Assembly: GCA_022181065.1 (NCBI GenBank)
Contig: BQMY01000122.1
Coordinates: 1-60,517, forward strand
Length of the DNA stretch: 60,517 nucleotides
Source: Melioribacteraceae bacterium
Lineage (GTDB): Bacteria; Bacteroidota; Ignavibacteria; Ignavibacteriales; Melioribacteraceae
Direction of reading: 5' to 3'
The notes under the pieces were generated by a model. That model ran no database searches. It had not been told where the DNA came from and saw only the letters and a list, made by a program, of their open reading frames with translations. Positions within the stretch are counted from its first letter, which is position 1. Every line of letters starts with the position of its first letter. A program made the position numbers and the translations under genes. Below are positions 1 to 60,517 of the stretch, one piece after another.

Positions 1-1275
1 AACAAGCGCTGCTGCCACGAAAAATGATACTCCACCAATTACTAGCGCGTAGATCGCCTCATTCCCGAAGAAATTCTTGACCATAAATCCAAGTATTGAA
101 GCAGCCACTATCTGTGGAATTACAATGAAAAAGTTGAAGATTCCCATATAAACGCCCATTTTCTCCGGAGGTAAGGCACCCGCAAGAATGGCGTAAGGCA
201 TTGATAATATAGAAGCCCAGGCTAATCCTATTCCCAATTCAGGGATAATTAAAAGTAGTGGACTTTTAATAAAATAGAATGAAATCAAACTGATACCACC
301 AATTATCAGACTTAATGCATGTACAGTCTTCCTGGAAGTTTTTTTGGCAAGTACAGGAAGTAAGAAAGCGGTTATCATAGCAAAACCGTTATAAACACCC
401 ATTAAAATGCCAACCCAATCGGCACCTTCATTATAAAGAGCAGAACTAGCGTCGGTTGCTCCATAGATATGATGCGTTACAGCGGATGTTGTATAAATCC
501 ACATTGCGAAAAGCGAAAACCAAGAGAAAAACTGAACAAAAGCCAGTTGAATCATTGTTCCAGGCATTTTTAAAAATGATTCTGTAATTTCCTTAAAGCC
601 TGCAAAGAGTCCGGATTTTTCAGATTTTTCTTTATTAAATTTCTCAAGATCTTCAGGCGGATATTCTTTTGTTTTGAATACTGTCCAAATCACCGCACCA
701 AGAAATGCTGCAGCTCCGAAATAAAACGCGTACCTGACAGATGGGGGAATTTCACCTTCCGGGGCAGTATTGCTGATGTCAAGTAAATTTGAAAAAATCC
801 ACGGCAGGGAAGAAGCTACAACCGCGCCTAAACCGATAAAGAAACTCTGCATGGCAAAGCCGCTCGTACGCTGCTCTGAAGGTAATAAATCCCCTACAAG
901 CGCTCTGAAGGGTTCCATGGAGATGTTAATGGAAGCATCCATGATCCAGAGCATACCTGCGGCAATCCATAAAGTTGGGGAATTTGGCATTATTATCAGT
1001 GCCAGCGAAGCGAAAATCGCGCCAACAAGAAAATATGGGCGTCTTCGCCCTAACTTGCCCCATGTGCGGTCACTCAGATATCCAATGATTGGTTGAACTA
1101 TAAGTCCGGTAGTAGGGGCTGCTATCCACAAGATCGGGATTTCATCTATACTGGCGCCTAAAGTTTCAAAAATTCTACTGACATTTGCGTTTTGAAGAGC
1201 AAAACCGAACTGAATTCCTAAAAAACCGAAACTCATGTTCCATATTTGCCAAAAAGATAATTTTGGTTTTGACAT
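1..1275 (-). CDS. MFS transporter, SLC45/GPH-like, probable sugar:cation symporter (3' end cut by window edge)
   Basis: Inner-membrane transporter, 425 codons visible, running off the left edge. The ATG at 1273-1275 (read on the - strand) follows a GGAG ribosome site. The protein begins MSKPKLSFWQIWNMSFGFLG, typical of the sucrose/maltose-type (SLC45) branch of the major facilitator family. The loop after the second membrane segment carries the MFS signature SDRTWGKLGRRRP, and hydrophobic segments recur throughout. The substrate is not readable; related Bacteroidota genes usually sit with glycoside hydrolases and take up oligosaccharides (family knowledge), but any such partner lies outside the window. 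It is divergent from the pabBC fusion, sharing an 83-base intergenic region with a promoter-like site. Family call is firm; substrate is inference. Confidence 0.85.
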   Translation of the reverse strand, partial: MSKPKLSFWQIWNMSFGFLGIQFGFALQNANVSRIFETLGASIDEIPILWIAAPTTGLIVQPIIGYLSDRTWGKLGRRRPYFLVGAIFASLALIIMPNSPTLWIAAGMLWIMDASINISMEPFRALVGDLLPSEQRTSGFAMQSFFIGLGAVVASSLPWIFSNLLDISNTAPEGEIPPSVRYAFYFGAAAFLGAVIWTVFKTKEYPPEDLEKFNKEKSEKSGLFAGFKEITESFLKMPGTMIQLAFVQFFSWFSLFAMWIYTTSAVTHHIYGATDASSALYNEGADWVGILMGVYNGFAMITAFLLPVLAKKTSRKTVHALSLIIGGISLISFYFIKSPLLLIIPELGIGLAWASILSMPYAILAGALPPEKMGVYMGIFNFFIVIPQIVAASILGFMVKNFFGNEAIYALVIGGVSFFVAAALV

Positions 1276-1305
1276 TAAAATCTCCACAGGTTACTATGTA
1301 TTACT

Positions 1306-1337
1306 TAAAATTATTAAAATTACTTTATTTTTACCAA
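1306..1337 (-). promoter_or_regulatory. Putative Bacteroidota-type promoter for the MFS gene
   Basis: On the - strand a TTG (1335-1337) is followed after 21 bases by TAATTTTA (1306-1313), one mismatch from the Bacteroidota -7 element TAnnTTTG at the usual spacing. It lies about 30 bases upstream of the MFS start codon. It is a pattern match only, in very AT-rich DNA. Confidence 0.35.
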
Positions 1338-1358
1338 TCAATTAAATTATGACTTCGT

Positions 1359-3239
1359 ATGCCAGATTTATCCAAAATACTGTATCAAGTAATAAATAAC
1401 AGGGGTTCGGCGTTTTTTTATACTCCGGCAATTTACCCGAATGCGAAATCATATCTATTCTGCGGTGAAAATACCGAAATCAGAACTTCCACTGTGACCG
1501 GTATTCCGAAAGCTCTGAAAAAAATTGACGAAGAGATTAGTAACGGTAAAATAGGATTTGGTTACCTGACCTACGAAGCTGGCTATTTTTTTGAAGAAAT
1601 GGAGTCGGAAACTTCAAACGAACAGCTACTCAATTTTTGTATCTTTAATAGCAGCGATAGTCTGAGTTGCTTCGATAGCAGAGGAATCAATATCGATCTG
1701 AATTCAAGTTCAGATGATGTTTTAATAGATAATTTTTTTATCAACACAAGTAGAAATGAGTATATCAACTCTGTCAATACAATAAAAAACTTTATAAAGG
1801 AGGGATTTACTTATCAGGTGAATTTTACCGTAAAAGGACGTTTCAAATTAAAAGCCGATATTTCAAAATTATTTGCCTCTCTTATTTTTCAACAAAGCGC
1901 TGAATATATTTCAATAATTAATACCGGTGAAAATATAATCATTTCTTTTTCTCCTGAACTTTTTTTTGAAGTCGATTTGCCCTCTCGAAATATTACCGCT
2001 AAACCAATGAAGGGTACAATAAAAAGGGGGATCCATCTCGAACAGGATGCTTTACTAAAAAGTGAATTGGAAAATAGCGTTAAAGATCGGGCAGAAAATA
2101 TTATGATCGTAGATTTGTTAAGAAATGATCTTGGAAAGATATCCAGATTCAACAGCATAAAACCATCAAGCGAATTTGAAATTAAAAATTATGAATCGTT
2201 ATTTCAAATGGTTACAACCGTAACCGGGCAGCTAAATACTACTGAATTTTCAGATATTGTTTCAGCACTTTTTCCGTGTGGCTCAATTACGGGAGCACCT
2301 AAACGGAAAACAATGGAAATAATCTCCATGCTGGAAAAAGAGAGCCGGGGGGTTTACACAGGCGCAATTGGAATGTTATTGAAAGACAAATGGATATTTA
2401 ATGTTCCTATAAGAACCTTGAATTTAAAAGGAAAAGACGGTGAAATCGGAATTGGAAGTGGCATTGTCTGGGATAGTAAAGCAGAAAACGAATACGAAGA
2501 GGTCCTGCTTAAAAGTGATTTCCTGCAAAAACCCGTGCCTGAATTCAGATTAATAGAGACAATGCTGCTTGAAGACGGCAAAATATTTCTTGAAAAAGAA
2601 CATATCGACCGACTGGAAAGTAGCGCTGACTTTTTCCTTTTTAACTTCCATAAAATTTTATTAACAGAAATATTAAAGACATATAAGACTAATCAAAAGG
2701 GTTCGTACAAAATAAGATTGGAATTTGATAAACAGGGTAAAATCTATCCGGAAATGAAACCCTATCTAAAACCAAACTTAAACGCCAGAGTTATTATCGC
2801 TGGTGAAAGGATTAGTTCAAAAAACAAATTCTACTATTTCAAGACAACAAATAGAGGATTATATAACACGTCTCTCAATGATGCTAGATTAAATGGCTTT
2901 GATGAAATCATCTTTTTTAACGAAAAGAACGAACTTTGTGAAGGGGCAATTTCTAACATAGTTATCTTGATAAAGGGAAAATTATTCACTCCAACAGCTG
3001 ATTCAGGTCTATTAAACGGCACAATGCGTAATAAACTTTTGAAAAATGGGGTTATAAAAGAGAAACTTCTGTTTGAGGAAGATTTAATCAATGCGGATTC
3101 AATATTTTTGATAAATTCGGTTTTCAAATTAAGACGAGTTAGTCATTTGCAAAAAAGAGATGGTCTTGTGCATAAATATGATAACGATGCCTACAGTAAA
3201 TTCATCGAGTTTGAAACTTTGATAAATAATCTGATATAA
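1359..3239 (+). CDS. pabB: Aminodeoxychorismate synthase component I fused to aminodeoxychorismate lyase (PabB-PabC)
   Basis: Makes 4-aminobenzoate for folate: the N-terminal chorismate-binding domain (about residues 80-390) forms 4-amino-4-deoxychorismate, and the C-terminal class IV PLP aminotransferase-fold domain (about 395-626) removes pyruvate. The motif AKPMKGTIKRG carries Lys218, the PabB hallmark (TrpE has Ala there), so this is not anthranilate synthase. GSITGAPKRK is the conserved substrate-site block. In the lyase half, KTTNRGLYN supplies the expected PLP lysine (K495) and GLLNGTMR is the class IV signature. At 626 residues the length fits known PabB-PabC fusions. The amidotransferase PabA is not in the window. 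No clear ribosome site precedes the ATG. Confidence 0.93.
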   Translation: MPDLSKILYQVINNRGSAFFYTPAIYPNAKSYLFCGENTEIRTSTVTGIPKALKKIDEEISNGKIGFGYLTYEAGYFFEEMESETSNEQLLNFCIFNSSDSLSCFDSRGINIDLNSSSDDVLIDNFFINTSRNEYINSVNTIKNFIKEGFTYQVNFTVKGRFKLKADISKLFASLIFQQSAEYISIINTGENIIISFSPELFFEVDLPSRNITAKPMKGTIKRGIHLEQDALLKSELENSVKDRAENIMIVDLLRNDLGKISRFNSIKPSSEFEIKNYESLFQMVTTVTGQLNTTEFSDIVSALFPCGSITGAPKRKTMEIISMLEKESRGVYTGAIGMLLKDKWIFNVPIRTLNLKGKDGEIGIGSGIVWDSKAENEYEEVLLKSDFLQKPVPEFRLIETMLLEDGKIFLEKEHIDRLESSADFFLFNFHKILLTEILKTYKTNQKGSYKIRLEFDKQGKIYPEMKPYLKPNLNARVIIAGERISSKNKFYYFKTTNRGLYNTSLNDARLNGFDEIIFFNEKNELCEGAISNIVILIKGKLFTPTADSGLLNGTMRNKLLKNGVIKEKLLFEEDLINADSIFLINSVFKLRRVSHLQKRDGLVHKYDNDAYSKFIEFETLINNLI

Positions 3240-3352
3240 ATTTCTCCAATTTATTATATTTTAGCATCAAATTATAAACTTCTCAGATTTAGAAACTTTT
3301 TAACCGATATTGGTATTTATTACTCTAAACTGATTAAAATTTCGGGGTTAAA

Positions 3353-4336
3353 TTGACAACAGATTATTCCGCACAATACGAAGAACAAATCCGGATATTA
3401 GAAAAAAGATTTAATGAATTACTTGACGAGCAAAAACCGGCTTCATTATACGAGCCCTGCAGGTATATTATAACTTCAGGCGGGAAACGATTACGCCCAT
3501 TCCTTGTGCTTATTTCCGCAAAAGCCGCCGGAGGTGAATTTAATAATGCTTACAATGCGGCAGTTGCTGTTGAATTACTGCATAACTTTACTTTGGTTCA
3601 TGATGACATTATGGATAAAGCCGATTTGAGAAGGGGAAGAGAAACCGTTCATATCAAGTATGGTTTAAATCCCGCGATATTATCAGGTGATAATCTGGTT
3701 GCCATTGCGTACAAGAATCTTATACTGGATTGTAAGAGAAATACAATTGATATACTTAATGAATTTACTAATGGATTAATAGAAGTTTGTGAGGGACAAA
3801 GTTACGATACCGATTTTGAAACTACTGAGAGTGTAACGCTTGATGAATATCTTCTAATGATTCGTAAAAAAACCGCTGTAATGGCAATGATGTGCTGTAA
3901 AGTAGGCGCTTTACTCGCTACTGATGATAAAAAACACATAGAGGCTCTGGGTGATTTCGGAATCAATTTGGGAATGGCATTCCAGATACAGGATGATCTG
4001 CTGGATATTATGGCTGATCAGGAAAAATTTGGCAAAAAAGTTGGCGGAGACCTTGTCGAAGGAAAGAAAACTTTTCTTTATATTAGGGCACTCGAAAAAG
4101 CTGATAAGGCTGACAAGGAAAAACTGCTTGAAGTTACCAGAAATAAAGGTATCGACTGGAATCAGGTTGAGGAATATCGTCAGTTGTATATAAAACTTGG
4201 TGTTATTGATGATGCGGTATCTGAAATTAAAAAATATACCGAGAATGCACTTGGTTCATTAAACCGGTTGCCGGCAAGTGAAGCTATCGAGACTCTGAAA
4301 TGGTTGGCAAATGCATTAATTAAACGCGCGAAATAA
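3353..4336 (+). CDS. Polyprenyl (isoprenyl) diphosphate synthase, probably short chain
   Basis: Condenses isopentenyl diphosphate onto allylic diphosphates. Both aspartate-rich motifs are intact: DDIMD at residues 84-88, with the following LRRG, and DDLLD at 214-218. GGKRLRP near residue 45 binds diphosphate. The residue five before the first motif is Phe79, where long-chain synthases such as E. coli IspB carry Ala; a bulky residue there restricts chain length in this family, so a C15-C20 product is inferred. TTG start preceded by GGGG at good spacing. The stop overlaps the HPr start by one base (TAATG), so translation of the next gene is probably coupled. Likely feeds quinone, carotenoid or cell-wall lipid synthesis. 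Confidence 0.9.
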   Translation: MTTDYSAQYEEQIRILEKRFNELLDEQKPASLYEPCRYIITSGGKRLRPFLVLISAKAAGGEFNNAYNAAVAVELLHNFTLVHDDIMDKADLRRGRETVHIKYGLNPAILSGDNLVAIAYKNLILDCKRNTIDILNEFTNGLIEVCEGQSYDTDFETTESVTLDEYLLMIRKKTAVMAMMCCKVGALLATDDKKHIEALGDFGINLGMAFQIQDDLLDIMADQEKFGKKVGGDLVEGKKTFLYIRALEKADKADKEKLLEVTRNKGIDWNQVEEYRQLYIKLGVIDDAVSEIKKYTENALGSLNRLPASEAIETLKWLANALIKRAK

Positions 4337-4602
4337 TGATAGAAAAAGAAGTGAAAATTATAAATGACGCGGGCTTACATACGCGTCCGGCAGCAACCAT
4401 TGTAAAATTAGCTGCCAAATTTAAATCAGATTTGCAAATTACCAAAGATGGTATTACTATAAATGGTAAATCAATAATTGGTGTCATGACTCTTGCAGCC
4501 GAAAAAGGAAGTTCAATTCACCTCACATTCGAGGGAGAAGATGAAGAGGAAGCGTCAGAAACGATTATCGACTATTTTAACCGTGGATTTGATGAGCTTT
4601 GA
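4336..4602 (+). CDS. ptsH: Phosphocarrier protein HPr
   Basis: Small cytosolic phosphocarrier of 88 residues, standard family length. His15 in AGLHTRPA accepts phosphate from enzyme I. Ser46 lies in NGKSIIGVM, the site phosphorylated by HPr kinase/phosphorylase, which is encoded at 51356-52369. Keeping both sites means HPr can act in phosphotransfer and in Ser-P regulation. It overlaps the preceding prenyl synthase by one base and the following ptsI by four (TTGA), so the three genes look like a coupled operon. No EIIA/B/C gene was found in the window. Confidence 0.96.
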   Translation: MIEKEVKIINDAGLHTRPAATIVKLAAKFKSDLQITKDGITINGKSIIGVMTLAAEKGSSIHLTFEGEDEEEASETIIDYFNRGFDEL

Positions 4603-6347
4603 CAAACACAAAAAACACATATAAAGGAATTGCCGCCGCACCGGGAATTACAATTGCGCGTGCTTATCAATACACAAAAAAAATTGAGAAAGTACAGGAC
4701 GAGCTAATTTCTGATATTGATGAAGCATTGTTAAACCTTGATGAAGCTCTTAATAAATCAAAAAAAGAACTACTGAAAGTTTTCAGTCTTGCAGTAGATA
4801 AACTGGGTGAAAACAGGGCATCTATTTTTGAAGCTCAAATAATGATTCTGGATGACCCCGTTTTAATTGATACAATCAGAAGAAGAATTAAAGAAGAAAA
4901 ACGTCATCCAGAATTTATCGTTGACGATGAAATATCCAAATATCAGGCGCTAATGAATGAGGCGCAGGAAGCTTATATGAAAGAGCGATCCCATGATATT
5001 GAGGATATTAAGAACAGGATCATTCGAAATCTTAAAAAGAAAAAGTGGCAGTCAAGAATTACAAATGATGTTATTGTTATTTCTGATTACCTTACTCCTG
5101 CCGATACGGTTTTGTTCGCCAGAGTTAATGTCAAGGGGTATATTACAAATTTTGGCGGACTAACATCACATGCGGCAATTGTTGCACGATCTCTCAATAT
5201 TCCGGCTATAGTTGGATTACATGAAGCCACAAATAAAATAAAGAACAATGATCTTCTGGTACTTGATGGTTTTCATGGCACTGTTATCATTAATCCTTCT
5301 GAGAAACAAATCAACTATTACCGCGAAAAAATTGAACAGCTCCGCATTTACGATGAAGAACTGGCTGAACTAAAAAACGAACCGGCTGTAACTACCGACA
5401 ATAAAGAAATTCTTCTTCAGGCAAATCTTGATCTTACCGAAGAAATTGCTCTCGTCGTTCAAAATGGTGCAAAAGGTATCGGTTTGGTAAGAACCGAACA
5501 ATTATTTCAGGAATATGATGTATTCCCCGAGGAGGAAGTTCAGTATAATATCTACAGGGAGATCGCGGAAAAGGTTTACCCTGAAAAGGTTATTATCCGT
5601 ACGCTTGACGTCGGAGGTGATAAAGTACTACCGGTTGATGTGAAAGAACCGAATCCCTTTCTCGGTTGGAGAGGTATTCGTTTTCTTCTCGACAATATGG
5701 ACCTATTTAAAACTCAGATTCGAGCTATTCTCAGGGGAAGTGAACATAAAAATCTGAAAATGATGATCCCCATGGTTTGCTCGATCAAGGAAGTGCGTAA
5801 ATTCAAGAAAATCGTAGATGAGTGTAAAGAAGATCTTAGAGAAAGAGGACTTCCATTTGATAACGATATTGATCTTGGAATTATGATTGAAGTACCTTCT
5901 GCCGCAGTTATGGCGAGGGAGTATGCCGAAGAGGTTGATTTTATAAGCATTGGCACCAATGATCTTATCCAGTATTTGTTGGCTGTTGACAGGGGAAATG
6001 AGATTGTATCCGATCTGTATCAGGAATTTCATCCCAGTGTTGTGAGAACGATCGGACACATCATCAAAGAAGCCAAAAATACCGGCAAATGTATGGTTTC
6101 ACTCTGTGGTGAGATGGGTGCTGATACTCTTGCGGTGCCTCTTCTGGTAGGTTTGGGATTAGACTCATTAAGTGTGTCAGCCTCCGCTATCCCGACAATC
6201 AAAAAAATTATCCGAAACCTCAGTTACGAAGAAACACGTGCTCTCGCGGAAAAGTGTTTAACCTTCAGAACCGAAAAAGAAATCAGAAACGAATTAATTC
6301 AGTTTTTTGATAATCTTCAAAATATCTCCGTTCACAAAATCTTTTAA
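4599..6347 (+). CDS. ptsI: PTS enzyme I (phosphoenolpyruvate-protein phosphotransferase)
   Basis: Transfers phosphate from PEP to HPr His15. It has 582 residues, the usual length. The phosphohistidine is H191 in GGLTSHAAIVAR. The PEP-binding barrel shows VRTEQLF, GWRGIRF, GTNDLIQYLLAVDR and the catalytic cysteine C503 in SLCGEMGAD. The start is a TTG whose last two bases begin the ptsH stop (TTGA overlap), indicating translational coupling. With HPr it forms a complete general PTS pair; lacking a sugar permease nearby, a regulatory job is likely. Confidence 0.96.
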   Translation: MTNTKNTYKGIAAAPGITIARAYQYTKKIEKVQDELISDIDEALLNLDEALNKSKKELLKVFSLAVDKLGENRASIFEAQIMILDDPVLIDTIRRRIKEEKRHPEFIVDDEISKYQALMNEAQEAYMKERSHDIEDIKNRIIRNLKKKKWQSRITNDVIVISDYLTPADTVLFARVNVKGYITNFGGLTSHAAIVARSLNIPAIVGLHEATNKIKNNDLLVLDGFHGTVIINPSEKQINYYREKIEQLRIYDEELAELKNEPAVTTDNKEILLQANLDLTEEIALVVQNGAKGIGLVRTEQLFQEYDVFPEEEVQYNIYREIAEKVYPEKVIIRTLDVGGDKVLPVDVKEPNPFLGWRGIRFLLDNMDLFKTQIRAILRGSEHKNLKMMIPMVCSIKEVRKFKKIVDECKEDLRERGLPFDNDIDLGIMIEVPSAAVMAREYAEEVDFISIGTNDLIQYLLAVDRGNEIVSDLYQEFHPSVVRTIGHIIKEAKNTGKCMVSLCGEMGADTLAVPLLVGLGLDSLSVSASAIPTIKKIIRNLSYEETRALAEKCLTFRTEKEIRNELIQFFDNLQNISVHKIF

Positions 6348-6447
6348 GATTAGTTATATTTTTATTTCGTGCATCTTTTTTTCCATTGCGATACATCAAT
6401 AATTAAAGCAAATTAGCTACCACTTTGTAAGAAAACGGAAATCGATC

Positions 6448-9267
6448 TTGAATAGGATATCTTCTCTTCTATTATTTCTTTTAATCTTCTCCGTGAGTTA
6501 TGTTGATGCTCAATATTATTTCTTTGGTAGAAATAAGGTCCAGTATGAAGATTTTGAATGGCAGGTAATTAAAACTGATCATTTTGATATCTATTATTAC
6601 GGAGAATTTGAAGAGATTGCCGAAATTGGAGCAAAGTTCGCAGAAGAGGCCTATGACGAGCTAAAAGTCAAATTTAACCACCTTGTTGTAACCAGAATTC
6701 CTTTAATATTTTATAATACACATATTCATTTCCAGCAGACTAATACTCTTTCAGGATTTATTCCGGAAGGTGTTGGCGGCTTTTTTGAATTTCTGAAGGG
6801 AAGAGTCGTAATTCCATATCTGGGTTCAATAGACAAATTCCGACACGTGATCAGGCATGAGCTTGTACATGTGTTTATGACAAGTAAAGTTTTAAATGTG
6901 ATGAAGGATCACCGTATACCGGCAGAGAGATATCCACCATTATGGTTTGTTGAAGGTATTGCGGAATACTGGTCAACTACATGGGATACACAGGCTGAAA
7001 TGGTGATGCGAGATGCTGTTCTAAATAATCGTTTTGTACCACTCTCTCAGATTTCCAGAATCTATGGTTCATTCCAGATGTATAAACAAGGGCAACATTT
7101 CCTTGAGTTCGTTGCAAACACTTACGGTGAAGATAAAATATTGATGATTCTGGAAAATTTTTGGCGTTTTAATAAGTTTTCAGAAATTCTTGAATTTACC
7201 CTCGGCGACCGTATTGAAGTTATTGATGAGAAGTGGGAATATTCACTCAAACAACGATATTACCCGTTATATGAGAATAGATTTCCGCATACGGTACAGG
7301 CAAAAAAGATAACAAATGAAGGCTTCAACTTTTCTCCCAATTTCTATTCGGGCAACGGAGAGAACGAAATTATTTATCTTGGTAATAAACAAGGTTATTC
7401 ATCACTTTACAAAATGCCGTATAAGCCGGATGAAACCGAGTATGCAGATTCTGAAGTTCTTGTGAGAGGTGAAAAAGAGGATGTTTTTGAGTCATTTCAT
7501 ATCCTTCAACCATCTGTCGCCGTTCACAATGGTGGAACCGCGGCGTTTATCACAAAATCCAAAATGTCAGATATGCTCCACTTTTATGATTTGAAAGAAG
7601 ATGAATACATTAAAGGTAAACGGTTTGATGAGTTGATCACTATCAAGGCACCTGAATTTTCCCGGGAAGGTGACCGTATGGTTTTTTCAGCTACGGACGC
7701 GAAAGGATTCAGTGATATATATCTTTATGATATCGGGATGGATAAATTATCACGTTTAACGAATGACTATTACGAGGATAGTGACCCTGTACTTGATTCT
7801 TCAGGTACTTTTGTTTATTTCGTTTCCGATCGTACCGGAGGTAAATACGAGAAGACTAACAACCTGTTTCGAATAAGCACATCAACCTTACGAACCGAAT
7901 ATGTAACTTACATAAACGCTAATTTTAACAGTCCGGGATTTTCACCGGATTATAAAACATTATATGTCAATTGCGATATTGATGGCAATTTCAATCTTTA
8001 CAAGCTGGAAAAGGATCAGGATGATAACCCCAAGGGTATAACACAGCAGACCCACTTCCTAACAAGTCTTTTTGACTTTACATTTGCTAATAATAATGAA
8101 TTGATCACATCTGCATTTGAAAACTTTTCATTTCATTTTTATTCATTAAAGCTGAATAAAATCCCTGATTCACTTAAAATCTTCACACCAAACGAATTTC
8201 ACTTTGTCGGAAGGGCGTGGGAAGAGGAAAAAATAGTAGTTGATATTGAATCTGACAGACTACGATATGAAAATTCTTACTCGCTCGATTATGCTGTAAG
8301 TCAGGTTATAACTGACCCGGTTTATGGCACGAGGGGAGGGGCACTTCTTACGCTTAGTGATCTGCTCGGCAACGATAAGTACCTCTTTTTACTCTACAAT
8401 ACCGCTGAGGTTACCAGTGAAGTTCTCAGAAGTTTTAATGTTGCGATCACTCGGATAAACTCTGCTAAAAGATCGAATTATGGATATGGTGTTTTTCACT
8501 ATAATGGCAGAAGGTATGATTTAAGGGAATCAAATACTTTTTATTATGAAAGAAGTTTCGGAGGATTTTTCTCACTACTTTATCCATTTTCCAGTTTTCA
8601 GAGAATTGAGGCAAGTGTAAGTCTCGCTAATTCTGATAAGGAACTTCCTGAGGAAGCTTTCATTAACAGGAAATCTCTTCTGCTTTCAAATACAATCAGT
8701 TTTGTGCACGATAATTCACTTTGGGGACCGTCCGGACCGATAGATGGTTCACGATTCAGGGTTCTTCTGGGTTACACAAGTGATATAAAGTACAGCAACG
8801 CTAATTACTACTCTTTTATTGTAGATTACAGGAAATATTTACGTTTAACGACCAGATCAGCAATTGCCACAAGAGCCTCATTATTTTATAACGATGGCAA
8901 GGAAGCCAGAAGATATTTTGCCGGAGGTAGCTGGGATTTACGCGGCTGGCCAAGATGGAGTATCAGAGGTGAAAAGTTATGGTTAAGTTCGGTTGAATTA
9001 CGATTTCCTCTTGTTGATGTACTTTATCTGAAACTACCTATCTTCGGTTTAGCATTCACGAGTATCAGAGGGGCTTTCTATCTTGATGCCGGCGGCGCGT
9101 GGGATAATAAGTATTCTCAAACTCTCGGCAGCATCGGTACAGGTATAAGAATTAATCTTTTTAACGCTATTGCTTTCAGATACGATATTGGCAAAAAAAT
9201 AGAAAATGACTTTAACACATTACAGCCGGGTTTATTTTATCAGTTTTTCTTTGGGTGGGATTTTTGA
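6448..9267 (+). CDS. Secreted MA-like metallopeptidase with WD40-like propeller and surface-antigen-type barrel
   Basis: Large envelope protein of 939 residues. An N-terminal signal peptide (hydrophobic core LLLFLLIFSVSYVDA) precedes a peptidase-MA-like domain with HELVH at 137-141 and EGIAEY at 169-174, the expected zinc-binding helix and glutamate. Residues about 300-620 carry TolB/PD40-like propeller blades (for example FSREGDRMVFSATDA and SDPVLDSSGTFVYFVS). The C-terminal third has BamA/Omp85-like barrel features, including a RYFAGGSWDLRGW segment and a terminal aromatic residue (FFFGWDF). It would be placed in the outer membrane with peptidase and propeller on one face; this topology is inference. 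Start is TTG. The next gene overlaps it by four bases (TTGA). Confidence 0.82.
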   Translation: MNRISSLLLFLLIFSVSYVDAQYYFFGRNKVQYEDFEWQVIKTDHFDIYYYGEFEEIAEIGAKFAEEAYDELKVKFNHLVVTRIPLIFYNTHIHFQQTNTLSGFIPEGVGGFFEFLKGRVVIPYLGSIDKFRHVIRHELVHVFMTSKVLNVMKDHRIPAERYPPLWFVEGIAEYWSTTWDTQAEMVMRDAVLNNRFVPLSQISRIYGSFQMYKQGQHFLEFVANTYGEDKILMILENFWRFNKFSEILEFTLGDRIEVIDEKWEYSLKQRYYPLYENRFPHTVQAKKITNEGFNFSPNFYSGNGENEIIYLGNKQGYSSLYKMPYKPDETEYADSEVLVRGEKEDVFESFHILQPSVAVHNGGTAAFITKSKMSDMLHFYDLKEDEYIKGKRFDELITIKAPEFSREGDRMVFSATDAKGFSDIYLYDIGMDKLSRLTNDYYEDSDPVLDSSGTFVYFVSDRTGGKYEKTNNLFRISTSTLRTEYVTYINANFNSPGFSPDYKTLYVNCDIDGNFNLYKLEKDQDDNPKGITQQTHFLTSLFDFTFANNNELITSAFENFSFHFYSLKLNKIPDSLKIFTPNEFHFVGRAWEEEKIVVDIESDRLRYENSYSLDYAVSQVITDPVYGTRGGALLTLSDLLGNDKYLFLLYNTAEVTSEVLRSFNVAITRINSAKRSNYGYGVFHYNGRRYDLRESNTFYYERSFGGFFSLLYPFSSFQRIEASVSLANSDKELPEEAFINRKSLLLSNTISFVHDNSLWGPSGPIDGSRFRVLLGYTSDIKYSNANYYSFIVDYRKYLRLTTRSAIATRASLFYNDGKEARRYFAGGSWDLRGWPRWSIRGEKLWLSSVELRFPLVDVLYLKLPIFGLAFTSIRGAFYLDAGGAWDNKYSQTLGSIGTGIRINLFNAIAFRYDIGKKIENDFNTLQPGLFYQFFFGWDF

Positions 9268-10397
9268 AATTATTCATATTCATATTGCTGATTATTCTAA
9301 TATCTGGTTGCACCAGACCATTATTGCTGGATAATATCCGACTGAACAGTGAGAAATATTTTGTTTACGGTGGCGATAACGAACGCAAGTTTAATTATCC
9401 TGAGATAAATATTTCTGACAGTTTGGAATTTGTTTGGAATAATGATCTAAATGGCTCACAGTGGACGACTTCGCTTACAATCATGGATAATCTTTTAATA
9501 GCCGCTGACTTATCCGGCAGAGTGACTGCATTCGATCTCAAAACCGGCAAGGACAAAGGAGTATTAAAGAACGACGGGGGAATCTTCCACCAGCCGGCTG
9601 TGTATAAAAACAAACTTCATTTTGTCGTTAACAATGATAAAGAAGAATACTCTACTCTGGTTTATTATGATTTTATAAACAATAAAACGGTCATTGAGCA
9701 TCAGATTGAAGGTAATGTTAGAAATGAATTGCTCCTTGATGAAAAATACCTCTTCATGCTAACCGACAGAGGAGTTCTGCATAAATATAATCCTGTTGGT
9801 AATGAAATCTTTTCTACCAAAACTGAAGGGATAACTCAAACATCGCCCATACTTGTTGGAAAAATGATAGTATTCGCCAACATTTCGGGTGAAATAATTT
9901 TTATAGATAAGGAAACCGGCAAGATAGAAATTAGGAAAAAGATCGCGAAATCTATCCAGTCAAATTTATCGAGTGATGGCAAGAATATTTATACAGGAAC
10001 AGCAGAGGGTGATCTTATATGTTTTAATATTAAATCTGCCGAGATACTTTGGAAAACTTCGCTCGATTCCAAAATATTTGCAATACCCTCAATTTCAGAT
10101 GAAAAAATATTTATCGGTACGCTTGGTGGAAAAGTTTATTCTATAAACAAAATCACCGGCGACATTGTCTGGGAATACGATACAAGCGGACTAGTGAATA
10201 ACGCAATATTCGTTGGGAAAAATAATATTCTTGTACCTGATCTGAACAGGAAACTGCATATCTTATCAAAACAAGATGGGTCCCCAAAAAGTATAGTCAA
10301 TTTTGAAAGCAGAGTGAAAACCACACCGATATTCCACGACAGTCTATTTTATATCGGATATGACAAAGGTAATATAGCGGCTCTGAGGGGGATCTGA
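9264..10397 (+). CDS. PQQ-like beta-propeller lipoprotein (BamB-like)
   Basis: Lipoprotein of 377 residues. The signal ends in a lipobox (LISGC), and the body is a run of propeller blades with the PQQ/BamB pattern, such as GRVTAFDLKTGKDKG, GEIIFIDKETGKIE, GDLICFNIKSAEILWK and GKVYSINKITGDIVWEYDT. BamB propellers scaffold outer-membrane protein assembly; whether this one does is unknown. I prefer the TTG at 9264: it follows GGTGGGA by five bases and makes the TTGA overlap with the preceding gene. An in-frame GTG at 9255 adds three residues. It is coupled to the PEGA protein downstream (TGATG). Confidence 0.82.
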   Translation: MKLFIFILLIILISGCTRPLLLDNIRLNSEKYFVYGGDNERKFNYPEINISDSLEFVWNNDLNGSQWTTSLTIMDNLLIAADLSGRVTAFDLKTGKDKGVLKNDGGIFHQPAVYKNKLHFVVNNDKEEYSTLVYYDFINNKTVIEHQIEGNVRNELLLDEKYLFMLTDRGVLHKYNPVGNEIFSTKTEGITQTSPILVGKMIVFANISGEIIFIDKETGKIEIRKKIAKSIQSNLSSDGKNIYTGTAEGDLICFNIKSAEILWKTSLDSKIFAIPSISDEKIFIGTLGGKVYSINKITGDIVWEYDTSGLVNNAIFVGKNNILVPDLNRKLHILSKQDGSPKSIVNFESRVKTTPIFHDSLFYIGYDKGNIAALRGI

Positions 10398-11128
10398 TGA
10401 ACAGTTTTCGCAAGATATTAAAAATAATAGCAGTTTTTACAATATACAGTAGTTTATCTGCCTCAAACGTCACTATTGAAACTAATAATTCGAACGCGGC
10501 TATATTCCTGAACGATTCTCTCGTGGCGACAGGGAATTTTACCGGTAAAGTTGATTATGATTCACTCTATATAAAGGTTGTGGATAATGTTAGAATTTGG
10601 AATAGCGAAACGTTCACCGATACAGTTTTAGTTGATCTTGCAGAGGATTATGAGTTTATCTATACTTTTGCAGAAAATGGAGCAAATCAGCATCTGATTC
10701 AAACCATTCCGGGCGACGTAGAAGTTATTGTCGGGGATAGTTTGGTTGGACGGACTCCTTTGTACATAAGCCAAATAGATCCGAGCACAAATATCATTTT
10801 GCAGAAATACGGTTATCAGAGGATAACCCTGAACGGGATAAACAAAGTTAATATACCTGTTGAACTGACAAAATCATTCCCTATGCAGAATCAAACAAAA
10901 TTTACCGAGAGCAATTGGTTTTATATTCTTTTGGGTTCCGCCGCGCTTCTTGGGGCAACAGCTGCATATTTTAAGGCAGAGGCAGATTCCAATTTTGATG
11001 AGTATGAGAAAACAGACGATAAATCTTTTCTTGATAAAACCGATCGATTTGATACATATAGTGGTATCGCTCTTGGAGCATTGCAAATTAATTTCGGTGT
11101 TCTTATATACGAGTTTCTAACAGATTAA
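10397..11128 (+). CDS. PEGA-domain membrane protein
   Basis: Predicted envelope protein of 243 residues with a signal peptide (IIAVFTIYSSLSAS). Residues about 20-95 look like a carbohydrate-binding-like beta domain, followed by a PEGA domain (about 100-155; GDVEVIVGDSLVGRTPLYI, then LQKYGYQRITLNG). One transmembrane helix (WFYILLGSAALLGATAAYF) lies at about 173-195, and a second weakly hydrophobic stretch occurs near the C-terminus. It ends a three-gene run with the peptidase/barrel and propeller genes, one base overlapping the latter. Function is not known; PEGA domains commonly sit in surface or signalling proteins. Confidence 0.72.
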   Translation: MNSFRKILKIIAVFTIYSSLSASNVTIETNNSNAAIFLNDSLVATGNFTGKVDYDSLYIKVVDNVRIWNSETFTDTVLVDLAEDYEFIYTFAENGANQHLIQTIPGDVEVIVGDSLVGRTPLYISQIDPSTNIILQKYGYQRITLNGINKVNIPVELTKSFPMQNQTKFTESNWFYILLGSAALLGATAAYFKAEADSNFDEYEKTDDKSFLDKTDRFDTYSGIALGALQINFGVLIYEFLTD

Positions 11129-11185
11129 CAGTTGATTGATATTTTTACAAATAAATATTAATTTAAAATAATTTTCAGGGAGGTA

Positions 11186-11245
11186 CCGTTTGTAAACAGA
11201 CGGGATTTGACAGAAAGGGCGAGGGCTAACGCCCTTTCTTTACTT
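11186..11245 (+). terminator. Tandem hairpins ending the envelope operon; the second is a probable intrinsic terminator
   Basis: The first hairpin has a 7-pair stem, 11186-11192 with 11197-11203 (one G-U pair) and a TAAA loop. The second is a perfect 10-pair stem, 11212-11221 with 11230-11239 (GAAAGGGCG and its complement), followed by TTTACTTTAAA. It sits between the PEGA gene and the convergent polA stop at 11250, so it may block transcription from both sides, though the T tract favours the + strand. Confidence 0.65.
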
Positions 11246-11249
11246 TAAA

Positions 11250-14027
11250 CTAATGTGCTTCCAACCAATTTAACCCTGTTCCATATTCTACCTTAACCGG
11301 TACATTCAATGGGAGAGCGTTCTCCATTAAATCTACAACAAGTGATTGGATAATATCCAGTTCATCCTTGTGTGCGTCAAAAACCAATTCGTCATGGACC
11401 TGCAATATCATGCGGGATTTGAATTTTGCCGTCTCGAACTCACTATGGACATTGATCATTGCCAGTTTTATCATATCCGCGGCAGTACCCTGAATTGGCA
11501 TATTAATCGCAACACGTTCTTCAAATTGTCTGACAACCCTGTTACTGCTGTTGATGTTTTTAAGATAGCGTCTTCTTCCGGTTAAAGTTTCAGCGTAGCC
11601 TTTCTCTTTTGCCTGCTCAACCGAATCATCCATAAACTGTTTTACTCTTTTGAACGTGTCAAAGTATGTATCGATTACTTCCTTTGCATGTTTTTGAGTA
11701 ATTCCAAGGCGGTTTTTCAAGCCAAAAGGACCGATACCATATAAAATACCAAAGTTCACTTCTTTAGCCTTTCTACGCATATCAGATGTCACTTCATCAG
11801 GTGAAACCTGAAAAACTTTTGAAGCTGTGCTTTTGTGAATATCTTCTCCTGATTTAAACGCCTCAGTTAAACCTTCATCACCACAAATACTTGCCATAAT
11901 TCGCAATTCAATCTGACTGTAATCGGCTGAAAATATTAAATGATCTTTATCACGAGCAATGAATGCTTCCCGAATTCTTCGTCCGGATTCAGTACGAATG
12001 GGGATATTCTGAAGATTCGGATCGATACTTGAAAGTCTTCCGGTTGAGGCTACAGTCTGATTAAATGTAGTGTGAATTCTTCCGGTTTTGGTGTTAATCA
12101 GTTTCGGAAGGGAATCGACATAAGTAGATTTTAACTTTGCATACTGACGATAGTCGAGCAATAAATCGATGATTTCGTGCTCACCTTTCAGATTTTCTAA
12201 CGCTCTGGCATCTGTGGAGTAACCGGTTTTTGTTTTTTTAGTCGGTTTTAACCCAATCTCCTCAAAAAGTACCTTTTGCAACTGCTGGGTAGAGTTGATA
12301 TTAAATTCATTTCCGGCAATCTCATGTATTTTATTTGTGTAATTGAGGAGAAGGATTTCAAGTTCCTTGCTTTGTACCGCAAGACTTTCAGTGTCAAGTT
12401 TAACGCCTTCACGTTCCATAGCTTCAATTGGTTCAACAAGAGGGAACTCAATATCATATGCAACTTTACGCAGATTTTGATCATCTATTATTTTTGATAG
12501 CTTCTCGTATAGACGAAATGTTATATCGGCGTCCTCGCATGAATAATCTGAAAGTTTATTCATATCCGCTTCAAAGATGAGTTCCGGTTTTTTCTTTTCC
12601 CCAATTATCTCTTTTATTGATATTGGAGTATAGTTGAGAAAACGTTTTGCAAGCTCATCCATTCCGTGCTTTTCATCCGGGTCTATCACATAACTGGCAA
12701 GCATTGTATCGAAATAGAGGTTCTGTGTTATAATACCGTAAGTTTTTAGAACCGCATAATCATACTTGCAATTTTGACAGACTTTTTTAATATCGCCATT
12801 TTCAAATACCGGTTTGAAAATTTCAACAAACATTTCCACCGATAACCTGTCATCCAGATTCCTTTCGAACAGGTCGCCGGTACGTTCTGTAAACGGATTT
12901 GTAGCAACAAACCAGGCTTCTCCGGGCTTAACCGCGAAAGCGCAACCAGCCAGATTAACATTAAATATATCGAGCGAATCTGTTTCTGTATCAAAAACGA
13001 ATAAGTCTGACTTACTCAGTTTGTCAGCCAATTTTTTAGCGTCTTTTTCAGTAGTGATCAATGTGTATGAAACATTATCAGTATTGAACGAATCCTTATC
13101 ATCTTCATCAAACTTTTCCGCCATTACTTGTGGTACTTCATCTGAGAAGAGTTTATATATTTTTTCCGGGAATGATTTAAACTCAAGATCAGTAAATAAT
13201 TTTGCTACCGCATCAAAATCAGGTTTTACAAATTTAGCGAGTTCCAGATCGATGGGGAAGTCTACATCAGTTACAATAGTCGCTAACTCCTTTGAAAGAA
13301 AAGCGTTATTCTTATTTGCTTCAAGTTTGGTCACAACCCCTTTTTTAGAAATTTTATCGATATTCGCGTATATATCTTCGACCGTTCCAAACTCAGCAAT
13401 CAGTGGTGCGGCAGTTTTGGGGCCAATCCCCGCTACTCCCGGAATATCATCCGAAGAATCACCGACAAGAGCGAGAAAATCAATCATATATTTCGGTTCA
13501 AATCCGTATTCCTCTCTAACTTTTGCCGGGCTGATTTCTATAATTTCATCTGTACTTTTGCCGGGTCGGATCATATAAGTATTTTCAGTAACCAACTGGA
13601 TATAATCCTTATCAGGTGTAACAGCTATTGCGAGTAAACCATTTTCTTCGGCAAACCGACATGCGGTTCCTATCAAATCATCAGCTTCATATTTATCCTG
13701 CAAATAAAGGGGGATTCCCAGTGTTTCCACAACTTCCCGTATTCTTGCGATTTGAGGAACCATATCATCAGGCATCTTTTCGCGGGATGCTTTGTAACCT
13801 TCATATCGTTCGTGTCTGAATGTTTTTCCTTTTGGATCAAACGCTACCGCAACATAATCTGGTCGTGTATCTTCTAATATTTTAATTAACTGTGCGGTAA
13901 ATCCGTAAACCGCTGAAGTAGGTTCACCTTTCGAATTTGATAATGGTCTTGTAATAAATGCAAAATATGCTTTGTAAGCCAAAGCCATAGCGTCAACAAG
14001 TACAAACTTTTTTCTTGAATCAGTCAT
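11250..14027 (-). CDS. polA: DNA polymerase I
   Basis: Repair and Okazaki-fragment polymerase of 925 residues, full length. The N-terminal 5' nuclease (about 1-290) shows DPKGKTFRHERYEGYKA and GDSSDDIPGV. The 3'-5' exonuclease domain (about 310-500) keeps its metal ligands: DTETDSL with the DxE pair, and YSCEDAD, so proofreading should be active, unlike in many Bacillota PolA. The polymerase domain has DYSQIELRI, RRKAKEVNFGILYG (Phe in the O helix) and VHDELVFD. It is the only long - strand gene inside the window, convergent with the envelope operon and divergent from the EEP lipoprotein gene. Confidence 0.97.
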   Translation of the reverse strand: MTDSRKKFVLVDAMALAYKAYFAFITRPLSNSKGEPTSAVYGFTAQLIKILEDTRPDYVAVAFDPKGKTFRHERYEGYKASREKMPDDMVPQIARIREVVETLGIPLYLQDKYEADDLIGTACRFAEENGLLAIAVTPDKDYIQLVTENTYMIRPGKSTDEIIEISPAKVREEYGFEPKYMIDFLALVGDSSDDIPGVAGIGPKTAAPLIAEFGTVEDIYANIDKISKKGVVTKLEANKNNAFLSKELATIVTDVDFPIDLELAKFVKPDFDAVAKLFTDLEFKSFPEKIYKLFSDEVPQVMAEKFDEDDKDSFNTDNVSYTLITTEKDAKKLADKLSKSDLFVFDTETDSLDIFNVNLAGCAFAVKPGEAWFVATNPFTERTGDLFERNLDDRLSVEMFVEIFKPVFENGDIKKVCQNCKYDYAVLKTYGIITQNLYFDTMLASYVIDPDEKHGMDELAKRFLNYTPISIKEIIGEKKKPELIFEADMNKLSDYSCEDADITFRLYEKLSKIIDDQNLRKVAYDIEFPLVEPIEAMEREGVKLDTESLAVQSKELEILLLNYTNKIHEIAGNEFNINSTQQLQKVLFEEIGLKPTKKTKTGYSTDARALENLKGEHEIIDLLLDYRQYAKLKSTYVDSLPKLINTKTGRIHTTFNQTVASTGRLSSIDPNLQNIPIRTESGRRIREAFIARDKDHLIFSADYSQIELRIMASICGDEGLTEAFKSGEDIHKSTASKVFQVSPDEVTSDMRRKAKEVNFGILYGIGPFGLKNRLGITQKHAKEVIDTYFDTFKRVKQFMDDSVEQAKEKGYAETLTGRRRYLKNINSSNRVVRQFEERVAINMPIQGTAADMIKLAMINVHSEFETAKFKSRMILQVHDELVFDAHKDELDIIQSLVVDLMENALPLNVPVKVEYGTGLNWLEAH

Positions 14028-14088
14028 ATATCCACAACAATAATGAAAAAATAATTTCCCAAAACAGGTATTTAATATCGTTTATTTT

Positions 14089-14096
14089 TATTTTTG
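14089..14096 (+). promoter_or_regulatory. Putative -7 element upstream of the EEP lipoprotein gene
   Basis: TATTTTTG matches the Bacteroidota -7 consensus TAnnTTTG exactly, 53 bases before the ATG in the divergent polA/EEP gap. No good TTG lies at the -33 position, so support is partial. Confidence 0.3.
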
Positions 14097-14149
14097 AATA
14101 TAAGCACACATAAAACGAAAAACTACACTAACTTGGAAAATACTTAATT

Positions 14150-15160
14150 ATGAAATCACTCCTTCTCCTGCTGCTTGCGGCTACTTTAGTATCTTGCCAG
14201 AATGTTAAAGAAGATACATTGTATGTTTCCTCATGGAACATCGAAAATTTATTTGATACCGTTGATGACCCTGATAAACGTGATGAAGATTTTTTACCCG
14301 ATGGAAGAAAGGAATGGACAACAGACAAACTTGAATTAAAACTTGCCAACCTGAATAAAGTTATTACTTCCATGAATGATGGTGTAGGTCCTGATATCCT
14401 TGGAATGCAGGAAGTAGAAAATCAGGCTATTGCCGAAGAATTGATGAAAAAACTTGATCAAAAATATCAGCTGGTTTATTCGGAATCGCCTGACGGCAGG
14501 GGAATAGATAATTGCCTAATGTTTAACACTGATAAGCTGAGTTTTTTATCGCAGGATGCGATTACTGTAACTCTCTCGGATAATTGGCCAACGAGAGATA
14601 TCATTTTGGTCAATTTGTTAAATCAGTTTGATGACACACTTTCTGTATTTATCAATCACTGGCCATCTCGTAGTGGTGGACAGGAAAAATCGGAGCCAAA
14701 CCGCATTGCCGCAGCGAAAACTCTCAAGCAATATATTGTAGAGAATAATTTTTGCACTTCTGATAAATTCAGCATAATTCTTGGTGATTTTAACGATGAG
14801 CCTGACAATGTATCAATAGCCGATCACCTAGGCGCAGCAAGCTATTCGTGCGATACGGACGTAACAGATTGCACGCTATATAATCTCTCCTATGAGATGG
14901 CGGCAGATTCACTGGGTTCATATTTCTACCGAGGTGACTGGAACATGTTAGATCAGATTATTGTATCCCATAATGTGGCTGCAGTCAATACATTTAACTA
15001 CATTTGCAATAGTTTCAATATCTACAAACCTGAATACATGGTAACAAAAACCGGATATTATAAAGGTTCAGCAATACCTACATTTGGTGGTAAAAATTAC
15101 CTGAAAGGTTACAGTGACCACTTTCCGGTTTACGCTAAATTTGTAATGAAAGGGGAATAA
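14150..15160 (+). CDS. Endonuclease/exonuclease/phosphatase-family lipoprotein
   Basis: Exported lipoprotein of 336 residues with a short signal ending in a lipobox (LVSC, Cys at about 16). The rest is one EEP-fold domain: SSWNIENLFD (catalytic Asn), MQEVEN (Glu metal ligand), NHWPSR, GDFNDEPD (Asp and Asn) and YSDHFPV (Asp-His pair). The active site looks complete. EEP enzymes cleave phosphodiesters or phosphomonoesters in DNA, RNA, lipids or inositol phosphates; the periplasmic or surface location points to extracellular nucleic acid or phospho-ester use, which is inference. The stop overlaps the SDR gene start by one base. Confidence 0.87.
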   Translation: MKSLLLLLLAATLVSCQNVKEDTLYVSSWNIENLFDTVDDPDKRDEDFLPDGRKEWTTDKLELKLANLNKVITSMNDGVGPDILGMQEVENQAIAEELMKKLDQKYQLVYSESPDGRGIDNCLMFNTDKLSFLSQDAITVTLSDNWPTRDIILVNLLNQFDDTLSVFINHWPSRSGGQEKSEPNRIAAAKTLKQYIVENNFCTSDKFSIILGDFNDEPDNVSIADHLGAASYSCDTDVTDCTLYNLSYEMAADSLGSYFYRGDWNMLDQIIVSHNVAAVNTFNYICNSFNIYKPEYMVTKTGYYKGSAIPTFGGKNYLKGYSDHFPVYAKFVMKGE

Positions 15161-15849
15161 TGAGTAAAAAGCTTATTATATTTGGTTCGGAAGGAGCATT
15201 AGGTTCTGGAGCTACAAAACAGCTGCTTGAAAAGGGATATGATTATTATTATCTGGTAAACAGAAGTTTTGATCAATTCTCAAAATCAGACGGGATTAAA
15301 ACCATAGTTGCTGATGATCTTAGCGTTGAAGCGAATATGAAAGCGGTTTTCTCATCCATCAAAGTTGAAAAAGATGATGAAATATTCCTGTTTAGCACTA
15401 TTGGCGGCTTTGCGGGAGGTACAGCTGTGGAAGAGACAGGTTACGATACATGGAGAAAGATGCTTTCGCTAAATCTGGATATTTCATTTCTTATCGCGAA
15501 ATATTTCATACCTCTCGCTAAAACAGTGAAAGGTTCTTCCTTGCTTTTTACAAGCGCATTAGCATCCCTTGAACCGAAAGAGAAGAGCGCGGCATATTCG
15601 GTATCGAAAAATGCACTTAATTTTTTGGTAAAAAACCTTGCTTTAGAAGGTAAAAAGTATAATCTTTCAACTAACGCGATTTTACCGTTTGTTATTGATA
15701 CACCTGAGAACAGGGAATGGGTTGAAGATACATCAATTTTAGTATCGCCATCCTCCGTTGGAGCTACAGTTCATACAATCTTTGAAAATTATAAAACTTT
15801 TTCGGGAAATTTATTAAAATTGCCCGGCACAATCGGTGGCGTTAAATGA
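15160..15849 (+). CDS. SDR-family NAD(P)-dependent oxidoreductase
   Basis: Cytosolic Rossmann-fold enzyme of 229 residues. The cofactor motif GSEGALGSG lies at about residues 9-17, the likely catalytic Ser is in LLFTSALASL, and the Tyr-Lys pair is in YSVSK. The substrate cannot be told; the small size and short C-terminus resemble the dihydropteridine-reductase-like SDRs as much as ketoreductases. It is one base overlapped with the EEP gene and is followed by 121 bases containing the ExbB promoter. Confidence 0.85.
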   Translation: MSKKLIIFGSEGALGSGATKQLLEKGYDYYYLVNRSFDQFSKSDGIKTIVADDLSVEANMKAVFSSIKVEKDDEIFLFSTIGGFAGGTAVEETGYDTWRKMLSLNLDISFLIAKYFIPLAKTVKGSSLLFTSALASLEPKEKSAAYSVSKNALNFLVKNLALEGKKYNLSTNAILPFVIDTPENREWVEDTSILVSPSSVGATVHTIFENYKTFSGNLLKLPGTIGGVK

Positions 15850-15902
15850 TACCTTGAAGTAATTTATTATTGACTTTTTTGGGGTAAATCCTTAATGTTG
15901 GG

Positions 15903-15933
15903 TTTGACTCTTTTTTTGCACTTAGAATATTTG
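15903..15933 (+). promoter_or_regulatory. Putative promoter of the exbB-exbD-exbD operon
   Basis: TTTG (15903-15906) followed after 19 bases by AATATTTG (15926-15933), one mismatch from TAnnTTTG, with the standard Bacteroidota spacing. The ATG of exbB is 38 bases beyond, behind a strong GGAGG at 15957-15961. Confidence 0.45.
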
Positions 15934-15970
15934 AATACAACTAAATAATTAATATCGGAGGTTATCTCTT

Positions 15971-16657
15971 ATGCAATTTACAGAAATATTAGGATTTGGT
16001 TCCTATCTATTAGCTCAAGCTGAAGAGACTGGAGTGTTGACATACCTACAGACTAAATTTGTAGCAGGTGGCGGTTTCATGTGGCCTATTCTTGCATGTT
16101 TGGTTTTAGGTTTAGGTTTCTCATTTGAGAGATTCTGGACATTATCACGCGCAAGCATGAATACAAAAAAATTCATCGTTGAAGTTAAAGAAGCTCTCAC
16201 AGAGGGTGGTGTTCAAAAAGCTATGGAAGTTTGTGAAAACTCTCGTGGTTCTATCGCTTCTGTATTCCATGCAGGTCTTCTTAGAGCTGATGAAGGTATC
16301 GAAGCTGCTGAAAAAGCTATTATGGCTTATGGCGCAATTGAGATGGGCTTCCTTGAAAGAGGTTTGATCTGGATTTCTACATTTATTACTGTTGCACCGA
16401 TGCTTGGTTTTACCGGTACTGTACAGGGTATGATTGAAGCGTTTGACGCTATCGCTGAAGCGGCACAGATTTCTCCCGGTGTTGTTGCCAGTGGTATCGC
16501 TGTTGCTCTTTTAACAACTCTATTTGGTCTTGTTGTTGCGATTATTCTTCAGTTGTTCTACAACTACTTCGTTAACAGAATTGACCGTCTTGTTGGTGAT
16601 ATGGAAGAAAGTTCAATAGAACTTATCGACGCACTTTATGAAATGAATAAAAAATAA
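15971..16657 (+). CDS. exbB: MotA/TolQ/ExbB proton-channel family protein
   Basis: Inner-membrane stator subunit of 228 residues that, with ExbD, turns the proton-motive force into work on outer-membrane partners. Three hydrophobic segments fit the ExbB/TolQ plan: about 33-52, then a pair near 130-155 and 170-195. The conserved end reads APMLGFTGTVQGMIEAF and GVVASGIAVALLTTLFGLVV. It follows a strong GGAGG. Two exbD genes follow immediately. TonB versus Tol role cannot be decided because no TonB, TolA or TolB gene is nearby. Confidence 0.92.
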   Translation: MQFTEILGFGSYLLAQAEETGVLTYLQTKFVAGGGFMWPILACLVLGLGFSFERFWTLSRASMNTKKFIVEVKEALTEGGVQKAMEVCENSRGSIASVFHAGLLRADEGIEAAEKAIMAYGAIEMGFLERGLIWISTFITVAPMLGFTGTVQGMIEAFDAIAEAAQISPGVVASGIAVALLTTLFGLVVAIILQLFYNYFVNRIDRLVGDMEESSIELIDALYEMNKK

Positions 16658-16676
16658 TATAAAACGGTAAAACACT

Positions 16677-17210
16677 ATGGTTAAAATCAAAAAAAGAAAA
16701 ATGGGTGAAGCGGAGATACCAACCGGCTCTATGGCCGATATCTCATTCCTTCTACTCTTGTTCTTTTTGGTATCTACCGTGATTGACGTCGATACAGGTA
16801 TTGGTCTTACATTACCAGAATTTGTTCCTGAATCAGATCAGGAATTGGTTCCAATATCAAAAGACAGGATGGCGGCTCTTTTGATCAACGAAAACGGTGA
16901 TGTTTTGCTCAACAAAGAAATCATCGCTATTCCGCAGATCAAGGATAACCTAAAGGAAAGAATCAAGAGTAAGATTGAGCTTCCGTCAAACAAAAAACTG
17001 ATCGTTTCTGTTAAAACAGACAGAAAAACAAATTATAATCTGTATATCCAGGCTTTGGATCAGGTTAAAGGCGCCTATTTTGAAGTGAGAGAGGAATATG
17101 CTATGTCTCAATTCAGTAAAGAAGTTAGAGATCTTACCGAAGAAGAAGACAAAGACATGAAAGATAAAATTCCTATGATTATTTCAATTGCCGAACCTGA
17201 AAAAATCTAA
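16677..17210 (+). CDS. exbD: ExbD/TolR-family protein (first copy)
   Basis: Stator partner of ExbB with 177 residues. A short cytoplasmic N-terminus leads into IPTGSMADISFLLLLFFLVST, where the Asp in ADISF is the proton-carrying residue of ExbD/TolR. A periplasmic domain of about 120 residues follows, longer than in the second copy and ending in an acidic Lys/Glu/Asp-rich tail. It lies 19 bases after exbB and 17 before the second exbD. Confidence 0.9.
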   Translation: MVKIKKRKMGEAEIPTGSMADISFLLLLFFLVSTVIDVDTGIGLTLPEFVPESDQELVPISKDRMAALLINENGDVLLNKEIIAIPQIKDNLKERIKSKIELPSNKKLIVSVKTDRKTNYNLYIQALDQVKGAYFEVREEYAMSQFSKEVRDLTEEEDKDMKDKIPMIISIAEPEKI

Positions 17211-17227
17211 GTAATAAGAGGAATGTA

Positions 17228-17641
17228 ATGAAATTTGAAAAGAAACGTGCTTCAACCAAACAAGAGATCCCAACAGCATCTCTTCCGGATATCGTGTTTA
17301 TGCTTCTTTTGTTCTTCATGGTATCTACTACTCTTAGAGAAGTTGACGTTCTTGTTCAATACACTCTTCCTGAAGCCGATGCTATTGAAAAAATAGAAAA
17401 TAAACGCCTTATTTCTTATATCTGGGTTGGTAAAGACGAAAAAATACAGTTAAACGATAACCTCGTAACTCTTGAAGAAATTCAGCCAATCATGTATGAA
17501 AAAAGAGTTGATCTGCCCAACGTAATTGTTTCTCTTCGCGTTGACAAAAACTCTGATATGGGTGTGGTTACAGATATTCAACAGGAACTCAGGAAGGCTG
17601 ACGCAAGACGTGTGAACTACTCAGCCAGACTCAAGCAATAA
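17228..17641 (+). CDS. exbD: ExbD/TolR-family protein (second copy)
   Basis: Second biopolymer-transport subunit, 137 residues, close to standard ExbD length. IPTASLPDIVFMLLLFFMVS holds the conserved membrane Asp (LPDIVF). The periplasmic part includes DVLVQYTLPEADAIEKIENK and a DIQQELRKADARRVNYSA end typical of the family. Sequence differs clearly from the first copy, so the two probably form a mixed complex or serve different partners. A strong terminator follows. Confidence 0.9.
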   Translation: MKFEKKRASTKQEIPTASLPDIVFMLLLFFMVSTTLREVDVLVQYTLPEADAIEKIENKRLISYIWVGKDEKIQLNDNLVTLEEIQPIMYEKRVDLPNVIVSLRVDKNSDMGVVTDIQQELRKADARRVNYSARLKQ

Positions 17642-17666
17642 ATTTTATTGTTTTTACTTTTTAACG

Positions 17667-17700
17667 GGCAGGTTGTATCTTTATAACCTGCCTTTTTTTT
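17667..17700 (+). terminator. Rho-independent terminator after the exb operon
   Basis: An 11-pair stem (17667-17677 with 17682-17692, one G-U pair) around a TCTT loop, followed by eight T. Classic intrinsic form, 25 bases after the second exbD stop. Confidence 0.9.
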
Positions 17701-17719
17701 ATTTAGGAGTTTGTAAGTT

Positions 17720-18166
17720 ATGTCACTCAAAGACAAAATTAATGGCGATCTTAAAACCGCTATGAAAGCTGGGGATAAAGTAAGACTTGAAACCGTCCGT
17801 TCTATCAGAGCGCTTATTCTGGAATTTGAAAAAAGTGGTTCAGGAAAAGAGCTTGACGACAAAGGTGAAATACAGATGCTCACCACAGCAGCGAAAAAAA
17901 GAAAAGAAGCCGCTGAACAATTCAGAAAAGGTAACCGAATTGAGCTTGCGGAAAAAGAAGAAGCAGAGCTTGCCATTATCCAGGAATACCTGCCAAAACA
18001 ATTAACTGCTGAAGAACTTGAAATCGAAATAAAAGCAATCGCAGAGGAATTAGGAGTTTCTGATAAAAGTGGTTTTGCGAAGCTTATGCCTGAATCGGCA
18101 AAAAGACTTAAAGGTAAAGCGGATGGCAGAGCAATCAAAGAAATGGTTGAAAAAATCCTGAGCTAA
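17720..18166 (+). CDS. GatB/YqeY domain-containing protein
   Basis: Cytosolic helical protein of 148 residues, the normal YqeY length. Recognisable by MSLKDKINGDLKTAMKAGD at the start, the RSIRALI helix, the AAKKRKEAAEQF stretch and EYLPKQLT, with a C-terminal tail-like half related to the GatB tail domain that binds tRNA. Its role is not established; a tRNA- or amidation-linked function is inferred from homology. An AGGAG lies ten bases before the ATG. Only two bases separate it from the cvpA-like gene. Confidence 0.9.
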   Translation: MSLKDKINGDLKTAMKAGDKVRLETVRSIRALILEFEKSGSGKELDDKGEIQMLTTAAKKRKEAAEQFRKGNRIELAEKEEAELAIIQEYLPKQLTAEELEIEIKAIAEELGVSDKSGFAKLMPESAKRLKGKADGRAIKEMVEKILS

Positions 18167-18168
18167 CC

Positions 18169-18717
18169 TTGAACTACATCGATTATATTTTGGTCGTTTT
18201 TTTAGTGATCGGTTTTTTACTCGGTTACAAAGACGGACTTATTAGAAAGCTAATTGGTTTGCTGGGTTTCATTCTAGCATTGTTCCTGGCATTTCAGTTT
18301 TCTACAGAAGCGGGATTATTTCTTCAGCCTGTATTCAGCGAGGATATTTACCTGTCTGAATTGGTTGGCGGGTTTGTAATATTTCTTTTGATAATATTTG
18401 TTGTTTCAATCCTTAAAAGAGTTATTCACCCAACGGATAAAGTAAACAAATTTGTTAACCAGATCATTGGCGGACTTATCGGGGTATTGCAAATGGTTTT
18501 TTTTATTAGCGGGTTTCTACTCTTTTTGAATCTGTTCAGCATACCTTCAAAAGAAACGAGAGAAAACTCTTTGTTATTTACCCCTGTGTATAAAGTTATA
18601 CCCACCACACTCGAATTCGTTTTCGGGAGTAATTCTGTGGTAAAAGAATATATGAAAGAAAGTATAGAACAACGTGATATAGAAGATAAGATTTTGGAAG
18701 AACCGGAGAATGATTGA
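18169..18717 (+). CDS. CvpA-family membrane protein
   Basis: Inner-membrane protein of 182 residues with four hydrophobic segments: YILVVFLVIGFLLGYKDGL, LIGLLGFILALFLAF, GGFVIFLLIIFVVSIL and VLQMVFFISGFLLFLNLF. The first segment with D(Y)ILVVFLVIGFLLGYKDG is the family signature. CvpA proteins are linked to colicin V production and envelope stress tolerance, mechanism unclear. TTG start. Its 3' end overlaps mutS2 by eight bases (ATGATTGA). Confidence 0.83.
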   Translation: MNYIDYILVVFLVIGFLLGYKDGLIRKLIGLLGFILALFLAFQFSTEAGLFLQPVFSEDIYLSELVGGFVIFLLIIFVVSILKRVIHPTDKVNKFVNQIIGGLIGVLQMVFFISGFLLFLNLFSIPSKETRENSLLFTPVYKVIPTTLEFVFGSNSVVKEYMKESIEQRDIEDKILEEPEND

Positions 18718-21073
18718 TTTAAATACTCTACAAAAGTTAGAATTCGAAAAAGTACTATCACACATTTCAAAATATTGCAGCACCGAAAGAGGGAAAGAAA
18801 TAATCCTCCGCTCAAAACCGATTGATAATATCAACAGGATTCAACAACTAGGTAACAGGGTTTCGGAAGCTAAAAATATCCTCATCGATAATGATATCCC
18901 GCCGTTAAGCTATATTCAGGATCTCGGACAGACTTTATCCCGGAGCAGGGTAGAAGGAACAGTTCTGTCAAAAGAAGATATCCTCGCAATATTGAACCTG
19001 GCAGAGATATCACGAAAAGTTTACCAGTTTTTCAGGGATAAAAATGAATACAGGCTGAAATCGGACCTTACTGATAATCTTTTCCTCGATAAGGTTTTTG
19101 AACATCATATAAGAGATGTATTTGATGAAAACGGGGAAGTAGCCGACAGAGCCTCAACTAAACTGGCTGAGATTAGAAGGTCGATAAAAGATAAAAATGA
19201 TTCACTTAGAAAAGTCGTTAATCACCTTTTAAAAAAATTGAGTGAGTCTGCTTTAGTACAGGAAGAATATTTCACTCAAAGGGATGGCAGATTTGTTCTT
19301 CCGGTTAAAGCTTCATTTAAGAGACAAGTAAAAGGATTTATACATAGTGAATCTGCAACGGGTCAGACAGTCTATATCGAACCCGAGGAAACACTTGAAC
19401 TCAATAACGATATCCTTTCACTTTCGTTTGCGGAAAAAAGGGAAGTAGAAAGAATTCTCAGAAATCTCACAAAAAAAATCGGCACTGTAAGTCACGAACT
19501 TGCGGCATCTCTGGCAATCCTTGCTGAAATTGATTCCTCTTTCGCTGCGGCTAAATATTCTATCGAAATTATAGGGAGTTTCCCAACAATCGATGATAGT
19601 AAAGCGTTTGAAATTCTTAATGGAAGACATCCGGTACTTGTAAAAAAATTGGGCAGGGAGAAAACTATCCCGCTCAATCTCAAAATCAAAGAAAATAAAA
19701 TTGTACTGATTACCGGTCCGAATGCCGGTGGTAAAACTGTTGTACTCAAAACTACGGGATTGTTGACAGCTATGGTGCTTTCCGGATTCCATGTTCCGGT
19801 AGATCCTGACTCAAATTTCCATTATTTCGATCAAATACATATCGATATCGGTGACCAGCAATCAATAGAGGAAGATTTAAGCACATTCAGCAGTCATCTG
19901 ACCAACATCAAAAAAATCATAGATTCTTCTCATGCTAAAGGGTTGGTGCTCCTCGATGAGATTGGTACAGGTACCGATCCGGCGGAAGGTTCCGCATTGG
20001 CAATTGCTATTCTGCTGAAACTTTATAATAATGGTTCCACAGTTTTGGCTACTACGCATCATGGTAATGTAAAATTAATTGCGAACGAACTTGAGGGTTT
20101 TGAGAATGCATCAATGGAGTACGATATTGAAAACCTGAATCCCACTTACAAGTTCAGGCAGGGCATGCCGGGTTCCAGTTACGCGTTTGAAGTAGCTGAA
20201 AGAATAGGATTCAGCAAAGAATTCATCGGCACTGCCAGGGAGTATGTAGATACAGAAAAATCAAGGATTGAGGATTTTCTTGTTGAGCTTGAACAGAAGG
20301 CAAACGATTACAGATTGAAGCTGAATGCGGCCGAACGCGAAAACTCCAGATTGAAGGGTCTGGCAAACCTTTATGAGGATAAAGTAAACAAACTTGAAAA
20401 ACAGAAAAAAGATATACTTGCAAAAACGAAATCTGAGGCAGAGAGTTATCTTAGTGAGGTAAACTCCAAAGTAGAAGCGGTTATAAAAAATATTCGTGAA
20501 TCTAACGCTAAAAAGGAAGTTATTGTCAACGAAAAGAAGACAATTTCAGAATTGAAGGAAAAAACGAAAAAACTTATTACTCCTTCGGTTGAAAAAAATA
20601 AAAAAAGCTCAACAAAAAAGGAGCTTAAATCAGGAGATTTTGTTAAATTAAAAAATACTGATACAAAAGGTACGATTTTAACGATTGATACCTCAAAAAA
20701 TAAGGCTATATTGAATGTTGGTTCTTTAAAACTTCAGGTAAAAGTTTCTGAACTTGAACATTCCGAACAACCGAATAAAAAACCTGATGCATCATCTGGT
20801 AGAAATGTTTATTCTTACAGACCGGAAATCAGTAGTATCAGATTGGATCTGAGAGGAAGAAGACCTGAAGAAGTTGATTTTGAATTAACAAAATTTTTGG
20901 ATGATGCCTTTGCTTCAGGAACATTGCGTGTTGAAATATTACACGGAAAAGGGACAGGAGCTTTGAAAAGAACCGTGCAGGATTTACTTAAAAATAGTGA
21001 TCAGGTTAAAGAATTTTATCCTGAAAAAATTGAATTTGGTGGTGACGGCATCACTATTGTAGAATTGAACTAG
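18710..21073 (+). CDS. mutS2: MutS2 family ATPase with Smr domain
   Basis: DNA- or ribosome-associated ATPase of 787 residues, usual length. Core and clamp helices occupy about 1-325. Walker A TGPNAGGKT lies near residue 334 and Walker B LVLLDEIGTGTDPAEG near 411. A long charged coiled coil covers about 510-620, and the C-terminal Smr domain (about 710-787) has LDLRGRRPEE and HGKGTGALK, the two Smr active-site motifs. MutS2 proteins suppress recombination in some bacteria and act as collided-ribosome splitters in others; sequence cannot choose. It lacks the mismatch-binding N-terminal domain of MutS. Confidence 0.96.
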   Translation: MIDLNTLQKLEFEKVLSHISKYCSTERGKEIILRSKPIDNINRIQQLGNRVSEAKNILIDNDIPPLSYIQDLGQTLSRSRVEGTVLSKEDILAILNLAEISRKVYQFFRDKNEYRLKSDLTDNLFLDKVFEHHIRDVFDENGEVADRASTKLAEIRRSIKDKNDSLRKVVNHLLKKLSESALVQEEYFTQRDGRFVLPVKASFKRQVKGFIHSESATGQTVYIEPEETLELNNDILSLSFAEKREVERILRNLTKKIGTVSHELAASLAILAEIDSSFAAAKYSIEIIGSFPTIDDSKAFEILNGRHPVLVKKLGREKTIPLNLKIKENKIVLITGPNAGGKTVVLKTTGLLTAMVLSGFHVPVDPDSNFHYFDQIHIDIGDQQSIEEDLSTFSSHLTNIKKIIDSSHAKGLVLLDEIGTGTDPAEGSALAIAILLKLYNNGSTVLATTHHGNVKLIANELEGFENASMEYDIENLNPTYKFRQGMPGSSYAFEVAERIGFSKEFIGTAREYVDTEKSRIEDFLVELEQKANDYRLKLNAAERENSRLKGLANLYEDKVNKLEKQKKDILAKTKSEAESYLSEVNSKVEAVIKNIRESNAKKEVIVNEKKTISELKEKTKKLITPSVEKNKKSSTKKELKSGDFVKLKNTDTKGTILTIDTSKNKAILNVGSLKLQVKVSELEHSEQPNKKPDASSGRNVYSYRPEISSIRLDLRGRRPEEVDFELTKFLDDAFASGTLRVEILHGKGTGALKRTVQDLLKNSDQVKEFYPEKIEFGGDGITIVELN

Positions 21074-21079
21074 GGGATA

Positions 21080-22576
21080 ATGATAAATAAAGTTCTTATT
21101 GTTAATCGTGGTGAGATCGCGGTAAGAATAATTAAAGCTTGCCGTGAAATGAAAATTCTCTCCGCTGTAATTTACTCGGATCCTGATATTGATTCTCTTC
21201 ATGTCAGAGCAGCAGACGAAGCATATCGAATTGGTCCGGCTCAAGCCAGTGAATCATATCTTCACATACCTAAAATTATTGAGCTCGCGAAAGAGATCAA
21301 TGCCGACGCGATACATCCCGGATATGGTTTTCTATCTGAAAACGCCGCCTTTATCAGAGCCGTTGAAGATGCGGGAATTACCTTTATAGGACCCGGTTCA
21401 GACGCTGTTTTACTGATGGGTCAAAAAACCGCCGCAAGAACATTGATGAAGTCGAGTGGTGTACCTATCGTGCCGGGTACAACTGAACCAGTTCGCACGG
21501 TGGACGCGGCGATTAAAGCCGCCGAAGTGATTGGCTATCCGGTTATGATAAAAGCGTCTGCCGGTGGTGGTGGAAAAGGAATGCGGAAGGTATTTAATCC
21601 TCAGGAATTGCCGGATGCGTTCGAGAAGGCGAGTTCTGAAGCCAGGAAAGCATTCGGTAATGACGCTGTTTATATTGAACGTTTTATTGTAAATCCCAAG
21701 CATATTGAAGTTCAGATAATTGCTGACAAGTTTGGAAATTACCTTCATCTTTTTGAAAGAGAGTGTTCCGTGCAACGCCGGCATCAAAAAGTTATTGAAG
21801 AGGCTCCATCGATAGCTGTTGATGACGCCACCCGCGAAAAAATCACCTCAGCGGCTATATTGGCAGCGAAAGCATGTAATTATGTTAATGCGGGCACAAT
21901 TGAATTTTTGATGGATCGTGACAAAAAATTCTACTTCCTTGAAATGAATACACGCTTGCAGGTGGAACATCCGGTGACTGAAATGATCACAGGTATAGAT
22001 CTTGTTAAAGAGCAGATCAAAATTGCTTCGGGTGAAGAACTAAGCTTTACACAGGAGGATGTGACCAAAACTGGCCATGCGGTTGAGTGCAGGGTTTACG
22101 CAGAAGATGTAGATAATAATTTCGCTCCCTCAACAGGAAAAATAATCCACCACAGAATGCCATCCGGTCCCGGGATACGCATTGACAGAGGTATTGACCT
22201 TCAGACTAACATTTCTGTTTATTACGACCCAATGCTATCAAAAGTTATTGCCTGGGGTAAAGACAGGGAAGAGGCAATTGTACGACTAAAAAGAGCATTA
22301 TCGGAATATCAAATAGCAGGAGTAATTACAAATATTCATTCTCTGAGGTGGATATTAACCAATGAAAAATTTATAGACGGCTCATTTGATATTAACTTCA
22401 TTGAGAACGAATTTTTACCACTGGTTCCTGAAAAATGGAAACAGGGTAATAGCGATGAATTAAAGTTCTGGGTTTCAGTTCTTGGAGCATTGCTCAAGCA
22501 TGACGAAACAAAACTCAAAGCTAACCCGGTAAATTGTACTTCAACAAATAAATGGACGAGTTTACGTTATGAATGA
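21080..22576 (+). CDS. accC: Biotin carboxylase subunit of an acyl-CoA carboxylase
   Basis: ATP-grasp enzyme of 498 residues that carboxylates biotin on the adjacent carrier protein. Seen: the N-terminal domain MINKVLIVNRGEIAVRI, the glycine-rich ATP loop KASAGGGGKGM, and the catalytic block EMNTRLQVEHPVTEM with the bicarbonate/biotin residues. The length is longer than a minimal AccC (about 450) and suits propionyl- or acetyl-CoA carboxylase alpha subunits without the carrier. A GGGG ribosome site precedes the ATG. The stop overlaps the carrier gene by eight bases (ATGAATGA). The carboxyltransferase subunit is not in the window, so the acyl-CoA substrate is undetermined. Confidence 0.93.
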   Translation: MINKVLIVNRGEIAVRIIKACREMKILSAVIYSDPDIDSLHVRAADEAYRIGPAQASESYLHIPKIIELAKEINADAIHPGYGFLSENAAFIRAVEDAGITFIGPGSDAVLLMGQKTAARTLMKSSGVPIVPGTTEPVRTVDAAIKAAEVIGYPVMIKASAGGGGKGMRKVFNPQELPDAFEKASSEARKAFGNDAVYIERFIVNPKHIEVQIIADKFGNYLHLFERECSVQRRHQKVIEEAPSIAVDDATREKITSAAILAAKACNYVNAGTIEFLMDRDKKFYFLEMNTRLQVEHPVTEMITGIDLVKEQIKIASGEELSFTQEDVTKTGHAVECRVYAEDVDNNFAPSTGKIIHHRMPSGPGIRIDRGIDLQTNISVYYDPMLSKVIAWGKDREEAIVRLKRALSEYQIAGVITNIHSLRWILTNEKFIDGSFDINFIENEFLPLVPEKWKQGNSDELKFWVSVLGALLKHDETKLKANPVNCTSTNKWTSLRYE

Positions 22577-23069
22577 TTTTGTTGTAACAATTTCGGATGA
22601 AAAAAGAACTGTAACAGTCCTCAATGAAGATACAGTGGAATTTGACGGTAATAAACATCCCGTTAAACTTTCTAAAATAAATAATCATGTTTATCTCCTT
22701 AAAATAGGTAATAAGGTATATGAAATAACCACCGATAAACTTGATAAAGACAAATTTGGTTTTCTTATCAACGGTCATTATTTCGAAACGACTGTAAGAA
22801 CCAAATTAAGTGAAAAAGCTGCAGAATATTTAAAAAATAAACGTCTTGAATCCCACCAGGATAACATATCAGCACCAATGCCCGGATTACTACTCAAACT
22901 TATGAAAAAAGTGGGTGATAAAGTTGAACAGGGCGAATCGGTTGCTGTACTCGAGGCTATGAAAATGGAGAATGACCTTAGATCCCCCGCAAGTGGTATC
23001 ATAAAGGAAATTCTCGTTGCTGAAGGCGCCTCAGTTGAAAAAAACCAGGTAATCATCAATATCGAATAA
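22569..23069 (+). CDS. Biotin/lipoyl carrier protein of an acyl-CoA carboxylase
   Basis: Carrier of 166 residues. The C-terminal half is a biotinyl domain with ISAPMPGLLLKLMKKVGDKV and LEAMKMEN, biotin being attached to Lys132. The N-terminal half (about 1-80) is a beta-rich segment like the BT-type linker found between carboxylase and carrier in propionyl-CoA carboxylase alpha chains. So this pair looks like a PccA-type alpha subunit split into two genes. It is translationally coupled to the biotin carboxylase. Confidence 0.92.
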   Translation: MNDFVVTISDEKRTVTVLNEDTVEFDGNKHPVKLSKINNHVYLLKIGNKVYEITTDKLDKDKFGFLINGHYFETTVRTKLSEKAAEYLKNKRLESHQDNISAPMPGLLLKLMKKVGDKVEQGESVAVLEAMKMENDLRSPASGIIKEILVAEGASVEKNQVIINIE

Positions 23070-23142
23070 TCTTTAAGTTGATTATTTTAAATGTAAATAC
23101 TTATATTCTAAAATTCATTTTCATTAAAATGGAGGTTTTGTG

Positions 23143-24390
23143 TTGAATAGTGTTCGATTCTTTACAATTATCACATTTCTAAGCTTTTCGCTAATATATG
23201 CGGGCGGCTTCCAAATCAACGAGCATGGTGCCAGAGGTATGGCAATGGCAGGTGCTTTCACAGCTATCGGTGGTGACGCTTCTGCTGTTTACTATAATCC
23301 GGGTGCTGTTGTTAATTTAAATTCTACCCAGATCATGGCAGGTGCTACACTTATTAAACCAAATGCCGGATTCAGAGGACCCAAACCCGCGATAGATGAA
23401 TACAAAGTAAAGGATAAGTTTTTTAATCCTGTAAACTTTTATATCACTCACAGTTTCTCTAAAGATTTTGCGGTGGGTTTCGGAGTGAACAACCCGTACG
23501 GGCTTGGTACATTTTGGGATGAAAACTGGGTTGGTCGTTTTCTTGCGATTGATACAGAAATCAGAACTTTTTTCTTTACTCCCGTAGTTTCATATCGCGT
23601 TACAGATAATTTGTCAGTTGGTGCCGGTATATCGTATGCATATGGCGATGTACTGATAAAAAGAAAAACACAATTGTTACCAACAGCATCTGAAGCTACT
23701 GTTAACCTTGAAGGTGATGGTACAGGAATTGGTTATACCGCAGGTATACTTTATCAACCAACAGAATGTTTGTCAGTTGGGGTATCATTCAGAAGTAGTG
23801 TTAAATTTGAGTTTGAAGGTGATGCTACTGCTGAAGCACCCGCTCAATTTGCCGGTTTGGTTCCGACTGGAGCAATATCCGCACCATTGGAAACTCCTCA
23901 GAACCTGACTTTTGGTCTCGCTTATAAGGTTATGGATGAATTAACCGTATCAGCGGACTATCAGCATATCGGATGGTCCAGCTATGATAAACTCGAAGTT
24001 ACATATGAAGAAGTGACCGATCCATCAACAAGAGTAATATCTTCTGATAGAAATTATGAGGATACATATATTCTAAGATTTGGTGGTGAATATTTACTTT
24101 CTGACAAATTGGCTTTGAGAGGTGGATTGTTATATGATAATAATCCGGTTTTGGAAGAGTACGCCGAACCTACACTTCCTGATTCAGACAGATTAGGTTT
24201 TAACGTTGGTTTTGGCTATTCATTTACCAACAATCTTACTTTTGATGTTGCCTATTTATATTTGAGATTTGATGAAAGAGATATAAACAATTCCGAAATC
24301 TCATATCGTGATGGTGATGCACCGTTCCTTGGCGTTTACAATTCCAGTGCTCATCTGTTTGGCGTTAACTTTTCTTATAAATTTAATTAG
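23143..24390 (+). CDS. Outer-membrane transport protein, OmpP1/FadL family
   Basis: Outer-membrane barrel of 415 residues for hydrophobic compounds such as long-chain fatty acids. After the signal peptide the mature start GGFQINEHGARGMAMAGAFT is the FadL N-terminal hatch, followed by DASAVYYNPGAVVNL, the family's NPA-type loop. The rest is beta-strand rich and ends in aromatic F-K-F-N. I prefer the TTG at 23143, seven bases after GGAGG; an in-frame GTG at 23140 adds one residue. It is 17 bases upstream of the SGNH lipoprotein gene, a plausible functional pair, esterase plus importer. Confidence 0.9.
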   Translation: MNSVRFFTIITFLSFSLIYAGGFQINEHGARGMAMAGAFTAIGGDASAVYYNPGAVVNLNSTQIMAGATLIKPNAGFRGPKPAIDEYKVKDKFFNPVNFYITHSFSKDFAVGFGVNNPYGLGTFWDENWVGRFLAIDTEIRTFFFTPVVSYRVTDNLSVGAGISYAYGDVLIKRKTQLLPTASEATVNLEGDGTGIGYTAGILYQPTECLSVGVSFRSSVKFEFEGDATAEAPAQFAGLVPTGAISAPLETPQNLTFGLAYKVMDELTVSADYQHIGWSSYDKLEVTYEEVTDPSTRVISSDRNYEDTYILRFGGEYLLSDKLALRGGLLYDNNPVLEEYAEPTLPDSDRLGFNVGFGYSFTNNLTFDVAYLYLRFDERDINNSEISYRDGDAPFLGVYNSSAHLFGVNFSYKFN

Positions 24391-24407
24391 TAGCGGGGTG
24401 ATTTAAT

Positions 24408-25868
24408 ATGAAGTTCAATAAAATATTTGTTTTATTTATTTCTGTGTTACTTATAGCTCTTGTTGGCTGCGAGGACAGAAGTGATCTAACCGCTCCTGAA
24501 GCTCCCAACACCGGTACCGCAGATTTTTCTTCATTTGTGTCTATTGGTAACAGCCTTACCGCAGGCTTCGCCGATAATTCTCTTTATGAATCAGCGCAGG
24601 TTTATTCCTTTGGTAACCAGATCGCAGAAGCTGTTGGCGCACAGTATGTACAGCCTCTTGTCAGTGATCCCGGTTTACCCGGCAGGCTGGAAGTAGATAG
24701 GTTCATCATTCAGGATGGCAGTATTGCGAGTGTTGTTTTGACACAAAATACAGGTTTGGGTGCAGCTCTCAATTCATCTCATGCAGCACCATTTAATAAC
24801 CTTGGTGTACCTGGCGCAATTCTTTACGATCTTGTTGATGAAACCAGTTTCGCTCAGAAAGCGGTTGATAGAGGAAATCCTTATTTTCAGCTTGTTTTAA
24901 GAGATGCTCAGTTTGGCGCGTCTATCGTTAAACAGGCTGCTAACCTGTCACCAACTTTTATTACTATGTGGATTGGTAACAATGACGTTCTGGGTTATGC
25001 AACCTCCGGTGGCACAAGTGGAACTGACGCTACAGGAAAACTACCTACTGATTTAACAGTATTCTCCGCGCTATATAATCAGGTCGGCGCGGCACTGGCA
25101 GCTACCGGTGCAAAAGTTGTTGTCGCTAATATTCCTGATATCAACGCGATTCCATTTTTTAATACTGTCGGACCTCTTGTGGGCGTCACAATTAAACCAT
25201 TGATTGATGCCGGACAGATAGCAGGAGTTTATTATCAGAAACATGGTGAAACTGTCGCTTCCGGATTAGCTGATTTTAACACTCTTGTTAGTGGAGCTAT
25301 AAAATTTACTTTAGTAGGTACTGAATATGCCTCTTTGATTGGTCAGCCTGGTGGTAAGTTTTATGTTGACTATGGTTATCCTGCGCTTCCTGCGGGTATT
25401 GACACAACTCAACCATTCGGACTTCATCCCCAGAATCCATGGCCGGATGCATTTACTCTTGATGCGGATGAACAGTCAACTATCGCGACACATGTTGCGG
25501 GATTTAATAGCACAATTTCTTCAGTTGCAACAAATAATAACTTTGGATTAGTAGATGTTAATTCAATTTTCGGTCAGATTAAAGCCTCGGAAGCAACCGG
25601 TGGAACAACTATTGACGGTATAATATTTACCACTCAATTCTTGTCAGGCGGCTTATTTGGTCTCGACGGAGTTCACCCAACAGCTCAGGGACAGGCAGTT
25701 GTTGCCAACGAATTTATTAAAGTGATAAATTCGAAATGGAGTGCTTCAATTCCACATATCAATGTTTCTGAAATACCGGGTACTATCTTTTTAGCCAAAA
25801 CAATAGAAAAACACCCGCATCTGATCCCGATATTCGAAAATCTCAAACTTGAAGATTTTACTTTCTAA
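24408..25868 (+). CDS. SGNH/GDSL-hydrolase family lipoprotein
   Basis: Lipoprotein of 486 residues. Signal peptide with lipobox LVGC. The SGNH blocks are present in order: block I FVSIGNSLTAGF with the nucleophile Ser, block III WIGNND with the Asn, and block V DGVHPTAQG with the catalytic Asp-His pair. An esterase or lipase-like activity at the cell surface is expected. It sits directly behind the FadL-type porin, so released fatty acids could be taken up by it; that link is inference. A strong terminator follows. Confidence 0.88.
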   Translation: MKFNKIFVLFISVLLIALVGCEDRSDLTAPEAPNTGTADFSSFVSIGNSLTAGFADNSLYESAQVYSFGNQIAEAVGAQYVQPLVSDPGLPGRLEVDRFIIQDGSIASVVLTQNTGLGAALNSSHAAPFNNLGVPGAILYDLVDETSFAQKAVDRGNPYFQLVLRDAQFGASIVKQAANLSPTFITMWIGNNDVLGYATSGGTSGTDATGKLPTDLTVFSALYNQVGAALAATGAKVVVANIPDINAIPFFNTVGPLVGVTIKPLIDAGQIAGVYYQKHGETVASGLADFNTLVSGAIKFTLVGTEYASLIGQPGGKFYVDYGYPALPAGIDTTQPFGLHPQNPWPDAFTLDADEQSTIATHVAGFNSTISSVATNNNFGLVDVNSIFGQIKASEATGGTTIDGIIFTTQFLSGGLFGLDGVHPTAQGQAVVANEFIKVINSKWSASIPHINVSEIPGTIFLAKTIEKHPHLIPIFENLKLEDFTF

Positions 25869-25870
25869 AT

Positions 25871-25898
25871 AAAAAGCCGTGCCCGGCACGGCTTTTTT
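25871..25898. terminator. Bidirectional-looking intrinsic terminator
   Basis: GCCGTGC at 25876-25882 pairs with GCACGGC at 25886-25892 around a CCG loop; flanking A and T runs extend the stem and give a T tract on both strands. It ends the FadL/SGNH operon. Confidence 0.92.
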
Positions 25899-25948
25899 CT
25901 TACCTGTATCAAAAACTACCTCAAATAATTAATGTAAATTTCTTTTCA

Positions 25949-25965
25949 AAATGTTATTTTGATAT
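25949..25965 (+). promoter_or_regulatory. Promoter-like 17-base element shared with the thiolase promoter region
   Basis: The 17 bases AAATGTTATTTTGATAT occur identically at 55597-55613, upstream of the thiolase gene. It contains TTATTTTG (25954-25961), one mismatch from the -7 consensus. It is 34 bases before the SPOR lipoprotein start and after a terminator, a fitting promoter position. No clear -33 TTG is seen. Confidence 0.35.
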
Positions 25966-25999
25966 ATTCTAACTTATCAATTAAAAAGATGAACTGGAA

Positions 26000-26416
26000 A
26001 TGCGAAATATTATACTACTCCTCCTGATTTCAATTATGATTTATGCGTGCTCTGCAAGCAACACACCTAAAGAAGATGAATCAGATGTTTATGTATTCGA
26101 CGATGTAACTACCGTAGAAACACCCGAAGTTAAGGAAGCACCCGTTGAAGAAATAGTCGAAGACGAAATTAAATACGATTATATTATTCAATTAGGCGCT
26201 TTTACTACAAAAAAACGCGCTGATGTTTTTGTTGAGGAAAACAGAGCAGACAGCAAATATCCCATGATGATTGTTTATGACGCGGCACTGAACTATCACC
26301 TGGTTCAACTTCCTGTTTTTCAGGAAAGGGAAGACGCTGATCGGGTTTTGAGAGATCTGCTCCTGAAAGAAGCATTCAAGGATGCTTTTGTTAAACCAAT
26401 ACCGGAAATGAATTGA
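26000..26416 (+). CDS. SPOR-domain lipoprotein
   Basis: Small lipoprotein of 138 residues. The signal ends in a lipobox (IYAC), an acidic linker (about 22-60) follows, and a SPOR domain fills about 62-135 (YDYIIQLGAFTTKKRADVF, then YHLVQLPVFQEREDADRVL). SPOR domains bind glycan strands stripped of stem peptides at division sites, so a septal envelope role is likely. The stop overlaps the next gene by four bases (TTGA). Confidence 0.86.
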   Translation: MRNIILLLLISIMIYACSASNTPKEDESDVYVFDDVTTVETPEVKEAPVEEIVEDEIKYDYIIQLGAFTTKKRADVFVEENRADSKYPMMIVYDAALNYHLVQLPVFQEREDADRVLRDLLLKEAFKDAFVKPIPEMN

Positions 26417-27093
26417 CTATTCCTCTGTATAATATATTGATTGCCGCAATAAGTGTAATTTATGTTTTCACGGTTGTGGCTATCATGGATTTTGCCGTAA
26501 AGAAAGGTTTTCCTTCCGATATTTCAAGAAAAGTTATTCATATTGCGGCTGGTTGCTGGCTCCTCTTCTGGTATTTCTTTGATGATAGCGATGTCACCAA
26601 ATATCTTAATATCCTTCCGGCCGCTATTTGGACAATTTTACTTCTTATTAAAGGAATTAGCGCATCCCCCAATGATGATGCAGTCAAAACTATGACCCGA
26701 AGTGGGGATAAGAAAGAACTGTTAAGAGGACCTTTTTACTTTACACTTGTAATGATAGTTTCCGGGACGTTTTTATATAAAACTGAAGCCGCCCTAACTG
26801 CAATCGGGATATTGGCATGGGGGGATGGCATGGCTCCTGTTGTTGGAAGCAGACTGGGAAAACTCAAATACAGCCTGGTTACAGAAAAAACTCTCGAGGG
26901 AAGTCTTGCTTTCTCAGTATTTGGTTTTTTAGGGGCAATGCTCTTTAACTATTTTATACTTGGAACTTATGATACAGAACTGATACTTATTAGTGTCATA
27001 GTTGCTACAATAGTAGAAGCTTTAAGTCCGAAAGATTTGGACAATTTACTCATACCGACCGCCTGTTTTATAATTTATTATTTGGTTTACTAA
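26413..27093 (+). CDS. SEC59/DGK1/VTE5-family membrane lipid kinase (dolichol/phytol kinase-like)
   Basis: Polytopic inner-membrane enzyme of 226 residues with about seven hydrophobic segments. Family motifs are visible: SRKVIHIAAG near residue 38, LAWGDGMAPVVGSRLG near 135 and TEKTLEGSLAF near 158, the CTP/phosphoacceptor region of dolichol and phytol kinases and of CdsA-like enzymes. In bacteria such proteins may phosphorylate prenol alcohols or diacylglycerol; the substrate is unknown here. TTG start in a TTGA overlap with the SPOR gene; the next gene begins on the base after its stop. Confidence 0.8.
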   Translation: MTIPLYNILIAAISVIYVFTVVAIMDFAVKKGFPSDISRKVIHIAAGCWLLFWYFFDDSDVTKYLNILPAAIWTILLLIKGISASPNDDAVKTMTRSGDKKELLRGPFYFTLVMIVSGTFLYKTEAALTAIGILAWGDGMAPVVGSRLGKLKYSLVTEKTLEGSLAFSVFGFLGAMLFNYFILGTYDTELILISVIVATIVEALSPKDLDNLLIPTACFIIYYLVY

Positions 27094-29706
27094 ATGAAAA
27101 AACTTACAAGCTTGTTAGCCATTTTTCTGGCTATGAATCTCAGCGCCGCAGGAAGCATTGAGATAATATTCAGCACTCCATTGGAACAGCTTCCGGAAGG
27201 ACACCGCATCGAAAATGACGGTATTTATGGAATCTCTTCCTTTGATTATGTAGATGGTAATTTCTTCTTGCAAAATTTCGATTCAAGAAAGATTTACAAA
27301 GCAGATGGAAATTCTTTCATCGAGACTGCTTTTGCCGAAATCTCTTCTCCTTATTTTAATTTTAATCAGAACGATAACGGATACCCGATCAATCATATTA
27401 GAAATAATATTCCGGGAATTGAATCCAGATCGCATAAAGTAGAATTTTTACAAAATAATCTCAAAAATGAAATCTCGATGACACTTCCGGATGGTAGTAT
27501 CATAACATTGAGAGATGTTGATTATGTTGAGCCTATAGGATTTACATCTGATGGCTTGAAATTATTTCTTACAGAAACTATCAAAAATAATATCCCGCTT
27601 GAGGTTCACCGAGAAATTTATGTTCTGGATAAGACCGGCTCTGTTATAAATGTATTTGAAGTACCGCTTGTAAAATATCTTTACACCGAGAATGAGTTCA
27701 CGCTCGGCGATAATGATGAACTGTTGCAGCTTATAACTACTGAAGATAGTTTTATGATCATAAGATATAACCACTATCAAATGACAAGCAGATACGACTA
27801 TTCATTTCTGGATACTCAATTTCTCCATTACAATCAATTTGTAAAAACTGATGAGTTTGTACCACCTGCTCCCACTAAAACACTTCCAACCGCAAACAGA
27901 TTGTACGCTGTTAAGTTAGGTGAACAACACGCGGAGTTGAAGTATTCAGTAACTCAGGCTAATCTTGCTTATGAAAATACTCAGGGTCCTGATGGTGATG
28001 TTGTGCGAACACCAGGATGGCTATTTGAAGGTGTAAACGCAAGAATACCCTATAAATGGGGTGGATTTCAGAATGTTTCATCATATTTAAACGGATTAGC
28101 CAATGGAAGATATGCTGGAGATATAAATACCGCGGGTGTAAGTGGTTATGCGGTGGGGAATGACTGTTCCGGTTTTGTAAGCAGATGTTGGCAGTTAAAC
28201 GAACAGTATTCTACTAGTATGATGCCCGGTATCACCGGTCAGAGAGCCTCATGGGATGATATTGTAATGGGTGACGCTATTCATAAAGTTGGTCATGTAC
28301 GCCTTTATCTCAACAGAACCAATAACGGCGCATTGAGAGTAGTTGAAGCCGCCGGTCGTAATTGGGATGTTTCATACTGGAGTTTCGCGCCTTCCGATCT
28401 CACCAGTTATACACCTCGTTATTACGTACAGATGAGTCCAACTGTCAATGAGAATTTCGTAAAAGTCCTCTCAGCAAAGTATATCACACCGGCAAAAGTA
28501 GAACTTTTAGTTGCGCCGGAAGCTACTCCTTTGGGTTATAAAGTATATTATTCTGAAGATGGTGATTCCTGGTATTTTCTTGGAAACGATCTTTCCTCAA
28601 ATAGTGATTCGATAGTAGTAGATGTAGAGAGTCAGAAATTATATTTCCGGGTCGCAGCAATAGATGATATCGGCGGTAACAATGTAGAGGGTTTCTGGTC
28701 AAATATTGTCGCTGCTTCATATACCGCAAAATCGAAAAACGCAATTATCATTGATGGTTTCAGCAGAAATTACGGCAGCGGAAACTGGCAGGGATACATT
28801 CATAATTTTGTGAAAGGCTACGCTGATTATTTAATGACCCGGGGCGTATTCCTTCAGACAATCAGCAGTTCAAGATTAGCTGATCCCAATTTTGATTTAA
28901 ATAGTTTCCAATATGTTTACTGGATAGTCGGGGATGAAAGTACGGTGGATGAAACATTCAGCGATGAAGAACAGAATTTAATTAAAGAATACCTTGAAGC
29001 AGGCGGAAACTTGTTCTTATCCGGTAGTGAAATTGGTTGGGATCTCTGGGAGAAAGGATCATCATCTGACAGAGACTTCTATACTAATTACCTGAAAGCA
29101 CAGTACATCGCTGATGACGCGGGTATTACAACAGTAGCCGGAGTAGAAGGTACATTCCTTGAAGGGACCGAATTCCATATCGGACAAACATACACGGAAG
29201 ATTATCCTGATCAAATTGTACCTGTCGAAGGTGGAGATCAAATCTTGTTATATACAAATGGAAAAGGTGCCGGTATATCATACGATGGAATTTTTGGTAA
29301 CGGGTCCAGGAACTCAAAGATTGTTTACATAGGTTTTCCTATGGAAAGTACCGCAAATGATGAACAATTTGAAATCGTTATGCACAATTCTTTCATGTTT
29401 TTCAATGATATAGTTATTACAAATCAAAAAGAGAAACATGATCTATCATTTGAAATATATCAGAATTACCCAAATCCTTTTAATCCGAAAACATTTCTCT
29501 CTTTCCAGCTTGATGAAGTTTCTGATGTAAGTATAGACATCTACAATATTAATGGAGAACTGGTAACTGAACTGGTTGATGAAGAACTTCAAAAAGGGTA
29601 TCATCAATATGAGTTTAATGCAATTGGTATTTCATCCGGTATTTATTTTGCAAATTTTATAATAAATGATAAATTACATGTCCAAAAAATAACTTTACTC
29701 AAATAG
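27094..29706 (+). CDS. Type IX-secreted multi-domain protein with NlpC/P60-like domain and C-terminal sorting tail
   Basis: Secreted protein of 870 residues. Signal peptide (1-19), an unassigned N-terminal region to about 290, then an NlpC/P60-like amidase domain (about 300-450) with Cys358 in NDCSGFVSRCW and His401 in GHVRLYL. A fibronectin-III-like segment follows (about 455-540). Next is a golvesin/ThuA-like flavodoxin-type domain (about 545-770; AIIIDGFSRNYG, YVYWIVGDES, LKEYLEAGGN-type motif). The tail (about 785-870) is a Por/T9SS type A sorting domain: YQNYPNPFNPKTFLSFQL, then GIYFANFII. It would be exported, cleaved and anchored at the surface. The likely target is peptide or peptidoglycan amide bonds, inferred from the Cys-His pair. 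Confidence 0.85.
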   Translation: MKKLTSLLAIFLAMNLSAAGSIEIIFSTPLEQLPEGHRIENDGIYGISSFDYVDGNFFLQNFDSRKIYKADGNSFIETAFAEISSPYFNFNQNDNGYPINHIRNNIPGIESRSHKVEFLQNNLKNEISMTLPDGSIITLRDVDYVEPIGFTSDGLKLFLTETIKNNIPLEVHREIYVLDKTGSVINVFEVPLVKYLYTENEFTLGDNDELLQLITTEDSFMIIRYNHYQMTSRYDYSFLDTQFLHYNQFVKTDEFVPPAPTKTLPTANRLYAVKLGEQHAELKYSVTQANLAYENTQGPDGDVVRTPGWLFEGVNARIPYKWGGFQNVSSYLNGLANGRYAGDINTAGVSGYAVGNDCSGFVSRCWQLNEQYSTSMMPGITGQRASWDDIVMGDAIHKVGHVRLYLNRTNNGALRVVEAAGRNWDVSYWSFAPSDLTSYTPRYYVQMSPTVNENFVKVLSAKYITPAKVELLVAPEATPLGYKVYYSEDGDSWYFLGNDLSSNSDSIVVDVESQKLYFRVAAIDDIGGNNVEGFWSNIVAASYTAKSKNAIIIDGFSRNYGSGNWQGYIHNFVKGYADYLMTRGVFLQTISSSRLADPNFDLNSFQYVYWIVGDESTVDETFSDEEQNLIKEYLEAGGNLFLSGSEIGWDLWEKGSSSDRDFYTNYLKAQYIADDAGITTVAGVEGTFLEGTEFHIGQTYTEDYPDQIVPVEGGDQILLYTNGKGAGISYDGIFGNGSRNSKIVYIGFPMESTANDEQFEIVMHNSFMFFNDIVITNQKEKHDLSFEIYQNYPNPFNPKTFLSFQLDEVSDVSIDIYNINGELVTELVDEELQKGYHQYEFNAIGISSGIYFANFIINDKLHVQKITLLK

Positions 29707-29715
29707 GGGGGCGAT

Positions 29716-30150
29716 TTGGCTTTTAGTTTGAACAAAATAATGCTTATCGGTAACCTTGGTCAGGATGCTGAAAATTCATTTACAAATAATAATGTTTCGA
29801 TAACCAAGTTTTCAATTGCGACTGTTAACAGCTACAAAACCAAAGAAGGGTCATGGCAGAATGAAACAACCTGGCATAATGTAGTTGCTTTTAATTTGTC
29901 TGATTTTTTTAAAGATGGACTTAAAAAAGGAAGCAAGTTTTACGTAGAAGGAAGACTTACCAAACGTGATTATACTGATCGGGAAGGAATAAAGCGATAC
30001 TCAACGGAAGTTCTTGCCGATAAATTAATACCTCTTGATAGACCTGATGGAACTTCATCATACTCACCGAATCAAAATTCAAGTGGGAATGAAAGCATTA
30101 ACAGGGAATCAATTGATTCACCCGCGGAAGACGACGATCTTCCATTCTAA
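29716..30150 (+). CDS. ssb: Single-stranded DNA-binding protein
   Basis: SSB of 144 residues: an OB-fold (about 1-110) starting LNKIMLIGNLGQDAE and containing TTWHNVVAFN, a short Ser/Asn-rich linker, and the acidic tip DDDLPF that recruits replication and repair partners. TTG start behind a GGGGGG run. Confidence 0.95.
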   Translation: MAFSLNKIMLIGNLGQDAENSFTNNNVSITKFSIATVNSYKTKEGSWQNETTWHNVVAFNLSDFFKDGLKKGSKFYVEGRLTKRDYTDREGIKRYSTEVLADKLIPLDRPDGTSSYSPNQNSSGNESINRESIDSPAEDDDLPF

Positions 30151-30185
30151 ATATTTTGTATAACAATTGAGGCTTTAAGCAATTA

Positions 30186-31487
30186 TTGGAAACCGACTCG
30201 TATTTTCAAATAATTATTTTGAGTGTGCTGCTTTTATTATCAGCATTTTTCTCAGGTTCGGAAGTAGCACTTTTTTCGATTGATAAAAAAAGACTAAAAG
30301 AATTAAAGAAAGATAAGGGACTTATAAGTAACTATATTTTAAGTCTGCTGGAAAATCCACGCCGGTTATTAGTTACAATACTTTTGGGCAATACTGTTTT
30401 TAATGTTGCGGCTTCAATCACATCTGTAGCAATAGCGCTTGATATTGCCGATTCTCTGGGCTGGAATATTGATGTCGTACTTCTGATCCAGATTATTGCT
30501 CTAACCATATTGATTCTAATTTTTGGAGAGATCACACCTAAAGTATGGGCTTCAAAACACCCGGCAAAGTTTGCCCGACTCGTAGCTTTCCCGCTTTATT
30601 GGACGAGTGTTTTTATTTATCCCGTCTCAAAATTACTTACAGAACTTATTAAATCGCTCTCCGCCAGATTTAAGTTCGATAAATCAAAAACAGCTATTCT
30701 TACTTCAGAGCTTACAGAATTAGCTGATTTAGGTATTGAGAAAGGTACTATTGAAGAAGATGAACATGGATTAATTCATGGACTTGTGGCATTCAAAAGT
30801 GTTTCTACCAGAGAGGTTATGACTCCAAGAGTTGATATCACTTCAATTGCGGTCGATACACCTTTTGATGAAGTGATGCGCATTATTACTGAATCCGGAC
30901 ACAGCCGCATCCCTCTTTTTGAGGAAAACCTCGATAATATTACAGGAATCATCTATGCTAAAGATTTACTACCTTACATCAGTGATATGACTCGTAAAAA
31001 TGAATTAAATCTGCGTAAGATAGCTCGCAAGGCATATTTTGTGCCCGAAACAAAACTTATAAACGAGTTGATGCATGAATTCCAGGAAAAAAATCTTCAT
31101 CTGGGAATTGTTGTAGATGAGTACGGTGGTACCTCCGGATTAGTGTCGCTTGAGGATATTCTTGAAGAAATTGTAGGTGAGATCCGGGACGAGTATGATA
31201 ATGAGGAAAATGAGATCACAAAACTTGGTGACAACTCATATATGGTTCTGGGTAAAATCCCAATAGATGAATTGAATGATTTTCTTGAATTTGATTTTTC
31301 TTCTGAAAATGATGATTATGATACACTTGCCGGATTTATCTATAATCTATCAGGTTCTATTCCGGAGAATAATTACTCCGTTAATTTTGATAAATACAGA
31401 TTTACTGTAAAGGAAGTTATAAATAAAAGAATAAATAAAGTACTGATTGAGGTGGAGAACACGGAATTATCCGGAACTCCGGAATGA
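30186..31487 (+). CDS. CNNM/CorC-type hemolysin-family membrane protein
   Basis: Inner-membrane protein of 433 residues. A DUF21 membrane domain (about 1-180, four hydrophobic segments, beginning LLLSAFFSGSEVALFS) is followed by two CBS motifs (about 205-325; REVMTPRVDITSI and GIVVDEYGGTSGLVSLEDI) and a C-terminal CorC/HlyC domain (about 345-425). Bacterial homologues transport Mg2+ or Co2+; Bacteroidota GldE, a gliding-motility lipoprotein partner, has the same build. It starts with TTG and overlaps the next small gene by four bases (ATGA). Confidence 0.9.
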   Translation: METDSYFQIIILSVLLLLSAFFSGSEVALFSIDKKRLKELKKDKGLISNYILSLLENPRRLLVTILLGNTVFNVAASITSVAIALDIADSLGWNIDVVLLIQIIALTILILIFGEITPKVWASKHPAKFARLVAFPLYWTSVFIYPVSKLLTELIKSLSARFKFDKSKTAILTSELTELADLGIEKGTIEEDEHGLIHGLVAFKSVSTREVMTPRVDITSIAVDTPFDEVMRIITESGHSRIPLFEENLDNITGIIYAKDLLPYISDMTRKNELNLRKIARKAYFVPETKLINELMHEFQEKNLHLGIVVDEYGGTSGLVSLEDILEEIVGEIRDEYDNEENEITKLGDNSYMVLGKIPIDELNDFLEFDFSSENDDYDTLAGFIYNLSGSIPENNYSVNFDKYRFTVKEVINKRINKVLIEVENTELSGTPE

Positions 31488-31837
31488 AACCGGGATGTAT
31501 CCTGAAAATTATTCTTGCTATATTTTTTTTGATTGGTGTGGGTTCTTATATCTTGAAAACTTACGGCCCAGAACTTAAAAGTTCTGTTGAAGAGAAAGCA
31601 AAAAGACTTATCCGGGAGAAAGTTGAAACAGAATTAACATCAATTAAGGATGATCTGCTACGAACTGAACTAAACAGTCTGGTAAATACTTATTTTGATT
31701 CTGTGAAAGACTCAGCTTATTCTGTAGTACAAAAATCGGGTGATTCTCTCTCAAATTATTTAGGTGCGGCACTTAAAGATTCAATACTTGATAACAATGA
31801 AATAGATTTCTTACGGAAGATGATAAAAAATGAATAA
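31484..31837 (+). CDS. Hypothetical anchored helical protein
   Basis: I do not recognise this 117-residue protein. One N-terminal hydrophobic helix (LKIILAIFFLIGVGSYIL) is followed by an Lys/Glu-rich, probably coiled-coil helical domain with no cysteine-based or catalytic motif. It starts inside the CNNM stop (ATGA) and its end overlaps the MCE protein start by eight bases, so it is made together with both. It could be a small accessory of the MCE or CNNM protein; this rests on context only. Confidence 0.72.
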   Translation: MKPGCILKIILAIFFLIGVGSYILKTYGPELKSSVEEKAKRLIREKVETELTSIKDDLLRTELNSLVNTYFDSVKDSAYSVVQKSGDSLSNYLGAALKDSILDNNEIDFLRKMIKNE

Positions 31838-32738
31838 AACTAAGGCAACTGAAGTAAAAGTTGGTGTAACCGTTGTTGTTGGCACAATTTTAATATTGTG
31901 GATATTAGGCTGGGCAAAAGATGTCGATTTTTTCAGCGATAATACCGAAATTAAAATTCTGTTCAATTCTGTAGCCGGTCTGGAAACAGGTGACAGGGTT
32001 TCAGTCAATGGTGTTAAAAAAGGAACCGTCGAACGAATGGAAGCATTTGAGGATGGTGTTCTGGTTATCGCCACTTTGGATCCTGATACAGATTTAAGAG
32101 AAGACGCGACATTTTCTATAATGATGCTTGATCTTATGGGAGGAAAAAAAATAGAGGTTTCTCCCGGAGTGTCTCCGACAAGGATGGATTTTGCTTCGGT
32201 ACAGAATGGTAAATTTTCCGGTGATATTTCTTCCGCTATGGCAGCCATAAGTGACGTTCAAGAAGACCTTGTATCAGTTATCAAAGAGATTAAAATTTCT
32301 TTGACAAACATAAATAAGTTCATGGCGAATGAAGAATTTGCGAACAATGTTGAACAAAGTGTAACAAATCTCAATGAATTGCTCCTCCTTCTCAACGATG
32401 TTACAACTGAGAATCGGGAAAATCTCGCAAGACTAATTGTAAATGTTGATACACTGGTTACCAGCACCAATACGTTTCTTGCCGAAAACAGAAATGTTGT
32501 TGGTGATCTAAGTGCCGAAATTACAAATTCTCTTCAGAAAACCAATAATCTTATCAATAAAATCACCACTCTTACTGATGAAACCGCTAGCGGTAATAAT
32601 AATCTTGGTAAATTGCTTTATGACGAAGATCTGTTAAATGACCTGAAAGCAACAATAAAGCAGACTAACAACTTATTTGATATTCTAATCAAACAACTTC
32701 AGGATGAGGGTGTTAATGTTGACGCGAACATTTTTTAG
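31830..32738 (+). CDS. MlaD/MCE-domain protein
   Basis: Inner-membrane-anchored MCE protein of 302 residues that forms periplasmic hexamers for lipid transport. One membrane helix (VGVTVVVGTILILWILGWA) precedes the MCE domain (about 40-115; VAGLETGDRVSVNGVKKGTV, then LMGGKKIEVSPG), then a long helical, Asn/Thr-rich region to the C-terminus. The permease (MlaE) and ATPase (MlaF) are not in the window. The gene is coupled to the preceding small protein and overlaps the ggt start region. Confidence 0.88.
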   Translation: MNKTKATEVKVGVTVVVGTILILWILGWAKDVDFFSDNTEIKILFNSVAGLETGDRVSVNGVKKGTVERMEAFEDGVLVIATLDPDTDLREDATFSIMMLDLMGGKKIEVSPGVSPTRMDFASVQNGKFSGDISSAMAAISDVQEDLVSVIKEIKISLTNINKFMANEEFANNVEQSVTNLNELLLLLNDVTTENRENLARLIVNVDTLVTSTNTFLAENRNVVGDLSAEITNSLQKTNNLINKITTLTDETASGNNNLGKLLYDEDLLNDLKATIKQTNNLFDILIKQLQDEGVNVDANIF

Positions 32739-34401
32739 TCTCATTATTCTTGTTCTCTTTACTTTTTCAACAAGTATTGGTGCCTCAGGTGATCCGGTCA
32801 GGGCGGAAAATGGCATGGTTGTATCCGCGAGTAAGCTCGCTTCTGATATTGGTATAGAGATTCTAAAAAAAGGTGGAAATGCAATAGATGCAGCTGTTGC
32901 CACAGGTTTTGCTCTTGCGGTAGCATATCCAACCGCCGGAAACCTGGGAGGTGGTGGGTTTATGGTTATTCACCTCGCCGATAGTTTGAACACCACTATT
33001 GATTTTCGTGAAAAAGCACCTAAAAACGCATTTAGAGATATGTATTTGGATTCTAACGGAGTTTATCTGCCCGAACTTGGCAGGGAAGGTTTTACCTCTT
33101 CTGGTGTACCGGGTTCTGTGGAAGGTTTACTTTACGCGCTGAATCACTATGGTACAATGAAAATTCATGAAGTAATTGAACCTGCGATCAAATTAGCCGA
33201 AGAGGGTATTGTACTTGAATACAGACTTGCAGAATCAATTTCCTCTAATACAAACAGGTTTTTGGAATATCCATCATCAGCAAAAATATTTACTAAAAAT
33301 GGAAATCCTTATGAAGAGAATGATACACTAATTCAGAAGGATCTCGCGCGCGCGCTCCAGTTGATCTCAGAAAATGGAAGAGATGGTTTTTACAAAGGTC
33401 ATGTTGCCAAACTCATCGCAGAGCATTCTAAAAAAAGTGGCGGATTTATTACTGAGCAAGATTTAGCTGATTATCAATGCGTGGAGCGAACTCCAATTTA
33501 TGGTTATTACAAAGGCTTTGATATTGTTACAATGGGTCCTCCGTCCTCAGGAGGAATAGCTATAACTCAAGCATTGAATGCACTTGAGAATTTTAATTGG
33601 GAGAAGTCTGATTGGAATAGTAGTGAATATATCCATACTCTCGTTGAGATATTAAAGCGCGTTTATGCTGACAGAGCGGAGCATCTCGGTGATGTTGATT
33701 ATTATCCTGTTCCCGTCGATTGGCTTACCTCAAAATTATACGCTCAGGAAATTGTAACTGGTATAGCAGATACAGCGACACCCTCCGAGAAAGTGAATCC
33801 AGGAATACCTATTCCTGAGGAAAGTGAAGAAACTACACATTATTCTGTGGTCGATAAGTACGGTAACGCGGTGAGCACAACGGTTACATTGAACTCTTCA
33901 TATGGAAACAAGATAGTTGTGGAAGGCGCCGGATTTTTGATGAACAATGAAATGGATGATTTCAGTGCCAAACCTGGTACACCAAATCAGTTTGGTTTAC
34001 TCGGAAGTGAAGCGAACTCAATTGAACCCGGAAAGAGGATGTTGAGTTCGATGACGCCCACCATTGTTCTAAAACAAGGAAAACCCTACTTTGTGACTGG
34101 TTCACCAGGTGGTTCAACTATTATCACCGTTGTGTTGCAGACAATACTTAACGTAATTGATTTTGAAATGGATGTAGAACAAACGTTATATGCACCCAGA
34201 ATTCACCATCAATGGATGCCCGATAAAATATATTTTGAGGAATACGGACTCTCGAAGGATGTAATAGAAAATCTTGAGCGGAGAGGACATATTATGGGAA
34301 ATATCAGAGTTCTCGGGCGTGCCGAGGGAATTCTTATTTTTGATGATTATTTTACAGGTACTACTGATCCGAGAGGTTACGGAAAGGCTTCAGGTTATTA
34401 A
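32716..34401 (+). CDS. ggt: Gamma-glutamyltransferase
   Basis: Periplasmic N-terminal-nucleophile hydrolase that splits glutathione and other gamma-glutamyl compounds; 561 residues from the preferred start. A signal peptide (FFSLIILVLFTFSTSIGAS) leads into the large subunit with GGNAIDAAVA and the autoprocessing site ETTHYSVVDKYGNAVSTTV, where the Thr encoded at 33832 becomes the small-subunit nucleophile. SSMTPTIVLK and GSPGGSTIITVVLQ are the conserved small-subunit blocks. The ATG at 32716 follows GAGGG by five bases; an ATG at 32704 adds four residues. It overlaps the MCE gene by 23 bases. Confidence 0.95.
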   Translation: MLTRTFFSLIILVLFTFSTSIGASGDPVRAENGMVVSASKLASDIGIEILKKGGNAIDAAVATGFALAVAYPTAGNLGGGGFMVIHLADSLNTTIDFREKAPKNAFRDMYLDSNGVYLPELGREGFTSSGVPGSVEGLLYALNHYGTMKIHEVIEPAIKLAEEGIVLEYRLAESISSNTNRFLEYPSSAKIFTKNGNPYEENDTLIQKDLARALQLISENGRDGFYKGHVAKLIAEHSKKSGGFITEQDLADYQCVERTPIYGYYKGFDIVTMGPPSSGGIAITQALNALENFNWEKSDWNSSEYIHTLVEILKRVYADRAEHLGDVDYYPVPVDWLTSKLYAQEIVTGIADTATPSEKVNPGIPIPEESEETTHYSVVDKYGNAVSTTVTLNSSYGNKIVVEGAGFLMNNEMDDFSAKPGTPNQFGLLGSEANSIEPGKRMLSSMTPTIVLKQGKPYFVTGSPGGSTIITVVLQTILNVIDFEMDVEQTLYAPRIHHQWMPDKIYFEEYGLSKDVIENLERRGHIMGNIRVLGRAEGILIFDDYFTGTTDPRGYGKASGY

Positions 34402-34402
34402 G

Positions 34403-34786
34403 ATGGTTATTGGCATTGGTATAGATATAATCGAGATAGAGCGAATTCAGCAAAGTGTTGAAAAATTCGGGGAGAGATTTCTCGATAAAATCTTTACTGA
34501 AACCGAAAAAGAATATTCTCTTACCAAAAAGCACAAGTATCAACATCTAGCAGCGCGTTTTGCCGCAAAGGAAGCGATAGCCAAAGCTCTTTCAACCGGT
34601 TGGGCGCAAGGTTTCAGGTGGAAAGATATCGAGATCTACAATGAGAAATCTGGCATGCCCGGTGTTAAACTGTCTGGTGAATTGAAAAAATTTGTTGAGG
34701 GGGATAAATCCCTTAAAATAACAATGAGCCATTCCGAAAACTACGTTACGTGCTTTGCAATTCTTTATAAAACCACACCCTACTGA
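34403..34786 (+). CDS. acpS: Holo-[acyl-carrier-protein] synthase
   Basis: Transfers 4'-phosphopantetheine to acyl carrier protein; 127 residues, usual length. The start MVIGIGIDIIEIERI carries the Mg2+-binding Asp, and RFAAKEAIAKAL has the catalytic Glu-Lys region. The ATG at 34403 is one base after the ggt stop. An open frame reaches further upstream inside ggt, but those residues are not AcpS-like. Confidence 0.95.
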   Translation: MVIGIGIDIIEIERIQQSVEKFGERFLDKIFTETEKEYSLTKKHKYQHLAARFAAKEAIAKALSTGWAQGFRWKDIEIYNEKSGMPGVKLSGELKKFVEGDKSLKITMSHSENYVTCFAILYKTTPY

Positions 34787-34823
34787 ACCAAATTATAGTA
34801 TAGTATTTCGTAGATAATTTTCT

Positions 34824-34831
34824 TAATTTTG
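34824..34831 (+). promoter_or_regulatory. Putative -7 element upstream of mnmA
   Basis: TAATTTTG is an exact TAnnTTTG match, 48 bases before the mnmA TTG start and in the gap after acpS. No clear TTG at -33. Confidence 0.3.
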
Positions 34832-34879
34832 GCTTCATTTTTAAGGATAAACAATCGTATTTAACCGAAAGGATTTGAT

Positions 34880-35986
34880 TTGAATGATAATAGAGTAATT
34901 GTTGCGATGAGTGGCGGGGTAGATTCTTCTGTTGCTGCCGCGCTTTTACATGAACAAGGTTATGATGTAATAGGTATCACTATGAAAACATGGGGGTTCA
35001 TGGAAGTGGGAGGTGCCCCTAAACACGAAAGTGGCTGCTGTTCTCTTGACGCTATTTTTGACGCCAAGAATGTTGCCGGTAAATTTGGTATTCCGCATTA
35101 TACCGTTGATTTTACAAAATCTTTTGAAGATACAGTTATAAATAATTTTGTCGATGAGTATCTTTCCGGAAGAACACCTAACCCTTGTGTAGTGTGTAAC
35201 CGTAAAATAAAATGGGAAGAACTTCTGAAAAAAGCCGATAGCCTTGAAGCAAAGTATGTGGCAACAGGGCACTACGGTATTGTTGAGAAAGATAACAGCA
35301 CAGGCAGGTTCAAACTTAAAAATTCACCCGATAACAAAAAAGACCAGTCGTATGCCCTGTGGGGATTAACTCAGGAAAGTTTAAGCAGAACACTTCTTCC
35401 ACTGGGTAGTTTTACCAAACCGGAAATACGGGAGCTTGCCGACAAATTTGATCTTAAAACCGCAAATAAGCCTGATAGCCAGGAAATCTGTTTTGTAGCG
35501 GATAATAATTACGAAAGGTTTTTGCGTGAAAGAATTCCGGATGTAATTGAGAATGTTCCCAAAGGTGATCTTGTATATCACGATAAAAAAATCGGAGAGC
35601 ATAAAGGTATCCCGTTTTATACTGTTGGACAGCGTAAAGGGCTCGGTGTTGCAATGGGGAAACCTGTGTACGTAAAAAAAATTGATCATAAAAACAATAC
35701 TATCGAAATAGCTGACAAAAACGAACTTCTCGAAGGTGATGTTTACGCATATGATATAAATTATGTTTCCGCGGATATATTAACTCCCGGTTCAAAAGTT
35801 TACGGAAAAATTCGTTACGGTGATCGCGCAACCGAAGCAGAAGTGATTTCTGCTGATGATCAACATATTCAGATAAAATTCATAGAACCGAAGAACGCTA
35901 TAACTCCAGGTCAGTCCCTCGTATTGTATGACGACACCGGTTATGTATTAGCCGGCGGGGTGATAGGGAAGTGGGAAAATATATAA
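34880..35986 (+). CDS. mnmA: tRNA-specific 2-thiouridylase MnmA
   Basis: Thiolates uridine 34 of tRNAs for Lys, Glu and Gln; 368 residues. The PP-loop ATP site is SGGVDSSVAAALL near the N-terminus. The catalytic cysteines lie in TPNPCVVCNRKIKW (about residue 102) and SQEICFV (about 203). The C-terminal domain (GQRKGLGV) is present. TTG start seven bases after AAAGGA. A 12-pair terminator follows. Confidence 0.96.
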   Translation: MNDNRVIVAMSGGVDSSVAAALLHEQGYDVIGITMKTWGFMEVGGAPKHESGCCSLDAIFDAKNVAGKFGIPHYTVDFTKSFEDTVINNFVDEYLSGRTPNPCVVCNRKIKWEELLKKADSLEAKYVATGHYGIVEKDNSTGRFKLKNSPDNKKDQSYALWGLTQESLSRTLLPLGSFTKPEIRELADKFDLKTANKPDSQEICFVADNNYERFLRERIPDVIENVPKGDLVYHDKKIGEHKGIPFYTVGQRKGLGVAMGKPVYVKKIDHKNNTIEIADKNELLEGDVYAYDINYVSADILTPGSKVYGKIRYGDRATEAEVISADDQHIQIKFIEPKNAITPGQSLVLYDDTGYVLAGGVIGKWENI

Positions 35987-36010
35987 TTTTATCACTGGAT
36001 TTAGAGTTCT

Positions 36011-36048
36011 AAAAGGTTTAACTTAATTATTTGTTAAACCTTTTTCTC
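36011..36048 (+). terminator. Intrinsic terminator after mnmA
   Basis: A perfect 12-pair stem, 36011-36022 (AAAAGGTTTAAC) with 36033-36044, loop of ten bases, T-rich end. It abuts the HNH gene start at 36052, which argues against the in-frame TTG at 36031 as that gene's start. Confidence 0.75.
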
Positions 36049-36051
36049 TTT

Positions 36052-36600
36052 ATGGAGGCAAAATTCGAATCAACATCCATAAAACAGAATGGTCTGTTAA
36101 GTGGTAAGGTATTACTGTTAAATCAGAGTTATGAACCTCTTACATTGTGCAATGTAAAAAAGGCACTGATACTGATTTTTCTTGATAAAGCCGAATTGGT
36201 TGTTGACCTGAAGGAGAAAAAAATCCATTCCAGCGCCAGAAATTATCCTTATCCAAGTATAATCAGACTAAAAAACTATGTCAGGATTCCGTATAAAAAC
36301 ATAATCCTGAGCAGGAAAAATGTAATAAAGCGTGATGGGTACAGATGCGGATATTGCGGAAAACGTAACGCTGAATTGACAATTGATCATATTTTGCCAA
36401 AATCGCGTGGTGGTAAAGATACTTGGGATAATCTGGTAACCTGCTGCATAAAGTGTAACAACAAAAAGGGAAATCAAACTCCGAATGAAGCTGAGATGCC
36501 TCTTTTGGTGAAACCATATACTCCTGATCATATTATGCTTATTAAAACAGAGCTTGGCAAACTGGATGAACAGTGGCGACCATTTCTGTTTGATAAATAA
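36052..36600 (+). CDS. HNH endonuclease-family protein
   Basis: A 182-residue protein from the ATG at 36052. The N-terminal half (LLLNQSYEPLTLCNVKKALI, then LDKAELV) is typical of the small cyanobacterial/Bacteroidota HNH family. The C-terminal HNH domain has RDGYRCGYCGK, TIDHILPKSRGG, DNLVTCCIKCNNKKG, with two CxxC pairs for zinc and the DH catalytic element. Role unknown; such genes are common outside mobile elements. No ribosome site is seen, and an in-frame TTG at 36031 lies within the terminator hairpin. Confidence 0.85.
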   Translation: MEAKFESTSIKQNGLLSGKVLLLNQSYEPLTLCNVKKALILIFLDKAELVVDLKEKKIHSSARNYPYPSIIRLKNYVRIPYKNIILSRKNVIKRDGYRCGYCGKRNAELTIDHILPKSRGGKDTWDNLVTCCIKCNNKKGNQTPNEAEMPLLVKPYTPDHIMLIKTELGKLDEQWRPFLFDK

Positions 36601-36646
36601 ACCTCTGTTTTCCTCTCCATATATGAAATATTTTCATTATCTTTAT

Positions 36647-36654
36647 TATTTTTG
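36647..36654 (+). promoter_or_regulatory. Putative -7 element upstream of trpS
   Basis: TATTTTTG is an exact TAnnTTTG match 32 bases before the trpS ATG. No TTG at the expected upstream distance. Confidence 0.3.
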
Positions 36655-36686
36655 TAAGAAATTTATGAACAAATATTCCAGGGAAA

Positions 36687-37667
36687 ATGGCTAAAAAAAG
36701 GATACTCAGTGGAATGCGCCCGACGGGCAAACTTCACATAGGGCACTATGTAGGAGCGTTAGAAAATTGGATTAAATTACAGGATGAATATGATAGTTTT
36801 TTTCTTGTCGCAGATTATCATGTTTTGACCACAAGCTTAAACACAGATCATATTTATGATAATACCATTGAAATGATGATTGACTGGCTGGCAGCCGGTT
36901 TGGATCCCGAAAAGAGTCCGTTTTTCAGGCAGTCTCAGATAAAGGAACACGCTGAATTATTCCTGATTTTTTCAATGCTGATCACGAAGGCACGACTCGA
37001 ACGCAATCCCACTCTCAAAGAGCAGGTTAGGGACTTAAACATAGATAACCTCATTTACGGACATCTTGGATATCCTGTGCTTCAGGCTGCCGACATTCTT
37101 CTTTACAGAGGGGAAGCGGTTCCGGTTGGTGAAGATCAGGTGCCTCATGTTGAGATAACCCGCGAACTCGCTAGAAAATTTAATACTCAGTTTGGTAAGG
37201 TTCTTCCTGAACCGGAACCTCTACTTACAAAATTTTCACGACTTCCCGGTCTGGATGGCGACGCAAAAATGAGTAAATCTCTGAACAATACCATATTGCT
37301 ATCAGACCAGCCGGAAGAGCTGTGGCAGAAATTGCGCAAGGCAGTAACTGATCCGCAGAAAGTAAGAAAAAATGATCCCGGCAGACCTGAAGTTTGCCTG
37401 ATATATACTTATCATAAAAAATTCAATGAAAATGAAGTACCGGAAATTGAAGCCGGTTGTAAATCGGGTGAGCTTGGTTGCTTTGATTGTAAGAAAAAAT
37501 GTACATCTGCTATAAATAGTTTCCTGGAACCGATTCTTGATAAAAGAAAACATTATGAAAATAATCTTGATGAAGTAAAACAAATCCTGGCAAGCGGTGA
37601 GGAACGCGGGAAAAAAGTTGCCGCGGAGACAATGGCAAGTGTGAGATCAGTTATGAAGTTCGGGTAA
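36687..37667 (+). CDS. trpS: Tryptophan--tRNA ligase with probable [4Fe-4S] motif
   Basis: Class I aminoacyl-tRNA synthetase of 326 residues charging tRNA-Trp. The HIGH motif is at 17-20 (GKLHIGHYVGAL) and the KMSKS motif at about 194-198 (AKMSKSLNN). In the C-terminal half four cysteines are spaced C237-x20-C258-x6-C265-x2-C268, with an extra C272, very close to the C-x22-C-x6-C-x2-C that binds a [4Fe-4S] cluster in Thermotoga maritima TrpRS (known structure). A cluster near the anticodon site is therefore likely. It starts the trpS-scpA-scpB-rluB-dacB-lysS run. Confidence 0.95.
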   Translation: MAKKRILSGMRPTGKLHIGHYVGALENWIKLQDEYDSFFLVADYHVLTTSLNTDHIYDNTIEMMIDWLAAGLDPEKSPFFRQSQIKEHAELFLIFSMLITKARLERNPTLKEQVRDLNIDNLIYGHLGYPVLQAADILLYRGEAVPVGEDQVPHVEITRELARKFNTQFGKVLPEPEPLLTKFSRLPGLDGDAKMSKSLNNTILLSDQPEELWQKLRKAVTDPQKVRKNDPGRPEVCLIYTYHKKFNENEVPEIEAGCKSGELGCFDCKKKCTSAINSFLEPILDKRKHYENNLDEVKQILASGEERGKKVAAETMASVRSVMKFG

Positions 37668-37669
37668 CT

Positions 37670-38398
37670 GTGTATAAAATTAAATTACAACAATTTGAAG
37701 GTCCGCTTGATCTGCTCCTCTTTTTTATCAAAAGGGATGAGATAGATATTTATGATATTCCAATTTCAAAGATCACAAAGGATTTTATAACTTATATTCA
37801 GTTGATGAAGAAGTATGATCTTGAAATCGCGGGAGATTTCATTCTCATGGCTTCAACGCTTATGCAGATAAAAGTAAAGATGCTTTTACCACGCGAGGTT
37901 GATGAGAAGGGTGAGGAAGTTGATCCCCGGATGGATCTTGTTAACGCATTGCTGGAATATAAACGATACAAAGAAGTTACGGAAGAATTGGCATACCTTG
38001 AAGCAAATCAAAAAAAGCTTGGATACCGTGCCAATTATGATAATGATATAAAGGAAACTCCGGAAGAACTGGATACATTACTTAAAAATGTTACTATTTA
38101 TGATTTGATGTTAGCTTTTAAAAAGGCTCTTGAAGAACGCCCACGGGAAAACTTCCATCAAATCCGTAAGTTGAACGTTTCGGTAGATGAACAGTCGCAG
38201 TTTATTCAGCAGAAACTTTCCGAAGTAGATGAATTAACATTTGTTAATCTGATCATGGAAATGCAGGAAAAGATTAGAATAATAGTTACATTTATTGCAT
38301 TACTTGAAATGATAAAAATGGGAAAAGTAGGTTTGCGTGAAAGTGCGAATTTTAATGATTTTGTGATCTACGGTATTGAGAATGGATCAGACGTATAA
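37670..38398 (+). CDS. scpA: Segregation and condensation protein A
   Basis: Kleisin of the SMC-ScpAB condensin, 242 residues. The N-terminal QQFEGPLDLLLFFIKRDEID and the C-terminal winged-helix region are typical. GTG start, two bases after the trpS stop. It overlaps scpB by 17 bases. Confidence 0.94.
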   Translation: MYKIKLQQFEGPLDLLLFFIKRDEIDIYDIPISKITKDFITYIQLMKKYDLEIAGDFILMASTLMQIKVKMLLPREVDEKGEEVDPRMDLVNALLEYKRYKEVTEELAYLEANQKKLGYRANYDNDIKETPEELDTLLKNVTIYDLMLAFKKALEERPRENFHQIRKLNVSVDEQSQFIQQKLSEVDELTFVNLIMEMQEKIRIIVTFIALLEMIKMGKVGLRESANFNDFVIYGIENGSDV

Positions 38399-39020
38399 AT
38401 CGGTTATAGAAGCACTTATTTTTGCTTCCGATGATCCTGTTAAATCGGTCGAGCTTATAAAGGCAATTAAGGAGATCGATGGCGAAGATACCGAAATAAC
38501 TACCATTGATGTTGAAAATGCGGTTGCTGAGTTGAATATTGTTTATAAACAAAATGATAGTTCTTTTTCAATACTTAAAATCGCGAATGGTTTTATTTTT
38601 GCCACCGGAATGGAATACGCGAAATATCTCGGCTATTTGTCAAATGAAAAAAGTAAACGGCGTTTAAGTCAGGCGGCGCTTGAAACATTGGCTATCGTGG
38701 CTTATAAACAGCCAATAACAAAGCCGGAAATAGAAATGATACGTGGTGTAAATTCCGATTATATGATAAATACACTACTGGAAAAAAATCTGATAAATAT
38801 TCAGGGTAGATCGGAAACCATCGGCAGACCGCTGCTTTATGGAACAACCGATGAATTCTTGAAGTATTTTGGCATTAATAATATTTCCGATTTGCCAAAA
38901 CCACGTGAAATTGAAGAAATAATGAAAGATGAAGATTTTCAGGAACAGAAAAGAAAAATACTAATGAATGCTCTTGAAGAGAGTATTGCCCCCGATGAGG
39001 AAGAAAACAACGATGAATGA
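38382..39020 (+). CDS. scpB: Segregation and condensation protein B
   Basis: Winged-helix partner of ScpA, about 212 residues. Recognised by SVIEALIFASDDPV and by AALETLAIVAYKQPITKPEIEM followed by GRPLLYGTTDEFL. ATG at 38382 is preferred; an in-frame TTG at 38376 adds two residues. Overlaps rluB by eight bases (ATGAATGA). Confidence 0.94.
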   Translation: MDQTYKSVIEALIFASDDPVKSVELIKAIKEIDGEDTEITTIDVENAVAELNIVYKQNDSSFSILKIANGFIFATGMEYAKYLGYLSNEKSKRRLSQAALETLAIVAYKQPITKPEIEMIRGVNSDYMINTLLEKNLINIQGRSETIGRPLLYGTTDEFLKYFGINNISDLPKPREIEEIMKDEDFQEQKRKILMNALEESIAPDEEENNDE

Positions 39021-39738
39021 TGGAAGTAAGATAAGACTGAACAAATATATTTCAGAATGCGGAATCGCATCTCGCAGAAAAGCCGATGAAATGATTGAGC
39101 AGGGAAGAGTAACAATCAATGGCAAAACAATAACCAAGTTAGGCACAGTTATTGATCCTGTTAATGATCTGGTGAAAGTTGACGGGGAATCTCTGCGTAA
39201 GGAAAAGAAAGTATATTTTCTATTAAATAAGCCAAAAGGTTTTATAACAACAACCAAAGATGAAAAAAACAGACCAAACGTAACTGAACTCATCAATACT
39301 AATTTAGCGATCTTCCCGGTTGGACGACTCGATTTTAACACAACAGGCATACTACTCCTGACTAATGATGGTGATTTTGCCCAACAGTTAACGCATCCAA
39401 AATTCAAAGTGCCGCGGATTTACAATGTTGGTCTTAACAATGATTTCACCGGAGAAATGAAGGAAAAATTACTTCGCGGAGTAATGCTGGATCGTAAAAA
39501 AAGTAAATTTGAATCAATAGAATATTTAACAAAAAACAAATTTGATAAAGTTCAGGTGGTAACTTCAGAAGGCAGAAATCATTTTGTCAAGAGGATGTTT
39601 CTAACAGTTGGATTGCAGGTCAGAACCCTTGAAAGAGTTGCATTTGGCCCGTTTACCATTGAAAATATACCTCAAGGTAAATATGTTGAAGTTTCCGCGA
39701 AAGATATATTCAATGCAATGAATGAATACAACAGGTAA
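39013..39738 (+). CDS. rluB: Pseudouridine synthase, RluB/RsuA family
   Basis: Modifies a uridine in rRNA; 241 residues. An S4 RNA-binding domain (about 5-60; IRLNKYISECGIASRRKADE) is followed by the catalytic domain with FPVGRLDFNTTGILLLTNDG, whose Asp is the nucleophile. Start chosen at the ATG within the scpB stop (ATGAATGA); an upstream in-frame ATG at 38968 lies inside scpB and adds 15 residues not typical of the family. RluB rather than RluE/F or RsuA is favoured by the scpAB context. Confidence 0.9.
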   Translation: MNDGSKIRLNKYISECGIASRRKADEMIEQGRVTINGKTITKLGTVIDPVNDLVKVDGESLRKEKKVYFLLNKPKGFITTTKDEKNRPNVTELINTNLAIFPVGRLDFNTTGILLLTNDGDFAQQLTHPKFKVPRIYNVGLNNDFTGEMKEKLLRGVMLDRKKSKFESIEYLTKNKFDKVQVVTSEGRNHFVKRMFLTVGLQVRTLERVAFGPFTIENIPQGKYVEVSAKDIFNAMNEYNR

Positions 39739-41218
39739 AATATTATCATTATTACTCCTTGTTGTTTCTGTTTTTTCTGCTCAAGAATTAAAAAACGGCT
39801 ATAACAGAAACAATCTGGATGAACTAAGGAAGCAGATAGACGATATTGTTGAAGATAGCAACCTTCAGCACGCGTTTTGGGGAATAGAAATTCGTTCTTT
39901 GGAAAATGATGAAGTGGTGTACAAAAAGAACTCTGAAAAAAGTTTTGTCCCGGCTTCTACAATAAAATTATTTACGACAAGTGCCGCGTTATTGTTACTG
40001 GGACCAACGTTCCAATATTCCACAGAGTTTTATTCATCAGGAAAACCTGATAATACTTCAATAAAAAATCTCATAATAAAAGCCAGCGGTGATCCCACCT
40101 TTGTGGTTTCAAAAAATGAATCCATGCTGTTGCAGCATCCATTACAAAGTATTGCGGATTCCCTCAAAAAATTCAATGTTTCTCATATTGGGGGGAATAT
40201 AATTTCGGATAATCGTATTTTTGATAATCAAATGTATGGTCGCGGATGGGAACAGGATGTGTTGTCAAACTGGTACGCACCTCCAATCAGCTCATTATCA
40301 CTAAATGGTAATCTTACTCATGTTTCAGTTAGACCTACAGAAAATAATTTTCCCGCGTATATTGAAGTCTCTCCCTATTTTTCGGGATTGTCGCTTATTA
40401 ATAAAGTCACTACATTAGCTTGCTCCGGGAAACACGAAAATTGGCTTAAAATCCGTAAGGATGACTCTCATATTTTTACGATATATGGTGCGATTGGAGA
40501 GAGCGAGACTGTTTTAAAGGAAAAATTACCTGTTGCTGATCCGGTCAAGTATTTTATGGAAAACCTGAACAAACAAATTGTGGACTCGGGTATTGAGGTT
40601 GCTGGTTATACTACTGATGTTACTCTTGAGAAAGACAATTTTTCTTATGAAAATATTGAATATCTTTTTAGTATTGAAAGCGATGATCTTCAAGTGATCG
40701 TAAAAGAAATAAACAAAAACAGTAATAATCTATATGCTGAAGTATTGCTCAAAACATTGGGAGTTGAGTTATACGGTAGCGGAACCTCGGAAACAGGAAT
40801 AAAAGCTGTGCACGATGTTTTGAAAAATATGGGAATTAACATAAATAACATTCAAATCATTGACGGCTCCGGATTATCGAGACATAATCTTGTCACACCG
40901 AGGCAGGTATTGAAATTACTTGTTTATATGTATAAATCTGGTGAATTTGAACATTTTTATAATAGTCTGCCGATCGCCGGCCTGGACGGAACATTGTCGG
41001 GCAGAATGAAAAATAGTAACGCCGAGAATAATGTTAGAGCAAAACCCGGGTTTCTGGAGGGTGTTCGCACACTCTCAGGCTATATCAAAACAGCGGATGA
41101 TGAGCCTATGGCATTTTCTATAATGCTAAATAATTATCATGTGTCGTCAAACCTTGCGAATTATATGTTTGATTTAATCTGCTCTCGTTTAGCAAATTTT
41201 AAAAGAAATATTAACTAG
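39722..41218 (+). CDS. dacB: D-alanyl-D-alanine carboxypeptidase/endopeptidase, PBP4 type (S13)
   Basis: Periplasmic serine enzyme of 498 residues that trims or opens peptidoglycan crosslinks. Signal peptide ([15 protein letters not shown]), then the SxxK motif STIK at 79-82 and the SxN region KNSNNLYAE near 333. The third motif, usually KTG, reads KPG at 441-443 in [10 protein letters not shown]. The K and G remain, so activity may persist, but the Thr that contacts substrate is lost. Overlaps rluB by 17 bases; lysS follows after eight. Confidence 0.91.
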
Positions 41219-41226
41219 GAGGCATT

Positions 41227-42735
41227 TTGGAAAATAATACACAGACTGATGTAAATGAACTGATGAAAAGACGGATAGAAGAGATGAACGAGTTAAGGGC
41301 AATGGGAATAAACCCTTACCCTTACGAATATGAAGTTGACAATTATTCAGTTAATATTAAGCAAAACTTTGAAGAGCTTGAAGGTAAAGATGTAAAGATT
41401 GCCGGCAGGATCATGGCGATAAGGAGAATGGGCAAAGCATCTTTCGCGCACCTGATGGATAAAGATGGAAGAATCCAGGTTTATGTTCGCAGGGATGATA
41501 TTGGTGCGGATAAATACAAGGCATTCAAACTACTTGATATCGGTGATATCATTGGCATAGATGGTTATGTATTTAAAACTAAAACCGGTGAGACATCTGT
41601 ACATGCTACTTCGATGGAACTACTCACGAAATCTCTCAGACCAATTCCAATTGCAAAGGAAGTTGTTGACGAAAACGGCAACAAAACTGTTTATGATCAG
41701 TTTGCCGATAAAGAATTAAGATACCGCCAGCGTTATGTTGATCTTATTGTAAATCCCGAAATTAAAGATGTATTTGTTAAAAGAACTTATATAATCAGGA
41801 AAATCAGGGAATATCTCGATACAAACGGTTTCCTGGAAGTACAAACTCCTATATTACAGCCTCTTTATGGTGGTGCCGCGGCGAGACCATTTACTACGCA
41901 TCATAACGCGCTTGATATGAAACTCTATCTGAGAATTGCTGATGAATTATATCTAAAGAGATTGATCGTGGGTGGTTTTGATGCTGTGTACGAGATCGGA
42001 AATGATTTCAGAAATGAAGGAATTGACCGTACTCATAATCCTGAGTTCACAATGCTCGAAATGTATATCGCATACAAAGATTATGAATGGATGATGTCAT
42101 TCTTTGAAAAAATGGTCGAGAAACTATGTGTTGAAGTTCTTGGTTCTACTGAACTGGAAATTGAAGGAACTAAAGTAAGCTTTAAAACTCCATGGAACAG
42201 AATTTCCATGGTTGATGAGCTCAAAAAAGAAACAGGACTGGATGTATTAAGCGCTTCCAAAGAAGATCTTAAAAAAGAGCTAAAAAAACATAATGTAGAT
42301 CTTCACGGTGGTGAATCGGTTGGTAAACTAATTGATGAACTATTTGAAGCAACAGTTCAGGATAAACTGATCCAGCCAACTTTTGTTACTGATTATCCGG
42401 TTGAACTTTCACCTCTTGCCAAGAAACACCGGGATAAAGAAGGTTTGGTTGAACGTTTTGAGGGTTTTGTTTTGGGCAGGGAAATTTGTAATGCCTTCAG
42501 CGAGTTAAATGATCCTGTTGATCAGCGAGAAAGATTCGAGTCACAGGCACGTGCCCTCGCGGAAGGGGATGAAGAAGCTCATCAGGTTGATGAGGATTTT
42601 CTTAAAGCTATCGAATATGGAATGCCCCCGACTGCCGGACTTGGAGTTGGTTTGGACAGACTTATTATGCTTCTTACTAATCAGCCTTCAATTCGTGACG
42701 TATTGTTATTTCCACATATGAGACCAAGGTCCTAA
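41227..42735 (+). CDS. lysS: Lysine--tRNA ligase (class II)
   Basis: Class II synthetase of 502 residues: N-terminal OB-fold anticodon domain (about 50-150), then catalytic core with motif 2 [18 protein letters not shown] and motif 3 [15 protein letters not shown]. Ends in the family's [11 protein letters not shown] start four bases after an AGGAGG. A terminator follows. Confidence 0.97.
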
Positions 42736-42741
42736 ATATTT

Positions 42742-42765
42742 CGGGAGGGTTTTCCTCCCGTTTTT
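42742..42765 (+). terminator. Intrinsic terminator after lysS
   Basis: CGGGAGG (42742-42748) pairs with CCTCCCG (42754-42760) around a five-base loop, then five T. It ends the trpS-lysS run. Confidence 0.88.
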
Positions 42766-42778
42766 CAGGAAATGAACT

Positions 42779-43744
42779 ATGAAAAAACTGGCTATCCTCA
42801 TTTATATTATCGTTTATGTGGCCGTTAACGCGCAGGATTCAACCTTTATTGGCAGCGAGGGGAATTTTGCGTTTAAATATCAGCTCCATAATACAAATTA
42901 TGTAAGTTCACGACTTCAGGAGATTCCTGATTTATCTGCCACAGATAATATCAGCAGGATAGATCCGGTTCAAAGTGAAATAAACTATAACGCTCTCTAT
43001 TGGGTGAGTGGAATTACAGCTGTATCATTAACCGGAATCCATATTTATCAGGCTAATGCATGGTGGTCTGATCAGGATAGCAGATTCAGAGTGGTGCAAG
43101 ATTGGGAATACGCACTGTATGTAGATAAGATTGGTCATTTCTTCGGGACGAATATCATGGCTCACGGTTTTTCAATGGGACTTGAAGCAGCAAATTTCCC
43201 CACTGATCAAACTTACCTGTATGGCGGTATTATGGCTTTTTTGTTTGAACTTTATATCGAGGTAGAGGATGGCTTTGGACTAAATTGGGGATTTAGTCCG
43301 GGTGATGCCACAGCCGATTTTCTCGGAGCTTCATATTTTATTTCACAATACTATTTCCCGTACCTTAAAAATTTTCAACCAAGGTTCAGCTATTATCCCT
43401 CTGAAGAGATGTTGAATGGAACTCATAAAGGTGGTCATATTAGTGATGATTACGAAGGACAAAAGTTCTGGTTGTCTATGCGGATGAAAGAAATCCTTCC
43501 AAATAAACTCTCAAAATATTGGCCCGAGTTTCTAATGTTATCTGTTGGTATGGGAGTTAAAGACCTTGATGGTAGCGGAGGAGGAACCAGGGAAATATAC
43601 ATCGGGCTTGATTTTGATGCAGAGACTATTCCCCTTCACGGACCATTCTGGCAAAGTGTTAAAAATACCCTGAATTATGTTCATTTTCCATTACCCGCTA
43701 TCAGAATCTCACCTGATGCGGCCTTTGTTGTTTTCGGTTATTGA
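42779..43744 (+). CDS. DUF2279-family (YfiM-like) envelope protein
   Basis: Exported protein of 321 residues with a signal peptide (LAILIYIIVYVAVNAQ). The DUF2279 core spans about 100-200: VDKIGHFFGTNIMAHGFS, a hydrophobic helix with FELYIEVEDGFG, and FSPGDATADFLGASYF. The acidic and His residues inside hydrophobic stretches are conserved in the family, whose function is unknown. Short inter-gene gaps link it to the glycosyltransferase and Wzi-like genes. Confidence 0.82.
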   Translation: MKKLAILIYIIVYVAVNAQDSTFIGSEGNFAFKYQLHNTNYVSSRLQEIPDLSATDNISRIDPVQSEINYNALYWVSGITAVSLTGIHIYQANAWWSDQDSRFRVVQDWEYALYVDKIGHFFGTNIMAHGFSMGLEAANFPTDQTYLYGGIMAFLFELYIEVEDGFGLNWGFSPGDATADFLGASYFISQYYFPYLKNFQPRFSYYPSEEMLNGTHKGGHISDDYEGQKFWLSMRMKEILPNKLSKYWPEFLMLSVGMGVKDLDGSGGGTREIYIGLDFDAETIPLHGPFWQSVKNTLNYVHFPLPAIRISPDAAFVVFGY

Positions 43745-43753
43745 GGTTTTAAT

Positions 43754-44482
43754 TTGAAATTTAGTTTTATTATTCCAACACTTAATGAAGAAAAGCTTTT
43801 AGAACAATTACTCTCTTACCTTACTGAAGAACGGGAATCAAAGCAGCTTGATTACGAAATCATTGTATCCGACGGGGCTAGCAAAGATAAAACGCAGGAA
43901 GTGGCTCTTAAATATTGTGATAAGCTGATAGTGCATGATTATGATTCACCGCAAACAATTTCTGATGGACGGAATAAAGGCGCAGAGAATGCTTCAGGAG
44001 AGATTTTTATTTTTATCAACGGTGATGTTACACTACGAGAAGTTGAAAGATTACTTCAAACAATTGAATACGATTTTGCTACCGGTAAATACCTGGCCTG
44101 GACTTGCAAGGTGAATATCGCTCCGGAAGAACGTAAAATGAGTGATACAATAGTTCTGGGATTCTATAATTTTTATTTCCATCTACTAAATACTATTGGC
44201 ATCGGGATGGGAAGAGGGGAGTGTCAGGTTGTTCCCTCAAAACTGTTCAGGGAAATGGGCGGTTACAACGCTAATATTGTAGCAGGGGAAGACTTTGAGT
44301 TTTTCAAAAGAATAAGGTTAAAAGGAAAAATTAAATTTTCACGGGAATTCACAATATTTGAATCCCCCCGCAGATACAGGAAAAAAGGTCACCTGCAAAT
44401 ATTATTCACCTGGCTTTTTAACAGTGTTTCAGTTATGCTTACTAAAAGATCACTTTCACGTAAATGGGAAGAAGTACGTTAA
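43754..44482 (+). CDS. Family 2 glycosyltransferase
   Basis: GT-A enzyme of 242 residues. The nucleotide-sugar site begins SFIIPTLNEEKLLEQLL and includes SDGASKDKT; the DxD-like motif is FINGDVTL, and GEDFEFFKRIRLKG holds the catalytic acidic region. A C-terminal hydrophobic stretch (LFTWLFNSVSVML) suggests membrane association. Substrates unknown. TTG start; the stop overlaps the Wzi-like gene by one base. Confidence 0.9.
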   Translation: MKFSFIIPTLNEEKLLEQLLSYLTEERESKQLDYEIIVSDGASKDKTQEVALKYCDKLIVHDYDSPQTISDGRNKGAENASGEIFIFINGDVTLREVERLLQTIEYDFATGKYLAWTCKVNIAPEERKMSDTIVLGFYNFYFHLLNTIGIGMGRGECQVVPSKLFREMGGYNANIVAGEDFEFFKRIRLKGKIKFSREFTIFESPRRYRKKGHLQILFTWLFNSVSVMLTKRSLSRKWEEVR

Positions 44483-46155
44483 TGAAGAAACTTATACTTC
44501 TACTTCTGATAATTTCCGGTTTTTTGTATAGCCAAACCGGATATGTGCAATATGACGACAAAGTATACGATTTCCTTGAGCGATTGAGTACAATCAATGT
44601 GATTTCGGGTTATAACCAATTTGAGCTTCCCATGACCGCTAAGAAAGTCGGGGATTTTTTGGTGGAAGCAAATAATAACAGAAGCATGATGAATCTTACA
44701 GATTTAAAATCCCTCGATTATTATCTCAAAGTATTCGATTTTGATATCACTGGAGAAGACAGGAATTTCGAAAGATTCTTCCCCGAATGGAATTTCCGGA
44801 ATCACTTCACTACTGACAAAAACAAAAGCGCCATCCGATTTGTTGATGATAAATTTTCCATGTTCATCAATTTTGAGGGAGCCAGTAAAAATCTGTCTGA
44901 ACAGAGCAATCTTTATGACGACCTTAAACACATCACTATATTCAGATATGGAGGATCTTTCAGAGGAAGTTTCCTTAAAAATTTTCATTATTATCTAAAA
45001 AGCTGGAATGGTACTTTCCTTGGGAACCGCAGTCTGGCAGAAAAAGAAAACTTTTTGAAATACAATTATAAATTCAACGAAAACCCTTCGGAGAGTGTAA
45101 ACGCAAACTATTTTGATGAAACAGAAGGATATTTTCTTGCTGACTTTGATCTTGTAAGATTTAAAGTTGGTAATGACCGTTTGATTTTTGGTTATCCCGG
45201 AAGTGAGTCTGTGCTTGGTTCTGCTTCTCCACCTGTTGATCACATCTTGATGAATATCAACTATAAATTTTTCAAGTTTACCTGGCTTCATGGAAAACTG
45301 TTAGGTGATTCATACAGTTATATGGATTGGCAAATTGGTAGCCGAAGAGATTTGGAAGAAAAATATCTTGTATATCACAGGTTTGAATTTAATTTCTCCA
45401 AACACTTTACTTTGGGTCTTGGTGAATCTATAATTTATTCCAGAAGAGGTATCGATTTAAGTTATCTGAATCCGTTTGCCTATTACAAGAGTGTTGAACA
45501 TTTAAATCAGGATAGGGATAATTCCAAGATTTTTATGGATTTCGTGAATAATTCGATCACCGGATTAAAGTTTTTTGGTATGATCTATATCGATGATCTC
45601 GATTTTAGTAAGTTCGGTACAAAGTGGGTAGGGAATACACTTCTGTATAATTTGGGAATATCCGCGTATCCATTTTACAATTCATTTCCACTCACCTTTA
45701 ATTTTAACTATTTGCGAATTGATCCATATTTCTATACCCACCGCATTCTGGAAAATACATACTCCAGTTTTGGTTTGCCATTGGGTAGTGAGTATTTACC
45801 AAACTCTGAGACTTTCAAATTTTCCAGCAAATATCAGATTGCTTTTAACCTTTCTGCCAATTTTCAGTTTACTTATTCAGTTCACGGTGCAAATGAGTAT
45901 TCGCAGACAGGAGAACTTATCAAGAATTATGGCGGAGACCTTAATTATGGTTATTTTGCTTCGAGGGATGAGTCTGAAATATCTTTGCTGGATGGATTGA
46001 AAGAGTATTCCAGAAAATACTTTTTTGCACTTGAATATCAACCTCTTCCTGGATATTTTGTCGATTGGTATGTACATTATTATAACTTAAAATATAGTAC
46101 AGGAATTTCTGAAAAAACCGCGGGTTCAACGCTGGCTTTCAGGGTAAAAATATAA
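44482..46155 (+). CDS. Wzi-like capsule-assembly outer-membrane protein
   Basis: Exported beta-rich protein of 557 residues. Signal peptide MKKLILLLLIISGFLYSQ, then a region resembling the Wzi/capsule-assembly family: an N-terminal helical segment (VYDFLERLSTINVISGYN) and barrel strands with alternating aromatics. E. coli Wzi is an outer-membrane lectin that holds capsule polysaccharide; the same job is inferred. The ATG at 44482 overlaps the glycosyltransferase stop by one base; an ATG at 44464 is in frame but spoils the signal peptide. Confidence 0.7.
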   Translation: MKKLILLLLIISGFLYSQTGYVQYDDKVYDFLERLSTINVISGYNQFELPMTAKKVGDFLVEANNNRSMMNLTDLKSLDYYLKVFDFDITGEDRNFERFFPEWNFRNHFTTDKNKSAIRFVDDKFSMFINFEGASKNLSEQSNLYDDLKHITIFRYGGSFRGSFLKNFHYYLKSWNGTFLGNRSLAEKENFLKYNYKFNENPSESVNANYFDETEGYFLADFDLVRFKVGNDRLIFGYPGSESVLGSASPPVDHILMNINYKFFKFTWLHGKLLGDSYSYMDWQIGSRRDLEEKYLVYHRFEFNFSKHFTLGLGESIIYSRRGIDLSYLNPFAYYKSVEHLNQDRDNSKIFMDFVNNSITGLKFFGMIYIDDLDFSKFGTKWVGNTLLYNLGISAYPFYNSFPLTFNFNYLRIDPYFYTHRILENTYSSFGLPLGSEYLPNSETFKFSSKYQIAFNLSANFQFTYSVHGANEYSQTGELIKNYGGDLNYGYFASRDESEISLLDGLKEYSRKYFFALEYQPLPGYFVDWYVHYYNLKYSTGISEKTAGSTLAFRVKI

Positions 46156-46157
46156 CT

Positions 46158-47783
46158 ATGAGTGATTCAAAAAACGGAAATACGTACACGAGAATATTAA
46201 CGGTAATAATTGTCTTTCTGGCAGGAATGACAATCGGTGTTAAATTCAGAGATTTTGGTATGTCAGCCATCGACACCGAAAAAATATCAAAACTTGAAGA
46301 CGTTTTATATTTCTCTAAGAACTATTATCTCGAAGATATCGATGAAGGTAAACTTGTTGATGCCGCTATAGCCGGTATGATGGAAGAACTCGACCCGCAC
46401 AGTGTTTACATACCACCTCTTGAACAAGAGAGCGTGGAGGAAGAATTCAGAGGTAACTTTGAAGGAATCGGTATCGAATTCCAGATCATCGATGATACAA
46501 TCACGGTTGTATCACCCATAAGTGGCGGACCGAGTGAATCGCTTGGAATAATGGCTGGTGACAGAATTGTTGAAATTGAGAAGCAACCCGCAATCGGTCT
46601 CGAAAATGATGAAGTGATTAAAAAACTCAGGGGCGAAAAAGGTACTGAAGTAAACATAACAATTTACCGTCCAAGTGTTTCAAACTTATATGATTATACA
46701 ATTGAGCGGGACAAAATACCATTATACTCTGTTGATGTGTCTTTACTTTTCGACAATAAAACAGGCTATATAAGTGTCTCAAAATTTGCTTCGACTACAG
46801 TTGATGAGGTGCTCGAAGCTTTAAGTGAGTTGAATAAGCAGGGGATGGAACGTCTTGTTCTCGATCTTCGTAACAATCCGGGTGGACTTTTATCGCAAGC
46901 TTATAACATGGCTGATATTTTTATTGATGGCGAAAAACTTCTCGTTTATACAAAAGGACGCTTACCCGATTTTAATGAAGAGTATCATGCGGAACTAACT
47001 TACAGGTATGAAAATCTGCCACTCATTGTTTTAGTCAATCGTGGAAGTGCTTCTGCCAGCGAAATTGTAGCAGGAGCCATTCAGGATTGGGACAGGGGCT
47101 TAATCATAGGGGAGACAACCTTTGGTAAGGGGCTGGTTCAGAGACCGTTTATACTTCCTGACAGATCTGCTGTGAGAATAACTATCTCAAAATATTTCAC
47201 ACCATCGGGCAGAGCTATCCAAAGAGATTACGGTGAGAATAAAACCGATTATTACATGGAAGTTTATAACAGAGATGATTCCACGTTCACAGGTCAGAAA
47301 GATACTACAGCAGTTGATTCTTCAAAACATAAATACACCACGGCAGGTGGCAGGGTAGTTTACGGTGGTGGCGGTATAAATCCGGATATACATGTTGAAT
47401 CGGCGGATTTATCCGAATTAATCTACAATTTAATGAGAAAGAATGTATATTATAGCTTTGTAAGACATTATTTGGATAATCACTCTGATTTAATTGACCG
47501 ATTTAATAATGATCTCGTGAATTTTAAAAATAATTTTGAAATTGATTCAAAAACTTTTAATGAATTTCTTGAATACGCCGGAGAAAAGGGCGTTACTTAC
47601 AGCGAAAAAGACTTAAAAAAAGAAGAAGACTATATTAAAACAAGATTAAAGGCATTTATCGCAAGGGAATTCTGGAAAAATGAAGGCTGGTACTATATTC
47701 TGCTTGATGAAGATGATGTATTTAACGAAGCTCTGAAGAACTTTCCGGCTACGAGTGAACTTGCGGGATTAGTGAGTAAATGA
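46158..47783 (+). CDS. S41-family C-terminal processing peptidase (CtpA/Prc type)
   Basis: Periplasmic protease of 541 residues. N-terminal membrane anchor (ILTVIIVFLAGMTIGV), PDZ domain at about 85-170 (FEGIGIEFQIIDDTITVVSP), then the S41 catalytic domain with Ser299 in NRGSASASEIV and Lys324 in TFGKGLVQ, 25 residues apart as in known CtpB/Prc enzymes. It degrades or trims envelope proteins at their C-terminus. The stop overlaps the next gene by four bases (ATGA). Confidence 0.95.
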   Translation: MSDSKNGNTYTRILTVIIVFLAGMTIGVKFRDFGMSAIDTEKISKLEDVLYFSKNYYLEDIDEGKLVDAAIAGMMEELDPHSVYIPPLEQESVEEEFRGNFEGIGIEFQIIDDTITVVSPISGGPSESLGIMAGDRIVEIEKQPAIGLENDEVIKKLRGEKGTEVNITIYRPSVSNLYDYTIERDKIPLYSVDVSLLFDNKTGYISVSKFASTTVDEVLEALSELNKQGMERLVLDLRNNPGGLLSQAYNMADIFIDGEKLLVYTKGRLPDFNEEYHAELTYRYENLPLIVLVNRGSASASEIVAGAIQDWDRGLIIGETTFGKGLVQRPFILPDRSAVRITISKYFTPSGRAIQRDYGENKTDYYMEVYNRDDSTFTGQKDTTAVDSSKHKYTTAGGRVVYGGGGINPDIHVESADLSELIYNLMRKNVYYSFVRHYLDNHSDLIDRFNNDLVNFKNNFEIDSKTFNEFLEYAGEKGVTYSEKDLKKEEDYIKTRLKAFIAREFWKNEGWYYILLDEDDVFNEALKNFPATSELAGLVSK

Positions 47784-48331
47784 TGAAACAAATATTAGGA
47801 AATTTATTTCCGTACAAGGGTCAGAAGCCCAGGTTGGCAAATTCTGTATTTACGGCACCCGGTTCTGTTGTAGTCGGCGATGTTGAGATGGGTGAAAATT
47901 GCAGCGTCTGGTATAATACTGTAGTAAGAGGTGATGTTAATTATATCCGGATAGGAAAAGAAACCAATGTTCAGGATTTATCCATGCTCCACGTTACCAA
48001 TAAAACTCATCCATTGATCATTGGAGACAAAGTTACAATCGGGCATTCGGTAACACTTCACGGGTGTACAATCGAAAACTTATGCTTGATTGGAATGGGA
48101 GCGGTAATACTTGACGGCGCAAGGGTTGAAAGTGGTTCAATAGTTGGCGCGGGGGCTTTGATTCCTCCTAACTTTGTCGTACCATCCGGTTCGCTTGCAA
48201 TTGGAGTTCCCGCGAAAATTGTCAGAACATTGAGTGATTCCGAGATCGAAGAACTACATAAATCCGCGCAACGTTATATTGATTATTCTGCGGATACAAT
48301 TCAATCATTAACTGAAGAAAATACCGACTGA
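47780..48331 (+). CDS. Gamma-carbonic anhydrase-like hexapeptide-repeat protein
   Basis: Left-handed beta-helix protein of 183 residues. The repeats run from about 20 to 150, and the three metal-binding histidines are visible in LHVTNKTH, TIGHSVTLHGC. Many YrdA/CaiE-type homologues have weak or no carbonic anhydrase activity, so function is uncertain. Starts at the ATG overlapping the S41 stop. Confidence 0.88.
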   Translation: MMKQILGNLFPYKGQKPRLANSVFTAPGSVVVGDVEMGENCSVWYNTVVRGDVNYIRIGKETNVQDLSMLHVTNKTHPLIIGDKVTIGHSVTLHGCTIENLCLIGMGAVILDGARVESGSIVGAGALIPPNFVVPSGSLAIGVPAKIVRTLSDSEIEELHKSAQRYIDYSADTIQSLTEENTD

Positions 48332-49200
48332 TGGAAATTACATTTTGGGGCACTAGAGGCTCAATCCCGGTACCTGGCAACGAATACGCGAAGTATGGTG
48401 GCAATACACCATGCCTGGAGTTAAGAACGGCCTCTGGTGAAACAATAATAATTGACGCAGGAAGCGGATTGAGAGAGCTCGGAAACAAGATCGTCTCGGA
48501 TGTTAAAAGTGGTAAATACTCTCTACTTATGTCACATACACATTGGGATCATATTCAGGGAATACCTTTTTTTAAACCTTTTTATATCAAAGGTTTCGAG
48601 TTTGACATATTTTTCCCGGAGAGCGAGGAACAATGTGCTGAGGATATGATTGATGTTCAGATGCAGCCACTTTATTTTCCGGTTACTAAAGATGTTTTCG
48701 GCTCTCAAATCAACTATAAAGACTTCAAAGATATCGGTATATTCGATTTCAAGAATCTTGAAGTTTCTATAGCCAAAGTACATCATTCGAAAAATACCCA
48801 CTCATATAAGTTTACTGAGAATGGGAAATCGATTGTATATATGACTGATAATGAGATTATGTACAACGCTGCCGATCACGAGCCAGAACCCGAGATTATC
48901 TATAAAAACAATAGTGATTTAATTGAATTCTGCAGAGACGCGGATTATCTTATCCATGATTCGATGTACTTCTTTAACGACTTTAAGAATAAAATCGGGT
49001 GGGGTCATTCAAATAATAAGTCGCTCTCGATATTTGCTTCTCTAGCCAATGTAAAAAATCTGCTATTGTTTCATTACGATCCTGATCACAATGATGAAAC
49101 GGTTGATCGGTTAGCAGCTGAAACAAAGATGTTTTTGAAGGAATACTCTGATAATATAAAGTGTATTGCTTCAAAAGAGGGGATGACGATAAAAATATGA
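48331..49200 (+). CDS. MBL-fold metallo-hydrolase
   Basis: Metallo-beta-lactamase-fold enzyme of 289 residues. MEITFWGTRGSIPVPG with YGGNTPCLELR is the start of the cyclic-nucleotide-phosphodiesterase-like branch. The metal motif is SHTHWDHIQGIPFF, with further ligands in VHHSKN, MTDNE and LLFHYDPDHND. The substrate is not known; related proteins hydrolyse phosphodiesters. It overlaps ybeY by four bases (ATGA). Confidence 0.9.
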   Translation: MEITFWGTRGSIPVPGNEYAKYGGNTPCLELRTASGETIIIDAGSGLRELGNKIVSDVKSGKYSLLMSHTHWDHIQGIPFFKPFYIKGFEFDIFFPESEEQCAEDMIDVQMQPLYFPVTKDVFGSQINYKDFKDIGIFDFKNLEVSIAKVHHSKNTHSYKFTENGKSIVYMTDNEIMYNAADHEPEPEIIYKNNSDLIEFCRDADYLIHDSMYFFNDFKNKIGWGHSNNKSLSIFASLANVKNLLLFHYDPDHNDETVDRLAAETKMFLKEYSDNIKCIASKEGMTIKI

Positions 49201-49655
49201 TACCTGATGATTTGCTTGATGTTAATGTTGATGAGAAGTTCAAAATCGTTCCGCAGCAGGTAAACAGTATTGTTGAAGAGCTTCAAAAAGAATTAAAATT
49301 TTCCATTGGATCGGTCTCAATTAATTTTTTGGATGAAAATTTCATTTTAGAACTAAACAGAGAGCATCTTAATCACGATTATAATACAGACATAATTACC
49401 TTTAACTATTCGGGTGAAAACGATAACTTGGATGGTGAAATATATATTTCTGTTGATGATGCCAAAAAAAACGCATATTTCTATAATGTATCGCATGAAC
49501 AGGAAATATTAAGATTAATCATTCATGGTTTCCTGCACTTGCTCGGGTACGACGACGTTACGGCTGAAGAAAAAAAAGTGCAAAAAAAACTTGAAGATCA
49601 TTTAGTTTATAAGTATTCTTACTTAACCAATAACCTCTGCGCGAATGATGACTGA
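49197..49655 (+). CDS. ybeY: Endoribonuclease YbeY (rRNA maturation)
   Basis: Zinc endoribonuclease of 152 residues for 16S rRNA 3'-end maturation and ribosome quality control. The metal motif reads IIHGFLHLLGYDD: the third ligand, His in E. coli (GYDH), is Asp, a form also known in Bacteroidota relatives. Start at the ATG overlapping the MBL stop; an upstream in-frame ATG at 49161 lies inside the MBL gene. It overlaps the Smg-like gene by 11 bases. Confidence 0.93.
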   Translation: MIPDDLLDVNVDEKFKIVPQQVNSIVEELQKELKFSIGSVSINFLDENFILELNREHLNHDYNTDIITFNYSGENDNLDGEIYISVDDAKKNAYFYNVSHEQEILRLIIHGFLHLLGYDDVTAEEKKVQKKLEDHLVYKYSYLTNNLCANDD

Positions 49656-50103
49656 AAAGATAGTTGAAGTTTTGGCAAAAATCCTTGATGGATTAAATAA
49701 TAATATCACACTTGAAGAAGTGAATACTTCGCTTAGCAGAGATAAAAGTTTCGATCAGAGAACAGTAAGCGCCGCATTCAGTCTTGTTTATGATAAAGTT
49801 CTGAACCACAAAGTAAAACGCAAGAAATCAACCCGTGCCGGGAAAAATTTCCGTCTGCTTACTTCCGAAGAACGTGAGGTTTTGGGGTCAAAGAATTCAG
49901 ATTACCTGATGTACCTTCATAATGTTGGTTTACTTGACACTGTGGAACTTGAGCTGGTTCTTGAACAAATAATGATGTTTCCGGACGAATCAGTCAATAA
50001 AAATGATATTAATTGGCTTGTTTACATCTCACTGGTTGAATTCAGCACTGAAATAATGCCCGGCAGCAGAATATTACTAACTTCCAACGACGATATTAAT
50101 TAG
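49645..50103 (+). CDS. Smg/DUF494-family protein
   Basis: A 152-residue cytosolic protein. The C-terminal region FRLLTSEEREVLGSKNSDYL followed by LHNVGLLDTVELELVLEQIM and INWLVYISL matches the Smg (DUF494) pattern. In proteobacteria smg sits beside dprA and topoisomerase-like genes; its function is unknown. Here it lies between ybeY and a Xer recombinase. Confidence 0.78.
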   Translation: MMTEKIVEVLAKILDGLNNNITLEEVNTSLSRDKSFDQRTVSAAFSLVYDKVLNHKVKRKKSTRAGKNFRLLTSEEREVLGSKNSDYLMYLHNVGLLDTVELELVLEQIMMFPDESVNKNDINWLVYISLVEFSTEIMPGSRILLTSNDDIN

Positions 50104-50158
50104 TTTTTTTGGAACTTTATTACCCTTTTTGTTGATAAAGTAGCGGGGATTGATTTAA

Positions 50159-51046
50159 GTGAACGAACTCCAAGAAGCTATAGATGATTATTTGATTGAA
50201 CTTGCCGGTGTTAAGCGCGCTTCCGATAAAACTGTAATTTCCTATAGAATAGACCTGCATCAATTTAACTCGATAATTACTTCATTCAATATTGAGACCC
50301 TTGGTCGAATATCTGAAAAACAACTAAAACGATATCTTTTCAAACTGAACGAATCAGGTTTGTCAAAACAATCAGTATCAAGAAAGCTATCTTCGGTAAG
50401 AGGATTTTTTAACTACTTAATCCGAAATGAGTTAATTGAGAATAATCCCGCAATCAATATAAAAAATCCCAGGACAGAAAAACGCCTTCCACAAACTATA
50501 AATCTTGACTCTTTTTCAAAGATTATTAAATTGATAGAAGAAGAGAAAAAAGGTGAAGAAGCATTACTTTACAAAATATTTTTTGAAGTTTTATACGGAG
50601 GGTCTCTGCGCGTTTCCGAATTGTGCGCCCTGGATAAAAATGATTTTAACCCCGCTACAAATACAATAAAAGTATTTGGGAAGGGTGCCAAGGAGAGAAT
50701 CATACCCATCGGTAAATCATTAACTGATCTTATCAAAAAATACTTGTCAATAAGAAATGATAAATCCAACCTTGCATTATTTACAACCTTAAAGGGAAGG
50801 AGGCTCTACCCCAGACTCATACATCGGGTGGTATCAACTTATATATCAAAAGTAAGTGATATCTCAAAAAAAAGTCCTCATGTACTGAGGCACAGTTCCG
50901 CTACACATATGTTGGATAACGGAGCCGACCTCATGGCTGTAAAAGAGATTCTTGGCCATGAAAACCTTTCTACAACTCAAATTTATACACATGTGAGTGT
51001 GGAAAGACTTAAAAAAACTTTTAAAAACGCCCACCCTAAATCATGA
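50159..51046 (+). CDS. xerD: Tyrosine recombinase XerC/XerD
   Basis: Chromosome-dimer-resolving recombinase of 295 residues. N-terminal SAM-like core-binding domain (about 5-90), then the catalytic domain with Arg in GGSLRVSELCALDK, HVLRHSSATHML (HxxR), GHENLSTTQIYTHV and the nucleophile Tyr in IYTHV. No flanking mobile DNA, so this is a housekeeping Xer protein; C versus D is not decided. GTG start after GGGG. Confidence 0.9.
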   Translation: MNELQEAIDDYLIELAGVKRASDKTVISYRIDLHQFNSIITSFNIETLGRISEKQLKRYLFKLNESGLSKQSVSRKLSSVRGFFNYLIRNELIENNPAINIKNPRTEKRLPQTINLDSFSKIIKLIEEEKKGEEALLYKIFFEVLYGGSLRVSELCALDKNDFNPATNTIKVFGKGAKERIIPIGKSLTDLIKKYLSIRNDKSNLALFTTLKGRRLYPRLIHRVVSTYISKVSDISKKSPHVLRHSSATHMLDNGADLMAVKEILGHENLSTTQIYTHVSVERLKKTFKNAHPKS

Positions 51047-51056
51047 AGGAGTTATT

Positions 51057-51359
51057 ATGAACATCAACATAACATCCCGGAAATTCAAGGCTAAAGATAG
51101 TTTGAAAGACTTTATCTCTGACTCCATTAAATCTTTGGAAAAACTTAGTGACGATATTATGGAAGCCGATGTTGTGCTCCATTTTACCCATACTCACGAT
51201 AGTATTAAAAGTGTGGAGATTCAGCTGAAATTACCGGGGAAAGTTCTGAATGTTCATGAAGATAGTGATGATTTTCAAAAATCAGTACATATGGCGATTG
51301 ATAAATTGGAACGTCAACTAAGGAAAGTTAAAACTAAACGACTCTCAAAGGCAAGATGA
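51057..51359 (+). CDS. hpf: Ribosome hibernation-promoting factor (short HPF/RaiA)
   Basis: 100 residues starting MNINITSRKFKAKDSLKDFI, with the basic end RQLRKVKTKRL. It is the short type, lacking the C-terminal dimerising domain of long HPF, so it would inactivate 70S ribosomes or help form 100S dimers only with another factor. AAGGAG sits six bases before the ATG at 51057. The stop overlaps hprK by four bases (ATGA). Confidence 0.93.
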   Translation: MNINITSRKFKAKDSLKDFISDSIKSLEKLSDDIMEADVVLHFTHTHDSIKSVEIQLKLPGKVLNVHEDSDDFQKSVHMAIDKLERQLRKVKTKRLSKAR

Positions 51360-52369
51360 TAAATATTACCGAAAAAAACATTATCAAAAAGAAAAGTATA
51401 TCTGTTGAGTTTTTTTATAAACAGACAAAAGACAGATTTAAAATAAAATTGGCGTGTGAAAACGACGGTCTTGACCGTCTGATTTACGACCAGAATTTGC
51501 ACAGACCCGGCTTGGCACTAGCCGGGTTTGTTGATTTATTTACAGCAAACAGGGTTCAGGTATTCGGGAATACTGAAATGCGCTATCTGGATCAGTTAAA
51601 AAGTGATGATAGAAAACTTGCCCTGGAACGCCTGTTCAATTTCAAGATTCCCTGTGTAATCCTTACAGACGCTAACAAACCTTTCGAAGAAATGATCCAC
51701 CTTGCAAAGAAGCATAAACTTCCTGTTTTTGTCTCGGAATATTCAACAACCAAGTTGAGTTACCTTGTGAGCGATTTCCTTGATGACCAATTTGCGCCCA
51801 GAGTATCAATACACGGCTCATTAGTGGATGTTTACGGTGTGGGTATGCTATTCGTGGGTAAATCGGGTATTGGAAAAAGTGAAGTGGCACTCGATCTGGT
51901 TGAAAGAGGTCACAGACTTGTCGCCGATGATGTAGTGATTCTTACAAAAAAGGGTGAAGGAATTCTTATTGGTGCCGGTACAGAGCTTGCACAGCACTTT
52001 ATGGAAGTCAGGGGAATCGGTTTTATCGATGTACGAAGTATGTTTGGTATCAGAGCTATCAGATTTCAAAAAAGGCTGGAAGTTATTATAGAGCTTGAAG
52101 TTTGGGATAAAGATAATGAATATACCCGTACGGGTCTTGATGATTCATTATTTAGTCTTCTGGATGTCGAGATACCGTATATCAAACTCCCAATCGTTCC
52201 GGGCAAGAATATAACTGTTATTGCCGAAGTGATTGCTCTTAATTACTTACTTAAACACTACGGTTATGATGCCGCAAAAATATTGCAGGAGAGACTCGCT
52301 CAGAGGCTAAAAAAGAAGGGTGGGGAAATAGGCAGAGTTATAGATTATTTTGAACATGACTTTGAATAA
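51356..52369 (+). CDS. hprK: HPr kinase/phosphorylase
   Basis: Bifunctional enzyme of 337 residues that phosphorylates or dephosphorylates HPr Ser46. N-terminal domain (about 1-130), then the Walker A loop FVGKSGIGKSEVALDLVERG near residue 168 and the family motif MEVRGIGFIDVRSMFGI. HPr itself (4336-4602) has the target Ser. It is coupled to hpf, a gene order also met in other phyla (hpf-ptsN-hprK), although no ptsN is present here. Confidence 0.95.
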   Translation: MINITEKNIIKKKSISVEFFYKQTKDRFKIKLACENDGLDRLIYDQNLHRPGLALAGFVDLFTANRVQVFGNTEMRYLDQLKSDDRKLALERLFNFKIPCVILTDANKPFEEMIHLAKKHKLPVFVSEYSTTKLSYLVSDFLDDQFAPRVSIHGSLVDVYGVGMLFVGKSGIGKSEVALDLVERGHRLVADDVVILTKKGEGILIGAGTELAQHFMEVRGIGFIDVRSMFGIRAIRFQKRLEVIIELEVWDKDNEYTRTGLDDSLFSLLDVEIPYIKLPIVPGKNITVIAEVIALNYLLKHYGYDAAKILQERLAQRLKKKGGEIGRVIDYFEHDFE

Positions 52370-52387
52370 TTCATCAAATAAAATATC

Positions 52388-52418
52388 TTGCAATGGTTAT
52401 TTTTAATGCTTATCTTCG
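52388..52418 (+). promoter_or_regulatory. Putative promoter of the M23 peptidase operon
   Basis: TTG (52388-52390), 20 bases, then TATCTTCG (52411-52418), one mismatch from TAnnTTTG. Spacing is ideal. The start codon is only 15 bases beyond, so the transcript would have a very short leader. Confidence 0.42.
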
Positions 52419-52433
52419 CAACCAAATTTAGAT

Positions 52434-53378
52434 ATGAAAAAATTATATTTCTTTTCCAAAAGTAAGTTAAAGTTTATAGAAGTTAGGAGTTTCCACAGGA
52501 AATTCGTATTTCTTATAATCTTTTTTTCTATAGTCTCGGCATTCTTTGTCTTTGGAGGCTATTTTATTCTGGATGAATATATCAATCCGGATTCCGAGAT
52601 AAAATCGTTACAAGCTCAAAATAGAGAACTACAAAGAATATACAATACTTTATCTGAGGAATATAACTCACTCGATAAAGAATTGAACGAGCTATTCGGG
52701 AGAAATAACAAGCTGCGCAATTCTACCAAACTCGATGCTATTGAATTTGGCGAGAGGGAAATGGAAGTAAAGGGATTACAGCTTAAATATCATGCTCCCG
52801 AAAATGTGATCCAGTTTGGTAATATAATAAGTTCGTTTAATGGAATACTTGATGAACTCGCGAAAAGGCTGGAATCCGAATTAACAAAGTATGATTCGCT
52901 TAAAACCAGTCTGGTTGAAAAACAGGAGTACTTTAACGTAATACCTACCACAAAACCTTGCGAAGGGGAATATGGTCAGAGGTTCGGAGAAGTAATAGAT
53001 CCTGTACTTCGGGTAGAGCGATTTCATTCAGGATTAGATATAATTGTTCCGGAAGGAACTGAAATTGTTGCTCCTGCTGAGGGTGTTGTTATCTTTACGG
53101 GAAGAATTCCCGGCATGGGATACACTGTCGAACTTGAGCATAAACATGGCTTTGTAACAAGATATAGCCATTTATCCAAAATTAATACACGCAGACGCAG
53201 AACGGTAAAAAAAGGTGAGGTTTTTGCCTTAAGCGGTAATACAGGTGAATTATCACGCGGACCAAGCCTGCATTATGAAATTCATCATAATAATATTCCA
53301 CTTGATCCGTTAAATTTTATACTTTCTGATTTAGAACTGATAGATAACGAATTGTCAAATACAAAGAATAAGGAGTAA
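52434..53378 (+). CDS. M23-family (LytM) metallopeptidase
   Basis: Envelope peptidase of 314 residues. One membrane helix (FVFLIIFFSIVSAFFVFGGYF) near residue 25, a coiled coil (about 60-165), then the LytM domain with metal ligands in FHSGLDIIVPEG, RYSHLSKI and LHYEIHHN. The ligands look complete, so it may cut peptidoglycan crosslinks rather than only activate others. Followed by DUF2795 and holB. Confidence 0.92.
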   Translation: MKKLYFFSKSKLKFIEVRSFHRKFVFLIIFFSIVSAFFVFGGYFILDEYINPDSEIKSLQAQNRELQRIYNTLSEEYNSLDKELNELFGRNNKLRNSTKLDAIEFGEREMEVKGLQLKYHAPENVIQFGNIISSFNGILDELAKRLESELTKYDSLKTSLVEKQEYFNVIPTTKPCEGEYGQRFGEVIDPVLRVERFHSGLDIIVPEGTEIVAPAEGVVIFTGRIPGMGYTVELEHKHGFVTRYSHLSKINTRRRRTVKKGEVFALSGNTGELSRGPSLHYEIHHNNIPLDPLNFILSDLELIDNELSNTKNKE

Positions 53379-53384
53379 TCCCGT

Positions 53385-53609
53385 ATGATATGGACCGTTG
53401 AGTTGGCCTCATATTTAGATGACGCCCCCTGGCCGGCAACTAAAGAAGAGTTACTCGATTACGCCGACAGAATTGGTGCACCATTAGAGGTTATTGAAAA
53501 TATTCAGGAATTGGAAGATTCTGAAGAATATTATGAGTCCATTGAAGATATCTGGCCCGACTATCCGAGCGATGAAGATTTCTTTTACAATGATGAAGAT
53601 GAATACTAA
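53385..53609 (+). CDS. DUF2795-domain protein
   Basis: Small acidic protein of 74 residues: WTVELASYLDDAPWPATKEE and GAPLEVIENIQEL form the DUF2795 core, with a strongly acidic Asp/Glu C-terminus. Function unknown; the family is widespread in Bacteroidota and usually cytosolic. AAGGAG ten bases before the ATG. Confidence 0.88.
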   Translation: MIWTVELASYLDDAPWPATKEELLDYADRIGAPLEVIENIQELEDSEEYYESIEDIWPDYPSDEDFFYNDEDEY

Positions 53610-53626
53610 TATCATATCCACTAACA

Positions 53627-54727
53627 ATGAGTAGTTTCAGCGAAACTGTCTACGGGCAATCTCGTGCTCTCAATACACTCCGGAAATTTATAGAGGCACA
53701 TCGTGTGCCTCAATCACTAATTTTTTACGGTGATGAAGGCGTTGGCAAATTCAAATCCGCAGTCGAGTTTGCAAAACTGATCAATAAAGATGCTTCCCAA
53801 TTCCACCTGAAACAAATCTCCAATCATTCGGAACCTTTTTTTAAACATATTTTCCCGCTTCCACGTGGAAAAAATGAAACCGGTGAAAACGGACCAACTG
53901 AAAAATTCACCGAAAACGAAATGCAGGCTATTCAGGACGAAATTTCAAAAAAAGTTAAAAATCCTTATTACTCTATCTCTATTGAAAAAGCAAACGATAT
54001 AAAGATTAGCAGTATCCGTGAAGTTAAAAGATTCATTTCTATGGATTACAGCGACATCAAGTACAGAGTAATTGTAATTTCGGATGCCCACTTAATGAAT
54101 GTAAGTTCACAAAACGCGCTCCTTAAAAGTCTTGAAGAACCACCGGAAGGAATAATTTTTATCCTGATTACCGATAAAATCGACTCAATACTGCCCACAA
54201 TACAATCACGCTGCTGGAAAATAAGGTTTGAACCACTCTCAAATGATGATATTTCAAAAATCTTGCAAGAATATTTTAATATTTCAGAAGAAATAGCGTC
54301 ATCTGTCGCAAATTTTTCTGATGGTTCTGTTAACAAGGCATTAAACCTGATCGATAATAATTATAAAGAGCTGATCGATTCAACAATAAAAATTTTACGT
54401 TACGGTTTAGCGGGGAAGTATCATACTGCGCTTGCGGAATGGGATAAATATCTCGAAGAGAAGGACATGAATAAAATGGTTCATCTTATCGCAATGATAA
54501 TTAAATGGCTGGATGATGTTGTAAAACATAAAACCGGTCTTAACGGCTTATATTTTGAAGAGCATAAAGATACTGTCGAAAAATTTAACGCGCGTTTCCC
54601 GGAAGTTGAAATTCAATCTGTATTAAATAAAATCAATCATCTCTACTCGCTGCTCGAAAGGAATGTAACCTTGAATATAATAGCTATGAATATTATATTT
54701 GAATTGCATTCAATTGTTAGAAGGTAA
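53627..54727 (+). CDS. holB: DNA polymerase III delta' subunit
   Basis: Clamp-loader AAA+ subunit of 366 residues. The nucleotide loop GDEGVGKFKSA lacks the usual Ser/Thr after GK, as expected for a non-hydrolysing delta'. ALLKSLEEPPEGIIFILIT and SRCWKIRF (SRC motif) are conserved. No zinc-finger cysteines. Overlaps the start region of the RicT-like gene only if an upstream start is used. Confidence 0.9.
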   Translation: MSSFSETVYGQSRALNTLRKFIEAHRVPQSLIFYGDEGVGKFKSAVEFAKLINKDASQFHLKQISNHSEPFFKHIFPLPRGKNETGENGPTEKFTENEMQAIQDEISKKVKNPYYSISIEKANDIKISSIREVKRFISMDYSDIKYRVIVISDAHLMNVSSQNALLKSLEEPPEGIIFILITDKIDSILPTIQSRCWKIRFEPLSNDDISKILQEYFNISEEIASSVANFSDGSVNKALNLIDNNYKELIDSTIKILRYGLAGKYHTALAEWDKYLEEKDMNKMVHLIAMIIKWLDDVVKHKTGLNGLYFEEHKDTVEKFNARFPEVEIQSVLNKINHLYSLLERNVTLNIIAMNIIFELHSIVRR

Positions 54728-54731
54728 TTAT

Positions 54732-55571
54732 ATGCACTATATAGATTTTTCTTTCCTCAAGGAAACGCTTCCTGATGAGGAAAATGCGGACAAAGTCATC
54801 TCAAAATGTAATGAACAATATAAATCCTTTATCTCCAATTCACTTAAAGACGATAAATTTGAAAGCGGTTGTGATGGTTCTTGCTCTTGTACATCTGTAG
54901 AAACCGACTCGAGAAGAATCATTGAAATAGATTGTAAAGGCATTTTGGGCGAATGTTACTCTGAAGTTAGTGAAGAGATCGAATCTGTTCTCAAACCGGG
55001 TGATCTGGTTTTGGTTGGTTGTGAGGATTCATACGATATAGCGTCGGTAGTTGAGGTTGGGGAATTAGTCAATCTAAAAAGAAGACGCATGGGTCTTGCT
55101 AATGAAACTCTTCCTAAAGCTCTTCGTATTCCCACAGATGGCGATTATAAAAAATATTATAAAAACCTTGAAACAGAGTTAAACGCAGGACCTCTGTTCA
55201 AGAAAAAGGTTGATAAATGCCAGTTGAATATGAAACTGGTGGATGTACACTTTCAGTTTGACCGAAAAAAACTATTTTTCTTTTATACTTCCGACGGCAG
55301 AGTTGATTTCCGCGAGTTGGCCAGAGAACTTGCATCCGAGTTCAAGACGCGCATTGAATTGCGTCAGATAGGTGTCCGAGATGAAGCCAAACGCGTTGGC
55401 GGTCTCGGTACATGCGGTCGGGAATATTGCTGTGCTTCTTTCCTCGGAAATTTTAAAAGAATTACGACACAACTTGCAAATGAACAAAATTTATCAGCAA
55501 ATATGGCCAAATTAAGTGGTCCTTGCGGAAAATTAAAATGTTGTTTGTCTTTTGAAGTTGATAAGGAGTAG
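54732..55571 (+). CDS. RicT/YaaT-like PSP1-domain protein
   Basis: A 279-residue protein with the PSP1 C-terminal domain. Two cysteine groups, GTCGREYCCASF and SGPCGKLKCCLSF, match the pattern that binds an iron-sulfur cluster in Bacillus RicT (known). An N-terminal GCDGSCSC adds more cysteines. RicT acts with RicA/RicF on RNase Y in Bacillus; partners are not seen here. ATG at 54732 follows AAGG; a longer in-frame start at 54699 lies inside holB. Confidence 0.85.
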   Translation: MHYIDFSFLKETLPDEENADKVISKCNEQYKSFISNSLKDDKFESGCDGSCSCTSVETDSRRIIEIDCKGILGECYSEVSEEIESVLKPGDLVLVGCEDSYDIASVVEVGELVNLKRRRMGLANETLPKALRIPTDGDYKKYYKNLETELNAGPLFKKKVDKCQLNMKLVDVHFQFDRKKLFFFYTSDGRVDFRELARELASEFKTRIELRQIGVRDEAKRVGGLGTCGREYCCASFLGNFKRITTQLANEQNLSANMAKLSGPCGKLKCCLSFEVDKE

Positions 55572-55596
55572 TATTTTTTTTTATTATGATCTTCTG

Positions 55597-55613
55597 AAAT
55601 GTTATTTTGATAT
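55597..55613 (+). promoter_or_regulatory. Promoter-like 17-base element upstream of thiolase
   Basis: Identical to 25949-25965. Contains TTATTTTG (55602-55609), one mismatch from TAnnTTTG, 19 bases before the thiolase ATG. Confidence 0.35.
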
Positions 55614-55628
55614 TTTTAAGGATCATAT

Positions 55629-56807
55629 ATGAAAAAAAGTGTAATCGTAGCTGCGAAGAGAACACCGGTTGGTTCTTTTCAGGGTAGTTTATCCTCACTT
55701 GAAGTATCTCAACTTGGAAAAATTGTTATAGAATCGCTTCTTAAAGATTCCGGGATAAATACGGATATAATTGATGAAGTTATTCTCGGTAATGTTCTAC
55801 CTGCTGGTGTTGGACAAGCTCCTGCAAGACAGGCCGCTATTTTTGCAGGGCTGCCTGAAAAGACTGAATGCCTTACTATAAATAAAATGTGCGGTAGCGG
55901 ACTCAAATCTGTGATGCTCGCGGATCAGGCAATAAGACTGGGTGATGCCGATGTTATCATCGCCGGTGGAATGGAGAGTATGTCCAATGCGCCATACCTT
56001 GTAAAAGGTGTCCGTGATGGTCTGAGAATGGGTCATAATCAACTTATTGACTCGATGATCCATGATGGATTATGGGACAAGTATAACAATATCCATATGG
56101 GTAATTGTGCGGAATCTTGTGCGAAAGATTTTAGTCTGAGCAGGGAAGAATTGGATCGATTTGCGGTTCAGTCTTATAATCGCGCTATTAAGGCACAGAA
56201 TGACGGAGTATTTAAAGAAGAAATAGTTCCGGTCACACTCAAGACCAGAAAAGGAGAATTGATCATTGAGCATGACGAGGAACCGGGTAAAGTAAAATTT
56301 GAAAAAATCCCTTCTTTACGTCCGGCTTTTGACAAGGAAGGTGTTGTTACAGCTGCGAACGCATCCAAAGTGAATGATGGTGCAGCCGCTTTACTGATCA
56401 TGTCTGAAGAGAAAGCACTTGAATTGGGATTAAAACCAATTGCGGAAATAGTTGCACAGTCTTCGGCTGCGAAAGCACCTGTTGAATTCACCACAGCTCC
56501 TGCAGACGCGATTCAAAAAGTTTTGAAAAAAGCCGGCATGACAAAAGATCAGATTGATTTATACGAAATAAATGAAGCCTTTGCTGTTGTTTCACTTGCT
56601 GTGAATAAAATTCTTGGTCTTGATGAATCAAATGTAAACGTTAATGGTGGCGCAATTGCGATGGGTCATCCAATCGGTGCAAGCGGTGCGCGAATACTGG
56701 TAACATTACTTCATGAAATGCAAAGAAGAAAATCTGATTATGGACTTGCTTCACTTTGTATTGGTGGTGGTGAAGCATCTGCAGTAATTGTAAAATCATA
56801 CAATTAA
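55629..56807 (+). CDS. Acetyl-CoA C-acetyltransferase (thiolase)
   Basis: Thiolase of 392 residues, standard length. Nucleophile Cys88 in NKMCGSGLKSV, catalytic His in GGAIAMGHPIGASGARI, and the second Cys in LCIGGGEASAV (usual form CIGGGxG; the final Gly is Ala, the CxGGG core is intact). Likely condenses or cleaves acetoacetyl-CoA. It is 12 bases upstream of the 3-hydroxybutyryl-CoA dehydrogenase gene, so the two give steps of butyrate-type or beta-oxidation metabolism. Confidence 0.95.
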   Translation: MKKSVIVAAKRTPVGSFQGSLSSLEVSQLGKIVIESLLKDSGINTDIIDEVILGNVLPAGVGQAPARQAAIFAGLPEKTECLTINKMCGSGLKSVMLADQAIRLGDADVIIAGGMESMSNAPYLVKGVRDGLRMGHNQLIDSMIHDGLWDKYNNIHMGNCAESCAKDFSLSREELDRFAVQSYNRAIKAQNDGVFKEEIVPVTLKTRKGELIIEHDEEPGKVKFEKIPSLRPAFDKEGVVTAANASKVNDGAAALLIMSEEKALELGLKPIAEIVAQSSAAKAPVEFTTAPADAIQKVLKKAGMTKDQIDLYEINEAFAVVSLAVNKILGLDESNVNVNGGAIAMGHPIGASGARILVTLLHEMQRRKSDYGLASLCIGGGEASAVIVKSYN

Positions 56808-56819
56808 AGGGATTAGAAG

Positions 56820-57668
56820 ATGGATATTAAAAATATAGCAGTAATTGGCGGCGGTACAATGGGAAACGGAATTGCTCACGTATTCGCGCTTTCAGGGTAT
56901 AATGTACAGCTTGCGGATGTTTCAGACGAAGCGGTTGATAAAGCATTAGCGACTATTTCAAAAAATATGGATCGCCAGGTAAAAAAAGAGATCATCTCTG
57001 AGGAACAAAAGAATTCTGCGTTTAACTCTATTAAAAAAGTTGTTGGGGTTGAAAACCTTGATCCCAACACGGATGTAGTAATTGAAGCAATATTTGAAAA
57101 CAAGGATGTAAAACAGTCCATATTCAAAAAATTGGAAGAAATTATTAAAAAAGAAGCAATTTTTGCGTCCAACACATCGTCAATTTCAATTACTGAATTA
57201 TCATCGGTTTGCAGATCGGATCGGTTTATCGGGATGCATTTTATGAATCCGGTACCGGTCATGAAACTTGTAGAGATTATTCGAGGTTATTCCACCTCTG
57301 ATGAAACATATGAAATAATCAGGGATTTATCCGAAAAACTGGGTAAAACTCCTGTTGAGGTTTTTGACTATCCGGGATTTATTTCCAACAGAGTTTTAAT
57401 GCCAATGATAAACGAAGCAATATTCGCCTTATACGAAGGGGTTGCTTCTAGTGAAGCGATTGATACGGTCATGAAGCTAGGTATGAATCACCCAATGGGA
57501 CCACTGACACTGGCAGATTTTATTGGGCTGGATGTCTGTCTCAATATCATGGAAGTTCTTTATAACGGATTTAACGACCCCAAGTATCGTCCATGCCCAT
57601 TGCTTAAAAAAATGGTTGCGGCCAAAAAACTTGGAAGAAAAACCGGTGAAGGTTTTTATAGTTATTAA
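56820..57668 (+). CDS. 3-hydroxybutyryl-CoA dehydrogenase
   Basis: NAD-dependent enzyme of 282 residues interconverting acetoacetyl-CoA and 3-hydroxybutyryl-CoA. Rossmann motif VIGGGTMGNGIAHVFA at the N-terminus, catalytic HFMNPVPVMKLVEI, and C-terminal NRVLMPMINEAIF plus GMNHPMGPLTLADFIGLD. Length and motifs fit the monofunctional Hbd type. Forms a pair with the thiolase. No crotonase or acyl-CoA dehydrogenase in the window. Confidence 0.95.
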   Translation: MDIKNIAVIGGGTMGNGIAHVFALSGYNVQLADVSDEAVDKALATISKNMDRQVKKEIISEEQKNSAFNSIKKVVGVENLDPNTDVVIEAIFENKDVKQSIFKKLEEIIKKEAIFASNTSSISITELSSVCRSDRFIGMHFMNPVPVMKLVEIIRGYSTSDETYEIIRDLSEKLGKTPVEVFDYPGFISNRVLMPMINEAIFALYEGVASSEAIDTVMKLGMNHPMGPLTLADFIGLDVCLNIMEVLYNGFNDPKYRPCPLLKKMVAAKKLGRKTGEGFYSY

Positions 57669-57688
57669 TTATATACATTTCAGATTCG

Positions 57689-59533
57689 GTGTTTAAGTTG
57701 AGTATTTTTGAAGTTACACAAAAGCGGTTACGATTTTATAATTCCAGAATTAGCAGATATTTCGCCTCAATAAACTTTTCACAAGACAACTATTTGCTCC
57801 TGATTGGCGGCATCGTCGGTCTTTTGGGAGGCATTGGAGCGATAATATTTCATGAAGCAATTGATTTTATTGAGCATGCTTTTTTTTCAGCTCCCGGAAG
57901 TTTTTTCGGGAGCGATTCACTTTTTGATGTAAACTCTCCCGGAGCATACTTACTCATTATTCTTGTCCCTGCAATTGGTGGTTTATTAGTTGGAATCATC
58001 AGTCACTTTTTCGAAAAGGGGGAAAAAGGGGAAGGTATTCCTAATGTAATAACCGCTGTGGCATCTAAAGGTGGAGTTATCAGGGGCAGTATTGCGATTA
58101 AAAAAATTATCGGGTCAGCGCTTAGCATTGGTACAGGCGGCGCAGGTGGAAAGGAAGGTCCGATCGTTCAAATCGGGGCTTCAATAGCATCTTCATTTGG
58201 CAGATTTCTGAATTTATCACAGGACCGATTAAAAATATTGGTTGGATGTGGTGCCGCAGCAGGATTATCAGCAGCGTTTAATGCACCACTTGGAGGAGCA
58301 ATCTTCGCGATGGAGATTATCCTGCGAACATTCAGAGCCAGAACTTTCAGCCCGATAATAATCTCATCTGTAATATCGACGGCATTATCTCGTGGATATT
58401 TGGGTAATGAACCTGCTTTTTCTATTGCAAAATACGATCTTGTATCTGACGTAGAACTATTATTTTATCTGGTTTTAGGATTACTATCGGGTCTGGGCGC
58501 GATCTATTTTGTTAAATCATTTTATTTCATCGAAGATATATTCGCCAAATTCAAGAAAATACCACCAATTGTTAAACCGGCTATTGGTGGACTACTTGTA
58601 GGAATAATCGGATTATGGCTTCCGGGAGTTTATGGATTTTCCTATGACGCCATTAACAACGTTTTATCGCACAATCTTGACATTGTGATAGTAGTGGCGT
58701 TGATATTCATTAAACCAATTGCAACGGCATTTACGATCGGTTCAGGGGGTAATGGCGGCACATTCGCCCCGAGTTTGTTCATGGGAGCTATGTTAGGTGG
58801 AGCATTCGGACATTTCGTTGGAATATTATTTCCCGAATATACTGCTCCTGCGGGCGCGTATGCGCTGGTAGGAATGGCTGGAGTTGTTGCCGGCACAACT
58901 CATGCGTCACTTACCGCACTCATTATGACCTTCGAAATGACAGATAATTACAAAATCATTCTGCCGTTGATGCTTACAATTATTGTCGCGACCACATTTT
59001 CAAAGTCTATATTAAAAGGATCTCTTTATACTATTAAGTTTCTGCGCGAAGGTAAGGAAATAGATATATACGGTCGCCAGGTAAATATTCTAAAAAATAT
59101 ATCAATTAAAAGTCTGATTGATAATAAATTCGATATCATTACTGATAATCTTAACTGGCATCAGATCCTGGAGTATATAAAAAAAGCCAAATACAATACA
59201 ATTCTTGTAAAAGACTCTAATAGTAAACTGGTTGGTACAATAGCGTTCCAGAATATCAGGGATGTGATTATGGATGAAGACACCAAACATATCAGGGATT
59301 TTATAATCGCCAGAGATGTAATGACCGAAAATATTACTAAAGCAACCGAAACAATTAATGGTGAAGAAGCTATAAAATTAATTGATGAAGGCGATCTGGA
59401 ATATTTACCTGTAGTTAATTCATCAACTGGCAGTGTTATGGGAATTGTGTCACGACAAGACCTTTTAAACAAGTATCAAAAAGAACTGTTCATACAGCAA
59501 AGTGAATCAAAAGAAATGAGTATCGGAGAGTAA
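57689..59533 (+). CDS. ClC-family chloride channel/antiporter with CBS domains
   Basis: Polytopic membrane protein of 614 residues. ClC signatures: GGKEGPIVQIGA with the gating/proton Glu present, and GNGGTFAPSLFMGAMLGG. The first anion-filter motif, usually GSGIP, reads GEGIP (Glu for Ser). Two CBS motifs occupy about 470-600, ending in GIVSRQDLL. Start GTG at 57689; a TTG at 57698, six bases after GGTG, is an equal alternative. Confidence 0.93.
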   Translation: MFKLSIFEVTQKRLRFYNSRISRYFASINFSQDNYLLLIGGIVGLLGGIGAIIFHEAIDFIEHAFFSAPGSFFGSDSLFDVNSPGAYLLIILVPAIGGLLVGIISHFFEKGEKGEGIPNVITAVASKGGVIRGSIAIKKIIGSALSIGTGGAGGKEGPIVQIGASIASSFGRFLNLSQDRLKILVGCGAAAGLSAAFNAPLGGAIFAMEIILRTFRARTFSPIIISSVISTALSRGYLGNEPAFSIAKYDLVSDVELLFYLVLGLLSGLGAIYFVKSFYFIEDIFAKFKKIPPIVKPAIGGLLVGIIGLWLPGVYGFSYDAINNVLSHNLDIVIVVALIFIKPIATAFTIGSGGNGGTFAPSLFMGAMLGGAFGHFVGILFPEYTAPAGAYALVGMAGVVAGTTHASLTALIMTFEMTDNYKIILPLMLTIIVATTFSKSILKGSLYTIKFLREGKEIDIYGRQVNILKNISIKSLIDNKFDIITDNLNWHQILEYIKKAKYNTILVKDSNSKLVGTIAFQNIRDVIMDEDTKHIRDFIIARDVMTENITKATETINGEEAIKLIDEGDLEYLPVVNSSTGSVMGIVSRQDLLNKYQKELFIQQSESKEMSIGE

Positions 59534-59649
59534 AACCACTCTCCTGTTGTTATGCTTACATTTGTCCGATAATGTATATTATGTAAACTTTTTGATTCGA
59601 CAACTTCCCCGATTCAAAAAAGATTAAAATTAAATTCTGATTACCGGGT

Positions 59650-60291
59650 TTAAGATGATCTCCTGGAAGTTTTCTTCTTTGGTTCCTCTTTCGGTAAATA
59701 TTTCCAGATATAACCGGCTGCGGTTTTTTGTCTGCCTGTTACAACGAGTGAAATAGCTGATCGTGATATTTCAGCCCACTTGGAAGCTTGACGTAACGAA
59801 ATAAATTCTTTTATCAGATTACCATCTTTATCAAAAGCTCCAACTCTGGTACCTTTGATGGGACCTTCGATAATTTTTTTAGGTTTTGGCGCAAGATTAA
59901 TAAATATTTTATCAACTTTAACCTGTCTCCATAATGCGCCTGCCGAGATGGTTCGTTTTTCTTTCAGAGCTCTGCTGATACAATTTCTTGATACACCGGC
60001 TTCATTGGCAGCCGCCTGAATACTTTCATATTCCTTAATGAAATTTCCTTCAAGATCATACTTACAGACAGATTTTTTCTGATTGCCAAAATCTCTGGAA
60101 TGCGGTTTGATATGTTTATCAGCATCATTGACATACTGAGCCGTAAATCCATGCCAGCTTCTGCCGTCTTTCAGCATCCTTCTCAGTGTATCTTTATGAA
60201 CTCCAAGCTCATCAATCGCTTCGTATTTTGCGCGATATTGCTTGAAAAACTCGTTATTCTTTTTTACAATTATAGGTTTTGCGTAATACAT
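59650..60291 (-). CDS. Stand-alone NUMOD1-repeat DNA-binding protein
   Basis: A 213-residue protein made of three related units: about 20-52 (AIDELGVHKDTLRRMLKDG), 71-122 (VCKYDLEGNFIKEYESIQAA, then GVSRNCISRALKE and AGALWR) and 150-197 (VGAFDKDGNLIKEFISLRQA, then ISRSAISLVVTG and AGYIWKY). Each full unit pairs a beta-hairpin with a helix-turn-helix, the NUMOD1 pattern found beside HNH or GIY-YIG homing nucleases. No nuclease motif is present. The C-terminal tail is Lys/Arg/Ser-rich (KKKTSRRSS). GGAG precedes the ATG. Likely binds DNA; target unknown. Confidence 0.82.
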   Translation of the reverse strand: MYYAKPIIVKKNNEFFKQYRAKYEAIDELGVHKDTLRRMLKDGRSWHGFTAQYVNDADKHIKPHSRDFGNQKKSVCKYDLEGNFIKEYESIQAAANEAGVSRNCISRALKEKRTISAGALWRQVKVDKIFINLAPKPKKIIEGPIKGTRVGAFDKDGNLIKEFISLRQASKWAEISRSAISLVVTGRQKTAAGYIWKYLPKEEPKKKTSRRSS

Positions 60292-60337
60292 TTGAAACTC
60301 CGTTCTCGGTTAGTGGAACATCTTTAATTCCCATAAC

Positions 60338-60517
60338 TCACATGCCCTGTAAGTAAAAATAAAACACCACTATAATAACAAGCACCATCATATAAAATAC
60401 CGGACTCCTGCCACGTTTCTTCACGTTTTTGCTATATCTGATCCGGAGTTTTTTCTTTCTTTTCTCCTTTTCATCCTCTTCAGGTTTATAATGACGTGGC
60501 AGGTAATCAAAACTGCG
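60338..60517 (-). CDS. C-terminal end of a basic, probably tail-anchored protein (5' end beyond window)
   Basis: An open frame enters from the right edge and ends at TGA (60338-60340), giving 59 residues. The sequence has a charged, Lys/Arg-rich stretch (EEDEKEKRKKKLRIRYSKNV), then a single hydrophobic helix (FYMMVLVIIVVFYFYLQGM) at the very C-terminus. It lies upstream of the NUMOD1 gene on the same strand, 46 bases away. I do not recognise it. Tail anchoring is inferred from the helix position. Confidence 0.6.
   Translation of the reverse strand, partial: RSFDYLPRHYKPEEDEKEKRKKKLRIRYSKNVKKRGRSPVFYMMVLVIIVVFYFYLQGM

Follow-up and report, generated by a model that had tools for sequence, protein, structure and literature searches.

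A stand-alone protein of three NUMOD-type units with no recognised nuclease in Melioribacteraceae

What is a gene for that seems to encode the DNA-binding units of homing endonucleases with no cutting domain beside them? The question is posed by an open reading frame on the minus strand (59650..60291) of the 60,517-nucleotide stretch of Melioribacteraceae DNA analysed here (the window, which is a whole contig). The frame starts with ATG and encodes a three-unit NUMOD protein of 213 residues (pI 9.98), an assignment drawn from the frame itself, its Pfam matches and its codon use. The codon use is that of a real gene and is host-like, the CAI-like score (0.748) exceeding those of 40 of the 47 other non-overlapping window ORFs of at least 150 residues, and the GC content is 0.379 against a mean of 0.376 for window ORFs. 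We give a probability of about one half to the reading that the product is a site-specific DNA-binding protein derived from the tail of a homing nuclease, one that comes as a lone gene and serves as a repressor or roadblock.

An AlphaFold2 model built on an alignment of three relatives predicted three successive strand-strand-helix-helix-strand units (residues 7-53, 74-124 and 150-198), separated by low-confidence linkers and followed by a disordered tail. The mean pLDDT was 71.4, and with a pTM as low as 0.31 the arrangement of one unit relative to the next is not fixed by the model. In Pfam, the whole protein scored over the cut-offs of NUMOD1 (3.8e-14, 52.9 bits, cut-off 22.8) and of the I-HmuI-type family PF22083 (2.7e-10, 40.1 bits, cut-off 27). 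Taken in isolation, unit 2 (59920..60072, minus strand) still exceeded the NUMOD1 cut-off (1.7e-7, 31.7 bits), and unit 3 (59698..59844, minus strand; pLDDT means 85-90) fell just under both (PF22083, 7.8e-6, 25.8 bits vs 27; NUMOD1, 1.2e-4, 22.7 bits vs 22.8). By these profile matches, units 2 and 3 are NUMOD1 / I-HmuI-type modules. Unit 1 (60133..60273, minus strand; strands at residues 7-11, 14-19 and 49-53, helices at 22-29 and 33-42; pLDDT means 69-85 over residues 1-50) is diverged: in isolation it matched no NUMOD model in Pfam, and its matches to Vac_Fusion (0.011) and HTH_17 (0.042) were both under cut-off. When units were compared among the window protein and its counterparts in two related genomes, G025 and G122, unit 1 and the first unit of the G025 protein were each other's best match (Z 8.4 and 10.0). 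The place of unit 1 in the predicted three-unit array rests on topology and on this repeat comparison. The first-pass annotation, made from the sequence, had described three NUMOD1 units and proposed a profile search as the check; that search bore it out for units 2 and 3, kept other HTH families under their cut-offs and left unit 1 unassigned. The third units of G025 and G122 were also reciprocal best matches, and unit 1 of G122 was nearest to unit 2 of G025, so the order of descent of units across the three proteins is only partly resolved.

Comparison with solved structures pointed to the same module. Unit 2 (query residues 70-125) aligned with sCTP-23166 (8b6e) at Z 8.4 over 51 of 52 residues (1.5 A), with I-HmuI (1u3e) at Z 8.0 over 58 residues, and with the DNA-binding domain of I-TevI (1i3j) at Z 6.4, a value below 8 and thus one that may reflect a common arrangement. 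The I-HmuI-like fold of a beta-hairpin and a helix-turn-helix is therefore shared by unit 2 through its match to 1u3e, and by units 1 and 3 through topology only. A Foldseek search of the PDB returned weak E-values (best 0.032, to 1u3e), and the single window protein sequence gave two weak matches among solved structures, neither of them relevant. A profile of eight units, drawn from the three related proteins with no outside sequence, matched the DNA-binding tail of I-HmuI (1u3e) best among PDB entries (E 4.8e-7), followed by helix-turn-helix domains of LacI-type repressors from 9.6e-4 onwards; it matched 8b6e weakly (E 0.21). In PHROGs, the matches of the window protein included one family of 88 positions, labelled HNH endonuclease, and one of 115 positions for HTH DNA-binding proteins.

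The remainder of the protein offers no obvious cutter. Among the 14 Pfam families listed for it at E <= 10, a listing whose filters remove most matches above about 0.1, there is no nuclease, in keeping with the original claim that the 213 residues hold no HNH, GIY-YIG or LAGLIDADG motif, and no homing-endonuclease catalytic domain of these or other kinds was found in it. Matches to endonuclease profiles fell toward their C-terminal ends: the NCBIfam group I intron endonuclease model TIGR01453 matched under its cut-off with its best stretch at profile positions 163-205 of 215, and the PADLOC 'HEase' profiles were matched mainly in their C-terminal parts (best stretches 119-166 of 178 and 173-340 of 359). 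The basic tail that had been noted is indeed present, as residues 201-213 (KEEPKKKTSRRSS; 59653..59691, minus strand) are charged, mostly basic and predicted to be disordered (pLDDT <50 at residues 203-210). A separate HNH-like protein of the CxxC...CxxC type, by our reading, lies 23 kb away amid housekeeping genes (36031-36600) and is not part of the NUMOD finding.

Nor did the surroundings of the gene resemble an intron or intein. It is intergenic between host genes, an Rfam scan of the window yielded no family at gathering score, and a tRNA search of the window found none. The intergenic position is not decisive against a homing endonuclease, because free-standing kinds exist, as passages of PMC2988022 describe; the T4 seg and mob genes, for example, are intergenic.

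In its chromosomal setting, the gene lies 226 bp from the contig end. The last 223 bp of the window (60295-60517) overlap the start of another contig of the same genome (C117, positions 1-223) with 221 identical bases, and the two contigs probably join there, with two polymorphic bases. A conserved small host protein, of which 59 residues are seen before the contig end cuts it (60338..60517, minus strand), is encoded on the same strand as the NUMOD gene, 46 bp upstream of it; ahead of the small protein, C117 carries genes that we take to be a diacylglycerol-kinase-like gene (dagK), ftsY and pgsA. On the other side, the ORF list gives a convergent gene (57689..59533, plus strand), presumably for a ClC-type chloride channel with CBS domains, and a hairpin scan placed a terminator-like hairpin at its end (59525..59544, plus strand). 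The NUMOD gene thus sits within an 804-bp gap after the small host gene (59534..60337).

The small host protein was matched in 52 of 79 family genomes including its own (51 relatives), and in none of the 19 relatives that we read was a NUMOD gene found behind it by blastp or the unit profile. The gap from the small protein to the next ORF of at least 110 residues measures 30-100 bp in 15 of the 19 and 280-1050 bp in three, and in the remaining one the contig ends 441 bp past the small protein. Past the gap, seven of these relatives carry a ClC-like gene (29-33% identity), eight carry a hydroxyacyl-CoA-dehydrogenase-like gene, which in the window just precedes the ClC gene, and four have others or none. 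Since none of the 19 relatives carries it behind that small host gene, the NUMOD gene looks like a lineage-specific gain. The first-pass statement that the flanks show no intron or mobile-element trace therefore stands for the sequence itself, but the distribution of the gene suggests that it arrived. A 12-bp inverted repeat flanking it (59435-59446 / 60326-60337) was considered as a pair of element ends or operators and rejected. When one mismatch was tolerated, 18 of 100 shuffled versions of the window yielded as many matches or more; one of the arms falls within the ClC gene, and in the other C117 has a single-base difference. Near the gene, nothing stood out as an operator or a repeated site. 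In a simple scan, the stretch from the small gene to the NUMOD gene showed no terminator-like hairpin on the minus strand, so transcription from the host genes could run on into the NUMOD gene.

Within the order, a two-protein profile (E <= 1e-3) found relatives in three of 164 genomes, namely the window's own, G025 (187 residues, 32% identical to the window protein) and G122 (208 residues, 24%). All three proteins are basic (pI 9.98-10.22), and no full-length relative more than 33% identical to the window protein was found. A search of 79 family genomes with loose limits returned the same three at 1.2e-80 or better, with the next best at 5.0e-4; the other 25 of the 28 genomes with a match at E <= 1 score no better than 5.0e-4, and we did not treat them as relatives. 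The G025 and G122 proteins have NUMOD matches over the Pfam cut-off and no nuclease, and with these as the closest full-length homologues, the catalytic domain that the first pass had named as grounds for refutation did not appear. Plasmids gave no match, phages none to the G122 protein and viral contigs none to the G025 protein.

The three copies belong to three genera and occupy three different chromosomal neighbourhoods. The G122 gene occupies the acpS-trpS interval, 43 bp past acpS. Three congeners gave an acpS match (G121, the fourth, did not), and none of them has a NUMOD gene at that place: one holds spacer only, one a different gene, and one a transposase-like frame at a contig end. 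The spacer without an ORF aligns convincingly with that of G017 only in the gene ends, with no readable target duplication. Across this genus (L016, L017 and L018) the interval is variable, holding the NUMOD gene, what we take to be a YbaK-like gene or a transposase-like frame, or nothing, and may possibly be an insertion hotspot.

So sporadic a presence, in three of the 164 order genomes searched, argues against a core nucleoid protein, one of the two roles first suggested for the gene. The corresponding explanation, a nucleoid-type protein that coats DNA with little sequence preference, draws on the high positive charge and the basic, disordered tail; we judge it quite unlikely, given this rarity and the long target sites that NUMOD regions of homing endonucleases contact according to the available text of PMC3943268.

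The window's own genome holds a second NUMOD1 match over cut-off (C76:5612-5704), which reads as a 55-residue excisionase-like helix-turn-helix and was set aside as a cross-match. The surrounding region (C76, about 4100-8200; L014, L189) looks mobile, with genes that we presume to be ArdC-like, polymerase-like, HNH_3 and GIY-YIG genes close together.

Could the nuclease instead be encoded elsewhere, the window protein being the DNA-binding half of a split homing endonuclease? The HNH_3 protein in the C76 region is the only one in its genome, and a short GIY-YIG protein is encoded about 1.1 kb from the G025 gene, so each might be proposed as a partner. The HNH_3 model found no match in G025 or G122, however, and the 36 GIY-YIG matches in the three genomes fall in frames of 85-164 residues (26 matches) and 47-72 residues (four), in frames of 555-635 residues that are UvrC-like by length (five), and, under cut-off, in a 311-residue G025 frame that we take to be UvrC-like by reading (one). 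We consider a split enzyme very improbable.

At wider ranks NUMOD1 is rare: a class sample of 294 genomes had it in four, and a phylum sample of 395 in 16. A profile of the three proteins had matches in five of 391 class genomes and 12 of 395 phylum genomes. Two of the class matches (G209, L062; G003, L063) were judged by eye only. The first of these (L062:730-1686) has a unit-like N-terminus (residues 14-49, from the unit profile on the same protein at L013) before a putative metallophosphoesterase, by reading, and reads as a NUMOD-like unit with a partner other than a homing nuclease. A Pfam scan of the phylum matches covered ten proteins, representing all 12 genomes but the window's own and G180; the G180 match (L065) is a LacI-type regulator by reading. 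Six of the ten carry GIY-YIG at E <= 0.001, three of these under cut-off. The other four have no Pfam nuclease: L066 shows an HNH-like stretch by eye, L071 carries DUF4379, and the last two are L072 and L074. Nuclease-less NUMOD proteins are thus not unique to the window, G025 and G122 family, since L071, L072 and L074 have no recognised nuclease. In L072:1045-2226 and L074:1024-2127 the order of domains is NUMOD4-NUMOD1-NUMOD4 with no Pfam HNH match, and these two are possibly degenerate HNH homing enzymes of the same phylum.

Viral relatives were more numerous, with 51 loci on viral contigs found by profile and 10 by the single window protein. We scanned 47 distinct proteins, covering 38 of the 51 loci, eight of the 10 and one of three loci from a further search; copies with proteins identical to included loci, the split frames L099 and L119, and L112, which has no listed frame with a unit, were left out. 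NUMOD1 was found in 44 of the 47, GIY-YIG in 22 and HNH_3 in 11, and nuclease carriers number up to 33 of 47, the table not giving the overlap between the two sets. Among known phages, 76 records matched the window protein, none covering 80% of the query, and 13 of the best 20 are annotated endonucleases, including T4 MobB. A fold search of viral models gave 168 matches at E <= 0.001, and among the best 50, most of those named were HNH, intron-associated or homing endonucleases.

From among five candidate stand-alone viral relatives, only L081 remained as a clean nuclease-free array: on a phage contig, it encodes 276 residues with four units and no Pfam nuclease, starting 5 bp after an ATPase-like gene. 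The start of L107 looks by eye like the end of a GIY-YIG domain (in Pfam it matches no nuclease), the frame of L119 is split, and L128 has one unit only. L099 was rejected for in-frame GIY-YIG-like sequence upstream, broken by stops (by eye); for this GIY-YIG and NUMOD frame (L099:1300-2395), either decay or stop-codon recoding is possible.

Such relatives give weight to the explanation that the window gene is a functionless remnant, the tail of a free-standing homing endonuclease that has lost its catalytic half and is now drifting, which we regard as doubtful, though it deserves to be taken seriously. The frequent nuclease fusions just described fit it, as does the occurrence of broken genes of this kind (by reading, L099 and L119 are parts of interrupted GIY-YIG frames), and so do the sporadic presence and differing sites of the three copies in the order. 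Codon use adds to this: the G122 copy (0.674) scores below all four of its reference genes (lowest 0.682), and as the G025 copy exceeds only four of 11, host-like codon use is clear for the window copy alone. What weakens the idea is that inspecting the translated flanks of all three by eye turned up no trace of a nuclease (226 bp upstream and 116 downstream in the window, 266 and 439 in G025, 135 and 293 in G122), with spacers to the upstream host gene of just 46 bp in the window and 43 bp in G122, and that three diverged frames are intact at 24-33% identity. The window and G122 models each hold three complete units in the same pattern, and the G025 protein aligns collinearly across window residues 4-200.

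The phage matches also bear on a protective role, in which the protein would shield the host, or the element that carries it, by covering either a homing-endonuclease target or a phage control site. With homing nucleases such as T4 MobB among the nearest phage matches, the array could bind a like site without cutting. Against this, the PADLOC matches of the three proteins comprise two 'homing endonuclease' profiles and a weak 'mad1' (1.6e-4 for the window, 0.004 for G122) that spans the helix-turn-helix only, near G025 there is just a HEPN_Apea match under cut-off, and no defence gene was seen by reading beside the window copy. We find this explanation unlikely.

The reading that we prefer, a single-gene, site-specific DNA-binding protein, would work as follows. 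We infer from its family that the window protein binds DNA over a long site: the three NUMOD1 / I-HmuI-type modules would bind double-stranded DNA sequence-specifically, unit by unit along it. NUMOD-type regions let homing endonucleases contact sites of up to 30 base pairs, as reported in passages of PMC3943268, and Paulinella 'DNA-binding sCTPs' bind double-stranded DNA, according to part of PMC12176269. The gene would have been gained singly behind a same-strand host gene, 46 bp past the small protein near dagK-ftsY, and could consequently be read from the host transcript. With no cutter, the bound protein would occlude DNA, so that repression or roadblocking would be its simplest activity. 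A repressor role is suggested by the absence of catalysis and by the precedent of I-TevI, whose DNA-binding domain serves as a transcriptional autorepressor (passages of PMC2988022 and PMC3943268). The regulator half of the first-pass proposal accordingly survives as an inference, with no target site or conserved neighbour found; the three different neighbourhoods in three of 164 genomes show no conserved target, which counts against reading the array as a regulator. In a broader version, these genes would form a small family of free-standing regulators made from the DNA-reading part of homing endonucleases, spreading as cassettes of one gene into the spacers that follow host genes, and their origin would parallel, in bacteria, the one proposed for AP2/ERF regulators; this strikes us as speculative and on balance rather unlikely.

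Should the array prove to be maintained and to recognise a long, specific site, it would be a natural multi-module DNA-binding protein without a nuclease, from which one could learn how DNA is read by NUMOD units and how selfish elements supply parts for host regulation. The three diverged relatives in one family are natural variants across which unit order and target can be compared. Should the array be a remnant, it records the decay of a homing gene.

Set against known systems, the window protein shares its module, by profile and fold, with I-HmuI, T4 MobB and similar proteins, in which NUMOD1 (PF07453) and PF22083 form the tails of HNH and GIY-YIG homing endonucleases; the T4 mobB product matches residues 70-198 at 28%. 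Those proteins have a catalytic domain, whereas the window protein consists of the modules only. I-TevI, matched by the fold of unit 2, offers a homing-nuclease DNA-binding domain that works without cutting (PMC2988022, in part), but I-TevI retains its nuclease, while the window protein has none and no operator was found for it. Paulinella sCTP-23166 (PDB 8b6e) is stand-alone and shares the unit fold, which is nearly the one seen in a single NUMOD unit, yet it has one unit, is eukaryotic and organelle-targeted, and its profile match to the window units reaches only E 0.21. Its family has over 200 members that bind double-stranded DNA (PMC12176269, in part) and may derive from the homing-nuclease module, a possibility for which sequence profile support is weak at that E-value. 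The phage contig L081 resembles the window protein in having repeated NUMOD units and no Pfam nuclease, but is viral and has four units, and a Pithovirus LCPAC406 'NUMOD1 domain protein' (186 residues), also viral, is likened to it by name and length only. Plant AP2/ERF transcription factors offer an analogy only, having a DNA-binding domain also common to HNH homing endonucleases; we take that domain and its fold to differ from the NUMOD unit.

In the literature, descent of AP2/ERF from HNH homing endonuclease genes has been proposed (PMC5318435, in part), and a Paracoccus phage protein with a NUMOD1 HTH domain has a hypothesised role in replication (passage of PMC6536676). The passages of PMC8093625 and PMC11270868 mention NUMOD1 with nucleases only, and among titles, abstract openings and passages we found no study of a stand-alone NUMOD1-array protein in bacteria. 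The module is already well known, then, and there are precedents for its use without a nuclease: the Paulinella sCTPs judging by fold, L081, the Pithovirus protein judging by name, and the Paracoccus phage protein as the text describes it. The novelty lies in an array of three such units, free of any recognised nuclease, that related bacteria carry at unrelated sites in their chromosomes.
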